Both the position numbers and the translations under genes were made by a program. From contig NC_092676.1 of the NCBI RefSeq assembly GCF_964355755.1, positions 9,530,288 through 9,594,287 of the forward strand: a DNA stretch of 64,000 nucleotides, in the 5' to 3' direction. How positions within the stretch are numbered: position 1 is the first letter of the stretch; every line of letters starts with the position of its first letter. Shown in pieces: positions 1 to 64,000 of the stretch. The notes under the pieces are model-generated. The model ran no database searches. It was given only the letters and a program-made list of their open reading frames with translations, and was not told the DNA's origin. Origin of the DNA: Antedon mediterranea. Its lineage: Eukaryota; Echinodermata; Crinoidea; Comatulida; Antedonidae.

Positions 1-1183
1 TATATATTTAAGATAATAAACTTGTAACCTACGTAGAAAAATACATATCCATTTTATATAATATGGTTTTAAACAATTGATTATTAAGTGATATTTAACT
101 TTGGCATATAGTATCAGTACAATGTAAAGATGGGTTGTGTTTTTTAGTGGAAAATGGCCTCATTTTCCATGTAAGTTCGATACTAATGTGAATAGGACTC
201 TAGTAGTATAATAGCTATCGTCTTTTTTCTTCAGTAAAAGTACAGGTTGTATTCTTAATTAATCAATAAACATGTTCCGGTAGAGGCGGCTCGGAGTTTT
301 CGTAATCGTATCCAGTAGAAGAAGTAGTAGCTTAATTCCTTAATATTCACTTTCTTCACATTTTTCGACAATGTTTGGTAATCAGTATCTGTTGTGCATA
401 AATTGGGTTGAGCAGTAGAGGATTTACAAACGTCCTTTTCTTAATGTTTACAACGAAATCTAAAATTGGTAGTTTCATCGGTCAGCGAAGGATCAAGTAT
501 GTAAGCGGAATTTGTCAGAAATTTCTGTATAAAATTTATGGTCTATTAATGGAAAAAAAACAATAGAATTCGGTGTCGGTAAGGTAAAAACATTAAACTA
601 CTACTAAACTACTTAAACACATTTTGTTTACATTTTCAAATTTCACTTGAAAATGTCATTGACTTATTGTGCCATTATTTAATAAATTCATTTTAACCAT
701 AGAAACATCGAGTATACATTGTACATTACACTTGATATCGAATAATAGAGTTACTGTTGGATTCGATCATACTCACTAGAGACGGGCTGAATATAATTTG
801 ATAGAAGTAATATATGTCATGGTACTAAAATAATGCTTGCAAATGTTTTTGTATTTCCATCAATACTACAGAGATCACTACTTAGTAATAATACCATTCT
901 TTAAAACAATATTATCTACCGCTTATTTTGACAAAATTATTTTTCCACACAATTTGTGAATTCACGTCTATCTTTTCTGGTTTTGTCAAAGTATTAATTT
1001 TATCTTTGTAACATTTTAGAACATTTGTCCATCAACTAACAAATGCTACATTAAATATAACGTCACTACCTCCATTTGGTTGTAAATGTTATTTGTAATT
1101 ATACTTGCTTCAGCTTATAGATATTTAATATGGCCATTAAAGGAGTCATAGTAAAAAATGCACTGCAATGAAATACATTCTTT
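1..1183. other. AT-rich 5' flank, nothing recognised
   Basis: I see no ORF of note, RNA gene or clear repeat here. It is AT-rich intergenic sequence upstream of the tetraspanin gene. Confidence 0.6.
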
Positions 1184-1343
1184 TGTAATTAGTGGAGGGT
1201 CACAGCCCCAACCCTCCCTGATTGATTGGACTAGATTGGCTGGACTAAACTACAAGTTGTTGTTGTAATTAGCGGAGGGTCACAGCCCCAACTCTCCCTG
1301 ATTGATTGGACTAGATTGGCTGGACTAAACTACAAGTTGTTGT
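1184..1343. repeat. Two-copy 80-bp tandem duplication
   Basis: The 80-bp unit starting TGTAATTAGYGGAGGGTCAC occurs twice head to tail (1184-1263 and 1264-1343) with about two differences. The unit contains direct sub-motifs (ATTGGACTAGATTGGC, TGGCTGGACTAAAC). The near identity points to a recent duplication. No coding capacity was seen. Confidence 0.9.
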
Positions 1344-1939
1344 TACTAATAAGTAAATAGAAATTGACTTTTACAAATTGCCATTGATACCACAAAAATA
1401 CGCAAAGTTGTGTGCAAAAGTTTGTTTCAGTGAAATAGTGAATCTGCTAAAAATTCTAATATCTGGCACACAGTGGGTATAAACTCTTTAATCCTATTTT
1501 CAGTTGTTTTCTCCTCTCAATAACATAATCTGCCATAAAAATTTAATTTTCTAAATATTTTACAAACCTATTAAACATTAACTTCTGTTTGAAATTATAA
1601 ATACACCAAAATATTATAATAACTTAGCATCGTAAACTCTGAAGAATAAAAATTAGTGCCCCAAGCTGCTTGTTATACAGAATTAATTGGAAGTGAAGAA
1701 GACAGTAAAAACAGGGCACTTAAATTTTATCATCGTCCAATCAAGTGACTGAAATCTATCTAGGTATTATCTAAATATTGATTTGCAAACTCTTACAAAA
1801 TAGTACTGTGACTCAAGGACTTCCGTTAATAATAAATTCATTATCATGGTTTCCGTTTTTTCTGTAAGTTACACAACATAAGAAAATAAGTAATAACTAC
1901 AGTTAAAAAGATAAGAGATACTCGCTACAGAAAATCAAC
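1344..1939. other. Upstream/5' UTR region of the tetraspanin gene
   Basis: Non-coding AT-rich sequence immediately 5' of the tetraspanin start codon. It probably contains the promoter and 5' UTR, but I could not identify a TATA box, initiator or upstream exon with confidence. Confidence 0.4.
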
Positions 1940-4900
1940 ATGGCAGAGTTGGCCCAACCCGAAAGCAATCATTCACCCAGGGAAGATTCTTGCTATGGAT
2001 GCTTTCAGTTCTTAAATGTCATATATGCCGTAAGTAATTTTACTTTTGCGTATTATTTTAAAATAAATTTATTAAAAACGATGATAGGATAAATACATTT
2101 TAAACATTAATTCTAATAAGAATGGCGCGCGACCAAGATATCTACAAATTAACTAATAACTTTATTTTGTGATAAATGGCCTACAAGAAAAACATACTAT
2201 AGCAATGCACCGATTATGTTAAATATAAGGAACCAATGTTATTATTTGTTCTCATAGATAAGTGGAATAGGAATGGTGGTATTGAGTACTCGGGTTTTAG
2301 TTAACATCAACAGGGAGTTGGTCACTGTGATGTATGGCCAATTCTTTATACATGCGGCATTTTTTATCCTATGTGGTTTAGTCGTAATGGCCCTGACTAT
2401 ATTTGGAATTTACAGTGGATGGAAGAGAAATAGGTGTACTGTTTTTGCGGTAAGTCCAACCTCCTACGTCGCCGTATTTAAGGACAACACAAATATAAAG
2501 GTATTAATCAAAACCTCAGTTCAGTTCAGTTTCCTAACCCCAGAAAGGGTTGTTGACGCACCACTGCTGACTTTTGGACAACAATCCTCCTCCATCGAAC
2601 TCTGTCCTCTGTAGCTCGTTGTGAGTCACCAAAGGTCAAACGTGTCCATTTCTTGATGTTGTCTTCCCACCTCTTTCTCTGTCTGCCTCTCCTTCTCCCT
2701 CCTGATATGTTACCCTGTATGGCCAGCCCACTGGATCTCGACACGTGTCCATTGATATGCTATTTTCTTGACCAATGGTCAAAAATAAAGTTTCACTATT
2801 AAAGTGAATAGAATATGTTTCTTCTGACACCAACTACGACCATATCCGCCCAACAATTTCTGAGATATGAAAAGTGTGCTCCAAACCAAAAATGTTTGTG
2901 CCGGCTATATGTCAAAGGTCAAAATTATGGGATTTATTGACAGTGTTACGATTTTTTTTACATTATAACAAATATAAACATATACTTTGCGAGTAATTTG
3001 GGACAACAATTATCACTTTCTGACAAGTGGTTGATGAGATATTCATATGGCCAATTACTTGAATACTGGTCAGAAAAGTAAAACAAATATTCCAATACAC
3101 CCAGTAGTTACCAAGTTGCGCAAAGTCTTACTTTTGACCCATATTGGCCCTTTGACCCCTGTACTGACCAAGCATCCTAATGTTTTATTCGGCAAACAGC
3201 AACAAATTGATTTGTATTGATATAAGGAAGATAAGATAAGATAAGATAAGATAACTGTTATTGATCCTCAAAAAAGAAATTCATTGCTCGTGATAATAAA
3301 AAAAAAACCAAGAAAACACAATAAAAACAAATAATAGCAAATAACCATTCATATAAAAACATCTAAAAAAATACAAGATAATATTATCTTCTTGACTTCC
3401 TGTTGTACTGGATGATACCGGAGGGAATAAAGGATTTGGCATATCGATTTGTTTTCACACTGAGGAGCCTCAATCTACCACTTGGATTAAGTTGGTCTAT
3501 GATCACTTTGTGGAGAGGATGAGAGGCATCCGACTCAATGCGTTCGAAATCTTTCTGGAGGTGTTCTAGGTGCACATCGGTAATGGAAGGCAGTTCCAGA
3601 CCAATCATTTTACCAGCCCGACGGATGAAAGTTTCAAGGCATCCTTTATTCCCTCCGGTAACATTACCAGCCCAACGGGAGAGGCAGTACGTCCAAACAC
3701 TACATATAACGGATCTATAGAACGAAAGTAACATCAAATCACAGGAGTTAAATTTATAAAAAGTTCTCATACAATACATTCTGGGATTTAATTTTTTGCT
3801 GATGAAGTCTATATGGCCTCCTCAACTCAGTTTATCATTGAAAACAATTTCTAGATACTTGTACTGGTCAACAATTTCAATTTCTTTACCTTTGATAGTG
3901 ATTGGTTGAAAATTAAATTTATGTTTAGTCCTAAAATCAATGATCATCTCCTTTGTTTTTGATGCATTTATTTGGAGATAATTATCGTCACAAAATTTAA
4001 CAAATCTTTGTATTTCGCTATGATAATTTTCATCATTGTTTGAAACTATGAGACCAATAGTACTAGTGTCATCAGCGAATTTAACAACGGAGCAAAGCTC
4101 ATCATTTTAAGATCTGTAATCGGCCGTATACAAGGAATATAATTTAGGTGCGTTGACAGTACCCTGAGGAACACCGGTGTCAGAGGTTACGATTTCTGAC
4201 TTAACACCATTAATATTAACAAATTGTTTTCTATCACAAATGAAATTTAAAACTAAACGAACAACAAAACATTGTTGCCATAGTTTGCTAGAGGGTACAT
4301 ATTGTATTGTACTATGTATGATATGATGTGAATAAAGTTATGTATGTATGTATGTATTATAACACCACACATATCAACAAAAATACGTAATATCAGGGAA
4401 AATTATAAATTAATTTATCCGCGGTCGCTCGCCGTGACGAATGATGGGCCGCTAGCCGACATGCGTTAGCCACGATCGCGATTACTAATGTAAAATCCTA
4501 TACGTTTGACGACACGACACAGTGACAGATGTTGTGTGCGTTTATAAAATGGGAAACCCCGAGCTGCACTGAATTTTCCTGCTATTGGTTGATGGATCAG
4601 TTTTTTTACTCTCCAGAAAAAGAAATAAAATAAATTTAAAAATCATGAAAATAACGTTGAATTACAGATTAACAAACAGAAGAGTAGCATACAATCTAAT
4701 AATAGTAGGCCTATTTCAACAATATGGAAACTGTGTGAAGCCAAGGGAAAACAAACAAGCATAAATGAAGCGATAAAGGAAGACTTGTTGAAGAGTTGAT
4801 GAGAAAATGTTACTAAGCCTGGTTACCTAGCTTAATGGACTGTTTGGCGCTTTGCTTGAGAAGAGAAGATATCTTTCTAAGGCCATGTAGCCTTATTTAC

Positions 4901-7900
4901 CAATCACATTATCTAAGGGAAACGCCCTAATAATGAACAAATTCCTATCCAACTGAATATCCATTAAGTGAAATATCCCGGTCAAGTGTATTTCAATTAT
5001 TGCATCATAAGTTATGCAAATCATGATTCATTGCTAAAACATCCAATGATTTTTATTTTTTATTACTAAAATATATTTACTTCATAATGACATTTCATAA
5101 TATTGATATCTTGACATATTCATTAACATGTTTATTTCTTATCGTATTCATTTTTCTTAACGTATTCTTTCTTAAAACATTCATTTTCTTAAAGATGTAT
5201 TGTCCCCCAAAAAATGAAAAATAAAGATGAAAAAAATCAAATTTTGAATAGACCGTTTTGTAGTTAACATAAAGTTATTCACTTCCACCGAAAAAAAATC
5301 TGAAAAAAATATTGATTTCGCTTATAAAAAAATCAAAATAAGTTTACCATTTTTTCGAACTCATCGGCTCAGAAATTAGGCCGGTAAAGCTAACTCATAC
5401 ATATGCATGATATGTTAATGAGCATCCACACAGCAGAGATCTGATCTAACAATGGACGATGCACGTTGTATGTACAACAACACCACCAGAGATCGACGCG
5501 ATCGTATAAATATGTAAAGCTGAGCTGTTAATTTGTCGGTAAGTAGGCCTAGACGGTTATTTTAAATATAATAATATATATAACGCAATAATATCAGGAA
5601 GGTAAATTTATTAACTTAGCCTGGGATTTTTTCAGTTCAGGGCTAGGCCTAGGCCTAGATTAATACATGCTGCTGCATATTACTAGGCTAGTAGCAAGCA
5701 GACTGTGACAATCGGGTACCTGCAGAAGATGCCCAGCTAGGCCCTATACATTGTACTCTTCATAGACTGGCCTAGGCTATATGCCATCAATCTTAGCTAC
5801 ATTCCGAAAATACAGCCAGCTTGCTGTACCATATATATTTACAGTTGAAGCTTGTTTAATTTAACTAATTTTTATGATAAAAATAAAACAAACATTTTTC
5901 AGGGAAAATGGTTGCAATACAAGCCTGAAATTGAGAACCTTCCAGCAGCACTGTACAAGTAGACAGAGGGGAAAAGCCAGCTTAGCCATTTTACAACACA
6001 AACAACAAATGTTCTCTGTACTGTAGTAAGTCAAATATTTATTTTCTCTTTATATAAGTTATAACATTATAAGTAATGTGTTTTAATTACCATAGAAAGG
6101 TAGTATACTTATTTGACTATGTCAAAGTAAGCAATTTCACTAGCCCAATTTTGCACCAAATATGCATGATCTATTTTTTCCAGATTTTCATACTTTGCTT
6201 TTACTTTTTTTAAAGACGTTGAGCTGATGAAGACTGGAACAGAGGTCACCCAAAGACAACAATGATAGACTCGGTATTGGAATATGATTGCATTGCAGGA
6301 AAAATATTTCTGACTCTCCTGCTGCATTCGGCCAATATGTTCTTGTCCAGCTTGTAAAATATTGTATAATTTTTTTGTATTATATGTACAGTACATTATT
6401 TTGTAAACATAACATTCAATAAATAAAAAAAAACCTATTACAACAGTTCAGTACACAGGATAAATTCTTCAAATTTACTTACACTTCACAATTTTACTGT
6501 AAATATTACAGTTCAAAAGGAGTTAATAAAATATATATATACAGTATATCTTATTGAATTCCTGTATTGTTTTTTGTGTCAATTTGTCTAAATTATCAAT
6601 GTGTTGATTAATGGCAGTAATTACGACAGCTATAGTCTTCTAAGATCGCTCACATCCATTACAAAGTGTCATTTTAATAGTAAGAAACGTTTCAATAAAT
6701 TGTGAATGTTGCCACTGTACGATACATTTTATGTTTCTCACTACCTGCTCTCATTGTTCAATCAACCTAAAAAAAAAAAGAAATTTGTGTCAAAATATCT
6801 GCATAAAATGTTTATTTGCGGAATGTTAATTTGAACCTATTGCATTTGATACAGAAAATATTTTTTAAATATTGCATCAGTAAAACATCCAAAACAATAT
6901 TAAGATTTTCTTTTTTTTTTAATTTTCACTGCTGAATAGATAGTTGAAATCTTTAATTCATCATGATTAAAACAAAAATACATCCCTTCTGGTGGTGGTC
7001 TACTGTAGCCCTAGCTAGCAGTGTACTGCCTAGACACCCTGCCTAGGCCTACTACACTCTACTTCTAGAGACAGAAGTAGGCAGCAGTTAGGCTACTCGA
7101 GACTAGTAGTACAGTAGCAGCAAATTCGGGCCTAGGCCTAGCTAGGCCTCTCCTGTTAGCGAAACAAAAACTCACCTAAATGAATAAGATTCAACATCAA
7201 AGTTACCAACTCTAATTCTAACTTAGCATTCTGCTAGCTATAGTTTTCGTGTTTTCTTCAAGATTCGTCTCGCATCACTACTCGACTCTCTCGCACGCAT
7301 GCATTGCTATCGTTGTTGGCTGTTGATTTGGAAAGCATCATCATCCACATGATGTATCCATACAATATGAATATTTATGAGCTAACTCAGGTCAAGGGTT
7401 AAATTAAACCGGAACACATTTGTCTTCCAGACAAATAGCTTCCGGTTGGTTAATTTTTGCATTAAATTGCGATTTTTCCGTGTAAAAAATTATTTTTTTC
7501 AATCCAAATTGAGGTCAAAGTGAATAACTTTTATGTGCAATTAAAATGGCCTATTCAACAAAAATATTGAAAAAAATTTTTTTTTCAGGGGGACAATACA
7601 TCTTTAACATATTCGTTCCTTAAAAATGTATTGTACCCTGAAAAAATTTAAAAACAACATTTTTAGTCGCGTGCTCACTATATCGGTCGGTTGGTCGGTC
7701 TGTCGGTAAACACTAACTTGAGCATGCTTTGTTTTTTAATATGCCATTTTAATGCAACATAATAGAATGAAAAAAAAAATGTATTTACCTGAAAAAAACT
7801 GTAATTTAAACTAGGCTGCCAGCCAATGGTTTTTGGTTGAATTTAACAATTTATTATGTTATTTTCATACATGAAAACATTTTTTCCCCATTTTTTTTAT

Positions 7901-10900
7901 ACGAAAGTGATTAATTTTAAAACAAAATAACATATTCAAAGTCTGATTTATTTAATCTTCATTTCCATGTTTTTGGGGGACAATACATCTTTAACATAGG
8001 CCATAATTTTAGCAAATTCATTTCTTAACGTAATCATATTTTTGCATATTCATCTTTTGTATACTGTATTAATTTCTTAGCATATTATTTCTTAACCCGT
8101 ATTCATTTTTTTAAAACATTCATATCTTCATTTCTTGTCATGATCATATTTTAGCACATTCATTTCTTAACATGTTTGTTTCTTAACATCATCATAATCT
8201 TAGCATGATAATTCTTTGGTTTTTTTTTTTACTCGGGGTAATCTAGTCTAGGACTCTCTCATCTTCTCCTCTTCCTCCTCTGGACACTATTGAGCCAACT
8301 TTCAAGTCATAGTTCTTTTTGCGTCGTATGACGACTCTGAAACTTGGCGTGCATATACTAGGGTAATAGGTGAACAAAGCTATAGAGAGAAAATGTTCGT
8401 ACTTCAACCCGATGCAAAACGAATGCAGAATTATGAAGTCATAAACATGGTACCAATCGAAAAAAGGTGCGATTTATAAAGTACTAAACTCCTCCCTTAT
8501 TCGTTGTAGTATTAAGCTGGGATTTGGCATGGGTATACTACTCAAAGCTATAGAGCCGGATTTTTTAATTTCAAACCGGATGCAGCCATATGACGTCTCG
8601 AAGATGGTACCTTGGTGGCAAACGATTTTCGTCGTAATATAGCCGTGTTTGGTGTCATTTCAAAGGTCCTGACTTGGAGAATAAGAATATATACAGTAAA
8701 ACTATTATTATATTGTGACGTCACTTCTGCTTACGGAAATAGCAAAAGAATCGGAACAATTTGCCAAAACAACATAATTTCAGGAATTATTTGTATACAT
8801 TGCATATAATCAGTTTCGATATAAATGAGAAATCATTGCATTACAAATGTAGATGTGATTTGAACAATTTCGCTCCAAACTGACTTTACAGTTTCATTTT
8901 TTCTTGTCTTTTTACTATCAATTATCATATGACAACCGTAAGTGAATCAGAACCTTGTCCAGGACTGCAGCATACACTTACAAATCATAGAATACAATCA
9001 AATTTAGCGCACATAATAGACGACTTCTGCCGATCACATAACACACTGGTCACACTGAATAGGACAGTAGGCATATTCCATTGGTGACCTTTTCACTCCA
9101 GCAACTTTAATTTTACTCCCTGATAGATGTATGTCATGTGGAGAGACATACCTATTCGAATGAAGAAAGAGATGTGTATATACCACAATATCGGGCATGC
9201 CATCCCGATTAGTGTGAATGAATGGACAGCCGAGCCTGAATATATAGAATAGACCCATCTAAGGTGTGTGAGGTTATTGATGTGTATGTGACATTACATC
9301 CCGTCTTATGACGTCATTACAGCTTCTTTTGCACTGTACCCCGAGTATCGCACATTTGTGCTTGTTTATTTCTTAACGTATTCATTTCTTAACGTAATCA
9401 TTTCTTCTTAACACATTCTTTTCTTAACACATTCTTTTTTAATGCATTCATTTCACGTATTCATTATCGAAGTATATTCAATTCAATGTTAATAAACTTT
9501 TTTAGATAAATTAATTAATTTCTTGAGTTATTGTTAGATTTATTATTTTTCATTTTCTGTTTCCGTCGGAAAACTCCTGCTCGTGGTACATCTGTAGAAT
9601 TCTGGTTAGCAGGGACATCACCAGCCAAATTGCCTGTAAGGAATAAATACAATGTCTTCATTTTGTTTTTAATAATAGTACTATTTGTATTAGTGAAAAA
9701 AACATAATAAAATGCATGTTTATTTTTATATAATAAAATAAATTACCTTCGCTTGGCTTGCAGCTGGGAACAGCATTTTTGAAAGTCTTACTATCCTTTT
9801 CATCTGTCCATGTTGACGACAATAATGCTGTAACGAATAATTTCAGAGACAATGCCATTGGTGATATCATTGGAAGTGGTGATGTTTTCTGAGATTACAG
9901 AATCCTTTGTGACGACTTTGCTAACTTTGTCCTTATTGATGATGGCAAGGCTATTAGGGACAACATCTCCAATGTAATCCTTCACTTTTTTAGTGACCAC
10001 GACAACATCTGGGGTACTATCGTCAAGAGGCATGTTATTGTCAAAGACTTTTATGGCTGCAGCTGCTGCCTAGGTGGTGAAATCCAGTTCACTGACCTTT
10101 CTTTTACTTTCTGCATCTTCTTGCACATGGTTCTTAATATCTTTAGAACCACTGATGCATTGAGGTTCATCAATAATGTCATTCAGGTCTGTAAAATGCA
10201 AACATTGTGTCACATTTTGTACATTATTACCTTCATGTAGGGTTTTAAAAAAATTGTGAAAATAAGAGAAATAATTAGATTGATTGTAATAAGTACCTGA
10301 AAGTGCATCATAAAATATCTCATCATCGCTCTCATCATCATCGTCTCTCCAATCACCATCAAGTGACGGTTTTGACTTCTTCGGCATATCTTCAACGTTT
10401 TTCTCAACATCATATTTCGAGTTGATTTTCGTGGAACTGGGATGTCTTCACAATGAGAAGCCTGTAAAATTAAACGATGAATATGGGTATATAAAGCAGC
10501 TTACACTACTAAAAAATGTCCATGTTCTTTTTAGGAAAGAATCGTTAATTGTTTACCACACAACCATTTAATTACATTTACACTATTTAAAATTCCTTGT
10601 AAAATGTATATAAAATTCATAAAACGGTCAAATGAGGCATTACAAAATCAACTTTAGGATATGGCCATCAATTGAGAAAAATTAAGTTGAGATACACTAA
10701 ATCCTGTGAATAACAGAAAAAAAAAAATGGCACTATTGTATGATGTCTGTACAGTCTATTTTTGTCCTTCAAAATGTTCTGTGTCATATTTTTCACAGAT
10801 GCACCTATTATTTTGGTGTTGCCAATGAGTTTCTTGGCCTCTTTTACAATATTGTCATCACCTTGGATTGAATGTGCCATCTTGTTTACCCTTTTTTCGC

Positions 10901-13900
10901 TAATTTTGGTGCAACTGGTGGCTTAATATGATGAAACTTGTCCTCTTTTACAATATTGCCATCACCTTGGATTGAATGTGCCATCTTGTTTACACTTTTC
11001 TTCGCTGATTTTGGTGCAACTGGTGGCTTAATCTGATGAAACTTGTCCTCTTTTACAATATTATTGTCATCACCTTGGATTGAATGCGCCATATTTTTTA
11101 CACTTTTCTTTGCTGGTGTTGGTGAAACTGGTGGCTTAATCTGATGAAACTTGTCCTCTTTTAAAATATTGTCATCACCTTGGATTGAATGCGCCAGCTT
11201 TTTTACACTTTTCTTTGCTGGTTTTGGTGCAACTGGTGGCTTAATCTGATGAAATTTGTCCTCTTTTACAATATTGCCATCACCTTGGATTGAATGCGCC
11301 ATCTTTTTTACACTTTTTGTTGCTGGTTTTGGTGCAACTGGTGGCTTAATCTGATGAAACTTGTCCTCTTTTACAATATTGCCATCACCTTGGATTGAAT
11401 GCGCCGTCTTTTTTACACTTTTTGTTGCTGGTTTTGGTGCAATTGGTGGCTTAATCTGGTGAAACTTGTCCTCTTTTACAATATTTCCATCACCTTGGAT
11501 TGAATGCGCCATCAATTTTACACTTTTTGTTGCTGGTTTTGGTGCAACTGGTGGCTTAATCTGATGATACTTGTCCTCTTTTACAATATTGTCATCACCT
11601 TGGATTGAATGCGCCATCTTTTTTACACTTTTTGTTGCTGGTTTTGGTGCAATTGGTGGCTTAATCTGATGAAACTTGTCCTCTTTTACAATATTGCCAT
11701 CACCTTGGATTGAATGCGCCATCTTTTTTACACTTTTTGTTGCTGGTTTTGGTGCAACTGGTGGCTTAATCTGATGAAACTTGTCCTCTTTTACAATATT
11801 GTCATCACCTTGGATTGAATGCGCCATCTTTTTTACACTTTTTGTTGCTGGTTTTGGTGCAACTGGTGGCTTAATCTGATGAAACTTGTCCTATTTTACA
11901 ATATTGTCATCACATTGGATTGAATGCGCCATCTTTTTAACACTTTTTTTGCTGGTTTTGGTGCAACTGGTGGCTTAATCTGATGATACTTGTCCTCTTT
12001 TACAATATTGTCATCACATTTGATTGAATGCGCTATCTTTTTTACACTTTTCTTTGCTGGTTTTGGTGCAACTGGTGGCTTACTCCTGTGCCGAGGACGT
12101 TCAACCTTTGGCTTAACTGTCAAAACATTGATGCTGGTCTTCGTAGCATCGTCTTCTTGTGCCTTGTTCCACATGGAACCTCGATATTAGTTTTAGCCCT
12201 TTGATGACATGTCCGAACGTTTCGTTTACAATTATGTCTGCAAATATTAAATAAGGATAAGTACACTGTAAAGCTTCCTAGACAATTTATCTTCTGGTCA
12301 TACAAAACTAATATAGGTCTATTCTAATGTGTAAATATTTCCACAGTGAAGAAATTGATCGTGTCCAAAAAAAATGTCATTCATTTAAACTATTATATCT
12401 ATTTATATAAAAGTTTCTAAATGATTTCTCCACTCACCACGGTTCGTTGGATCCTTTTCCCCCATTATTTTTCCGCAATAGCTTAATTAAATCGATAATA
12501 ATTACGAATACTAGAGGGTTCGCTCGCTTCGCTCGCGCACCCTCACCAACGCCTCTGGAAATTGAAGCCCGGGTGACACCTATGCATATGAATAATATAC
12601 GGCTAATTATTATATTTGGTCTTCCGCCGAATGAGTGTGTGAGATTTGAACCTGTACTAAAAATAAGTTTGGTAAGATGCGAAATGTATACCAATTATGA
12701 TTGATTATGTCCCCTGTCAGTAGTGATATGGACACTTGACAGCAATCGGTGGTTATAGGAACGTAAAGGGGAAAAGTTACTCAATAGATTTAATTATTTG
12801 TAGACAAAATGTACATTAATTCTCCTGTAATGATGTAAAAACTTTACCACAATTGGTATTACACAACAATTGGTTCATAAGAACGTAAGCTGCAAATAAT
12901 ATAATTGTAAAGAACAGTATACGTATAAAATACATATTATTTTATTATATATATTATCTGAACGTTACACATAGGAGGAAAATGTTAATAGGGGTCATCA
13001 ATCACTGAAACAGCCTCTAACGTGACCGTACCAAGAGACCAAAAGCATAGTTTATCAAAGTGGGTGACAGTGAGTGGTGCTTTAACATTTGTATCACAAT
13101 ATATCATGACAACAGCATCTTGTTAATTTTGAAACAAAATGATCAAATAACAACTTTCGTAGCCTACTTATATATCGGTCGTAGTAGACACCATTTATAA
13201 TTATAAATAGAGCAAGCAACAGAAATAATCGATAATATAAACAGTAAAGGTGTTTCCCTGGTAGGCCTACCTGAATCGCACCTAAATTTGATTGCATAAA
13301 TAATTAGCACAATTAACCTCCTATAGTAACATTGAATCGCACCTAAATTTGATAAAATGATTAATAAATAGCATAAATAATAATTAGTTCAATTACTAAA
13401 ACAAATTGTATTTCACGTAAAGTAAAGGCCTTTATAATTCATTAGTTGAATATCTAATACAAATAAATTGTAGTTCACGATTCAGTTTAATCACTAATAT
13501 CACATTGTAGTTCACGTAAAAGTAAATGCTTTCAATAATAGTTAAATTACTAAAAAAAATTGTAGTTCACGTAAAGTAAATGCCTTTTAGTTGAATATCT
13601 AAAACAAATTAATTGCAAGTAGTTCACGATCAGTTGAACCACAAAAATATTTGTATTTAATATTGAACTATTGAATGTCGCCACCAACGGCCATTTTGCA
13701 GGAAGTGACGGACCCGGAAGTCAGTTGAACAACAGCGCGAGTGTGTGAAAATAACCCTGTGATATCCACAAGTTTCGATAGGTATTACGCTAAAGTTTGT
13801 CGTTGTAAAAGACAAAAATGAAACAATAGCGTAGTACTGAAAACTAATGTTATCAAATCTACGTTTCGCGGTACATCTAAGATAGATAAGGTAGATATCC

Positions 13901-16900
13901 AAGGCGGAGATTTATACCGAAGTTTTTCTATTGTGCTCGCCTATGTCAGAATTAACCATAATTTATATATAGATACTTCGGAATTAATCCCTCACTATTT
14001 CATACACAGTTGATATATCAACAAACTGAAGATGATTTGTGTTGGGACGTTGCTATGTGCTGGATACCTAACGCGCAATCATGCTACCATGCGACGCGAT
14101 GAACGCGTTGCGCGGTAATTAAGTACACGAGCGATAAGTTAACTAACTAACTTATTTCTCCATGGTGATACAAAGATCTCATGAAAGATAATTCATATTG
14201 GGTGGATTTCAAGATAGAAGTCATGGTAATGGTCTACTTTTAAAACTTTAATCGTTATCTATTATCAAAGATATTTTATGTATTGGCCTAAAAATAGAAA
14301 TCATAACGTTAATTAGGCCTAGTCCTTTTATTTGAAAAGTTCCCACCCCTCTTGTTCGCGCGATATTGTTTAGATGGACTTGTTTCAGCAGGCTAGACCT
14401 ACTACTAGGCTCAATCTCCCGAATCCGACGAGATGCTTTCAGCAGCCACAGAGTGAGACAATCAACGGCCTAGTGGTAGGCCTATTGATAATAGATTCGA
14501 TATTGTAGTGTTATTGGTGTAAAGACCATTACCTTAAAATTAATTTAAACAAAACATGTGAATTGATAGTTGATTTTAGGACAAAAAATAGGTCAGTTCA
14601 TGAGCCCCTTAATATAGGAAATGAGTTAATTAATAAAGTTGTCCCAGAGTATAAATATCTAGGAACTATAATAGACGAAAAGCTGGACTGGTGTAATAAC
14701 ATTCAAAAACTCTATAAAAAAGGACAACAACGGCTATATCTGTTAAGACTTAGGAACTTAGGAAATTTAATGTTAGTAAACAAATTCTTATACTGTTGAT
14801 GTATCGGTTCTTAATTTCAACTACGATGCAGGTGTTCTCTCCTTGGTAAAACGTATAAGGAATACATTTTTCTTCCATCAAATATTCGTATCCGTTTGCC
14901 TCGAAGCCGTACTAAACGCTACAATAAATCATTTGTCCCACAGTCTATTGTCACCTATAACAAACTTGTCCAGCGCTAACTCATGGAGAGAACACCTGGA
15001 TGGTAGACATTTTGATATTTTTGTAGTGATTTTCTATATTGACTGTTTTCTGCATGTACGTATATTGTTATTATCTCTGCAGTGTATATAAGAGGAATTT
15101 CTAATGTATTTTTATATTGGACCAAATAAAGAATGAATGAATGATTATCCGAGTGGGGGTGTCACGAAACCTAAGATCACGAAAGCTAAGACTCCCTAAG
15201 ACCTAAGATCACGGAACCTAAGACCCAAGACCAAAGATTACAAATTCTAAGATATACAACAGCTTAAAAACAATAATTGTTGAAAAATGAAAAATAAATA
15301 TATACCTCAAAAAACAATAACAAAAAACTGGATATATATTTACTCCATTGTGTTGGTTTCAGTGGGTGTTTCCCTTTCGCACTTGCATTGTATTTTGACT
15401 CCAATTAATTCAACTAACTTTATTCTGAATACCACACCTTAGAATTAGGCCTCATAAGTACTTTATGAAAGAGATTCACATAAAAAGTAACAAATAAATA
15501 CTTGATATTATTTATAAATAAAAATTGGAGTTTCTTACACACTTTCGCATACTCAACTTTCAATATTTTCGTTTCTATAGAGCGCCAAAAGAGCAACAAT
15601 AATGTTGAAATGCACGTTTAATTTGTTCAATATATGTTGTCAATTTGTCAATAAAAATGCTGTAATATGTTACTGCTGATACTTTTCTATTTTCAAAGAA
15701 TATTACTCGATCTTAAATTCAGCATCATTATTTACCCTAGACCTAGTCATAAGGGCGACCTAAGGGGATATGATGACTTTGTCGATTTTATTCTTAAAGT
15801 TAAAGATATATTGTTCCCCAAAAACATGAAAAATGAAGATTAATTAAATCAGACGAATAGGTTATTTTGTAGTTTTAATCAAGTTAATCACTTCCGTAGA
15901 AAAAAATTAAAAAATAATGTTTTCACTTATAAAGTAACATAATAAATGGTTAAATTCAACCAAAAATCCATTGGCTGGCAGCCAATTTAGCCATTTTTGC
16001 TTTAAATTACAGTTTTTTCAGGTAAAATAAATTTTGTTTAGATCCAATTTTTGGCCAAAGTGGATAACTATTATGTGACATTAAAATGGCATATGCAAAA
16101 AAAAAAAATGTAACAATTATTTTTCAGGGGGACAATACATCTTTCAACAGTAACATTTTATTTGTATTGGCAGTGACAAAATATGATACAGGATTTTCAC
16201 CAAAAATGAGTTGAATAGATGGATTCCACATAGTTGTTGACCTTTGTTAATTTTTCTCTTTTGGCGTTCCATAGAAACAAAATATTGAACATAGAGTATG
16301 CGAAAATCGCATGAGAAAAACGTCTGTAAAATCATCAATTTATTAAAAAAAATTATTGTTATTTTATTGATTCTTCTCATTTAATTCTAAGGTGTGGTAT
16401 TCAGGATAAAGTTGGTTAACACATTTAGAGTTAAAATACAAGGCAGGTGCGAAAGAGAACCATTAGTAATCTTAGGTCTTGGGTCTTAAATTTCGTGATC
16501 TTAGGTCTTATAGGTTTTAGCTTTCGTGATCTTTGGTTTTGTGACACCCGCTTCTATCCATCTCTGTAGATCAGCTGTGAGTGTCCAGGACTCACATGCG
16601 TACAAGAATACAGAGATGGGCAGAATGCGCATGAGCCTGATCTTTGACGTGAGGGTGATGTTTCTTTCGCGCCATATTGTCTTCAATTTTGCCAGTGCTG
16701 TGGTTTGTGCTATCCTGGACAATATTGGTTTTGGTTTGGACCCTTCATCAGTCATAATAGCTCCCAGACATTTGAAGCTGTTCACAGTTTCCAGCTTCTA
16801 GTCCTTCGATGCGACTTCCGTTTTGATGCCATTAAAACCTAAAATTAGATAAATATAAGAAGTATGTTAATTTTTTAATATGTTTTTTATTACTATTATT

Positions 16901-19900
16901 TTTTTCTAAACCAAGAAAATATTTAGTGTTTCGTTCGCCATCTTCTATCCACTTTACTCTTGACCTAATTTGAGCACCTTTAGCTTCCAATAGGTAAATT
17001 TGCTCAAGTTCATTCTTTTTCTGATCTAATTCTGTTTCATACTGGATATTATTATCAGTATTATCCTTTTTTCATAATTAAATCATTAATGATAGCAATT
17101 TCCTGTTGAAGTATTTCTTTTCTTTTGCATTTATTTTTATTTTTCATTTTCCCATATTTTATGGAGAATACCTTTATTTTTACTTTAATCATTTCCCATT
17201 TATCCTTTGGGTTAAGTTCTTCTAATCTAGCTCTTTCAATTATGTTGTTGATGTTGTTTATATAATCTTCATTATCTACGTGAGAATTGTTCATTTTCCA
17301 TAATCCTGGGCCTCTTTGTTCATTAGTTAAACTTATTTTTAAGGCTATGGCTTGGTGATCAGACATGATTGACGGCCTGATATCACATGTGTTAACATAT
17401 TCACATAAGTCGTTAGATATAAATAGTTGTCATCTATTTCAACTCTTAGAAGTAAAAATCTACCATTAATATCTTTGTATTGTTTTGTTACCCTGTGTTG
17501 AATTTTACTCTAGCAATAAATGTGGATGTTCCTCTACTGTGTGATGGGCCAAAACAGTGGTAGGAATCACCTTGCCATATATCATTCAGTGACTGGGTTT
17601 TATCATTTGTCAAATGTGATTCTTGAATGAAGATGATATCTGCTTTGTTGTCTTTGACCCATTTAAAAATACTAATTTGTTTTTGTTTTTCTCTAAATCC
17701 TCTAACATTTAATGATAAAAGGTGTATGTTTGGTGTCATATGATTATTAAATATAAAAACATTTTATAAACCTTATAATTTATCTTAAATAAAAAAACTA
17801 AATTGTAATAATAAACATTTAAAGTCATACTGCACAGTATGATACAGTAGTTCTGCAACTTACTTCCTTGTAACCCTTTTCCTTAGGTTGATTTTTTTTT
17901 GGGTTTTCTGTGGTGGATTTTCTGGTGATGTTTCCTTTAAATCTTTTTCAGTTCTACTTTCATCAGTGGTAGCCCCTTTCCTTTCATTGTTACTTTTTGA
18001 GTTTTGAGTGGAAGAAACAAAAAAATCTGTTACCTTCTTCTGTTCTTTGCTTTCACTTGATTCACTAATGGTCTTTTCCTCACTGTCTAAAATTATTATA
18101 TCTTTGTCTTTTACATGTTCTTGTTCTTCATCAGATTCACTTCCGCTGCTGTCATCTGCAGTATCTTGTGAGCTGAACACTTCATCAATATCTACTTCTG
18201 TGTCTGAATTTGGGTTTGCATTATCATGTGATTTATCTCTATCTGTTATCTTTAAGTCTTTATCTGTTATTTGTTTTGGTATTGGAGTGTGCACAAATGA
18301 TTCCCACATACGGTTAATATATGCCCTTGTTGATCCCATTGAGTTGGCTGATATTTGCTGTTGGCCTATTTCATTGTTGCAAGTGCTCATAGTATGACCT
18401 TCTTGGCGACATTTAAAGCATACTCTATTAGCCTTACATTGATAAGCTTCGTGTCCATTTTTCAAGCATTTGTTACATTTGATCTCTTGTCCTTCGTGAA
18501 ACATGTGTGTGTGTACATATATACATATATATGCAAATAAATAAAATAATTAAATTAATGTTAATGTTCTTTGCCTGATTTGTTTATATATATAAATATG
18601 TATATTTATATATGTGTGTAACTAAAAATAGTCTATATAGGCTATATATTTATATTATATTTCCTCAGCTTTATCGTTTCAAATTAATTAATTAAAAATT
18701 CAGTATATCACCGGGCGGTTTAGAACTAATGTTCTTTGCCTGTCGTGTTTATATATTATATTAATGAAATGTATTATTTTTAACTCGTACTTACTTTTTT
18801 TAATACCTTATTCATTTGTTTTATTATTGAATGAAAGAAAGAAAATAAATGTTTACGTTGAGTTGAGTTGAGTTGAAACACACGAGCTTTGAAACCATTT
18901 AGAACGATTTGCCTAGGTATGGGGGATGACATTTGTTCTTGATTGTTTCTTATTAATTATACATGGTTTCTTAAATCAAAACACATTATTCTAGAATGTT
19001 CATGTAAATACTATGTTACTCTATTATGTTAGGGAATGGTAATTTATTACACTCCCCCCTCTTTCTGAGCTCAAAACTCTTTCTTGGAGTTTTGAGGGGC
19101 AAGTATACACGTGGCAAAATTTAACCCACTCCTAGTCTATAAAACTTAATTACACCATAATAACATAGAACATAATTATTAATAATTACTAATAATGAAC
19201 CAACAATATTCATGTAAATTTGTCGGAATGGTTCACTAACAATTACTGACATATGAATCATCGGGGCCTTCAATTTAGTTTTAAACTTTGAGGCTTTACA
19301 ATACTCTGTCAAAGAAATATCATGTGAAACTTTCAAAACACTATTACGGCAAGGATATAAAACCACTAATTTCTCTATGGGTTCTGTCTGGTTTTTAGTA
19401 AAAACATGCCTAAATAAAATTCCGTCCTTACAGACCGTCATATCTTCCCGACATAAACCTTCTTTCCTTTCAATATCTTCCCGATGTAAACGTTCTTGGT
19501 TATCCATCATCTGCTGCATCAGAAGACTCTGTTGTTGTATTTGTTGCTTCATTAACAACACCAAAAAGTTTGTACTGCTGTACACTTTACCGGATGCGAT
19601 ATTTTTTTACGCTCAACGAAACTGCCAGCTAGCCAGAATACTGTTTTCTGATTGGATGTTGATGTCACGTGAGATTTTCAAATCACTCACGCATGCAGTT
19701 CGCCTTAGTCTGGGCTCCAGACGGAGTTTTTTCTTAATATTAGTAAAAATATAAATATTTTTGCACATATGGCGTTTCATACGTGTATTACTTGAGTTTG
19801 GATATTCCGTCTGGGGAAACACGCAAAAGTCACGTGGTTTGACACCAAGAATTCTTGGTGCATAGATTATCCGGTTGACTAGTTTCAGCTGCATGCGATT

Positions 19901-22900
19901 GGCTACTCACTCGTACACCATTTTAATATTCATATTTCAGAATTTCAAAGACTCAACAACTAAGATGGTACGCATGCGCTATGTTACGTTTAGACAGTGT
20001 ACTTGGGTACAGGATTTTATATGGATCATTTAATATTACGCGGAGATAATTTGATTTAATTCCCACCCAGACCCTGTCCTGTTCTGTGTAGTGTGGTGTA
20101 GCCCTGTGTTGTGTGTGAATCCTGTTGTGTGCCGGTGGTGGTATTATGTAGGCCTACCTTATTGGCGTTTTATTTGGCAGGTCATACGTGCGAGTTGAGT
20201 AGGACCTACGAAGGAGACCTAGACTAAGGACTAAACAATTAATAAACAAAACTTGGCAACACGATTTCATATTTCAACACGAGCCTCGAACTCGATCGTA
20301 CATTCAGCACTGTACGTAGGCCTACTCGATCTTTTTCATTTTGAAACAAAATGATCATTGGTTGATTCGAAATCCATATTTACATACCGCCCGCCCCATA
20401 TAGCCAAATACGGTATGATAACCTACGTCATTCTTATCGGATGTTTGCGGTCTGCAAATCGATTTCTATACGTGTTTCACAAGTCTGTATTTTCAGACAA
20501 AAATCGCGGTCGAAATAAAAACAAATAAATAAAATAAAAAAACAATACAGACTTGGGGCAAGTCTAAGTTCGCCTCAGTAGGTAATTCCTTCCTCGCACT
20601 CTCCGACCGGTTGCGACTCGCACTGCTCTTTAGGCTGCTAGCAATTTACGTGTTGTAGGAATCGTACATTTCAACTACTAGTACTAGCTCCTTGCACGGG
20701 TGTCTCAAAAACAGAGACCTCGAAAACAGAGACCAGAGACCCGAGATCGACCCAGGGTCTCTGTTTTCAAGAAAATCTCGAAAACAGAGACCCCCCACTA
20801 AAACGTCTCAATATTAAGTCAATATTACGTTATAGGGGGTCTCTGTTTTCGAGAAAAACTCGAAAACAGCGACCCCCACTAAAACGTCTCAATATTAAGT
20901 CAATATTAAATTAAATAAATTAAAACCTTGATAAATATATTTAAAATACTAGATAAATTTTAATGATTAATGTACAGTATATTTATTTTTCTTATGCATA
21001 GCCTATTGTAAATTGTTTTGTATTTTTTATCTGTAATGTAAATTTTTTATATAATGTGCTACAATAATTTCAGACTTGATCTGCTTTTTGTAATGTTTTA
21101 TATACCGGAATAAATAAATAAAAATAAAATATTACGTTATATAGGGGGTCTCTGTTTTCGAGTTTTTCTCGAAAACAGAGACCCCTACTAAAACGTCTCA
21201 ATATTACGTCAATATTACGTTATATAGGGGGGTGTCACGAAACCTAAGACCACGAAATCTAAGACCCCCTAGGACCTAAGATCACGAAAGCTAAGACCCA
21301 AGACTACAAATTCTAAGATATACTATAGCTTAAAAACAATACTTGTTTATCCATACATAATTTTAAACACAGTAGGTGTCATTTATTACCATAAAGATAA
21401 TTTAGCTTTCGTGATCTTAGGTCTTAGGGGGTCTTAGCTTTCGTGGTCTTAGGTTTCGTGACACCCTTATATGGGGGGTCCCCACTAAAACGTCTCAAAA
21501 TCACAGAATGACGTATCAGTAATAAACGGTAACTGATATGCCGATCAAAGAACATGCCGCAACGATAAGAAGAGATTGATGAATTCTTGAACGCGTGTGA
21601 AAAGACTGCCATTTTGGAATACAAGGTCGACGTCCTAGAAGTAAGATGTATAAATGCATGCTGTGCCTTTTAGAAGCTAAAAAGCGGGAGATTATTTTAA
21701 AAGCTGACACTAGTTTCGTAACATTTATTTACAAGCATAAAAGATAATAACGTACAATGCAATAACAAAATGATAGATGAAGACAAATATATTGTGTTGG
21801 GCGAGCCTTAAAAAAGAAATGAAATTTAAAAAAATAAATAAATTGATAAATAAATAAACATAAATTCACGGTTTTTGCGATAAAAGTTGGGTTTTAATAA
21901 ATAAATAAATTTGCAACACTCTTAATAAACAGGGATTATATTAGGGGGTCTCGGGAAATCTCGAAAAAAAGAGACCCCCAATATAATGAGACGTTTTAGT
22001 GGGGGTCTCTGTTTTCGAGTTTTTCTCGAAAACAGAGACCCTGGGTCTTTGGTAACCCAAAAAGCGGAAACTTGTGAAGGGTTTCTTGGAAGTATTACTT
22101 TCTCTCACCATGGAGTAATCTAATTAATTAATTAATTAAATTTCCATGGATGAATTCGCCTCTCTCAATGTTTATTTACGTTTCGCGTACGTTTCATGCA
22201 TTAATTTCAATTTCACGTGGAAAAACATGATTTATGCGAAGCGATAAGCAAGTCGCGCCGCGGTAATCTTTTTAGGGCCTTCATGACGGAAACATCGGGT
22301 TGGCACGGTCAAAATACACTTTTGTCATCGTCATCCTTTTATATACTGACAAAAAAAAGGCTCTGTTCCTTTGGCAGAATTACAAGCAACAACTCATCTA
22401 AATATATAGTTATAAGTCACAGGGAAATAGTGTTTGTGATTATTTATTATCATTTTTTGAAAATTTTCAACAAATGATGTTGGATCATAAACAAAAACAA
22501 ATTTACACCATCCAGACCAACGTTTTATCGCCAATGCGTGATGTCTTTATTATCCACGTTACGGTATTATCCACGACGATAATCGCTCTTATTTATAATT
22601 ATTTTATCTCAAACGTTGTACATAGAAAAGAGCAATAAATGTTACGAAAAAACATTTCAACGATGGCGACACGATAAAAATGCTTGAAATTGTAAGCCTC
22701 TGTCTGTTGTGCAAGGAGCTAGTAGTAGTTGTTTCAGGCAGCGTGCTCTCAGGCAGCGAGCCCATTGAAATGTACGATTCCTACAACACGTAAATTGCTA
22801 GCCTAGAGCAGTGCGAGTCGCAACCGGTCGGAGAGTGCGAGGGGGAATTACCTACTGCTGTGAGGCGAACTGCATGCGTGAGTGATTTGAACATCTCACG

Positions 22901-25900
22901 TGACATCAACATCCAATCAGAAAACAGTATTCTGGCTAGCTGGCAGTTTTGTTGAGCGTAAAAAAATATCGCTTACCGGATATTGTTGTTGATTGTTTAT
23001 CAGCCATATTTTAAATCTGGGTGAGGGTCTTGTTACTAGTTAATCGTAGTTACCGAGACGTTCACAAGTCTACTGTTCCAAATAAAATAATGTACTGTTC
23101 TTAAAACAATGTTTGTGTATTTACAATTAAACCAAACGGAGCACCACGGCTTCCGTAAAATATCACAGTATCGAAAGTACCGCTTCCGCAAAATATCTCA
23201 ATAAAAGTACAGTTGATCCTAAAACAGCCACCAATCTATGGCAAAATACAGTAGATCAAACTGCTACCACAAAATATCACAACAGTAGATAAATACACAG
23301 TTAAGTCGAACAGTAGATCGAAATAACCGCTGCCACCAAATTAGATCCCACCGCTGCCACCAAATTATGTCACGAACTCTTCTCACGTATGTTTCCGAGC
23401 GGTTGAAAATACTCCCTTGTGACATAAAAGTATACACACAAAATCTACAAAGTTGTAAAATAACTCAAAAACAAAGCTTTAATTTCAATCAACTTCAACT
23501 TTTAAAAATCCAGTAAGCACTTTAAACAGCAGCTTCACAATAACTTTACAATATAATATCCAACTTCTAATCCAAACTTTTTCAAAATAAATGCTTCAAT
23601 CAAAAATCCTTCTCTCTCTTACAATTGTCATACTTCCCCTTATATACAATATGTTCATAACCTTCTAGATCATTCCTTATACTTCTTCTTATTCTATTGA
23701 TTACAGTTTCTATTAATAGCACTTCTGGAATGTTCTTGATTGTTCTTATTAATTATACATGGTTTCTTAAATCAAAACACCTATTCTAGAATGTTCATGT
23801 AAACACTATGTTACTCTATATGTTAGGGAATGGTAATTTATTACAAACTAATAAATACATAGAAATAAACTGTTAAAATTATTATTATTATTATCGAATA
23901 CCACGAAAATACACACATACGTTCTTAATGGTGAGGGCTTGATTCTGCATGGTAGTAAAGTTTGGAATTAACCGAAATTGAAACAAAGACTACATGTACG
24001 TTGGGTTAATAAAAATACATATGGCAATAATAATAATGATAATGACTTATTTATATTTCAGTACATCGCAGGATTGACGGTGATATTTACTATTGTAATC
24101 ATAGGGGGTTTCTTTTTACAACCTGATTTGGCCCTTAGCACACAGGTAATTAACAACATTAAATAAAAAAGCAATACTAATATAATTATGATGATAACCT
24201 ACATTCAACTATACGAATAATATACCCAAGTCAAGTTCTATGGTGATTAGGCCTCTGTATACCGTATATTCTGGCTTCAGCCGATTCTCGGTACTCTATC
24301 TATTTCGGAAGTATCATAAGAATATTTGATAATACAACATCACATGTATTTCACATGTATCTAGAGTAACCTAACCCTTAACCTAACCTTACATGATACA
24401 GGCACCTCATGTGATGCTGTATTACCAAATATTCCTATGACACATCGGATAGATAGTATGTGGAGATTTAGCACATTAATTGTTCTTGTAATCCACTGAC
24501 TTGGCGGATTTATTCGTACAAATCACAATCGTTGGTTTAAACTTTATGCGCATGTATATTCATACTTCTGTCTTCAAAGCCCACCTTTTTGTGACGAATT
24601 AGAATTCTTTGGAGTGTTTCGCTTCAGATAAATGTGACCAGTAATTCATGAGCTCTGATTGGTTGCACATTTATTTACTTGGTAAAACGTAGAAACTATT
24701 CTAACTACCATGCACAGTAAAATCGAAAGAAAACCTCAAAATCTTCCAATTTGTGCAAATAAATTTACTTTTATTAAGTCTGTTATATTCGTTTGTTCTG
24801 TGTTTTAAACATATTTTCCTATTGTGTATGCTTGTTGTCAAACTATCTTATCATTATTCTGTGCAATTTTATCTCCATCTTTAAAAAATATATATTTTAG
24901 AAAGAGGCGATGATCCTGGACTTAAAATATTACTACGTCGGCCCTGGAGGAGACGAGCACGCCGCCAATGACAATACACTTTTTTGGGATATCATGCAAG
25001 ATCATGTTTGTATATACTTTAGTATTATTATACATGATGAGCTCCTATTTTAAATATACAATATCACAAAACCTAATTTAGGTGAAAAATACCTGAATAT
25101 AATAAAAACATGATAATAATATAAAGTTGTCCTGGTCAATTTCAATCGATAATTCTTTAATTCATAGTCGTCAAGTCATTTCGTCGTTATTCTATCACAA
25201 CCTCTACAAACCTCATTGTATTTTGTGCTTGTAAATGTGTAATGAATTGAAGACCGGCCACAGATTGCAGTAAATATAAATATTATATAAATACAACTTG
25301 TTTTTAATATGTACTTTTATGGTTTGATTATGCTTTTTTTTTAAGAATTTCCTCTCAGGCAGGATGGTATCACAACCTTGTTTATGTACCATTCAAACCG
25401 CGTATTTCGACAAAAAAATATATGTTTTCTGAAAAACAATTCCGCTATTATTTGCATGTGAACCCTGACAATATATTGGGTATAAATTAAATTTCATAAA
25501 ACAAAAAGGAGATTTTGATATTTGATAGAATATAGCGACGCTATGAAACACATTAGTTCAATTTATAACCAATGAAAGCAGTAAAACGAAATAATTATCT
25601 TACTTAAACAAAACACAGTTTGTTTTCTTTTTAGGTTAAACTATCCGATGATAATTATTTCTGTTTCAAACATTTAAATATTTGTAAATGAAATGCAAAC
25701 TTAAAGCTCTGTCACACAATCAAACTACTTTGACAAAACAGTTTGATGTGCAGGGCGCCCAAATACGGTAGTGATGATCACCGTGTCCATGTTATATAGG
25801 CACATCACATGTATTTGTCACATAAAGGTTAATAGTGCAGACATAGCTTTAAACGTTCAGAGTTTGCCTCATTTGTTTTAGTACGACTGCTGCGGTGTAA

Positions 25901-28281
25901 CAAACCCTAACGACTATAAAGAAGTGACCAACTGGTGGATAGATCAGCCAATTGCATCACGTGTCAAAGTCCCACTTTCGTGTTGTAAAAAGGATAGTAA
26001 AGGAGAACCAATTAATGAACGTCATTGCCAGGATCAGCACACTGATTACAGCCAAGTTTATAGCAGGGTAGATACACTTTTGATAATTCATATATTTTTG
26101 TTAGTAATGACACTGATTCACACCACCTGCACAAATGTTGCTTGCCCTGCTTTGCGATCAAAGAAAGACAGTTGTTGAGCGGTGAAATGTGTAAAAAGTT
26201 ACATTTGTGCAAATATGACACTTTCAAATGTGCAGATCTGTAAAAATGTATAATTCACTAATGTACAAACATCACGCCGTTAAATGTAACAACGATCTGT
26301 TTTGAAGTTAAATGTGCAAACAAAATTCTACAAATGTACAAATCATTTTCTTTAACAAAATGAATGAATTAACAGGAAAATCATATCGATGAAGTAGGTA
26401 TATGAATGAATAGGCCTATAGTATAATCCTTAGGAGAATGTATGTTGTGAATTTAAAATAAGAGGACAAAGGAGACTTCAATTTCCACGGTATAGAAGTT
26501 ACCATATGCCCAGCAAGCAGCGACCACGTGTCAGTCCTGCATCCTCCCCGGACAGTTTATTTTAGCCTTTATTACTACAATTTAATGGCTATATTTTAAA
26601 GACATTGTCTCGTGACTATTTAGAATTAGGTCACCAATTTTAATAAACTGATTGTGGTTGAAAAAATTATTTTATATTTTATATATTTTATTTTTGTCTG
26701 TAGAATTTTATTTGCACATTAATTTAACCTCAAAACTGATCATGTTTACATTTAAAGGCGTGATGTTTGCACATTAGTGGATTATACATTTTTACAGATT
26801 TGCACATTTGATGGTAACATATTTGCACAAATGTGGTTATTTCGACTTTTTCGACAAGTTTGACGTAAAGCCAACGATCTACTAACGCTATCGTATGAAA
26901 ATGTCAGTATTTTTCCTGTAGGACTACTGTAGGAATACGTATTTACAAATGAGTCGTTTCTTTTTTTTTAGGGTTGCTATACCGTTTTGGAAATGCAAGC
27001 CGAAAGTTATATAACACCTTTATCGTCGGGTCGATTTGCGATATTATTGGTAAGGAAACTAACAATACGTGGAACAAATGTATGAGTGAGTGAATAAAAC
27101 AAAAAGATAACCCAGTATGACTTAAAATACTACAACTTAACATACTAAAAAAAATCGATGAAGACATCAACGGTGAATGAATTAATGAAGGAATGTACAC
27201 AAATGTTAAAAGGGTGTGAGTGAGTGAATCAAAAACACTTATTGAACTTGAAGAAAGGCGACCGGTCCAACAAAATACTAGATAATTGACACAGAATTGT
27301 ACTGGCAAACTACTACGTATGGTACTGCCAGTGACCTGGATCTAATAGGTTCGTGTCCAACCCAAGAATAATTTCTATATCTTAATAAAATGTTTTCATA
27401 TTAGGTATATGTACATATATCATACTGTTAAATTATAGAAACAGTGCTCATATTCGGAACATGATCTCATAATCGCGTCGAGCACAGCTCATTGGCGAAA
27501 GTTCCATATTTTTTTAGTTGTGTGAAAAATGTCTTTGGCGGGATTCGAACCTGTGACCTCTCGCTTACAGGGCGAGTATCATACCACTAGACGACAGAGC
27601 CATACATGGTAGTATCACAGATTTTCACCCACCAGATACATTCTCTCATACAACAAACGCCCTTACAATCAGTGGAGGCCTAACTAGTCAGAATAATTCC
27701 AATATATATTGGAAACAGGTCGAAACGTCGTACACGTACGTATTCATGGTGTAACGTAAAGAATTACATACAGATAAATAACTTCTATAATTTGTTCATC
27801 AAAAGTTTTCTTAATGTAAATGTTAGAATTGTCAATCCTCAATAATAACCAACTAATGTCATTGACTGTATTTAACCAACTGTCATTGACTGTATTTTGA
27901 TTGAATGTAGGCCTACTGAAAAATATTCTCTTGCATTGTAACAGTATTTAAAAAAAGTATCCAAAATAGAAAGTCAACATAGGGAATACACAATTGACTT
28001 GACTGACTTGAAATAGTTAACTATTATCTAGCAACAGCTGCAAAAATTGTGTCAAGAAATCGCACACAATGAATTAACAAGTGGCCCAGGATGGATGCAA
28101 ATATATATATACCTAACGTTTCCTACTCGAATAGCAATTTTTACTTATCAAACTTTTACAAAGTAAATTGTTTCTATTAACATATACGAAGTAATTGCAT
28201 TATTGTGGTTTTTTCTTTCAGCTTCTCAGCCTGCTCTTCCAATTCTTTTGTTTTTACCAAGAGATGAGTCACCCAGAGTAG
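1940..28281 (+). CDS. Tetraspanin family protein, complete, 7 exons, 264 aa
   Basis: Exons 1940-2029, 2258-2449, 24062-24145, 24901-25005, 25882-26067, 26972-27049 and 28222-28281. Every intron is phase 0 with GT/AG ends, and the joined CDS is 264 codons plus TAG. The product is a four-pass membrane scaffold protein. TM1 lies around residues 25-44 (FLNVIYAISGIGMVVL). TM2 is around 60-85, ending at SGWKRNRC. TM3 is around 95-114 (YIAGLTVIFTIVIIGG). A large extracellular loop follows, with the diagnostic CCG motif (exon 5 start, YDCCG), a second LSCC pair, a single Cys (RHC) and a final GC (start of exon 6). These six cysteines match the classical loop. TM4 is split by the last intron (GRFAILL, then LLSLLFQFFCFY) and is short, followed by a seven-residue tail. 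The ATG is preceded by AACATGG context and no upstream exon is needed. Length is typical (about 240-300 aa). Intron 2 (2450-24061, about 21.6 kb) is unusual because it is filled with mobile elements and a minus-strand gene. The family is certain; the orthology group cannot be told from sequence alone. Confidence 0.94.
3225..4275 (-). mobile_element. 5'-truncated non-LTR retrotransposon (RT 3' part), degenerate
   Basis: Minus-strand translation gives, in order, a GVPQGTV motif (around 4165), the RT catalytic motif KFADDTSTIG (around 4075), KTKEMIIDFRTK, and a C-terminal domain ending in a 131-codon ORF (3779-3384: FYRSVICSVWTYCLSRWAGN, IQYNRKSRR). Stops interrupt it (for example just before GGHIDF and before the FADD block). 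The 3' end is marked by a short TTATC tail read on the minus strand (about 3229-3256). This structure is typical of Rex/Babar/CR1-group non-LTR elements. The copy is 5' truncated and inactive. Confidence 0.85.
4280..4362 (+). repeat. Retroelement 3' tail ending in (ATGT)n microsatellite
   Basis: The sequence GTGAATAAAGTT is followed by a (ATGT)n run at 4336-4360. An AATAAA-like signal followed by a simple-repeat tail resembles the 3' terminus of a 5'-truncated non-LTR insertion on the plus strand. It abuts the minus-strand RT fragment. The coding part is absent, so the family cannot be named. Confidence 0.4.
4363..5090. other. Gene-free stretch with a CpG-rich patch
   Basis: No coding feature. 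A short CpG-dense patch (about 4420-4520, containing CCGCGGTCGCTCGCCG and GCTAGCCGACATGCG) stands out from AT-rich surroundings. It could be a decayed promoter or a transposon end; I cannot say which. Confidence 0.4.
5090..5188. repeat. Degenerate TTCTTAACRTATTCATT minisatellite, patch 1
   Basis: Irregular reiterations of TTCTTAACGTATTCATT-like units of about 17 bp. The same repeat recurs at 7995-8222 and 9361-9486, so the three patches are probably one array split by DNA-element insertions. Confidence 0.7.
5189..7607. mobile_element. 2.4-kb DNA element with TTAA target site and AGATGTATTGTCCCCC TIRs
   Basis: TTAA (5189-5192) is followed by AGATGTATTGTCCCCC. At the other end GGGGGACAATACATCT is followed by TTAA (7604-7607). 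The inverted similarity extends about 100 bp inward, including shared AAAGTTATTCACTT and GTGAATAACTTTT blocks. TTAA duplication is characteristic of piggyBac and Kolobok superfamilies; the terminal bases do not let me choose. The interior (about 5400-7380) contains a CpG- and GGCCTAG-rich segment and a 95-codon minus ORF that I do not recognise. No transposase motif was seen, so it is probably non-autonomous or carries unrelated cargo. Confidence 0.8.
7620..7994. mobile_element. 375-bp MITE of the TTAA/AGATGTATTG family
   Basis: TTAA (7620-7623), then AAATGTATTGTACCC; the right end is GGGGGACAATACATCT followed by TTAA (7991-7994). The inner sequence (GGCTGCCAGCCAATGG, TTTGGTTGAATTTAAC) is shared with the copy at 15800-16147. 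It lies only 12 bp from the larger copy. It has no coding capacity. Confidence 0.85.
7995..8222. repeat. Degenerate TTCTTAAC minisatellite, patch 2
   Basis: Continuation of the array at 5090-5188: repeated CATTTCTTAAC and CATATTCATT units with heavy divergence. Confidence 0.7.
8230..9350. mobile_element. Possible DNA element with 11-bp TIRs TACTCGGGGTA
   Basis: TACTCGGGGTA at about 8230 is matched in inverse orientation by TACCCCGAGTA at about 9338, and the pair sits within the minisatellite. Internally there is an imperfect direct repeat (CAAAGCTATAGAG occurs near 8376 and 8541, followed by related sequence ending GATGCA) and several palindromic TGACGTCA-like sites. No ORF is recognised. 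The TIR is short, so the call is tentative. Confidence 0.4.
9361..9486. repeat. Degenerate TTCTTAAC minisatellite, patch 3
   Basis: The same reiterated TTCTTAACGTATTCATT units as patches 1 and 2. Confidence 0.65.
9515..12237 (-). pseudogene. Multi-exon gene of unknown function with proline-rich tandem repeats; carries frameshifts
   Basis: Minus strand. Exons I can place: repeat-coding exon from 12237 (acceptor TTTGCAG) to about 10750; 10462-10297; 10188-10108; 9827-9747; and 9633-9515 with stop TAA. The last four join with consistent phase-1 GT/AG junctions into an acidic-then-basic tail. Key pieces are DGDWRDDDDESDDE, then IFYDALSDLNDIID, then a basic end RRKQKMKNNK. IFYDALS after an acidic run resembles a VAP-binding FFAT motif; this is inference only. 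The repeat exon encodes about 12 copies of a 35-aa unit containing PPVAPKP, an SH3-ligand-like proline motif. Breaks: a 1-nt deletion in a T run near 11943, an in-frame stop near 11893, another 1-nt deletion near 10892, and a frame change in the 10462-10297 exon. Because most lie at homopolymers, assembly error is possible. The locus is either a decayed gene or a real one with sequencing errors. It is nested in tetraspanin intron 2 on the opposite strand. I do not recognise the family. Confidence 0.55.
10862..12090 (-). repeat. Coding minisatellite, about 12 x 105 bp (35 aa) units
   Basis: The unit recurs at a strict 105-bp period (+3 in one copy). On the minus strand each unit reads AHSIQGD(D/G)NIVKEDK, then (F/Y)HQIKPPVAPKPA(T/K)K, then SVKK. 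Copies differ by few bases, implying recent homogenisation. The period is a multiple of three, and most units stay open over 313 codons (11827-10886), which argues for past coding selection. Confidence 0.93.
12310..13260. other. Gene-free stretch
   Basis: No convincing exon. Two opposed ORFs around 12434-12704 overlap and have no domain signature. A small GC-rich imperfect palindrome (GGGTTCGCTCGCTTCGC, about 12516-12542) is present. Confidence 0.45.
13265..13640. repeat. Irregular tandem repeats (TTGTAGTTCACGTAAAGTAAA)
   Basis: A 20-bp motif GAATCGCACCTAAATTTGAT occurs twice (13273 and 13333). TTGTAGTTCACG with AGTAAA and AGTTGAATATCTAA then recurs four to five times with variable spacing (about 13395-13635). 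It is non-coding, with minisatellite-like structure. Confidence 0.7.
13660..13760 (-). promoter_or_regulatory. Candidate CpG promoter with YY1-like and ETS-like sites
   Basis: CGCCACCAACGGCCATTTTGC contains the YY1-type core GCCATTTTG (AAAATGGC on the minus strand). It is followed by two GGAAG ETS-type cores (CAGGAAGTGA, CCCGGAAGTC) and CpG-containing sequence. Such clusters mark TATA-less metazoan promoters. On the minus strand it would point towards the repeat gene at 12.2-9.5 kb. The link is inference; no connecting 5' exon was identified. Confidence 0.35.
13900..14500. other. Gene-free stretch
   Basis: A CpG-containing segment (about 14060-14130, CATGCGACGCGATGAACGCG) and two TAGGCCTA palindromes; nothing else recognisable. 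Confidence 0.4.
14520..15142 (+). mobile_element. Non-LTR retrotransposon 3' fragment (RT C-terminus)
   Basis: The plus-strand translation from about 14535 reads INLNKTCELIVDFRTKNRS, then EYKYLGTIIDEKLDWCNNIQ and KKGQQRLYLLRLRNLG. This is the conserved segment after the RT catalytic core of Rex/CR1-group elements. Frameshifts follow. The 3' end is GGACCAAATAAAGAATGAATGAATG, an AATAAA plus GAAT-repeat tail. It is 5' truncated and inactive. Confidence 0.8.
15157..16549. mobile_element. 1.4-kb foldback element, TIR GGGTGTCACGAAACCTAAG
   Basis: Left end GGGTGTCACGAAACCTAAGA and right end TTTTGTGACACCC are inverted. Inverted similarity continues far inward: CACACCTTAGAATTAGG near 15440 against ATTCTAAGGTGTGG near 16385; TTTCGCATACTC near 15543 against GAGTATGCGAAAA near 16295; CGCCAAAAGAG against CTCTTTTGGCG. 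Arms are about 450 bp. The centre is occupied by a TTAA-family MITE (15800-16147). The arms carry reiterations of CCTAAGAYCACGAAAGC. It has no transposase and is related to the 237-bp copy at 21230-21466. Confidence 0.85.
15800..16147. mobile_element. TTAA-family MITE inserted in the foldback element
   Basis: TTAA (15800-15803) followed by AGATATATTGTTCCCC; right end GGGGGACAATACATCT at 16127-16142, then TTCAA (a one-base-altered TTAA). Shares GGCTGGCAGCCAATTT and TTACAGTTTTTTCAGG with the copy at 7620-7994. It sits in the spacer of the larger palindrome and is therefore younger than it. Confidence 0.85.
16550..16840 (-). mobile_element. Non-LTR RT C-terminal fragment
   Basis: The minus-strand ORF contains SFKCLGAIMTDEGSKP, ILSRIAQTTALAKLKTIW, TSKIRLMRILPISVFLYACE and SWTLTADLQRWIEA. 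This is the region downstream of the RT active site in RTE/CR1-like elements. The fragment is cut off exactly at the TIR of the foldback element. An upstream in-frame stop is present. Confidence 0.8.
16850..18520 (-). mobile_element. L1/Tx1-like retrotransposon, ORF1 plus partial endonuclease; RT missing
   Basis: Minus strand. ORF1 (18504-17860, 214 codons) starts with two CCHC zinc knuckles, CNKCLKNGHEAYQC and CFKCRQEGHTMSTC, followed by an acidic/serine-rich tail. ORF2 begins at 17739 with HLLSLNVRGF and IIFIQESHLT, the N-terminal blocks of an AP-type endonuclease. About 120 bases after this ORF stops comes MSDHQAIALKIS (17366), the C-terminal SDH block of the endonuclease, so its middle is deleted. 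The L1-type linker KGAQIRSRVKWIEDGE and TKYFLGLEK follows near 16930. The RT domain is absent because the element ends at an unrelated fragment near 16840. It is inactive. Confidence 0.88.
18541..18933. other. AT-rich junction sequence
   Basis: Contains TATATA-rich stretches, a duplicated AATGTTCTTTGCCTG motif (18563 and 18730) and a short GTTGA run (about 18857-18875). It probably represents the 5' end of the L1-like element and an insertion junction. No gene. Confidence 0.4.
18934..19051 (-). repeat. Truncated 3' LTR
   Basis: About 118 bp matching the end of the 23.4-23.8 kb LTR with a few differences. The far 3' side is missing, so no target-site duplication can be checked. The polypurine tract lies at 19052-19072 (plus coordinates). 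Confidence 0.78.
19706..20567. mobile_element. 862-bp insertion with 8-bp TSD GTTCGCCT (hAT-like)
   Basis: GTTCGCCT occurs at 19698-19705 and 20568-20575. The uninterrupted site survives in the opposite arm of the palindrome (GTGAGGCGAACTGCATGC near 22860), so the insertion and its duplication are directly demonstrable. Ends are roughly inverted (TAGTCTGGGCTCCAGACG / CAGACTTGGGGCAAGTCTA). The 8-bp duplication fits hAT. The content is non-coding and GC-mixed. Confidence 0.78.
20700..22045. repeat. Repeats built on a perfect hairpin GGTCTCTGTTTTCGAG/CTCGAAAACAGAGACC
   Basis: About five units of roughly 100 bp combine ACTAAAACGTCTCAATATTA, CGTTATATAGGGGG and the hairpin. Perfect stems: 18 bp with a TTTTT loop at 21145-21185, and 17 bp at 22003-22041. 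Imperfect units lie near 20750-20900 and 21945-21980. Some units are inverted relative to others (ACGTTTTAGTGGGGG near 21991). It is split by the element at 21230-21466. Confidence 0.88.
21230..21466. mobile_element. 237-bp MITE of the GGGTGTCACGAAACC family
   Basis: Ends GGGTGTCACGAAACCTAAGA and TTAGGTTTCGTGACACCC are near-perfect inverted repeats of about 65 bp, with a short AT-rich core. The flanks TTATATAGGG and TTATATGGGG suggest a duplication of about 8-10 bp. It is inserted in the hairpin-repeat array. Confidence 0.88.
23368..23845 (-). repeat. 5' LTR (478 bp) of the deleted LTR element
   Basis: Bounded TG...CA on the minus strand. Its plus-strand right part (GTTCTTGATTGTTCTTATT through GGTAATTTATTACA) is repeated at 18934-19051. 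The internal side carries the primer-binding-like sequence. Confidence 0.8.
25701..25853. mobile_element. Degenerate MITE, TTAA flanked, TIR AGCTCTGTC
   Basis: TTAA at 25701-25704, AGCTCTGTCACACAATCAAA inward; right end AATAGTGCAGACATAGCT followed by TTAA. Internal GTAGTGATG and AGGCACATCACATG blocks match the better-preserved copy at 47200-47366. It lies in tetraspanin intron 4, just before exon 5. Confidence 0.7.
26190..26845. mobile_element. Foldback MITE, about 650 bp, in tetraspanin intron 5
   Basis: The left arm about 26198-26293 (TTACATTTGTGCAAATATG, then AAATGTGCAGATCTGTAAAA, then AACATCACGCCGTTAAATGT) is repeated inverted at about 26744-26840. Arms are about 95 bp and 85-90 percent identical by eye. 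The spacer is non-coding. Confidence 0.82.
27531..27601 (-). repeat. tRNA-derived SINE-like sequence
   Basis: Minus strand: GGCTCTGTCGTCTAGTGGTA (A-box-like) and a perfect B-box GGTTCGAATCC. The anticodon arm CTCGC/GCGAG has a 7-nt loop CCTGTAA. The acceptor stem does not pair and the T-stem has mismatches, so it is not a functional tRNA. It is best read as the head of a tRNA-derived SINE or a decayed tRNA pseudogene. Confidence 0.65.
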
Positions 28282-28414
28282 GAACTGTACTAACATGTGA
28301 GAGCATACTTCAGATGATGGGGCATGAGCTACGTGTAAATTCACTGAACTTGTCAATAGATATTTTGTATGCGGATATTTTGAAATTAATGTACAGTGTC
28401 TATGCCTAAGCATC

Positions 28415-28420
28415 AATAAA
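28415..28420 (+). terminator. Polyadenylation signal AATAAA of the tetraspanin gene
   Basis: AATAAA lies 134 nt past the stop codon and is followed by an A/T-rich stretch with TGTTTT. It is the first canonical signal in the 3' UTR. Confidence 0.65.
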
Positions 28421-28439
28421 AAAAATGTTTTAATAGTTA

Positions 28440-30085
28440 GATTGAGATTCGTTTTATTGTCATACTTTTTATAAAATTAGAATCCGTCTAGAGGCATACT
28501 GTGTGTATTCATAAAGATTTTTTTCTGACAATTTTCAGAAAGATCACTTTTAAAGAATATTTTGTTTTTGTATTCAGAAATATTTAAATATTTAGTTGCT
28601 TATACGTAATTACTGATATTGTTCTGATATTCATAAATGTTTTAATATTTAGTTGGTTATACAGTACTTAATTACTGATACTTCAATAGTCAAACATGAA
28701 CACTAGCCTAATAATTAAAGCGATATGCATGGTAACATTCTTGTTTTGTTATAAAAATAGGCATACAGTTTAACAGTAGTTTAGTTAGTATTGTTTTGAG
28801 GCTTTCTTAGTAGTGAAATTCAATATATTAATCTGTGATATATTGATAACCACGTTTTCTTTTCAGAACTACATACGCAATGTACCGCAAAATAAATATC
28901 TTCTAATAGTATTCAAATATAAAGCAACTATACTATTTTTTTCTATGTTGATATTATTGATTGATAAAATACAACACAATTAATATCAAGAAATGATGAC
29001 ATACACTATCAAAATGCTTGGTAAATAGTAGATCATGTCAATCAATGAATTCTACTACAAATAGAAATAATATAATAATAATATAGTAAATACAATATTG
29101 TGTATAGTGCATGTGGCGGGACGTTTATTCGAGGAAATAAATTCTAAATGATGTTATATTAGGATGGGGCCGTTACTTTCAGGGGAGTTTATTTGAATAA
29201 ATACGGTAATTAGAAACCACTTAGTTACAGTAAGTAGCTAAGTAACAACACATTTATTTAGACCAAACGTATTAATTTTGTAAACATCTTTTGTAAGTGT
29301 AGTATAGAAATATATGAGAAAAAAGGAGTTTATCAAATTGTAATGACATTAGAAATTAACAAAAATGTAATCAATATGATTTTATGTGATGACACGAAAG
29401 ATGATATGAATGTGATTAAAAGTGGTGTGTAGCCTACGCCACAAAAAAGAGAACAAAAAACTTACAGTAAGTATAAAGTTTAAAGCAAATCGTCTAACAC
29501 GACAAAGCTTCTATCACGATTTATATTGTTTACGGCACAACAGCAGCAAGCTCAGACAACACACAACTTCAATTTAAGAGGAATTTATAAACATGTCTTG
29601 CACCTAATATTTTAAAGTAGGCCTAGACTGTACAACTTTTACAACTGTTTAACGCAACTCATACAATTATATTTCAAGTTAGTTATATAGTTATTCTATG
29701 AGAAATAACTAATATATAATCTATTTCTATTGAGATCCAGTCATGATTCGCACAACATTGTCATTTGTTTTAGAAATTTGCCTTTTGATTAATGTTTAAT
29801 TTAAATAAATAAAATGTAGGCCTAACTAAATGTGTCAGAATGCGCAATGGTGAAGAAATGAAAATGTATTAAGAAGACATATCGGAAAATTATATCAACC
29901 TACATATATGCATAATAGATAGAAGAAAAATGAATAAAATAATGGCAACCATCGATAGGGACCTACATATGACATATGATTTCCGTTAATAAATTCATTA
30001 TCAAGGTTTACATACAAAAATAACGAAGGCTGGTCAAATGTATTTCAGTTTCAAACCCTCACAGTTGCACAAGGTGGGAAGTACA
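28440..30085. other. AT-rich gene-free stretch
   Basis: No domain-bearing ORF. A segment at about 29366-29456 (GATTTTATGTGATGACACGA, AAAAGTGGTGTGTAG) is duplicated at 31170-31246. Confidence 0.5.
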
Positions 30086-30087
30086 CT

Positions 30088-30830
30088 TATTTATTTATTC
30101 AACACAATTTCAAGAGGGTGACCTAGCCAGCGGAAGCTGATTTTGAGGGCCCTCTACATTACAGGTAAAAAATATATTACATTAGTTAAAATTCAATAAA
30201 GTATAAATATATAAATGTAAATTGAAAGACAAAAAAGTAAAAAGGTAAGGAAGATAAAAATTTTAAATGTGTCATTATTAAACATAACATTCTTTAATTT
30301 ACTTTTAAAATTTGAAAAAGTATTACAATTTCTAATTGAAACGTTTAAATAGTATTTAGGTCCTTTATAATTAAAAGAATATTTAACAAGTTCACATTGA
30401 GGTCTTGCAACAACGAAATCACCCCTGGAAAGTTGCCGGGAAGACATTCTACCATTGGCAGTAATTCTGGCAAGCCCACGGCAGATGTTAGTTGAGGCGA
30501 GATTGTTAGAGGCACGATAGGCAAGACAGTCCATTTGGTAGTCAGCACGTTGAGAAACAGTAAGAGTAGAAATGGTGTTAAAGAGTTGACGGGAAGGAGT
30601 AGTTTAAGGAACTTGGAGAATAGTTCGGAGAGCTCTATTTTGAAGTTTCTTAATCTTAGAGATGTGACTAGGCCTTGAGTCCCACACCGTGATGCATTAA
30701 TCGATGTGGGTAAGAATAAGGAGTTGTAAAGAAAAAGGGCAGTGGAAAATTTAAGGAAACATCTAGTGCGGGAGAGAAGGAAAATAGAAGAATTACGTTT
30801 ATTGCAAAGGTGGGATATATGGTTGTTCCA
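30088..30830 (-). mobile_element. L2/CR1-like non-LTR retrotransposon 3' fragment
   Basis: The minus-strand frame reads QMDCLAYRASNNLASTNICR, then GLARITANGRMSSRQLSRGD, then a C-terminus NTFSNFKSKLKNVMFNN. Upstream, other frames give FYNSLFLP-like RT thumb sequence with frameshifts. The 3' terminus is TTGAATAAATAAATAAG on the minus strand (near 30088). It is 5' truncated and inactive. Confidence 0.78.
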
Positions 30831-30987
30831 GGTAAGGGTATTGTCAATACATTTTTAGTTGCTACATGTACACAAGGAAAAGAAAGAATTGTTGTTAAAT
30901 ACCGAGACCGTGATAAACCGTTTCTAATATTACATAATTGTGTATGTTTGTTTAAAATTCATTACACTATTAGTTGTTTATTTCAGG

Positions 30988-31097
30988 GAACAGATGATTT
31001 AAAACGTGTGATGTTGCAGACTATAATTACCGACAAAGAGGAAACGAGAACTCCCCAGATGACGTCACATTTCTATGAAACGATAAGATTGTTATGA
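30988..31097 (+). CDS. Candidate terminal exon, unknown gene
   Basis: A good acceptor (TTAGTTGTTTATTTCAG) is followed by an open segment GTDDLKRVMLQT ... SHFYETIRLL and TGA at 31095-31097. An AATAAA follows near 31209 and an A-rich stretch near 31235. No upstream exon was identified. It could be an alternative last exon of the tetraspanin (phase 0 would fit, but TM4 would be lost), part of an unrelated gene, or chance. Confidence 0.25.
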
Positions 31098-31249
31098 GGC
31101 CTTTGACCAGGACCTACCAGACTATGCTCACTTTATTTTTTCAGATAGTTTTAGAAATCTATTTAAATATAATGATTTTATGTAATGACATGAGATAATA
31201 TGAATGTGAATAAAAGTGGTGTTTGCGCCACAAAATAAAAAAAAGAAAT

Positions 31250-31925
31250 CAATTTGGGTTCCTCAGTACATTCGGGTGATGAACCATCAGGATGTAATGA
31301 CCTCATGATCTGCATAGCTTTGAAAAACGCTGAAAACCTAAACTAATAGTAGTAGTAATACTAGTAATAGTAGTCTATGAGTGCCGCTTACATGGATAAA
31401 CTGAGCCCGTGCAACTCAGAGGGATGGCTTAGATACGAAAAGTAAAAAGTTCTTAGAACACTCCATACCATAATGGACTTGTCAGCAACCACGCCCTCCA
31501 AATAAAAAATAAAAGAAACTGTTTTTAATTTCATCAAAATCTGACTACGGAAAGTTCCGAAAGAAAATGTATTATATATGACTTTATGGTGTGTGATGGT
31601 GTGCATTGCAAAAATGTTTTAAATATATGACAAAGCAGTAGTTTTGCATAGATCTCCCCAATTATCGGTGTGATTTTTATTTAAATTGTAGTGTCTGGTG
31701 ATTGGCTATAAAATGGTTAGGTCATCTCCACTTAATCACCGGGCCTATTTGAATCCAAATCGTGGTTCCTGATATGTGATTGGCTGGTCAGTTGCGATAC
31801 GTCACTAACCGTTCCACTCGCCCTCGTTTTGAAAGTAGAAGTCTGCCACATTTCAACGTATAGTAGCTATCAGCTTAACGGCAGCTAATGACAGCTTACA
31901 TCAGTATTTTAGTTATGTTGTGATC
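31250..31925. other. Gene-free stretch
   Basis: Nothing recognised except paired TGATTGGCT motifs (CCAAT-box-like, near 31695 and 31778). These might be a decayed promoter or LTR-like sequence. Confidence 0.35.
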
Positions 31926-31927
31926 TA

Positions 31928-33130
31928 AAGATCCATTACAACAATTTTTACGCATGTTAGAACACTTTGTCTCGTCATGGATAAAACCCAAGATCACGCC
32001 TAAATTAGACGAAATGCAATTTGGAAATCGCACAGGAGCGTCTACAAGTCACTATCTTACTAGCATGTTACACTATTTACTTCAAGGTCTTGATAAACCT
32101 GGACACGAAGCAACGGTTATTGCAGTTGATTTTCGTAAAGCGTTTGACCTAATTGATCATACAATCGCTGTCAAGAAGTTAATTGATATTGGAGTTCAAC
32201 CTGAATTGATGCCGTGGATTTGTGATTTTCTGAGCGAACGTAAACAGAGAGTGAAACTCAATGGCGGTTTTTAAAACTGGCAAGGAATAACTTGCGGAGT
32301 TCCTCAGGGGACGAAACTGGGTCCCTTAATTTTCCAAGTAATGGTTAACAATTCGCTTAGAGAATTCCCAAATCGGTGGAAGTATGTAGATGATTTGTCA
32401 ATATGTGAAGTTCACAACAAGAAAACCCCGCCTAATGTTCAAGATCAATTAAACGAACTATCACAATGGACCAAAGACAATAATATGATAATTAATATTG
32501 AAAAAACTAACTTTATGAACATTTCTTTTGCCAAATCTCAACCCATTGTTAAATCATTTACGATAAATAATATAAAAATAACCAATGTTGAATGCTTAAA
32601 GTTACTTGGGGTTCAGATCACTAATGATCTGAAATGGAATATGCATATCCACGATGTTGTTAATAGAGCCAGTAAGAGATTACATATGTTGACATGTTTA
32701 AAAAGATTTGGAATGCCTTGTAACCATCTGCGTCAAATGTATATTAGCCACATAAGACCTGTAACTGAATATGCGTGTCCGGTATGGCACTCTGCTTTAA
32801 CCATAGCACAATCCATGGAGCTTGAATCTATACAGAAACGCGCATGTAGAATAATTCTCGGACAAAAATATGCATCCTATGATCAAGCAATTAAACTACT
32901 TAATCTTAAATTTTTAGATCAAAGAAGAGAAGATATTCTTCTTGATTTTGCTAAAAATCTTAACAAAATCGTTCCTAACGCACTTCCTAAATTGAGAGGC
33001 GAAACGTGTGGCAGGATACTTAGGAATGCTAAGAAGCAAAGTGAAATATATGGCAATACTAAAAGATTCAACAACTCATGTTTCCCAGCACTGTGTAGAC
33101 TAATTAATAAACCAAAATAAACACAACAAT
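31928..33130 (+). mobile_element. Non-LTR retrotransposon RT domain, one in-frame stop
   Basis: A frame of about 395 codons carries RT motifs in order: QFGNRTGASTSHYLTSM, VIAVDFRKAFDLIDH (catalytic Asp), GVPQGTKLGPLIF, the WKYVDDLS catalytic box, and CLKLLGVQITNDLKWN, ending in a C-terminal domain (ISHIRPVTEYACPVW). The only coding lesion in this stretch is TAA at 32272-32274. It lacks the endonuclease and is 5' truncated near 31928. TAA repeats follow the stop codon and a GAAT tail lies near 33340. The family is Jockey/CR1-like by motif order. Confidence 0.88.
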
Positions 33131-33352
33131 AATAATAATAATAAGTAATACTGTAAGTAATTTCATCAGTTTCTTCCATGTGTAATATCTCCTTTTTAAA
33201 AATATTTTTTTTAACTTTTTAACTTTTTAATGTTGTAAATTTTGATGTTTGAAAGCTTGTACCAATTTTATATGTAAATCTCTCGCAATTCAGTTTTATT
33301 TTATATATACTGCAAAGAGAAATATTGAATAAAAGCAGAATGAATGAATAAA

Positions 33353-33470
33353 GAGATATATTGTGCCCCTGAAAAAACTTTTTATTTAAAATGTTTTCGT
33401 TGAATATGCCATTTTAATGTCACATAATTATGAGTGAAAAATAAGATTTGGATTTTACAAGACATTTGCG
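33353..33470 (+). mobile_element. Partial left end of a TTAA-family element
   Basis: AGAGATATATTGTGCCCCTG followed by GTTGAATATGCCATTTTAAT and GTCACATAATTATGAG matches the inner TIR sequence of the elements at 5.2, 7.6 and 15.8 kb. The right end is missing. Confidence 0.65.
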
Positions 33471-34283
33471 TTGATTCATACCTGTTTATTGAATATGTAA
33501 ATATTGTATATTAGGCCTATAATACGGATGTTGTTTTGTAAAAACTCAGACTCTAGAAGAATTATAATAAATTATTTATATTGCCTTAAAAAAAATTCAA
33601 AATTATGTTTATGCGATTTATCTAAATAATTAAAATGCGTTAAAACATCTTAGAATAGATAGGCCTTACGGCGAAGCTGAAATGATGCCTGGAAAAGCAA
33701 TCCCGTTCCTCATCAAGCATAATACTTTTTTACCACATATACTGTTCTAAATAAATACTAATAGTACAAAAAGTAAAAGTTCCACAAAAAAATACCTGGC
33801 GTTTGGTAGAAAATTACCGTTAAAGTTGGTAAATATGCCAACGATTTCTTACGAAATAGCGAGGCTGAAACAACTGGTGGCGCACTATAACTAGACTGTA
33901 CTATTATTATCACGGTTTATAAGAAATATATAGGCAAGTTATTTATTATCAAAATAGATTTATTCTTTATTTTTTTAAATAAATTTGGTGAATACAAATT
34001 TATATTAACTCTAAAATTGAAATTTAGAGTTAATAATTATCCCCCGATATTAAAACATTTATAATTACAAATGGCTTCAACTGCTCGTATAATGGTTTCT
34101 CCCGACAGGTAGGCTATTAATAGCAGTAGAAATACAGCAGCAATAATGCTAAGTTTATACCGTAGGATGTACATAGTGACTGATATGATTTAACTGTGAA
34201 ACATATAGAACACATATTCCTAGTAATAAACACCAATGCAATAGTAAATATAAATTAATAAATAAAATACAAACATCAAATAT

Positions 34284-34625
34284 TTGTTTTGTTTCAATGT
34301 AATTGTATTTATTCTCATGGTTAATATTTTTCTTCATATTCTCATGGTTACACAATTTCTTTTAATGGTTACACAATTTCTTTATATTCTCATAGTTACT
34401 ATTTTTCTTTATATTCTCATGGTTACATTATTTATTTATATTCTCATGGTTACAGTTTTTATTATTATATTCTCATGGTTACATTATTTATTTATATTCT
34501 CATGGTTACAGTTTTTATTATTATATTCTCATGGTTACATTATTTATTTATATTCTCATGGTTACAGTTTTTATTATTATATTCTCATGGTTATATTATT
34601 TATTTATATTGTCATGGTTTCCATT
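34284..34625. repeat. Minisatellite of TATATTCTCATGGTTAC units
   Basis: The core TATTCTCATGGTTAC recurs about ten times. Two alternating spacers form a higher-order unit of about 56 bp. Long ORFs across it (143 and 70 codons) are by-products of the repeat. Confidence 0.92.
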
Positions 34626-34953
34626 TTGTTTTCATTTTTTTTAAATCTTTTTTTTTATTCACATGCTCACAGTTTCTGTTTGCATAACCATGGTAGTGTT
34701 TCACATTGGTTATAGTGTAGGCCTATTACATTACAGTTACTTTTTATGATGATTTTGTTGCATTCAAAACCGTATAAACTACAGTATATTTCATATTCAT
34801 CTTCCTCATATAGTCTAATTCCTCATAGTCCAATTCATCATAGTCTAATTCATCATCTTCAATGCCATAGTCTGGTGTGTCTTCTTTTTGTTCTTCTTCT
34901 TCTTCTCTTGTCCTGTTTTCACACTCATCTCATTCACACTCGAACAGTTAATC

Positions 34954-37090
34954 CTAGAGCAGGTGACTTTGGAGTCTGCCTTCTTCCTTTCCAAGGTACA
35001 GGATTTCCTGGCATATCGATAAAATTTTCGTTCGAGTTTCTTCAGTAACATCTGAAAATGAAGTTTGTATAGTATCTTCTGCAGCACCAACACACTTTGC
35101 GATTAGATTAAACAACTCATATGGCACAATTTCAGATATGTCAACATCATTAATGTCTGCTGCTCTTGGAGGCCATTCACTCTGCATACCTTTGTTTGAT
35201 TTGATGGCATTATTTACTATCGTACCTGCAAGTATATTTTATAGCATTCGATGAATGAAACATAGTAATAATAAATTTATATAAAGCATATACTGTATTG
35301 TGTACAGCATTTATGATCGACACCACTTACTATCATAACAGTTTTGTTTTTTGAGTGCATACAGCTTTCACCTCTTTGATCCACAGCATTTCCTTAATTA
35401 TGCAATAACATTTATTGTTGTTATTTAAAAATAAACCAATATATACAAGTTATTGTATTTTAACCGTACCTGCAAAGTATAGAGTCCTTAGTTTGTCTCT
35501 ATTGTCACCATCAGTGGAGATTTCGTGTGTTGTAGAAGTAGTTGGAATATCTATGTCATACTCTGATGATTCATCTGTCTCCGTTGTACTTTTTCCTGAT
35601 GACAAAAATGGATCAGCCACAAATCCAGGGGATACATTGCTAAAGTACACCAGAACTGATTCATTTCTAATTAAGAAAAAATAAACAAAATATTTAGTTT
35701 GACCAATCCACAAAAACATTTTTTTTTAAATTATCCCTGGTGAAATAATCATTTAATATAAACACACTAAGCAACTAACCTTCTTGTGGGTGAATGAAAA
35801 ATTAGGTTAGGATAATCCATCCTGAGCTTCTTCTTCAACACGTCTGATTTATAAATAACAGATTAATTGATTATAATTAATTGTAACACAGATACAATGA
35901 AGAAATTATTACAGCAACTGGATCTCAGAAATATTACAATTATTTCATCGTTTTTAAGAAGGGATCGACAGCCTACCTTATAGTTGACAAGTAAACATTT
36001 TCTGTTTTTTTCAATTGATTTCATGAAAAGCTTTTGGAGTTTTGCGAGTCTTGGTATCTCCTGTCCATACTGTAACCGTTTATCAATTACATCTCTGCAA
36101 AATACCTTATAGCTTTGCTTATATGTTAAAAAAACACTTTCCAATTCCCTGTAAAAAATAATAAATATTATTAAAATATATTTTAATATTTTATAGATTT
36201 TGGTGTTTAAAAATTCAACATTTACAGGGAATAATTTCGCCAGTGTAGCATAGCAAAAAGCTATACAAAACAACCTTTTTGCTACACATTTCTACAATTG
36301 TGTAGCAAAAAATACAATACAAAACTATGTTTCTGGACTAAAAAATCAGTTTGATTAGCAATTTTGCTAAACAAAATTTTCAAATGAAATTTTTCCCTGA
36401 TTTAGACTGAAGCAAATAAAAAAAAAAAATTAAAAATGTAAATTCAAAAAACCAACAAGAGTTTTAGAAAGTTACGTTTTACTCACTTTCCAGAATATAG
36501 AGCCTATATTGGTATTTAACTAAAATTAATTGTGTAGCCTACTGAATAATATATACTGTATAATATAATATGGCCTAGGGCCTAGGCCTACGTAGTAGTA
36601 CTGGTACTACAGTAGTAGAAAGCCCAATCAACAACCAAGCACAGAAACTCTAAGGGCACAATATAGATCTAGGCCTATCTATATTATAGATATATAGATC
36701 AGTAGCACCCTATATACTGTATCATTTAACTATATTATTAACTCTTAGAGTATTCTGATAATAATCGAAACCAAATATTACCTTTTTTAGTCGAGATGTA
36801 TCAGTATATCGCCTGTAACAGGTAGCATGAAAACCTAAGCCTGGATGCTCGCGTACGACATCGTCAAACGATTTACCTTCATCAGACATACCAAGAAGCT
36901 CCGTCAAATGTATGGCGATTTCCTTGCCGTATCCATCTAATTTTATCCAACTCTTTGAACAGAGCAACACTTTATACCATCGAATCTCAGTAATTGGACT
37001 GATAATTTCATTTGAATGCTTGTAAATTTGGAAAAAACATTTCAACTTTACTTTGTCTGAGCGAGAAGATCCTTCCTCGTCGGACGCCAT
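34954..37090 (-). CDS. Five-exon gene of a transposon-associated family with unknown function
   Basis: Minus strand. Exons 37090-36782 (ATG, 103 codons), 36148-35977, 35843-35780, 35666-35470 and 35225-34954 (stop TAG). Exons 3-5 join in one frame with phase 2 then phase 1 junctions. Exon 1 ends in phase 0, which does not match exon 2, and exon 2 does not match exon 3, so an exon or an alternative splice site is missing there. Exon 1 is MASDEEGSSRSDK ... IRWYKVLLCSKSWIKLDG ... LGFHATCYRRYTDTSRLKK; Cys and the FHxTCYRR box recur in this family. Exon 2 has SYKVFCRDVIDKRLQYG. Exon 3 has LKKKLRMDYPNLIFHSP. Exon 5 has EWPPRAADINDVDISEIVPY. From general knowledge this architecture occurs in large uncharacterised proteins, often repetitive, in cnidarians, molluscs and deuterostomes. 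Here it stops after SICQEILYLGKEEGRLQ, earlier than usual, so it may be truncated. A CpG-containing segment lies just upstream (37100-37140). Confidence 0.6.
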
Positions 37091-37699
37091 TTCGTGTTTA
37101 CATCGTGTGATTTTGACGTCTGCTGCCTAAACGTCGCGTATGATTGGTTTAACTGATGTCATGTGATACAAAATGGCAACAGCGAAAATATATTCTTTTA
37201 TACTTTTAAAATCAAGATTTCTTTAAAATGTCAGGAAAATTTTCGTGGAACTTTTTAATACGTGATTAATTTATTTTTATGTATATGAATCTAGAGAGTT
37301 CACTTATTATGCTTAATGAGGAACAAGAAAAAATGTTTTTATCTTCACCGTAAGGCCTAAGAGATGAGTATTAAAAATGAATTACATCGTCGATGTTATT
37401 GACACGATAAAGATTATTGAGCTTAGTTTTCTAGAAACGTTGATTTTTTCCTACTAGTAAATTGATTAAAAACATGTTCATCAAAGAAATCATCATAGAG
37501 TTGGTTGTATTACATTGTTTTAGCTGTTTCAGTTTTTTCGAACCGTCGAACTGTGTTAATAGGGGTAAGTTGTTTCACCTCCACACCACTAAAAGAGTTG
37601 TTACTGTTCTTGTTCATAATCAGTGTACCATGTCCCGCATACCTGGCTCAGCCTATATATTGTGCCAGTTCTGCGGTACATTTCATTTCGAAACCTGAG

Positions 37700-37744
37700 C
37701 TGCACTGACGAGATCTAATAAGATCGAAACAGTACTGTCTGCAG
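37700..37744 (+). ncRNA. Hammerhead ribozyme motif, apparently complete
   Basis: In order: helix I strand CTGCA (37700-37704); core CTGACGA (37705-37711); helix II GATC-TAATAA-GATC (37712-37725); core GAAA (37726-37729); helix III CAG-TA-CTG (37730-37737); the GTC cleavage triplet ending at 37739; and helix I return strand TGCAG (37740-37744). All three helices pair perfectly and every core position fits the CUGANGA...GAAA...UH consensus. Hammerheads are established components of Penelope-like element terminal repeats. It sits directly 5' of the Penelope-like remnant. Confidence 0.85.
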
Positions 37745-37747
37745 AAT

Positions 37748-37749
<2 letters not shown>

Positions 37750-37839
<90 letters not shown>
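37750..37839. repeat. (TA)n microsatellite
   Basis: A pure TA run of about 90 bp between the ribozyme and the Penelope-like coding remnant. Confidence 0.97.
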
Positions 37840-37843
<4 letters not shown>

Positions 37844-39284
37844 CGCATCTGTTCTTTAGATTTAGATTTTCAACATCGTACCGAAGAACTAACCGGACAT
37901 CTCTGGAATAGAAATTACAAGAAGGAATACATCGAAACTGCTATAAAAAAAGCAAAAAATATTCCTCGATGTCAAACACTGACGTACAAACCACGTCAGC
38001 CAAAAAATTCGACCAGAGTGCCATTGGTCACAACCTATCACCCTAGGTTGCCTCAATTACGGACTATTATTGAGAAACATATGCCCATTCTACAGTCCAC
38101 AGAACGTCTCAGGACTGTTTTTCCGGAACCACCCATTATTGAATTTCGTAGACCTCCCAACCTTCGTGATATAATATACTAATATTATTAGTCAGATCCA
38201 AATTTAAGAGTGAAATTAACTCTCATGACAGCCAAAATTTTGGCAGTCACCTTTGCGCGCGGCAAATCTTGCAAAACTTGTTCGTTGGTTGATTCTTCTG
38301 AAAAATTTAAGAGTAACCAAACTGGCCGCATTTTTCGGATAAGACAATCAATTAATTGTCTAACCAAAAACGTTATTTATCTCATATACTGTAATATTTA
38401 TGGCAAATAGTACGTCGGAGAAACAAAAAACACTCTCCGTATGAGAATGACACAACACAGATCAGCTATCAAAACATTAAAGCTTGATCAACCTGTAGCC
38501 GAACATTTTAATTCAGCTGGTCACTCGATTGCAAATTTCAGAGTTATTGCAATAGACCACGATGTCAAATGGAGCGACACAACTCGCAAAGACAAGGAAA
38601 ACCACTGGGAATTACAACTTAGACCACAAAACCTTTTGGACTTAACATTAGGAACATACTCCCAGATCGGTAAAATTATTCCATTGACTACCAAAATTTA
38701 AGTTTCAATATTAACCGCCATTTAAACTGTTTTTTTAGTCTCATTCCAAAATTGTTTATATCTCTACCAAGCTACCTTCTTTGTTTTCTACTCTTATTCA
38801 GACTCCACCCTGTCGCCCTTTGTTATATTTCTTTTATTCCTGTCCACCCAGGCAGCACTTGCCAGCTTTATACTATGACCAGGGAAGAGTTGTAATTTAA
38901 CTCTTCCCTGCTATGACGTTATCCAAATTCCTTCACTTGAATTGCACTGATGAAGGGCTAGTGTTGCCCGAAAGCTCTGCTAACTTTTCTGGCTGTTTTA
39001 CTTCTCGTTTTGATTTAGCTGTTCGCTTTTATTTTGTATCTCCATTAAGATCAAGCCACTGATACCCACAGAATTGTCATTTTTTTCAGTAATTTGCCTT
39101 TGGATTTATATATATATATAAGTTTGTGTTAACTTTTTATTAGTGTGATATAAGTTGGTTTTATTATATTGAAGTACAACATCTTACGCATATAATTATA
39201 TAATTTTATTTATTAAACTCCAATTGAAATGATAACAAAAAGTACACTGAACTCAGACAACCTGCTCCATTCTGGTTTTGCGAT

Positions 39285-39895
39285 GGAAGTACATTTTTGA
39301 AGAGATACATATGTATTAATTTAGATCAAAAAGGCATTTAAATTAGCTTTAGATCGTTTGTAGTATTTTGATTAATTAATGGGAACATCTCTACAAGACG
39401 TGGAATCGTTGGAAAAAACAAAATTAGCCTAGATGACTGAGTTTCGTCAGTTGCCTGTCGAAGTTTCTGTTGCCTTTCAGCCTAGCTAGGCCTAGGCCTG
39501 TTAGTATTAAGCCTAGGCGTTTTAGCCTTGCTAGGCCTAGGATTGTTTGGTCGTTTGTTGACATAATTAACACTACATTAGGTGTGTTTATAAAATCCAT
39601 ATAAATATTATATTTAATATTATTACTATACTGTTTTAATCAATGTGAATCAAATGTAGGCCTTAGGCTTACCTTTTATTTGATTCAAATGACAGGAATC
39701 TATTTAGATGTTATATAAAACAAATAACGAATGTTTTATTTGTGTAATGGTAAAAATAATGCCATTTGGTAAAAGGTTATATATCAACTCGGCTTCGCCT
39801 CGTTGAAATATAACATTTCATCATTCACCTCATGCCATTATTTTTACCATTACACTCATAAACATTCATAATTTGTATAATATGACACATTTATC
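39285..39895 (+). mobile_element. Dispersed repeat (about 0.6 kb), copy 1
   Basis: GATGGAAGTACATTTTTGAAG, TAGATCAAAAAGGCATTTAAA, CATCTCTACAAGACGTGG and ATGACAGGAATCTATTTAG all recur inverted at 52255-52985. Near its end, AATGGTAAAAATAATGCCAT is inverted as ATGCCATTATTTTTACCATT. Non-coding. Confidence 0.82.
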
Positions 39896-40030
39896 TTTTA
39901 CATCAAAAAAAAAATGTACTCCGTAACTATCAACAGTGCTGCAATAAATACTACATTAAAACATTTTTCCCCTTCAAACGGTCCTAGTCTGTTTCAGTCC
40001 ACTGCTGGGCGGAGGCATTGTTGAACTCAC

Positions 40031-40527
40031 AATGTGAATACGCCCACACATGAGAAAACAACCACAAATGTAAAAATGCATCACCCACAAATGTGAAAAC
40101 AACCACGCATGTGAAACCGCATCACCCACAAATGTGAAAACAACCACAAATGTAAAAACGCATCACCCACGCATCATGCACCCAAAAGTATTGAATCAAC
40201 CCAATATAATGTATACAAATAGGCTTTAAACACAGACATTGAAATTAACTCGTGAAATATTAAGTTTGTATCACAATTGTTTGGGTCTAGCACTAGATTT
40301 GATATGAATTGGTTTTTTTTTTACACATTTGTGGGCGAAAATGTCTTCTTTTTTTGTAGGCGTTATCACAGTTGTGGGCGATGATCGTTTTCACATTTGT
40401 GGGCGCTGTTTTTACATTTGTGGGTGATGTGTTTTCACATTTGTGGGTGATGTGTTTTCACATTTGTGGTTGTTTTCACATTTGTGGTTGTTTTCACATT
40501 TGTGGTTTTTTCACATTTGTGGGTTCA
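40031..40527. repeat. Two opposed arrays of CCCACAAATGTGAAAAC
   Basis: Left array about 40031-40170: repeated ACCCACAAATGTGAAAACAA. Right array about 40325-40527: the reverse complement, TTTTCACATTTGTGGGTGAT, seven to eight times. The whole could fold as a large hairpin with a spacer of about 150 bp. ORFs across it are by-products. Confidence 0.9.
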
Positions 40528-40529
40528 AC

Positions 40530-42340
40530 AGGCTTCTCTCAATCTTTGCAGTCTCTTTTGAGCCAGTTGTTTCCATTATTGCCGCTAAACTCACTGATGT
40601 CATATCTCGCCATCCTATGTTTATGTCAGTTAGGCCTAAGATGTCAGTGACCATTACGTGTCAATATGTTGTCTTGTTCTCAGAGATAGTTAGCAGGATA
40701 CGTTATTTATTACGTTGTTATTTGCTGATACCCTTCAGATTGTATTGATGTTGGTTTTGCCTTAGGTTTTTCTATATTATCTTGAGGCCTGCCTACCTTC
40801 TGTGGGGCTCTTTTATGTCTTTTTTAACAAGAATAATATCATCAGAAAATCAAAGATGGATATGCGTTTTTGATCGACTGTTACACCTATCTCTTCCCAT
40901 TCCCGACGTCTTCTATGGTTGCCGTCTTATTCCGGACTAACATCTGCCCAATTATATTGTCGAAAGCCTTTCGTAATTAAAAAACCCCCAGGCAAAGATT
41001 ATTAAACCTGTACTTATTTGATTTCTCAGTTAGTCAAGTATTGGATATGTTAGAGGCTCTGAAGCCTTCTTGCTCCTTGTGTTTACTCTCTCATTTGATA
41101 ATATTTCTATTCGTGACCAAAATTAATATTTTATACGGCTGAGATAGTACAGTAGATCTCATTAATATATATGTCAAGATCTTTATTATTTCTTCTTCCG
41201 AAAGCTGGATAATGTTAGGTGAAAATATTTGTAATCGAGTAATTTAATTTTTGTAATACCTTTTTTGTTTTGCCATTTCAAATCTTTATAAATCACATGA
41301 AACACATACTGTAGGTACAACATGAAACGTTTTGTCTACATTGAATGATCATGATTGTTATTACTGCAAGTAATTCCTAGAATTAGAAAGATTTTTTAAT
41401 TTTATACAAATTAGTTATTTCGTACCTTTTATGCAGTAATGATCCAATTTAATTCAATTCCCTTTTCATGGATATAATTTCAAGGCCTCAGTGGCCGTAT
41501 ACACTAATTATCTTTATTATATTATAATTATTATTATTCACACACATTAACAATATTTCCTATCTAAATTCAATTATTAATTAACTTGGATATTTATTAA
41601 AGTGAGTAAAATACTTTATAGGCCTATTTAAGGATAAAATCTTACTTAAGTGTTATTGGTGAATACGGCCACTGTAAAATACATACGCATGCGTTGCATA
41701 ATAATTGTTTCTCTTTTCGCGAGCCAAAAAAAAAACAAAAATAAAAAAACCAAACCTCTTGAATTATTGTTAGTCATTAATAGTTTTAGGTTAACCTTAC
41801 AAAAAAATGTACAATAAAACTTAGGATATATTTCGTTCTTGTGAGTTCTATAAAAAGGGCAGATTAACATAAAATGAACTCCATCTTCGATTAAACTTAA
41901 AATACAGACTATCCCAGTTAAACCAAATAAAAATACAATTATTAAATTGTGACACAACTATTCTGTTATAGACATTCACACAAGTGTGTTTTTGGGATAA
42001 ACTGTTTGCCTTTTTGAAACATGTACAGTGCAGTATAATTATGCCAGTTAAAGCTTTTTTTACGAACATTTGCTATTTGTTATCCTAACTTAAATATTTA
42101 TCAATATGTATACCAAGATATTTATAATTGTCTACCCTGATAATTGAATGCCATCAATATTAATTGATGATTATTTCACGATACTTTTGTTTTCGGTTAT
42201 CACATTCATAAAACTGTTATCTATCTTTGCTATTGATTCATCCTCCAAACGTTTCCTTTTTGTATTATTATCTTTCCATTTGTATTAATTTACAATTTTA
42301 ATAATTCAGATTTAAAATTATATAGTTATATACACTTTCT
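40530..42340. other. Gene-free stretch upstream of the lectin gene
   Basis: No exon identified. A signal-peptide exon for the lectin is expected somewhere upstream, but I could not find one ending in a phase-1 donor. Confidence 0.4.
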
Positions 42341-42345
42341 AAAAT

Positions 42346-43297
42346 ATGTCAAATTCAGATTTACCATGTCCAGAACCATGGCTGATGTTTGAAGAAAGGT
42401 GTTTTGCGTTATTTGAAGACAGAACGACATGGTTTGAGGCAGAAAAGAAGTGTATAAATTATGGGGCAGATTTAGCGATGTTGAAAACTGAGGAACTCAG
42501 CGAAATGGCCATAAATATGACAGATGGAAAAAATATGTTCATATGGATTGGGCTCACAGACCTAGTAAGTTGAAGTTAACAATATTTTGTCACAAATATT
42601 GTTATACACAAATTTTTACTTGGTTGTATCAATTATGACGATGTGACAATTTACTCTGGCTATAATTTGTAGAAAGTTGAAGGGAGATTCGTGTGGAATG
42701 ACGGGACACCTCTTGGTTACGACGACTATTCACCTTGGGGTAATGTAGAACCGAACAACAGAGGGACAAACTTTCAGATACCCGCAGACTGCGTGCTTCT
42801 CCACGTCAACAATAACATTGGGCAATGGAAAGACAAAAACTGTGAGGAATCTCTATTCTATATGTGTAGTAGAAATGCAACGCAATGTACGTAGTTTCAT
42901 TGAAAATTGTGTAAGATCGATACTATTAAAATGGCATATTCTATATCACCTATAGACAAAATGGTCAATATTTTACTATACTTTAGTACCTTAACATTCA
43001 TTCTAGCTTTGTAATTGTCATAAAATAAATATATTATAGTATACAAATAATGTTTATAAGTGTGATTGTATAAATGATTTCTGAATACCATGCAAAAACA
43101 TAGCAAATAAATAACGAACATAATCTAAGAAAACGTCGTACATAATAAAAAAAATTGAAATATTATTTATAATCGATGAAACCAGTCAACATTTGACAGG
43201 ATACACGTTACCGGTATGTGTTATAATAAGCAGCATAATGTAAAGACCATTACGATTGTATCTTGCAGGTGTTCCCGAACCGAAATATTATTGCTAA
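42346..43297 (+). CDS. C-type lectin domain protein (CTLD)
   Basis: Exons 42346-42564, 42673-42886 and 43269-43297 (stop TAA); the first junction is phase 0 and the second phase 1. The domain is a long-form CTLD. It has an N-terminal Cys pair (LPCPEPW, then EERCFAL), CINYGADLAML, the WIGL motif, WNDGTPLGYDDYSPW, EPN (VEPNN, mannose-type), ADCVLL, QWKDKNC in place of WND, and YMC. EPN is intact, but Lys replaces Asn in the second calcium-site motif, so sugar binding is uncertain. The ATG at 42346 gives no signal peptide. An alternative is that CAG at 42356-42358 is an acceptor, giving a phase-1 domain exon behind an unseen secretion exon. Without the third exon, reading runs to TAG at 42892-42894. 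Adding exon 3 gives a short tail CVPEPKYYC. The domain is certain; the gene ends are not. Confidence 0.85.
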
Positions 43298-43299
43298 TG

Positions 43300-44135
43300 A
43301 TGCTTACGAATTAAATTATGGTATATATAACAATGCGTTGAAGATATAACACACAGTTGGCAGTTTAAAAGACAACTTTAAATACTCAGTTGCCATAGTC
43401 ACAAATAATTCTTTTAGTAGTTTGCAATTGCTTCCCATCATACCTTTTGATTTTCAATTTCTATTTATATATAAACCTGACTATCATTATCTGTTTGATC
43501 ATTTCCTACAATATTATAGCCATAGTCTCTTTGGGTTGTCTTGATTTTCATTAAGCTGATTTTTTATTTAAAAACAAATCTTTTTTCCTTTTTATTATTT
43601 CTTTAAACCTTATTTCAATATTGGCAATATATTATTGTTTATGGAAGTTGTTGTTTTTGTTCTTCTTCAGGAATTAGCAGTCCAGTGTAGGACATCCCCA
43701 TCCCTCTCCAAAGCTCTTCATGTTACTTCTCTCTTTTATCAGTTGTTTTCATATTTCCTCATATTATTTTCCATCTCATTTTGGGGTTTCCTCTTTTGCT
43801 TTTCCTCATATACCCTTGTTAAATGTAAATGAAGATGGAGTATAGGAATATCCTGTGTCTTGTAGCCTGATATGCATTGTACATTGGTATGAACGACAGA
43901 TAGAATAACTTTCTTCTCCCCTCTTCGTTTCGAGTGCTTCCACCAAACGGCGATTATCCGTCTGTCCATGACAGGTGCTGAATGAAAACACTTTACTCTT
44001 TCGAAAGATGAATTGGATTTATTAAAGTGCACACGAGCCAGATGTACACTGGACCTCCACTAGAACAATGCTCGAGGAGCCCTACTAATTTCCAGTAATC
44101 TAGCAGCTCTAGTTTTCAAATTGTTGTTACTCAGC
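43300..44135. other. Gene-free stretch
   Basis: AT-rich, with a 65-codon hydrophobic plus ORF and overlapping minus ORFs, none with domain or splice support. Confidence 0.4.
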
Positions 44136-44149
44136 CCAACATGTCCAAC

Positions 44150-44185
44150 AAAAATATTTATTTTAGGGGAGCATTACATCTTTAA
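44150..44185. mobile_element. Right-end relic of a TTAA-family element
   Basis: TTTTAGGGGAGCATTACATC followed by TTTAA matches the GGGGGACAATACATCT-TTAA terminus of the elements at 5.2-16.1 kb with three changes. Confidence 0.5.
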
Positions 44186-44189
44186 CACA

Positions 44190-47100
44190 CACGGAAAAAT
44201 ATGGGAATTGGTTGACACTCACAGCCACGTCTAACAGATTAACAGCATGTCAAACTGCATTTTACACCAGAATCGTCCTATCCAATCATAAAATATTTAT
44301 TTTTTACATTTACAATATCGAAAATGTCAGCAGTTTGTCAAAAATGTTGTAATTGTTGTATATCGTAATTATGTTATGTGTTTGCTTCAGGTTGACCAAC
44401 TAACATAGTTGAGGCACCTGTCTTTCATCACCTTTCAAATTTTGTTTTTTGTTATTGGCGGAAATTTGAATAAATAAATAATGTTAATTAATTCCTCGTT
44501 GGTAAAACTTATTTTATTGATTACTTCCTTCATTAGTATAACAAAGAATATTTCTCATTTATGTTTTATCATTAAATACAATTGTGGTATACTGTAGATA
44601 TAGGAGTGAATCTATTGTAACAATTTTATTTATCATAATAATTGAGTAACCATGATGATTGCTAATAATATATCAAAAACATTTTACTTATCCATAATAA
44701 AAATGGGAACCCCGTGCTACTTATTTAAAATCCAAAAAGACAGTTGAGAGTGCATTTTGCGATGGTCTAGAGGTTCATATTCCCAAAATTATTTCACATC
44801 AGCCCAACCAAGGCGAGTGTAAATTCACCGTTGAATCACTGCCATCTGAACAACTGTAAGCCCATAATAAGATGTCACGATAGTGATTTAGAAACTAATA
44901 GTACGTACTCTAGAAAAGAATATTACAAAATTAGCGGTTACAAGTAGGATTATTTCTTGTTTTTATTTATTTTGTTATTTCTTATTTTGTGTACGTAACA
45001 AAGTAGTTTGCAACGATACGGTCTTTCTTTAAATCGTTTGGTTATCGCTCATGCATTCCTTCATTAACTTCAATCAAATAAATTTTAAAAATTAGATGCC
45101 CGGTTTAAATTTCATATTCGTAAAAAATGAGACACATTATGATCTTTTAAAGCACCAAAATACAATTAAATAGCAATAAAACCAATTCATCGGACGGCTT
45201 TGTAGAATTCGTTCAAGCATAACCACAGATCAAAGTTATACTTAGTAAGTAGTAATACTTTATATTTTCTATAGCAGACTGCAAGCTCATCCTAAGCATT
45301 TTACACATATAACTACTTTCTGTTTTTTTTAAACACTTTTTGTTATAATAAGTCATGGTTCTTTTACTGCCTACATGTGGTAGTGGCTCACGCGTGAATG
45401 GAAAACTTGGGTGCAATTCACGTTTAAGAACTTTATAATTTATACCTTATCTTTTCCGAATGTTTACAACTTCTATGTTATATTTCAACAATTGTAAATG
45501 AGTGCCCTAATTCAATTAATTGGTTTTCATGGCACTTATATTATTTGTTATTTTTAAATTTTCTCACAATTTTATTGAAATAGTTGCATACTGCCTTTAC
45601 TTTTATGATATTTTTACATTGCTCAGAAATCAATTTAATTACTGTATGTAGATAAGTCTGTGGTGTCTCTCTACAAGAGTTACTAGAAGCTACCAGTCTG
45701 TAGGATCACAGGACTATTTTTAAACAATTATTTATTTATTTTATGACTGTTATTCAGTAAGTTCATAAACATCGGAAAACTAGTTTGTTAAGAAGGAAGA
45801 TGCATTTAGCCTAGGCTAACTTAAAAAAAAATATTTTTCTGTAGTTTGACGAAGTTTTCAAACTGGTCTACACTGGTAAACTGTTTACCAAACTCAAAGT
45901 TTTCAAACTAATGATTTCAAACTAAAATGTTAGGGTGTAGATCGACTAGGCTAAGATATGTTTAACTAATTATAATATTATCATTTCAGAAATAAATGGA
46001 AAACTCTCAGTCGATTGAATTCAGTTCTCACGAAGAAGTAATATAGTAATAATAATTTATGTTAATATGTTATCACCTGTGTGTCAAACCATGACTTGTT
46101 ACTAAGATTCGATTCTGCGATTGTTTGTAAAAAAGGGAAGGTATTAGTTACGCTAGCTACGGAATTTTACCTCCAGCTAAAAGCATCTCAAATAGGCCTA
46201 TCCATATTCTAAACGTTCATAATTTGTCCATTTACGATTTACTTCTAACATATTTCTACTGCACAAACTTTCTGCAATATCATTTTTAACGGCGTATCTT
46301 TTTCTTTCTTTCGTTCTTTTTGCTGAAGAACGTGTTTAAAATTATTGGAATTTTCTCAACAATAATTGCGGATAAAACCTACTACTACTAGTACTACCTT
46401 TCCATGGCATGATCCTATCTAACAACTGTTCATTCTTCTGCCTTTAAGATTTTAGGATTTACTCGATGTTGTTTTCACGATCATGCTTTTCTCTGTGTCG
46501 TCCGATTCTGGAATACGGGGCTCATGTGTGCTTTCCACATTTTGGTTTCCCACATTATCTCATTAAAAAACCTCAATGAATTCTCACAAGATACTTCCTT
46601 TACGGGTAAACACTTTGGACGTCCCACTTATATGAGAAGATATCTTTCCTTCATTGCCATCTCCTCGGTATGACAACTATACTATCATTTTTGTGAAGTG
46701 AATAATACAGTATATAGTATTATTGACTGTGTTGTATCTTCCTTCTTTTCTCCAATAGGCTATGACGTCAACAGTGTGACCTTCCCTCATGTGACCCTCC
46801 TTCCTTTGCTCGAACTATTCTCACTCACTCTTTCCTAGATTCTGTAACTTTTAAATGGTTTTGGATTTGAACGTTTAGTATTTTTCATTTCAGTTTCTTT
46901 ATTGTTTAATTTACCTAAATGTCATTTTCTTTGCACATTTATTGAATTATTGTTTTAGAATGTTATCAACATTTGTATTTCAGTAAGCTATTAAAACTAT
47001 TTATTTGTATTTATGCTAAAGGAAAATCTTCATACAGTGAGTTAAGTTCGCTTATGACAACTCTTGGCATTTGGGTTACTTTATTTTGTTATTTATTATC

Positions 47101-47195
47101 TGTACATTTTTGTTTGAATTTGAACAAATCAGCTAAATCAACAGCTTATTGTTTTATGTTTGTATTCATTCCACTGTTACATGCCTATGAAGGGT
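44190..47195. other. Gene-free, AT-rich stretch
   Basis: No supported gene. Short inverted TTTCAAACT motifs occur near 45850-45930. A 131-codon plus ORF (46973-47368) is hydrophobic but runs into a MITE and has no recognisable domain. Confidence 0.45.
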
Positions 47196-47199
47196 TTAT

Positions 47200-47366
47200 A
47201 AGCTCTGTCTACACTACCAAACTTAGTTTGACAAAAAAAGTGTATGGTAATATGGTAGTGATGTGCCCAATTAATATGGTAGTAAGTGATATGACATCAT
47301 CATGTCCATATATGGGCACATCGCATTTTTATTGTCACATAAACTTTGATAGTGTGGACAGAGCTT
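47200..47366. mobile_element. 167-bp MITE with TIR AAGCTCTGTC
   Basis: AAGCTCTGTCTACACTACCA at the left and GATAGTGTGGACAGAGCTT at the right are inverted. The interior GTAGTGATGTGCCCA and GGGCACATCGCAT is itself near-palindromic. It matches the degenerate copy at 25701-25853. Confidence 0.88.
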
Positions 47367-48084
47367 AAGGCATTAACAGACATTAATCAATACGGTCGAC
47401 AAAAACAATATTAACTAATTAGATACGGCTATCACGACTTGCTTTATTTTGTATTACAGTATATTGCATAATATCTTATTCACAAACTCTTACAAAACTT
47501 AACCAAACCGACAAACAAGATTATTTTTGTTATACTAGAACAATTTAGTTTAGTTGCTAGACCTAATACGTATTGGTAGGCTACTGTACAAATACGTCAA
47601 CTCAAGTATTTGATATTCAAGACATTGACGTCATTATACGGTGAATAAAAATATCGTTTACCGAAAGAACATTTTAATATCTGGAAAATATAAATTAACA
47701 CACAATTTAAATGCGCATGTACAATTATAATAACTATATATAATGTATTGTAATGTGCGAGTCTTTCATGTGGAGCAGAAGGGGGACAAGGGAGAATTTG
47801 TTTAAAAAAAATTAAATAATTATAAATGATACAGTATGAAAACTTTTCAGAGGATTAACGCTATAGTAAAGAGTTTTGCGTACAATATATAAACATTGTA
47901 ATACATTATCATTTTGTGTATTAATTACAGCAGCAACTTATTAAAAGTAATTCTCTTAAATGAACGTAGGTCAATCTAGTATTACAGTATTCGGATTATG
48001 AGGAGGGAGTAGAGACTATGATCCAATACATTTTATTCCAATTATATCTGCCTCTTCGGCTTAATAGTCCGTAGCATCAACATC

Positions 48085-48200
48085 ATTTTAACGCGTGCGT
48101 AAAAACGTAATCATTGTTTGGACATGCGCGTAACAATATTGTCATAATTGAACGCGCGCGTACATTTAATCACAGTATTAACACGCGCGTACAAAAGCCG
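48085..48200. repeat. Spaced CGCGCGTA motifs
   Basis: ACGCGTGCGTA, ATGCGCGTA, ACGCGCGCGTA and ACACGCGCGTA recur every 30-35 bp with AT-rich spacers containing an AATCA-like word. CpG-dense islets in otherwise AT-rich DNA. Confidence 0.7.
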
Positions 48201-50325
48201 TGTAAATATTCAAAAATGTTAACTGACATTTTTAGTCCTTTCATCATATCCTAACTGTACTTAACACGAATTCACCGTAACACAGAATACTTACTTTATA
48301 TTATTGCTACCGTTTCATTTTTATCAATATCCTTTCTTAATTAACAACTAATTCACATCAACTATTCAATACTTAATTTCAATATTTTGTTTTAAATGAC
48401 AAGCTATGCAACTCGTTTGACAAATATGAAATGAGTTTATAAAACTAGTATAGTCAAACTATGTTACCTTGAACATATTTGCCAGTTAAACCATCATATT
48501 TTCCCCCGTTAAAGAAAAACACCAGAGTACGTCAAACTACAATACTGATGGAATTTACCTTGTACAGTATACATTATCATAGATATGGGTCCATAAAACA
48601 CGATTACAGAGCCTAACCAAATTAAAGTGATCACTACCTTTTAAGCTAGACTTTTAACTTATTATAGTTTAAACACAAAGACAGTTACAATGATTTAGGG
48701 TGACCACTATTGCCTATTATCAGATTATTAAGAAAACAACCTTCTCCGAATTAAAATTAGATAAGTTTAGAATACAAACTTAACAGAATAAATAATTGAA
48801 AACATTATTTCAGATAATTATTCACCAATTATTTCTTGGACATTACGCGGTATAATACTCGGAATTTGTCCAGTACTATTATATAAAAAATCCATGATAC
48901 AGCGTAACATGTGTATCATTTGATATAGGTCATTCCATTATGCAGGAGGCATATGATAGGCATGTGGTGCTGTATCACAGAATTTCCTGTTCATTCTTGG
49001 AAAAGGGTACATTACTCTTTTTAAACATTTTTACCCTGCTTATAACTATCAATACATTTTTTTACTTAGCTTAATATAAATAGATCAAATATTCAATCTA
49101 CTATACAATAATTACATACATATTTACTGATATTTATTACTTAAATAAAATAGTATCTGGAATGGGATTAATACTTTATTACACTTTACAATATATTCAC
49201 TGTACAGACACATTTAAAATTATCTACACTAGCACAATGTATTACAGTAATCAGTGATTAAATAAAGTATTTTTATAGCTATATATTTTACATCATTAAG
49301 TTGTTGATCAAAGATAGCCCTCACAAAGAAGGGAGGAGTAATTGTGTGTAGACCTATTTTCAAATGCCTTTTCACAGTCCTTTTCAATCTCCGTAATCCT
49401 CCTCACCCCTCCCACACCGCACTTACAAATGCAGATATATTCACATACTTACATACATGTAACTGTAACTCATTTTTTCTGATTTTCTTTTTTGAGAGCG
49501 CTATGATCAATGATTGTTGGAATGACGCTTTAAAAATGGAACAATTGATTGATTGAAATACATATTCACATTCTGACAGTAAATCTCTACACATATGACG
49601 TTTATGTAATGCTTTAAATCATGGACACAATAAAATGTGACATTGTGAATGTTTTGTATTTTTTTAACACTATACATTTTGTTTACATGTTTTTCTGGTC
49701 CTACATCGCATCAATAATTTTCGTGAATCATTACAGGTTGTAAAATTATAAAACTTCTCTGACTATCATTTCATATTCTTTTACGTTAATATTAATAAAC
49801 ATTAAACTAAACAATTATACAGTTTTTCAAATATAAATACCCTTGTTACTTTACATAATACACAATACAACAAGTCCTATAACATACAGATTATGATATT
49901 TCAAAAACGTTTTTTTAACCTTAACATTAACCATCAAATCTAAAATCTGTACAATTGTATCTATTGTGACAAATTCTAGTGGCTTTTTATGCTAAGTCTC
50001 AGTATTGCCATAGCTTTCATCAAACATACCAAACAGATGGGTGTTTAAATGCATGCCAAGATAAGGTGTATGAATGATTAAAATCAAGTTCTTTGCATAA
50101 TAATGGCTGCTACTCACTAGGACAACAATATATATAACAATAATATTTGTTTTAATCGAATGACGTCATAATCAAATAGAACAATGAAATCGTTGTATTG
50201 TCACAATATTATTGCTCTAATCATGACATCATTTGATTGAACATGTGGAATATTATTTTATGAAAGGTAGCATAGATGGCTATCCTATAGTTCTTTTTAG
50301 ATTTCTTTTGTTTTATGTAGGAAAA
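48200..50325. other. Gene-free stretch
   Basis: No coding feature recognised. The last part may contain the 3' UTR end of the Tuba-like gene: tandem AATAAA on the minus strand at about 50328-50340. Confidence 0.45.
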
Positions 50326-50479
50326 ATATTTATTTATTTATCGTCAATTGTTATCGTACAAGTAAAAATCGGCCTTAGAGAGAATTCACCAGCACCAACT
50401 TAACTGAGCATACAGTTATACAACTGTTGTTAAAATTAACATTTCAGATCACCATGGTTTATTATGGCTTTAAATAGGA

Positions 50480-50760
50480 ACCTTAGCTAGTTAGTATGGC
50501 TCTAACTAGGCAGTCTAGATAGTATGGTTCTAACTAGAAAGCCTAGCTAGTTAGTATGGCTCTACTGTAGCTGGTTGAAGGACATAGGTATTTTAGAATG
50601 AGCCACTAGTTTGATAGCGAGGTTTAGATAAGCACAGCTATATAAGACAGGATATAAGATAATTGGCTATGATGGGTCTAGCTGGCTATGATGGGTCTAG
50701 CTGGTTAGGATGGGCCTAGATGGTTAGGAAGGGCCTAGCTGGTGAGTATGGTCATTGCTT
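50480..50760. repeat. Degenerate GGYCTAGCTGGTTAGGATG minisatellite
   Basis: Units such as GATGGGTCTAGCTGGCTAT and GGGCCTAGCTGGTGAGTATG recur about eight times between 50480 and 50760. It lies in the presumed 3' UTR of the minus-strand Tuba-like gene. Confidence 0.75.
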
Positions 50761-50884
50761 TACTATCACAGGTCAAGCAGTTTAAATTGTACCTACCTAG
50801 CTATTTAGAATCTAGAATGGTAGAATGGGCCATCTTGCTACTGGCAAAACGGAAGAAGGTTCATTACTAAATCATACACCACAA

Positions 50885-53800
50885 TTATTGACATGGTTTG
50901 ATATAAGCAGCAGGAACATAACCTTGCTGTCCGTCTTTTTCCACAAACCACCATTCTGAGTTGCCTTCCATATCGTAGGCTGAGATGACAGTAACTGTAC
51001 AGCCTTCTACAAGGCTTAGTTCATGCTGGCCTGTGGCAGCAAAATCCCACGCTGCATAGTACTGTTAATAAATAAAACAAAATAAATAAAAATTAAAATC
51101 TTTAACTTGAATAATACAAGAGCATTACATGGTTCATAAACTTTCCTGACACATTCCCTGATGTTTCTTTCTACCCAAGTTCCATAACTTCTTAACAGTT
51201 TACATGACGTTAAGTTGACTAGTGAATTAGATATGTAAATGGTGTCTAATAAAAAAGCTAAACTGCCTATGAACATTAAGATAAATGTCCAACTAATGAT
51301 ATCATACCAAAGTGTAAACCTGCAACAATTATTCAACAATGTGAATACTGAGACATTGAACATGGAAGCAAGTATTTTATCTTCTACCATTTCCACTTAC
51401 CTGAGGACTCCACTCTGATGAAAAAACTTGTTCATAAGATGGTAATTTGTATGGCGTTAAGATAGTGGGCGGTACAAAGCCAGTGGAAGCTAAACATAAA
51501 TAATAATATTTAGTTAAATATTAACAAAAAAATCTGGTCTAAACAATTAGGATTACTGCATTCAGAAAATAAATAGTTTGAATTAAATGAGTGACAATGC
51601 AGGAATAATGAGGCAACTTGCAGAAAGTTGTGGAACAATGCATGAAATGCTTGCATTTCAAATTTGTGAATAATTCATGGTCGCACCCATGCATGTCATT
51701 GCAATGAAATGGCAGTTCATGACAATTTTACGACACAAACGATCATAATTTGGCACTGACTGAGTATACTTCACGTAGGGTTTCTGAATGATACATACAT
51801 AGGTTGCATATGCAGCCTATTTGATCATACATAACAATGTGGATCGTATAATTAATAACATCAAGGCATTAAATGGCATGCATTGTCATGACTTGAATGC
51901 AGAGAACAGTGCAGACATAAATTTGTGAAATTGTCAATGGGGCATGTGAACCTGACAGACAATGTGAATATTTTACAGCACATTAACATTAAATATTCTC
52001 ACCTCCATTATCAACAAACCATCTTTCTTGGCCTCCTCGTGGATCTTGTTGCTTGATAATTCCAACCACTTCTCCTTGTGCGACTGTCATATCTAGATCC
52101 TCTGCAGCCTTGAAGCTTGCCGTCACTTGATATTGTTGCTCACTACTGTATCGTGACATTACCTGTTCTTGATTTGCCTTGGTTTCTTTTGGTTTGACCT
52201 CTGAACTTACTGAGGGCTATTAGAAGAAAATACGTAGGAATAGATATTATACAAATATAATGTGTAGAGAATATAGAGTGTAATGGTACAAATAATGGCA
52301 TGAGGTGAATGATAAAAGGTTATATATCAACAAGGTGACATTTAGATATAACATCTAAATAGATTCCTGTCAATTGAATCAAATAAAAAGTAGGCCTTAG
52401 CCAAGGCCTACATTTGATTCACATTGATTAACACAGTAACATTTGGTTTTTAATAATTATATTAAATATTATTTTATAAATGCAGCTACTGTTATTGTTA
52501 ATTATGTCAACAAACGACCAAACAATACTAGACCTGGCATTGCTAGGCCTAGGCTGAAAGACAGCAATACGAAACTTCGACAGGCAACTGGAGCTCATTT
52601 AGGCTAATTATGATTTTTCCAACGATTTCACGTCTTGTAGAGATGTTCTTATTAATTAATGAAAATCCTAACAACGATCTAAAGTTAATTTAAATGCCTT
52701 TTTGATCTAAATTAGTACATATATATCTCTCCAAAAATGTACTTTCATCGTAAAACTAGTCATAACAATAACATTTTACAAAATAGGTGGCGCTGTTGTA
52801 TTCAAAAGCAATAGTATAAAAAATATATTTTCCAAACGCGAACAAATTTTCTTTTTCGTACACGAAAAAAAAAGTACTATTAAACGATCGTTTAATAGTG
52901 CATACTATTGCACGCCATGTGACCAACAATTGTCCAATCAAATGACAGGAATGTATTTAGGTGTTATATAAACAGTAATTAAAGACTATATCAGAAAATT
53001 GCTTACTCTAAATTGTAAACACTGTTACAGTATAGTATGTCATTCGTATACAGTATCTATATCTCACAAGGTGTAAATTACAATGCCATAATGGAAATCC
53101 CTGTTTGTTGGTAATTAAGTATTGCATTTAATAAGGCATTGTTTATTTGTCACTAGTTTTATTTAAAATACTGTAATGCTCACCAATCACACTTTTACTA
53201 GTAATAGTATCAAGCAACTATCTAGGCGATCTATCTATTTAGGCGAAATATTTAGTATAGGTAATCATAATAACAAGAGCAATCACAGAGTTGCAACCTC
53301 CACCATTTATAGGAGTCTTTCAATGAATAATTTTTTGTGGATATCTGTTGAGTATTTTTCATGTCATCTTGCAAACAGACAAACAAACCAAAGGACAGAC
53401 AAATAAACCAGGGTGATTTCATACCTGATCCAAGTTAGATGATACTCTCCTTAAAGATTTCTTTTCTTTAACCTCTTTTTTGTCAAATCCACTGGCAACA
53501 AAGCTGTATTGCTTCGTTTTTTCTACCTCTGCTGTGTGCCTATCTTCAAATGCATCCATAACTTTGTCAGTGCATGATGATTTTACGATTGGGAGCTGTA
53601 AGAATGAACCAAGGAATTTGTTAAATAAACCTGATATACACTTTGTCATATGCAATCTGTAATCCTATGTAGTCAATAAACAAAAGCAGTTCACATAGTT
53701 ACGTATTTATTAGGCCTAAACAATTTTTTAAACGTTTAATATAAATATGCGTAGTGATATAATCACAAAGTTTGATGCAAAGTATTTTATGCTATAAAAA

Positions 53801-56800
53801 TAAATATTAATAGGAGCAGACTATAGGCCCATTTACAATATTTAAACTTACAATACTTATTATTGTATACGTATTTGTAATACCAGTTTCATAATTTTCA
53901 GATAGACGTTCTTCATGGGTACTTCTGTGAATGGATGACCTGCAGGAAGGCTAGGTTATCAACCAGTATTGAATAATTTTGCATTCGATAAATTATCTTA
54001 TGCAATTTCTACTAACCTCAAGTAGTGGATGAAGTTGTCTGAGTGTGGAATGTATGTGATCACTCTCTGCCTCAATATAAGCTGCTACACACTCTTTAAA
54101 CAAAGAGCTAGCCATCTCACATAGCTTAGGTAGTTCATCTTTAAGTTGTATGTTTAATGCCTCATAGTTCTTGCGTGCAACCTCTTTCTCATCAGTCACC
54201 TTTGTAAGATTAAACAAATGATTCAATCAAATTACAGTACAGCACTCAATTAAAACAAAAAGAGAAATACATAGAACATTTTGCATCATAGCCAGAATAT
54301 ATTATATTTTCATCAAAGAAATTCTGCCATATTTAAAAACTACACATAGCCTTCCTTTGAATGATTTTTAAATCTTTCAAAAATTAAATCTCAGATAAAT
54401 AAGAAATGTAACTTTTGCATCATTAGAGAGGTTTTGCAATCTTACGAATACGATAACGAAAACGGATATGTCAAGCACACATTCGTTTTTCGTAAACCAG
54501 TAAAAATCTGTTTCGCATGGCAACGAAATATTAAGGGCGCCGTCCAAAATATGACTGCGGTAAATTTGAGCGAAGCGCAGATACGTGTTGCTTGGTGTGC
54601 TTGGCTGCCTAGGCATAGCGTAACATCAAAGCGAGTGAGGACTTTAAAAACTGCTATTTATCAAAATTGACCTGGCAATTTAGTAAATTACTTTAGTAAA
54701 TTACTTTCAATAAATCTATAGTTATATTATAATCATGAATCATTCCTGATTCAAATGCAAAATGTGCAAAATAGATCAAAAACTATACTCGTTTTGTAGT
54801 TACGAATATGACTGGTGATATTCGTCAACACGAATACGCTTACGACTATGAAATGGGGATCAGCTCAAAAGTTTAACAAATGTGTGACGTATCCGTTGTC
54901 GTTATCGTATTCGTAAGGTTGCGAAACCTCCCTAATCTCTAAAACAAAATGACGTTAAATTCAAAACGTTTCAAACAAAAAACAAACTCAGAAAAAAACC
55001 TATTACATTTGACAAAAACAAAACAACCTGACATTTTAAAATTAATTAGTAATGAAATTAAAACGAAACAGTTAAAAACGTATTTTACTAACAATTAAAG
55101 AAATAAAAAAAACACACAATTACATCACTTCATGCAACATATTTAATATGGTATTTAAACTACTCGAAATATGCCATAACAACTTCCTGTATTACAATAC
55201 ATATCATAGTGTAAATTGTAATACAACAATTCCAAATAACAATTGGTAGGAATTACCACAGAATAAAGACAGATACTACTTTTAGACGCTAGGGTACATC
55301 TGCACAATCATTGTACAATTGGATATTAAAAATAATTTTGTGCAAGGAAACAGGCATAAAATATTATTTACTACAACACAACACTTTAGAATGAACAGGT
55401 AGTTTAAAGCATAAGACTCAACACAAATACAATTAATAATTGTTATTATATTTTGGAGGCAATGAGATTAAACACTCAATACTTTGAAGAATTTCATTTA
55501 GCTGTTGTATGCATGACAAATCCCTCACCACACCCCCCCCTCCTCCCCCCACCTTTTTTTTTGATAAGCTAAATTGATTTAAACCGAGTACTTGCAACGC
55601 TGGTTTGAAAAAGTCAGCCTACTTAGCAAATTTGATCATGCATTGTTGTTGCAGGGTACTATTATGAATAGTGCCCTAGAAAATGTAAATACTAAATTCT
55701 TGATAATAATTACTGCAAAATAGCTTTGCGTCAAGGAGCTAAGTTAATTGGTCAGATAATTGCACTACTCTGATATAATTGTACTTATAACGTACATCTA
55801 GGAACACTTTCTAAAACAGTACACAAGAATTACTTATTTTTTAGCAGAAGTCATTAAAAAAGATCATCTTGTGCAGTATCCGCTGCTTCCATGGACTTGA
55901 ATCTACAGTAACCTTATCCATTAGCGTAAGTTTTCGGTGATTTAGATCGCCATTACCTAACTGGAGGTTGTGGGTTCGAATCCAACATGTTCTTATTAGC
56001 ATAAAGTACCATTACAAAGGCAAACATCTGACCAATTTACTAACGCTAACTAATAATAGCTATTAGGTACACAACGTCATGCATCACAATACTTTCACAT
56101 CAAAAACAAACCTCCTTAGATTTTTTACGAAGGGTATTTCCTTCGACATCTTCATCTAACTCTTCCCTTAGCCTTTCTATCTTATCTCGTTGTTTCTGCA
56201 CGTTTAACAGAACAGAGAAACAAAAATAAAAGGATGTTGACTTTGCTGTTTCTTTGGCTTTTATTACAATTAAACACATAGCAGACCTACAGATACATAT
56301 TTTGTCAAAAACACATTTAAACGCATTTACATTGAAAATACAGTATTCATCATGCAAATGTTCTTTGTCTTATGCTAGGGTAGTTGTCCTAGGAGGTAGT
56401 TATCCTAGGGTTGTCGACTGGCAAATTTGAGCACTTGCTCAGAGGCATTTTGACTTTCGCTCTCTGACATGAGTACTAGTGGACGTATGACGTCATAACA
56501 CTACAAAAGTTTATAAAAAATCATGGCCGAGAATGATTTTCTGAGAATGTAGTAAAGTGAATTTCAATCAAATTGGATTTGTATTGGTTATTTTAAAAAA
56601 AGCTTTTAATAATACAGGTTATGACCACTAGGACACCAGCCTTCAGATTAAGGATCTAGGCTAGGCTTAAGCTACACACTTAGCCTGACCTAAGCACCAC
56701 AGACGAGCAAAGTTCAATGCGTCATACATTCACTGGCACGTCAACGTAAATGTACACTTAATCTAAATGTTCACATACTGTATCTGTCGACCATGTGGAA

Positions 56801-59157
56801 GTGACCGTGTACACGTTTACTCAATCTAAAAGTCCCTATTATCTTAATGTCTTGGATTAGATATTCACAGATTAGTTTGATGGTTTATCAGAATGGGGTA
56901 GTTATTTTATTACTATGAAATTGCTATTAATATTAATGTTTTTGAAATTTAATATAACTGAAAATGAAATCCTGACAGAGAGACAGTCAATTGTTGCAGT
57001 GTGTAGTGCAAGGTTTGTGTAGGTGAACATAAAACCAAACAAGCCTCATTTATCAATTACTGGTCCAAATACAGGGGGCATCTGCTTGGCGTCAATGCCA
57101 CAAAACAACATAGATATTTAACAATATAAAAACTTACCCCCTTGAGTTTATCTTTATCTTTTGTCTTCTCCACCTTGTTAATGCAACTATCATAGTCAAG
57201 CAACTTGTCATATCTCTTCTGTATAAGTTTATGTGGCCCTTGAAACATAATCAGTAGAAGGTTCAAGGGTGAAATCACTCGTTGTTGAACAAACAAGGTC
57301 TGAAAACAGATAGAGAAAATAAAAAATAAGGATATCACAATCCATTAACTGTATATTATTTCCTAACACATGTATTCAAGTTCATAGGTGGATGAAAGGG
57401 AATGAAACACCCTAAATTTGGAAAATGTAAAGATAGGTTCCTATTTCTCAAATCCTGGATCTGCCACCACAATTCCAACTCTTTTGTATAAAAACAAGCC
57501 TAAAATAAACTCACTTTTAAAGCTTTAATTTTACATTTTCTACCAAACCACTTAACATTTTAAAATAAAGTTTCATGAAAATACTGTATAAAATTAATTG
57601 CAATTTTCCTTAATTATTAATTTATTTCCATAAATATATTATGATTTGAAATCTACATGATTAAGACCACACCTTCAGGATCTATTAAAGTGTCCCTTGA
57701 AAAGGGGTTTGCCTTTAATATTCTGCCCCTCGTCGTTTCAAGTTTCAGTGTCCCCTTATAGGAGTGTTCCAAAGGAGGAGTTATATACTTACATAGTTTT
57801 TATAAAGTTTATTTGCAATTCTTTTCTGAGCTGCCTCATATTTGTTAACTTGTTTTAGATTTGACTGGTTGGCGTAATACTCTGATATGTCTCCTCCTAC
57901 AATAGCTTCAGTAGCGGTTGCATCCTTAAAAAAGATTTTAAATATTGTAAAGAGATACTGTTACGCTATGCTTATGTCGACACAGAACTCAACTCAAAGG
58001 AATTATATCGACTTTCGATCAACTGAACGGAACGAGCGATTATGTCGATACTGGAACTGATTGCAGCGGGCAGTGGTTACTAAAGCGTGTCACGACGCAA
58101 TTCACATATTATACGCACCAGTATGTGAGAGCGCTTAATATGGAAACTGATTGCTACTGGTTACCCTTACTGCTCGCATGTCGCGATTCAAAGTGTTTTC
58201 AGTTCTGAAAAAATAGTGGGGGGAGAGAAATTGAGAGGAATTGAAAGCATCTGAGCTTAATGTCTACATTTTATGTCCGCCTGTCATTTGTATTCAGTTG
58301 CAGTCATTTGCTTATATGCCGACAGTTTATTTGAGGTCCTGTATCAACATAAGCGCATCTTTATTCTGTCAAAAGCATGCATCCCTTTAGTGGAAAACTA
58401 ATAGGGTGGCAAACTAATAGGCTAGTAAATAGAAAGTCTGTAATGTGTTATAGATATACAATACCAAACTCTCCAAAACCAGACTTTTGTTTACGTTAAA
58501 AAGTTCCAAATACATTTTACCATTAAAATTATCATAACAGGAAATAGTTTGAGAGTAGTTTATGTACTGACTGCATGAGATTTATCAATATTTTCATCTG
58601 GTTTCAGTTATGATAGATTTTTGTTTTCGTCTATTAAAGTATTAAATTGGTTTCACTATATAATAGTAGAGTTTTACAAGAATTTATTGTTGTGTTTTGA
58701 TCTGGAATCACCCAAGTCACCCCATATTTAGGTTTCCAACTAAAAGCTAAAATATGTGCAATACACATCAGGATACACAATTGTAATTATTGGTTACTAA
58801 ACATGTCAATTTTCTAAAATCTCTATGTTTGGATATTATTGTTTGAAATATTCTCACCATCAAACACATAAACATTCATCATTTGTATACTATATAATAC
58901 CTAAATAGATTCTGTTATTTGATAAATGTCCGATTTTTACGCTATTTTTGTCGGTGGAAAATTGGAGAGCGCAAGCCCTTAACAGCATATAAACAACAAT
59001 GCTTTGCGCATGCCCTTTTCTATTTTTCCTGTAATAAGTATAATACACAAACCTTAAGGTGTTCTAAATATGCATTAATATCTTTCACAAATATCTTGAT
59101 GGTTCTTTCTAAAGTGTTGAACCTTTTCTCACTTTGTTCAAACTCTTCATCTATAGT
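50885..59157 (-). CDS. Tuba (DNMBP)/ARHGEF37/ARHGEF38-like protein, C-terminal half: BAR plus two SH3 domains
   Basis: Minus strand, eight exons in view, 438 aa, all junctions in frame: 59157-59053, 57924-57793, 57299-57138, 56195-56112, 54199-54017, 53595-53425, 52216-52003 and 51489-51401, then terminal 51061-50885 (nine segments including the last). The first five encode a BAR domain: [20 protein letters not shown], then [17 protein letters not shown] and [12 protein letters not shown], then [18 protein letters not shown] lysine-rich linker follows (53.5 kb exon). SH3-1 spans two exons ([30 protein letters not shown]). SH3-2 is [26 protein letters not shown] and [10 protein letters not shown], ending two residues before TAA at 50887-50885. 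Members of this family are Rho-family GEFs with DH-BAR-SH3-SH3 order that tie Cdc42 activation to membranes and actin or dynamin partners. The DH exons must lie beyond the window, past an intron that also contains the transposase gene at 61.4 kb. Which of the three vertebrate paralogues it matches cannot be settled. Confidence 0.9.
52255..52985 (-). mobile_element. Dispersed repeat, copy 2 (inverted relative to 39.3 kb)
   Basis: Shares AATGGTACAAATAATGGCATG, CGACAGGCAACTG, TCACGTCTTGTAGAGATG and TGCCTTTTTGATCTAAAT with the copy at 39285-39895 in opposite orientation. It lies in an intron of the Tuba-like gene. It includes a perfect 24-bp palindrome at 52876-52899 centred on CGATCG. Confidence 0.82.
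54423..54945. mobile_element. 520-bp MITE, TIR GAGAGGTTTTGC...TTACGAATACGATAACG
   Basis: The left GGTTTTGCAATCTTACGAAT / ACGATAACGAAAACGGATA is inverted at the right end as CGTTGTCGTTATCGTATTCG / TAAGGTTGCGAAACCTCCC. TIRs are about 50 bp. TA flanks both ends, consistent with a TA target. Intronic in the Tuba-like gene. Confidence 0.82.
55920..55995 (+). repeat. tRNA-like/SINE fragment with B-box
   Basis: GGTTGTGGGTTCGAATCCAAC contains an exact B-box (GGTTCGAATCC) and near-complete T-arm. The A-box half is not convincing and no cloverleaf closes. Probably a decayed tRNA-derived SINE. Confidence 0.45.
57958..58375. mobile_element. Possible MITE with imperfect TIRs of about 35 bp
   Basis: GCTATGCTTATGTCGACACAG near 57966 is matched inversely by CTGTATCAACATAAGCGCATC near 58340, with several mismatches. 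The interior is CpG-bearing and non-coding. Intronic in the Tuba-like gene. Confidence 0.5.
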
Positions 59158-59199
59158 CTACAAAAATAAAAATATGAATCTACAATTTAACGACACACA

Positions 59200-60095
59200 A
59201 TTATAAATACATAATGTACAAAAAAAATTACATTCTGTAGTGCAAAATTATCATTATAGCTAGAGAGTACTAGAAGTTTCAAAACATTCCTCTCAAATTG
59301 TATTGTTTAGCACGATGTTCCACAAACTATGGGCCATGGTTATGAGTAGGGCCTATGTGGTTTGAAAAACATACCAAACGCCATTGATGTGCGGCTAAAC
59401 TTTCAGTGACATGCGTCTTTTGTGTTACAAAAGTTTACCTTCCGAAATAAATTACAATGCAATTTCCAGAGACCTACAGATCCATATTCTATACAGTAGA
59501 TAGATTATAACTTTGGTCCAGTCGGATAATTCGGCCCGGCTTGGTCCCGGAAACCAGATTTTAGGCAGCGAAATAAAAAGTTTGCAGACACAAAAATTAT
59601 ACTACACAATTTATTTTTAAATATCAACAGTGTTGCATTATGAGATCATATGAAAAGTGGAAAAAAAGTTAGCAAGATAACTAGGCAATCTTTGTAAACA
59701 TGTTAAAGGCTCAGGCTCACTATACCAACACGAATATGAAAAACCAATGTCGCCTATAATTACTGTGTTATATATATAAAACTATGCACTAAAAGTGTGT
59801 TTTAAAGCGTTATGACGGTACAGGAAACGTTATTCTTTGTATTGGCCAAGTTTTATTTTGAAAATCCTTGCCCTTAAAAAATAATGTCACTTTAAACTTC
59901 ATGATATGACACAAAACCGCCTGTCGCCGGCCAATTTCATAATATTCACTAGTGTAAAAATTAAATATAATCCCATTTATCATTGTAAATACTGTATATT
60001 TTGGAGCCTTACCTATACATTTAATGCATGTAAGTGAAATTTTGACAAAAAATGAGTTTTATTTAAAAAAATTCTTCAATTAAATATGTCGCACA
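59200..60095. other. Gene-free stretch, likely intron
   Basis: No exon of the Tuba-like gene was identified here. It contains a GGCCCGGCTTGGTCCCGG patch near 59530. The left boundary of the transposon carrying the 61.4-kb gene probably lies here, but I could not find a terminal repeat. Confidence 0.4.
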
Positions 60096-60101
60096 AATGA
60101 C

Positions 60102-61220
60102 GTAACTTACGTTACAGACTTTAAAAAATGCATTAAATATCAATTAATAATTACCTATAAAAGTGTTTTTCTTCGTATTATATGTGATTTGTACTCTTGA
60201 TAACGATTATATTGCTTGCGCGGATGAAATATAATGTAAATACGTTATAAAATTGCCTGGAAAGTGTTAATGAAAAACGATTGGTTAAGCGATGTAACCT
60301 ACGTTACCCCATTTCTTCTTAGGATCCGGTTTGTGTACACACATGTTATAATAATTTATAAGATTAGTTACGTCAAGTTTAATTTTAAACTGATTATTTT
60401 GTTGTTGTTTTAAGATTTAATTATTTGAGCCTTTGAAGTTCATTTGAAATTTACGTTATGGTAACTTACGTTACCATATATATTGTTACTGATGAGTTTT
60501 AATATTATGGACATTTCTAAGGAATACAGATATTCTTATGATCAAGAAAACGCCCTCTGACACAATAAAAAGTTTTAACCATGTGATTCGGCAGACAGCG
60601 GCAATTTTGACCACGTTTTTATAAATACGTCTTCACAATTTCATAGTTTATTCGTCATATCAGATTTTCGAGTATATTTTAGTAAGTATTCAAATGCTTA
60701 ATTCACTAAAGATCATTTAGAACAACTTTCATAATGTTCATAATTTAGGAAATTAGACAGATATGCAAGTATGTTATTACATTGTACAATTTACACTAGT
60801 AAGCTAGCATAGGCAACAACGTAACGTAAATTACACTACATGTAACGTAGGTTACCATTTTATATACCTCATTTCTAAGACGTCTTGTTTTTTTTCTACT
60901 CAGTATATTCAAATAATTTAAGTTATATTATACAGGCAATAATGAACATTACCTCCAACCGGAGTTGATTTTATTTAGGGTTATTTTATGGGAAGTTTCT
61001 TTGCCCTTGATACTATGGTAACGTAAGTTTCACATTGATGTTGTATGTCTATGTTGTTGTAACATTACCGAACATAGCAATGATATTAAGATAAAATCTG
61101 TGTATATATGTTTATGAATATTCATTGTCAAACGTATGTCATGTACCTGGATACATCTTGTGTCTTTGTAATATTGATACTCACAAGTATTAATAGTAAG
61201 TTCATGGTAACGTAAGTTAC
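60102..61220. promoter_or_regulatory. Seven copies of the 14-bp quasi-palindrome GTAACKTAMGTTAC
   Basis: GTAACTTACGTTAC at 60102 and 60461, and GTAACCTACGTTAC at 60294, are in one orientation. GTAACGTAAATTAC at 60821, GTAACGTAGGTTAC at 60842, GTAACGTAAGTTTC at 61018 and GTAACGTAAGTTAC at 61207 are in the other. Half-sites GTAAC and GTTAC are constant. The array ends 135 bp before the transposase-like ATG. This fits subterminal transposase-binding sites or a repeated operator for the gene. Function is inference; the repetition is direct observation. Confidence 0.75.
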
Positions 61221-61354
61221 ATAATTTACTACATACAAAGTCAATGTATTTTTTTACATTATGGTTATTTAAAATGTAAAAATATAATTTAATATTTGTT
61301 TATTTCGATTTAATACTAATACATTTTGTTAAACACTAGGTGACACTGGTGATA

Positions 61355-64000
61355 ATGGTAAAGTCACGAGCCGAGATTCAGGCAGCGTATCGGGAACGAC
61401 AAAAAGAGAAGCGAGGAGCAGAGTACTTGCAAGCAGAAGCAAGACGTGTAATGAAATACTATGTTCCGTCAGCAGAACTTACAACAAAAGATAGAAATGC
61501 ATGGAGAGCGACGGTGAAAAGAAGAGTACAGAAACATCGGAGGTACGTGAAGCAAGTTCAAGCCCAACTACAAGTACAACACCCAGAAGAAGCTGACGAA
61601 CCTAGTAGTAGTAATGATGATTCAGCCATATCTTCCGATGTGGTTTTACCAACTTCTCCTCTACGCATCAAGATGTCGTTTAAGAGACGTATTTCTACTC
61701 GAAAACGTGTTGGCAGAGCACTAAGTCGAGCCCATCGTCGCATCGAAAAATTAAATCTGGAGTTACAGAAAATGACCAGACAAAAAAAAACCATAAACAA
61801 GCGCTATAAAAGAGCTCTGAAGAAAGTAAATAAGAATTGCATCCCATCTACCAGTCATGACTCGTCCATGAGTAGTACTGACTCTCCAAGATCGAAAGCA
61901 AATCAGGATTTACGAAATGCAGGTACGTCACGAATGAATGTACTGTTTTATTCACGCATAATTATTATTAATAATGATAATATTGGCTATTTATAATATA
62001 GAGCAAATATCCACAAAATGTACTCAAGGCCTTATAAATGATAACTTGTTCCATGTCGTGTATGGTGATGTGAATATACGTATTTTCTTTTTCTGCCCAT
62101 TACATGCCGCTTAACCCATTATCTTCCTGAAAATATCAATTGAGATAATATTTAAATATTCTAAACCGTACTTAATTTAGTATTGATGTAATTTCCAATT
62201 TTCTAGGTATGTCACCAAGATCAGTACCCAAAGGGTTGAAAAAACAACTCCTGCTTTCACATGCACTGCTTGATGAAATAAGAGAGAGCACAGAGATAAA
62301 TCAAGGGCAGAAGGCCAGAAGAATGATTAGCAATGTTCTATCTGGAAAGATAATCAAGAAATACAGGTTAATCGCGCGTGTTTCAAGGGAGTCGGGCCTT
62401 GGTCAACGTAACCTATCCAAGACGAAAAAGCAAGGAATCACAGCTGCGAAGTATGTAAAAAAGGCGTGGGGAGTTCTTCATAATGAAGTATTAGGCTTCA
62501 TGGAAAGAGATGACAACTCCAGGATGATGCCAGGAAAACGAGATGCCTGCAAAACATCTTCTACCAAAGAAAAACGCCAGATAAGATACCTCAATGATTA
62601 CATGATGAACTTGTTTGCCAAGTACAAAAGTGAAAATCCCGAGCAACGGAAGGTTTCTTTTTCCTCGTTTAAGAAAATCCGACAAAGAAATGCTAATATT
62701 AAACTTGTCAAATTCACAGCAAGAAACACAAGTCTTTGCCAAAAACATCAGAACTTTGCCCTTCAGTTAAAGGTATTAAAATCTCTAGGTGTGATCACAA
62801 TCACAAGCCCCGATGAAGCAATCAAATCAATCACCGACACACAGATATCTGATCTTGCTAAACGTATACCAGATCAAGAGATCCAGTATGAAGAATGGAA
62901 ACGTGTCCCGGACAATTTCGGTAAGAAGAAAACTAAACTTGTTCAACAAAGAGTCGACAAAAGCACATTTGCAGACTTATTTGTAACTACAACTATTGAT
63001 TTCCGAAAACATGCACAACGGGTTACAGCACAATACACTGCTATAAGAGAGTGTAAAGAAAACCTGCAAGAAGGAGAATGCGTCATACATATGGATTTCG
63101 CTCAGAATTACACATGTGTGCCGATGGAAGAAGTGCAAAGAGCCTACTGGAATCAGACCGGTGTTACTTTACACCCTATAATTGCTTACTTTCATGATGG
63201 CGAAATTAAGCATCATAGCATGGTAGCGGTTTCAGACACCCGCGCACACAACGCTTCTACTGTGTTTGCAATTTTAAAGAAGCTGGTGCCAAAATTGAGA
63301 GGGATCTTGCCAGAATTAAAGACTATCCATTATTGGACCGATAGTCCAACATCACAATACCGGAATAAAACAATATTCTCCATCATATCTAATCACAACA
63401 TACTTTTCCATAATATTAATGCCAGCTGGGACTACTTCGAAGCTGGGCATGGAAAAGGGCCATGCGACGGCATTGGCGGAACAGTAAAACGCTTGGCGGA
63501 CGAAGCCGTAAAACGTGGTGCGGCAGTGATCCAAGATGCCCACGACTTCTTTGCTTGGGCTTGTCAAGAAAGAGAAAACTCACGCATAGAGTACTTTTTT
63601 GTTACTAATGAGGAATGTGTGGCTGCAGAATCGGAAATACAAATGAAATGGCCAAACATAAGACCTGTTCCCGGGACTACAAATCTCCATGCAGTGAGAG
63701 GCATCAGTGGAGAAGTGATGGTACGCGATGTATCTTGCTACTGTAGAGCGTGTCAAGAAACCTCTTCTGCTGATAACATGTGCCCCGGATGGATAGTCCA
63801 TAGCTTAACGAAACGTCAAAAGCAAAATACCAAGCAAAGCAGCAAAATTCAATTCCATGTTGATGATTGGGTATCGGCATTATATGATGAAGAATGGTAC
63901 ATCGGCAAAGTTGTTGATATAGATGATGAAGATGCGTTGGTGTCTTTTTTAAAATCTGGCAGCAGAATTAACAAGAACATATTTCAGTGGCCAAATAGTA
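61355..64000 (+). CDS. DDE-type transposase-like protein with Tudor/SH3-like C-terminal domain, 2 exons, runs off window
   Basis: Exon 1 61355-61922 (ATG, MVKSRAEIQAAYRERQKEKR), donor GTACGT, phase 1; exon 2 from 62207 (acceptor TTTTCTAG), open to the window end, at least 787 aa with no break. The N-terminus is basic with a coiled-coil-like segment (about residues 130-165). LCQKHQNFALQLKVLK (about 360) is a possible Cys/His site. Putative catalytic residues: D486 in VIHMDFAQNY, D568 in HYWTDSPTSQYRNK, and E601 in WDYFEAGHGKGPCDGIGG. The spacing D-x81-D-x32-E is close to the DDE norm. A Cys cluster follows (CYCRAC, then CPGW). A Tudor-like beta-barrel segment comes next (DDWVSALYDEEWYIGKVVDI, about 742-785). 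From general knowledge, proteins with the EAGHGKGPCDGIGG block occur in many invertebrate genomes; I cannot assign a named superfamily. It lies in the 5' intron of the Tuba-like gene, on the opposite strand. Confidence 0.82.

What the first reader, a model, noticed from the sequence alone, without database searches (positions are those of the whole stretch)
61355..64000. Apparently intact DDE-type transposase of unassigned family with a Tudor-like tail
At least 787 codons are open across two correctly spliced exons, while every other transposon in the window is broken. The three acidic residues sit in strongly patterned blocks at D-x81-D-x32-E spacing. The C-terminal segment DDWVSALYDEEWYIGKVV looks like a Tudor/SH3-type barrel, which could bind modified histone tails and steer integration. 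It could be a young active element or a domesticated gene.
Basis: partly seen in the sequence, partly recalled or inferred. Interest (0 to 1): 0.75.

Follow-up and report, generated by a model that had tools for sequence, protein, structure and literature searches.

The report
Young Sola-like cut-and-paste DNA transposon
This is a recently active jumping gene with an unbroken transposase, clear ends and near-identical copies in the same genome; it looks like a new member of a known transposon group rather than something wholly new.

Summary
The open frame is real. It belongs to a 5,372-bp element, window 59708 to 65079, so the window cuts it. Its ends are 17-bp inverted repeats, 15 of 17 matching. 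Exact 4-bp duplications flank 9 of the 11 copies whose two ends were read; 2 have damaged ends. The protein has 834 residues from two exons. Thirteen copies match a probe at 96-100%. One other copy has both exons open, both ends and a duplication; a third lacks four codons. A form missing about 1.28 kb sits at six places, two identical in sequence, so the family moved recently; domestication is not supported. E601 is A or G in 12 of 13 aligned relatives, while D610 is D in 12 of 13: the triad is D486-x81-D568-x41-D610. These features fit Sola, closest Sola2; no Sola sequence could be compared. The Tudor-like tail is shared by at least five related families; its fold is untested. Eleven 14-bp motifs flank the gene and are invariant among copies: probable transposase-binding sites.

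The parts
59708..64000 (+). Whole transposon as far as the window reaches; it continues to window coordinate 65079 (L009:1708-7079), 5,372 bp in all
   Evidence: Similarity between copies stops here on both sides with different flanks; 4-bp duplication TAAA on both sides; length
59704..59707 (.). Left copy of the 4-bp target site duplication (TAAA); the right copy lies at 65080-65083, outside the window
59708..59724 (+). Left terminal inverted repeat, 17 bp, 15 of 17 matching the right end (65063-65079, outside the window)
60102..61220 (.). Left array of the 14-bp subterminal motif GTAACGTAAGTTAC: sites starting at 60102(-), 60294(-), 60461(-), 60821(+), 60842(+), 61018(+), 61207(+), each with at most 1 mismatch; four more on the right at 64140(-), 64496(-), 64517(-), 64876(+), outside the window
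   Evidence: 0 of 154 motif positions vary among 10 aligned copies (9 at four of the sites) against 86 of 2,397 other arm positions, Fisher p = 0.009
61355..61922 (+). Exon 1 of the transposase (189 codons plus one base): basic N-terminal region
   Evidence: open in L009, L010, L011
61923..62206 (+). Intron, 284 bp, GT...AG, in phase
   Evidence: same donor and acceptor sequence in L010, L011, L012; no transcript data
62207..64000 (+). Exon 2 of the transposase as far as the window reaches; stop codon at 64141-64143
62834..64000 (.). Stretch (to 64119) that is missing from six derivative copies L013, L015, L016, L018, L019, L020; BLAST places the same gap about ten bases differently
63094..63096 (+). 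Codon of D486, proposed first catalytic residue
   Evidence: D in 9 of 9 rows: the window's protein and 8 relatives
63340..63342 (+). Codon of D568, proposed second catalytic residue
   Evidence: D in 9 of 9 rows: the window's protein and 8 relatives
63466..63468 (+). Codon of D610, proposed third catalytic residue
   Evidence: D in 12 of 13 relatives; in 7 of 8 rows with a letter there, the window's protein included
63832..64000 (+). C-terminal domain shared with at least five related families (SH3/Tudor/chromo-like by pattern, fold untested); it continues to 64140

Best explanation
It is an autonomous, recently active cut-and-paste DNA transposon, most likely of the Sola group (closest Sola2). 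Shown: a 5,372-bp unit with 17-bp inverted ends, 4-bp AT-rich target duplications, one two-exon gene for an 834-aa protein, near-identical copies at other loci, and an internally deleted form that has spread. Inferred: the protein folds as an RNase H-like transposase with a D486-D568-D610 triad; it binds the 14-bp motifs in both arms and the inverted ends, brings the ends together, cuts the element out and joins it to a target with a 4-bp stagger; it also mobilises the deleted copies in trans. The tail is a small domain shared with related families, which may bind target DNA (as the C-terminal SH3-like domain of retroviral integrases does; recalled) or chromatin.
For: 4-bp duplications exact in 9 of 9 copies tested, 9 of the 11 copies whose two ends were read; L017 and L020, with damaged ends, show none. 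Empty sites: the neighbouring repeat unit of the L018 insertion matches the joined flanks, and 38 of 40 scored rows (of 1,022 candidates) of a search with the joined L021 flanks cross the joint at 80-82% identity. 13 places match the probe at 96-100%; left end in 12 of these and in one more place; right end in 13 places plus one diverged. L009, L010, L011 differ by 0.37-0.62%. Six copies share one internal deletion, two of them (L015, L016) identical letter for letter at different loci. Exon 2 is open for 645 codons in 4 of 6 copies examined. Relatives at 24-48% identity keep D486, D568 and D610. PMC10741241 (passages read): Sola encodes a DDD transposase, 4-bp duplications, mostly 2-9 kb, inverted ends from 11 bp. 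PMC3627910 (passages read): Sola2 elements with an 888-aa transposase, 12-21-bp inverted ends and AT-rich 4-bp duplications.
Against: No Sola sequence could be compared, so the superfamily name rests on anatomy. No Pfam, NCBIfam or PHROGs match above cut-off and no credible PDB sequence match, so the RNase H fold is inferred from the pattern of conserved acids; a crude secondary-structure estimate showed strands around the first two acids but no clear helices. Nonsynonymous and synonymous codon differences among copies (11 and 13 over three comparisons) are too few to prove selection on the protein. 7 of the 13 copies have a deleted or interrupted exon 2. One C-terminal tail (L047) is only partly alike. 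No expression or transposition data.
Confidence: 0.8

Rival explanations
1. The gene is domesticated: the host has recruited the transposase for its own use and it no longer moves.
For: The frame is intact; related families keep the tail domain.
Against: It sits inside its own inverted ends and target duplication, with near-identical copies elsewhere and a recent deletion derivative. A domesticated gene is expected to be single-copy without ends.
Confidence: 0.03
2. It belongs to Kolobok, which also gives 4-bp duplications and is found in many invertebrates.
For: 4-bp duplications; Kolobok is reported from molluscs, annelids, cnidarians and others (PMC9587614, Background section read).
Against: [quoted passage not shown] None of 9 duplications here is TTAA, and no C/DxxH lies between D568 and D610.
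Confidence: 0.05
3. It is a separate superfamily, neither Sola nor any other named one, merely sharing 4-bp duplications and a DDD triad with Sola.
For: No family library used here recognises it; no Sola protein was compared.
Against: Size, inverted-end length, DDD triad and AT-rich 4-bp duplications all match the published descriptions of Sola and Sola2; the group is large in this one genome (75, 69 and 56 matches in three searches), which makes it unlikely (inference) that it escaped cataloguing.
Confidence: 0.12

Closest known systems
Sola2 DNA transposons (e.g. those of dictyostelid amoebae, PMC3627910, passages read)
   Same: DDD-type transposase of similar length (834 here, against 888 aa), short inverted ends (17 against 12-21 bp), AT-rich 4-bp duplications, element of several kb
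   Different: No Fanzor or other second gene seen: the only other open stretch of 90 codons or more in the element is a 91-codon one opposite exon 2. Direct sequence comparison was not possible; whether Sola2 elements carry motif arrays like these was not looked up
Kolobok, including KolobokP of bivalves (PMC9587614, abstract and two sections read)
   Same: 4-bp duplications, DDD/E transposase, found in many invertebrates
   Different: Duplications here are not TTAA, C/DxxH is missing, no second gene seen; long terminal direct repeats of the KolobokP kind were not seen among the repeats of the left arm and flank, the right arm was not compared for them
Gypsy-10_Ec32 of Ectocarpus, to its authors' knowledge the first reported mobile element with a Tudor domain (PMC12477816, passages read)
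   Same: A small C-terminal domain proposed as a chromatin reader
   Different: A retrotransposon; the domain there was identified as Tudor, whereas here no family model matched above cut-off

Membership tests
Sola | DDD transposase | tested here: met
   Third conserved acid is D610, not E601; by sequence conservation only, catalysis untested. Feature as stated in PMC10741241
Sola | 4-bp target site duplication | tested here: met
   Exact in 9 of 9 copies tested; absent in 2 with damaged ends. Feature as stated
Sola | Terminal inverted repeats, 11 bp or longer; element mostly 2-9 kb | tested here: met
   17 bp with 2 mismatches, 5,372 bp. Feature as stated
Sola | Transposase sequence similarity to Sola1, Sola2 or Sola3 proteins | not testable with these tools
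   No Sola protein on hand; the founding paper is not held
Kolobok | TTAA target duplications | tested here: not met
   TAAA, TACA, AATA, ATAT, AGTA, TACA, TATA, TGTA, AACA
[quoted passage not shown]
   Absent between D568 and D610; definition
Tudor/SH3-domain protein | Match to a Tudor, chromo or SH3-like family model above its cut-off | tested here: not met
   Five tails gave 7 hits, all below cut-off; 4 are to barrel-like families (that they are barrels is recalled), e.g. PF23327 with E = 0.075 and 0.034
Tudor/SH3-domain protein | Barrel fold | not testable with these tools
   Structure prediction switched off

The most novel reading that the evidence does not exclude
A Sola-group transposon, still able to move, whose transposases carry a chromatin-reading (Tudor- or chromo-like) C-terminal domain that steers integration, together with two-armed arrays of a near-palindromic 14-bp transposase-binding motif: the first cut-and-paste DNA transposon group known with a built-in Tudor-like reader.
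Probability: 0.1. Interest if true: 0.65.

Novelty: new member of a known kind. Interest (0 to 1): 0.33.

Why it matters
Neither Pfam, NCBIfam nor PHROGs has a model that recognises this transposase, and Sola elements are, to my knowledge, little studied at the bench. An element with its parts in place, plus near-identical non-autonomous partners, is a natural subject for a transposition assay of this group; it would settle which acid is the third catalytic residue and whether the shared tail domain affects where the element lands.

Tried and rejected
Pfam, NCBIfam and PHROGs scans gave no family above cut-off (relatives; tails). Weak hits below cut-off were read as chance: for exon 1 the NCBIfam model SLATT_5 (E = 0.00074, 19.1 bits against 60), for relatives EcoEI_R_C and HlyC. 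PDB sequence searches gave 4 chance-level hits for the single protein (E 1.3 or more) and none for the alignment. Searches for relatives in viral contigs and in bacterial and archaeal genomes found none that tblastn confirmed. A paper search for six guessed spellings of the HGKG.CDG.GG block gave 0 papers. Whether a Tudor-like domain in a DNA transposase is in print was asked with one search; no claim of absence is made beyond it. E601 as catalytic residue was rejected, domestication. A diverged relative of the left end (L056, about 78-81% over two short stretches) had no 14-bp motif within 3 mismatches in the 1.6 kb read, which neither helps nor harms the reading. The codon comparison was left as inconclusive. 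Other papers seen as passages only: PMC10294476, PMC10045372, PMC11071193; all others in listings only.

Rows dropped. One search reported 75 matches (73 of 174 candidates scored) and gave loci for the best 30; of L036-L051 I left out L039, L040 and L049 because they are pieces of copies of the same family, which leaves 13 relatives; the lower 45 matches were not aligned. For the alignment, 8 of those 13 relatives were used: second copies of a family (L038, L043, L048) and the short L050 and L051 were left out. In one search, 10 of the 13 fetched copies were aligned; L012, L014 and L017 were left out because an end lay outside the fetched stretch or an insertion interrupts them. In one search, 9 of 13 copies were tested for exact duplications; L017 and L020 had shown damaged ends, L012 and L014 lacked an end. 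In one search, 6 of 13 copies were examined for exon 2. In one search the tails of L037, L044, L047 and L050 were not included (the first two open stretches end before it, L047 is only partly alike, L050 was not seen to reach it); those of L041 and L045 come from a second open stretch downstream that I took to be the same gene.

Full report
What is there. The finding covers 61355-64000. Two open stretches, 61355-61922 and 62207 onward, join in phase across a 284-bp GT-AG intron. The window ends inside the gene. The genome that holds the window (354 Mb in 18 contigs, unnamed) could be searched, and the window lies at C7:9530288-9594287. With the sequence that follows, the frame closes at a stop at 64141-64143, giving 834 residues.

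Ends and copies. A probe of 801 bp (62000-62800) matched 13 places at 96-100%, one of them over 669 bp only. I fetched 10 kb around each: similarity begins at window 59708 and ends at 65079 while the flanks differ. The ends read GGCTCAGGCTCACTATA and, on the other strand, GGCTCGGGCTCAGTATA, 15 of 17 alike. Two ends were read in 11 copies; exact 4-bp duplications flank 9: TAAA, TACA, AATA, ATAT, AGTA, TACA, TATA, TGTA, AACA. L017 and L020, with damaged ends, show none, and L012 and L014 could not be read at both ends. A search with the left 394 bp gave 17 rows: 12 of the 13 copies, one further place (C4:13893230), two pieces near the L012 copy, and two rows of one diverged relative (C5:19038134). 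A search with the right 430 bp gave 14 rows: 13 at 97-100% and one diverged at 81%.

Empty sites. Joining the flanks of L018 with one copy of the duplication gives a stretch that matches the neighbouring repeat unit across the joint (score 21.5 against at most 16.0 in 200 shuffles). Joined flanks of L021 gave 40 scored rows out of 1,022 candidates; 2 are the two halves of the occupied site and 38 cross the joint at 80-82% identity, with 38 bases to the left of it. The boundaries are therefore right.

Age and activity. L009, L010 and L011 are full length and differ by 0.37-0.62%. Among six copies examined, exon 2 is open for 645 codons in L009, L010, L014 and L021, for 641 in L011 (a 12-bp in-frame gap) and for 630 with a changed end in L012; exon 1 is open in L009, L010 and L011. 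L010 thus has both exons, both ends and a duplication, though its last base differs from the others. The other 7 of 13 copies have a deleted or interrupted exon 2. Six of them share one internal deletion, about 62834-64119, and differ among themselves by 0.00-0.83%; L015 and L016 are identical over 4.1 kb at different loci with different duplications. A deletion derivative that spreads needs a transposase supplied in trans, so the family was active recently. Whether it is active today is unknown.

The catalytic residues. A protein search of the same genome gave 75 matches, from the family itself down to 27% identity. In 13 relatives covering the third acidic site, D486 and D568 are always D; E601 is A in 11, G in 1 and E in 1; D610 is D in 12, and the exception (L045) breaks frame there. 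These rows include pairs of copies of one family, about 9 families in all. In the alignment of the window's protein with 8 relatives, the acids at 486 and 568 are D in 9 of 9 rows, D610 in 7 of 8 rows with a letter, and D533 in 8 of 9. The block around W-x-F-F-A-T-S-H-G-K-x-x-x-D-G-I-G-G-x-x-K-R is among the most conserved parts of the group.

The tail. A sixth relative, L047, has a tail that is only partly alike. Five tails gave 7 Pfam hits below cut-off, 4 of them to barrel-like families (MORC2 chromo-like twice, BRWD ancillary, HAS barrel) and 3 to others. This makes an SH3-like barrel plausible, not shown. Being shared, it is unlikely to be a recent capture of this one family. A role in target DNA binding, like that of the integrase C-terminal domain (recalled), is at least as likely as histone reading.

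The arms. A 14-bp near-palindrome, GTAACGTAAGTTAC, occurs 11 times with at most one mismatch: seven in the left arm and four on the right, none within the gene except that one overlaps the stop codon. Within the 64-kb window there are no other sites with two mismatches or fewer. Flanking bases differ from site to site, so these are not tandem duplicates. None of 154 motif positions varies among the aligned copies (10 copies at seven sites, 9 at four), against 86 of 2,397 other arm positions (Fisher p = 0.009, positions taken as independent); for comparison 46 of 2,505 coding positions vary, but fewer copies cover them. I read the motifs as transposase-binding sites; a regulatory role is possible.

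Placement. Sola is described as encoding DDD transposases, with 4-bp duplications, sizes mostly 2-9 kb and inverted ends from 11 bp (PMC10741241, passages); Sola2 examples have an 888-aa transposase, 12-21-bp inverted ends and AT-rich 4-bp duplications (PMC3627910, passages). All features that I could test are met. Kolobok is disfavoured by its TTAA duplications and C/DxxH motif (PMC9587614, Background section). A relative in the same genome, L050/L051, has different inverted ends but also, on my reading, 4-bp duplications, CTAG and ATAT (from; the second lies in a run of TA and is less certain). The one defining test that I could not run is sequence similarity to a Sola transposase.

Verdict. 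A real, intact, young transposon, longer than reported, most probably of a known kind. Its unusual points are the shared tail domain and the invariant motif arrays.

Noticed in passing
L050:779-3251 and L051: A related element family in the same genome with inverted ends beginning GGGTCATTCCATGTCA and, on my reading, 4-bp duplications CTAG and ATAT.
   Followed up: partly
G000, e.g. C3:30983313-30983612: A high-copy relative whose gene is split, with a 143-aa and a roughly 189-aa open stretch, at dozens of places in the capped lists.
   Followed up: no
L036, L037, L042, L047 against window exon 2: Relatives keep a cysteine- and histidine-rich block (H..C.C..H.N and four later C, invariant in the 4-row alignment A2) that looks like a zinc site; the window's protein lacks most of it.
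   Followed up: no
window 32275-33120: Reverse transcriptase fragment (RVT_1, E = 9.8e-14).
   Followed up: no
window 10886-11890, minus strand: Long open frame made of repeats of about 35 residues.
   Followed up: no
window 58849-58922: Short repeat also present at 39685-39758 and 39839-39883, left of the element.
   Followed up: no
G000:C7:9719435-9720235: A diverged relative of the transposase lies about 125 kb from the window's end (L044, open stretch reported as 808 aa with one stop inside).
   Followed up: partly
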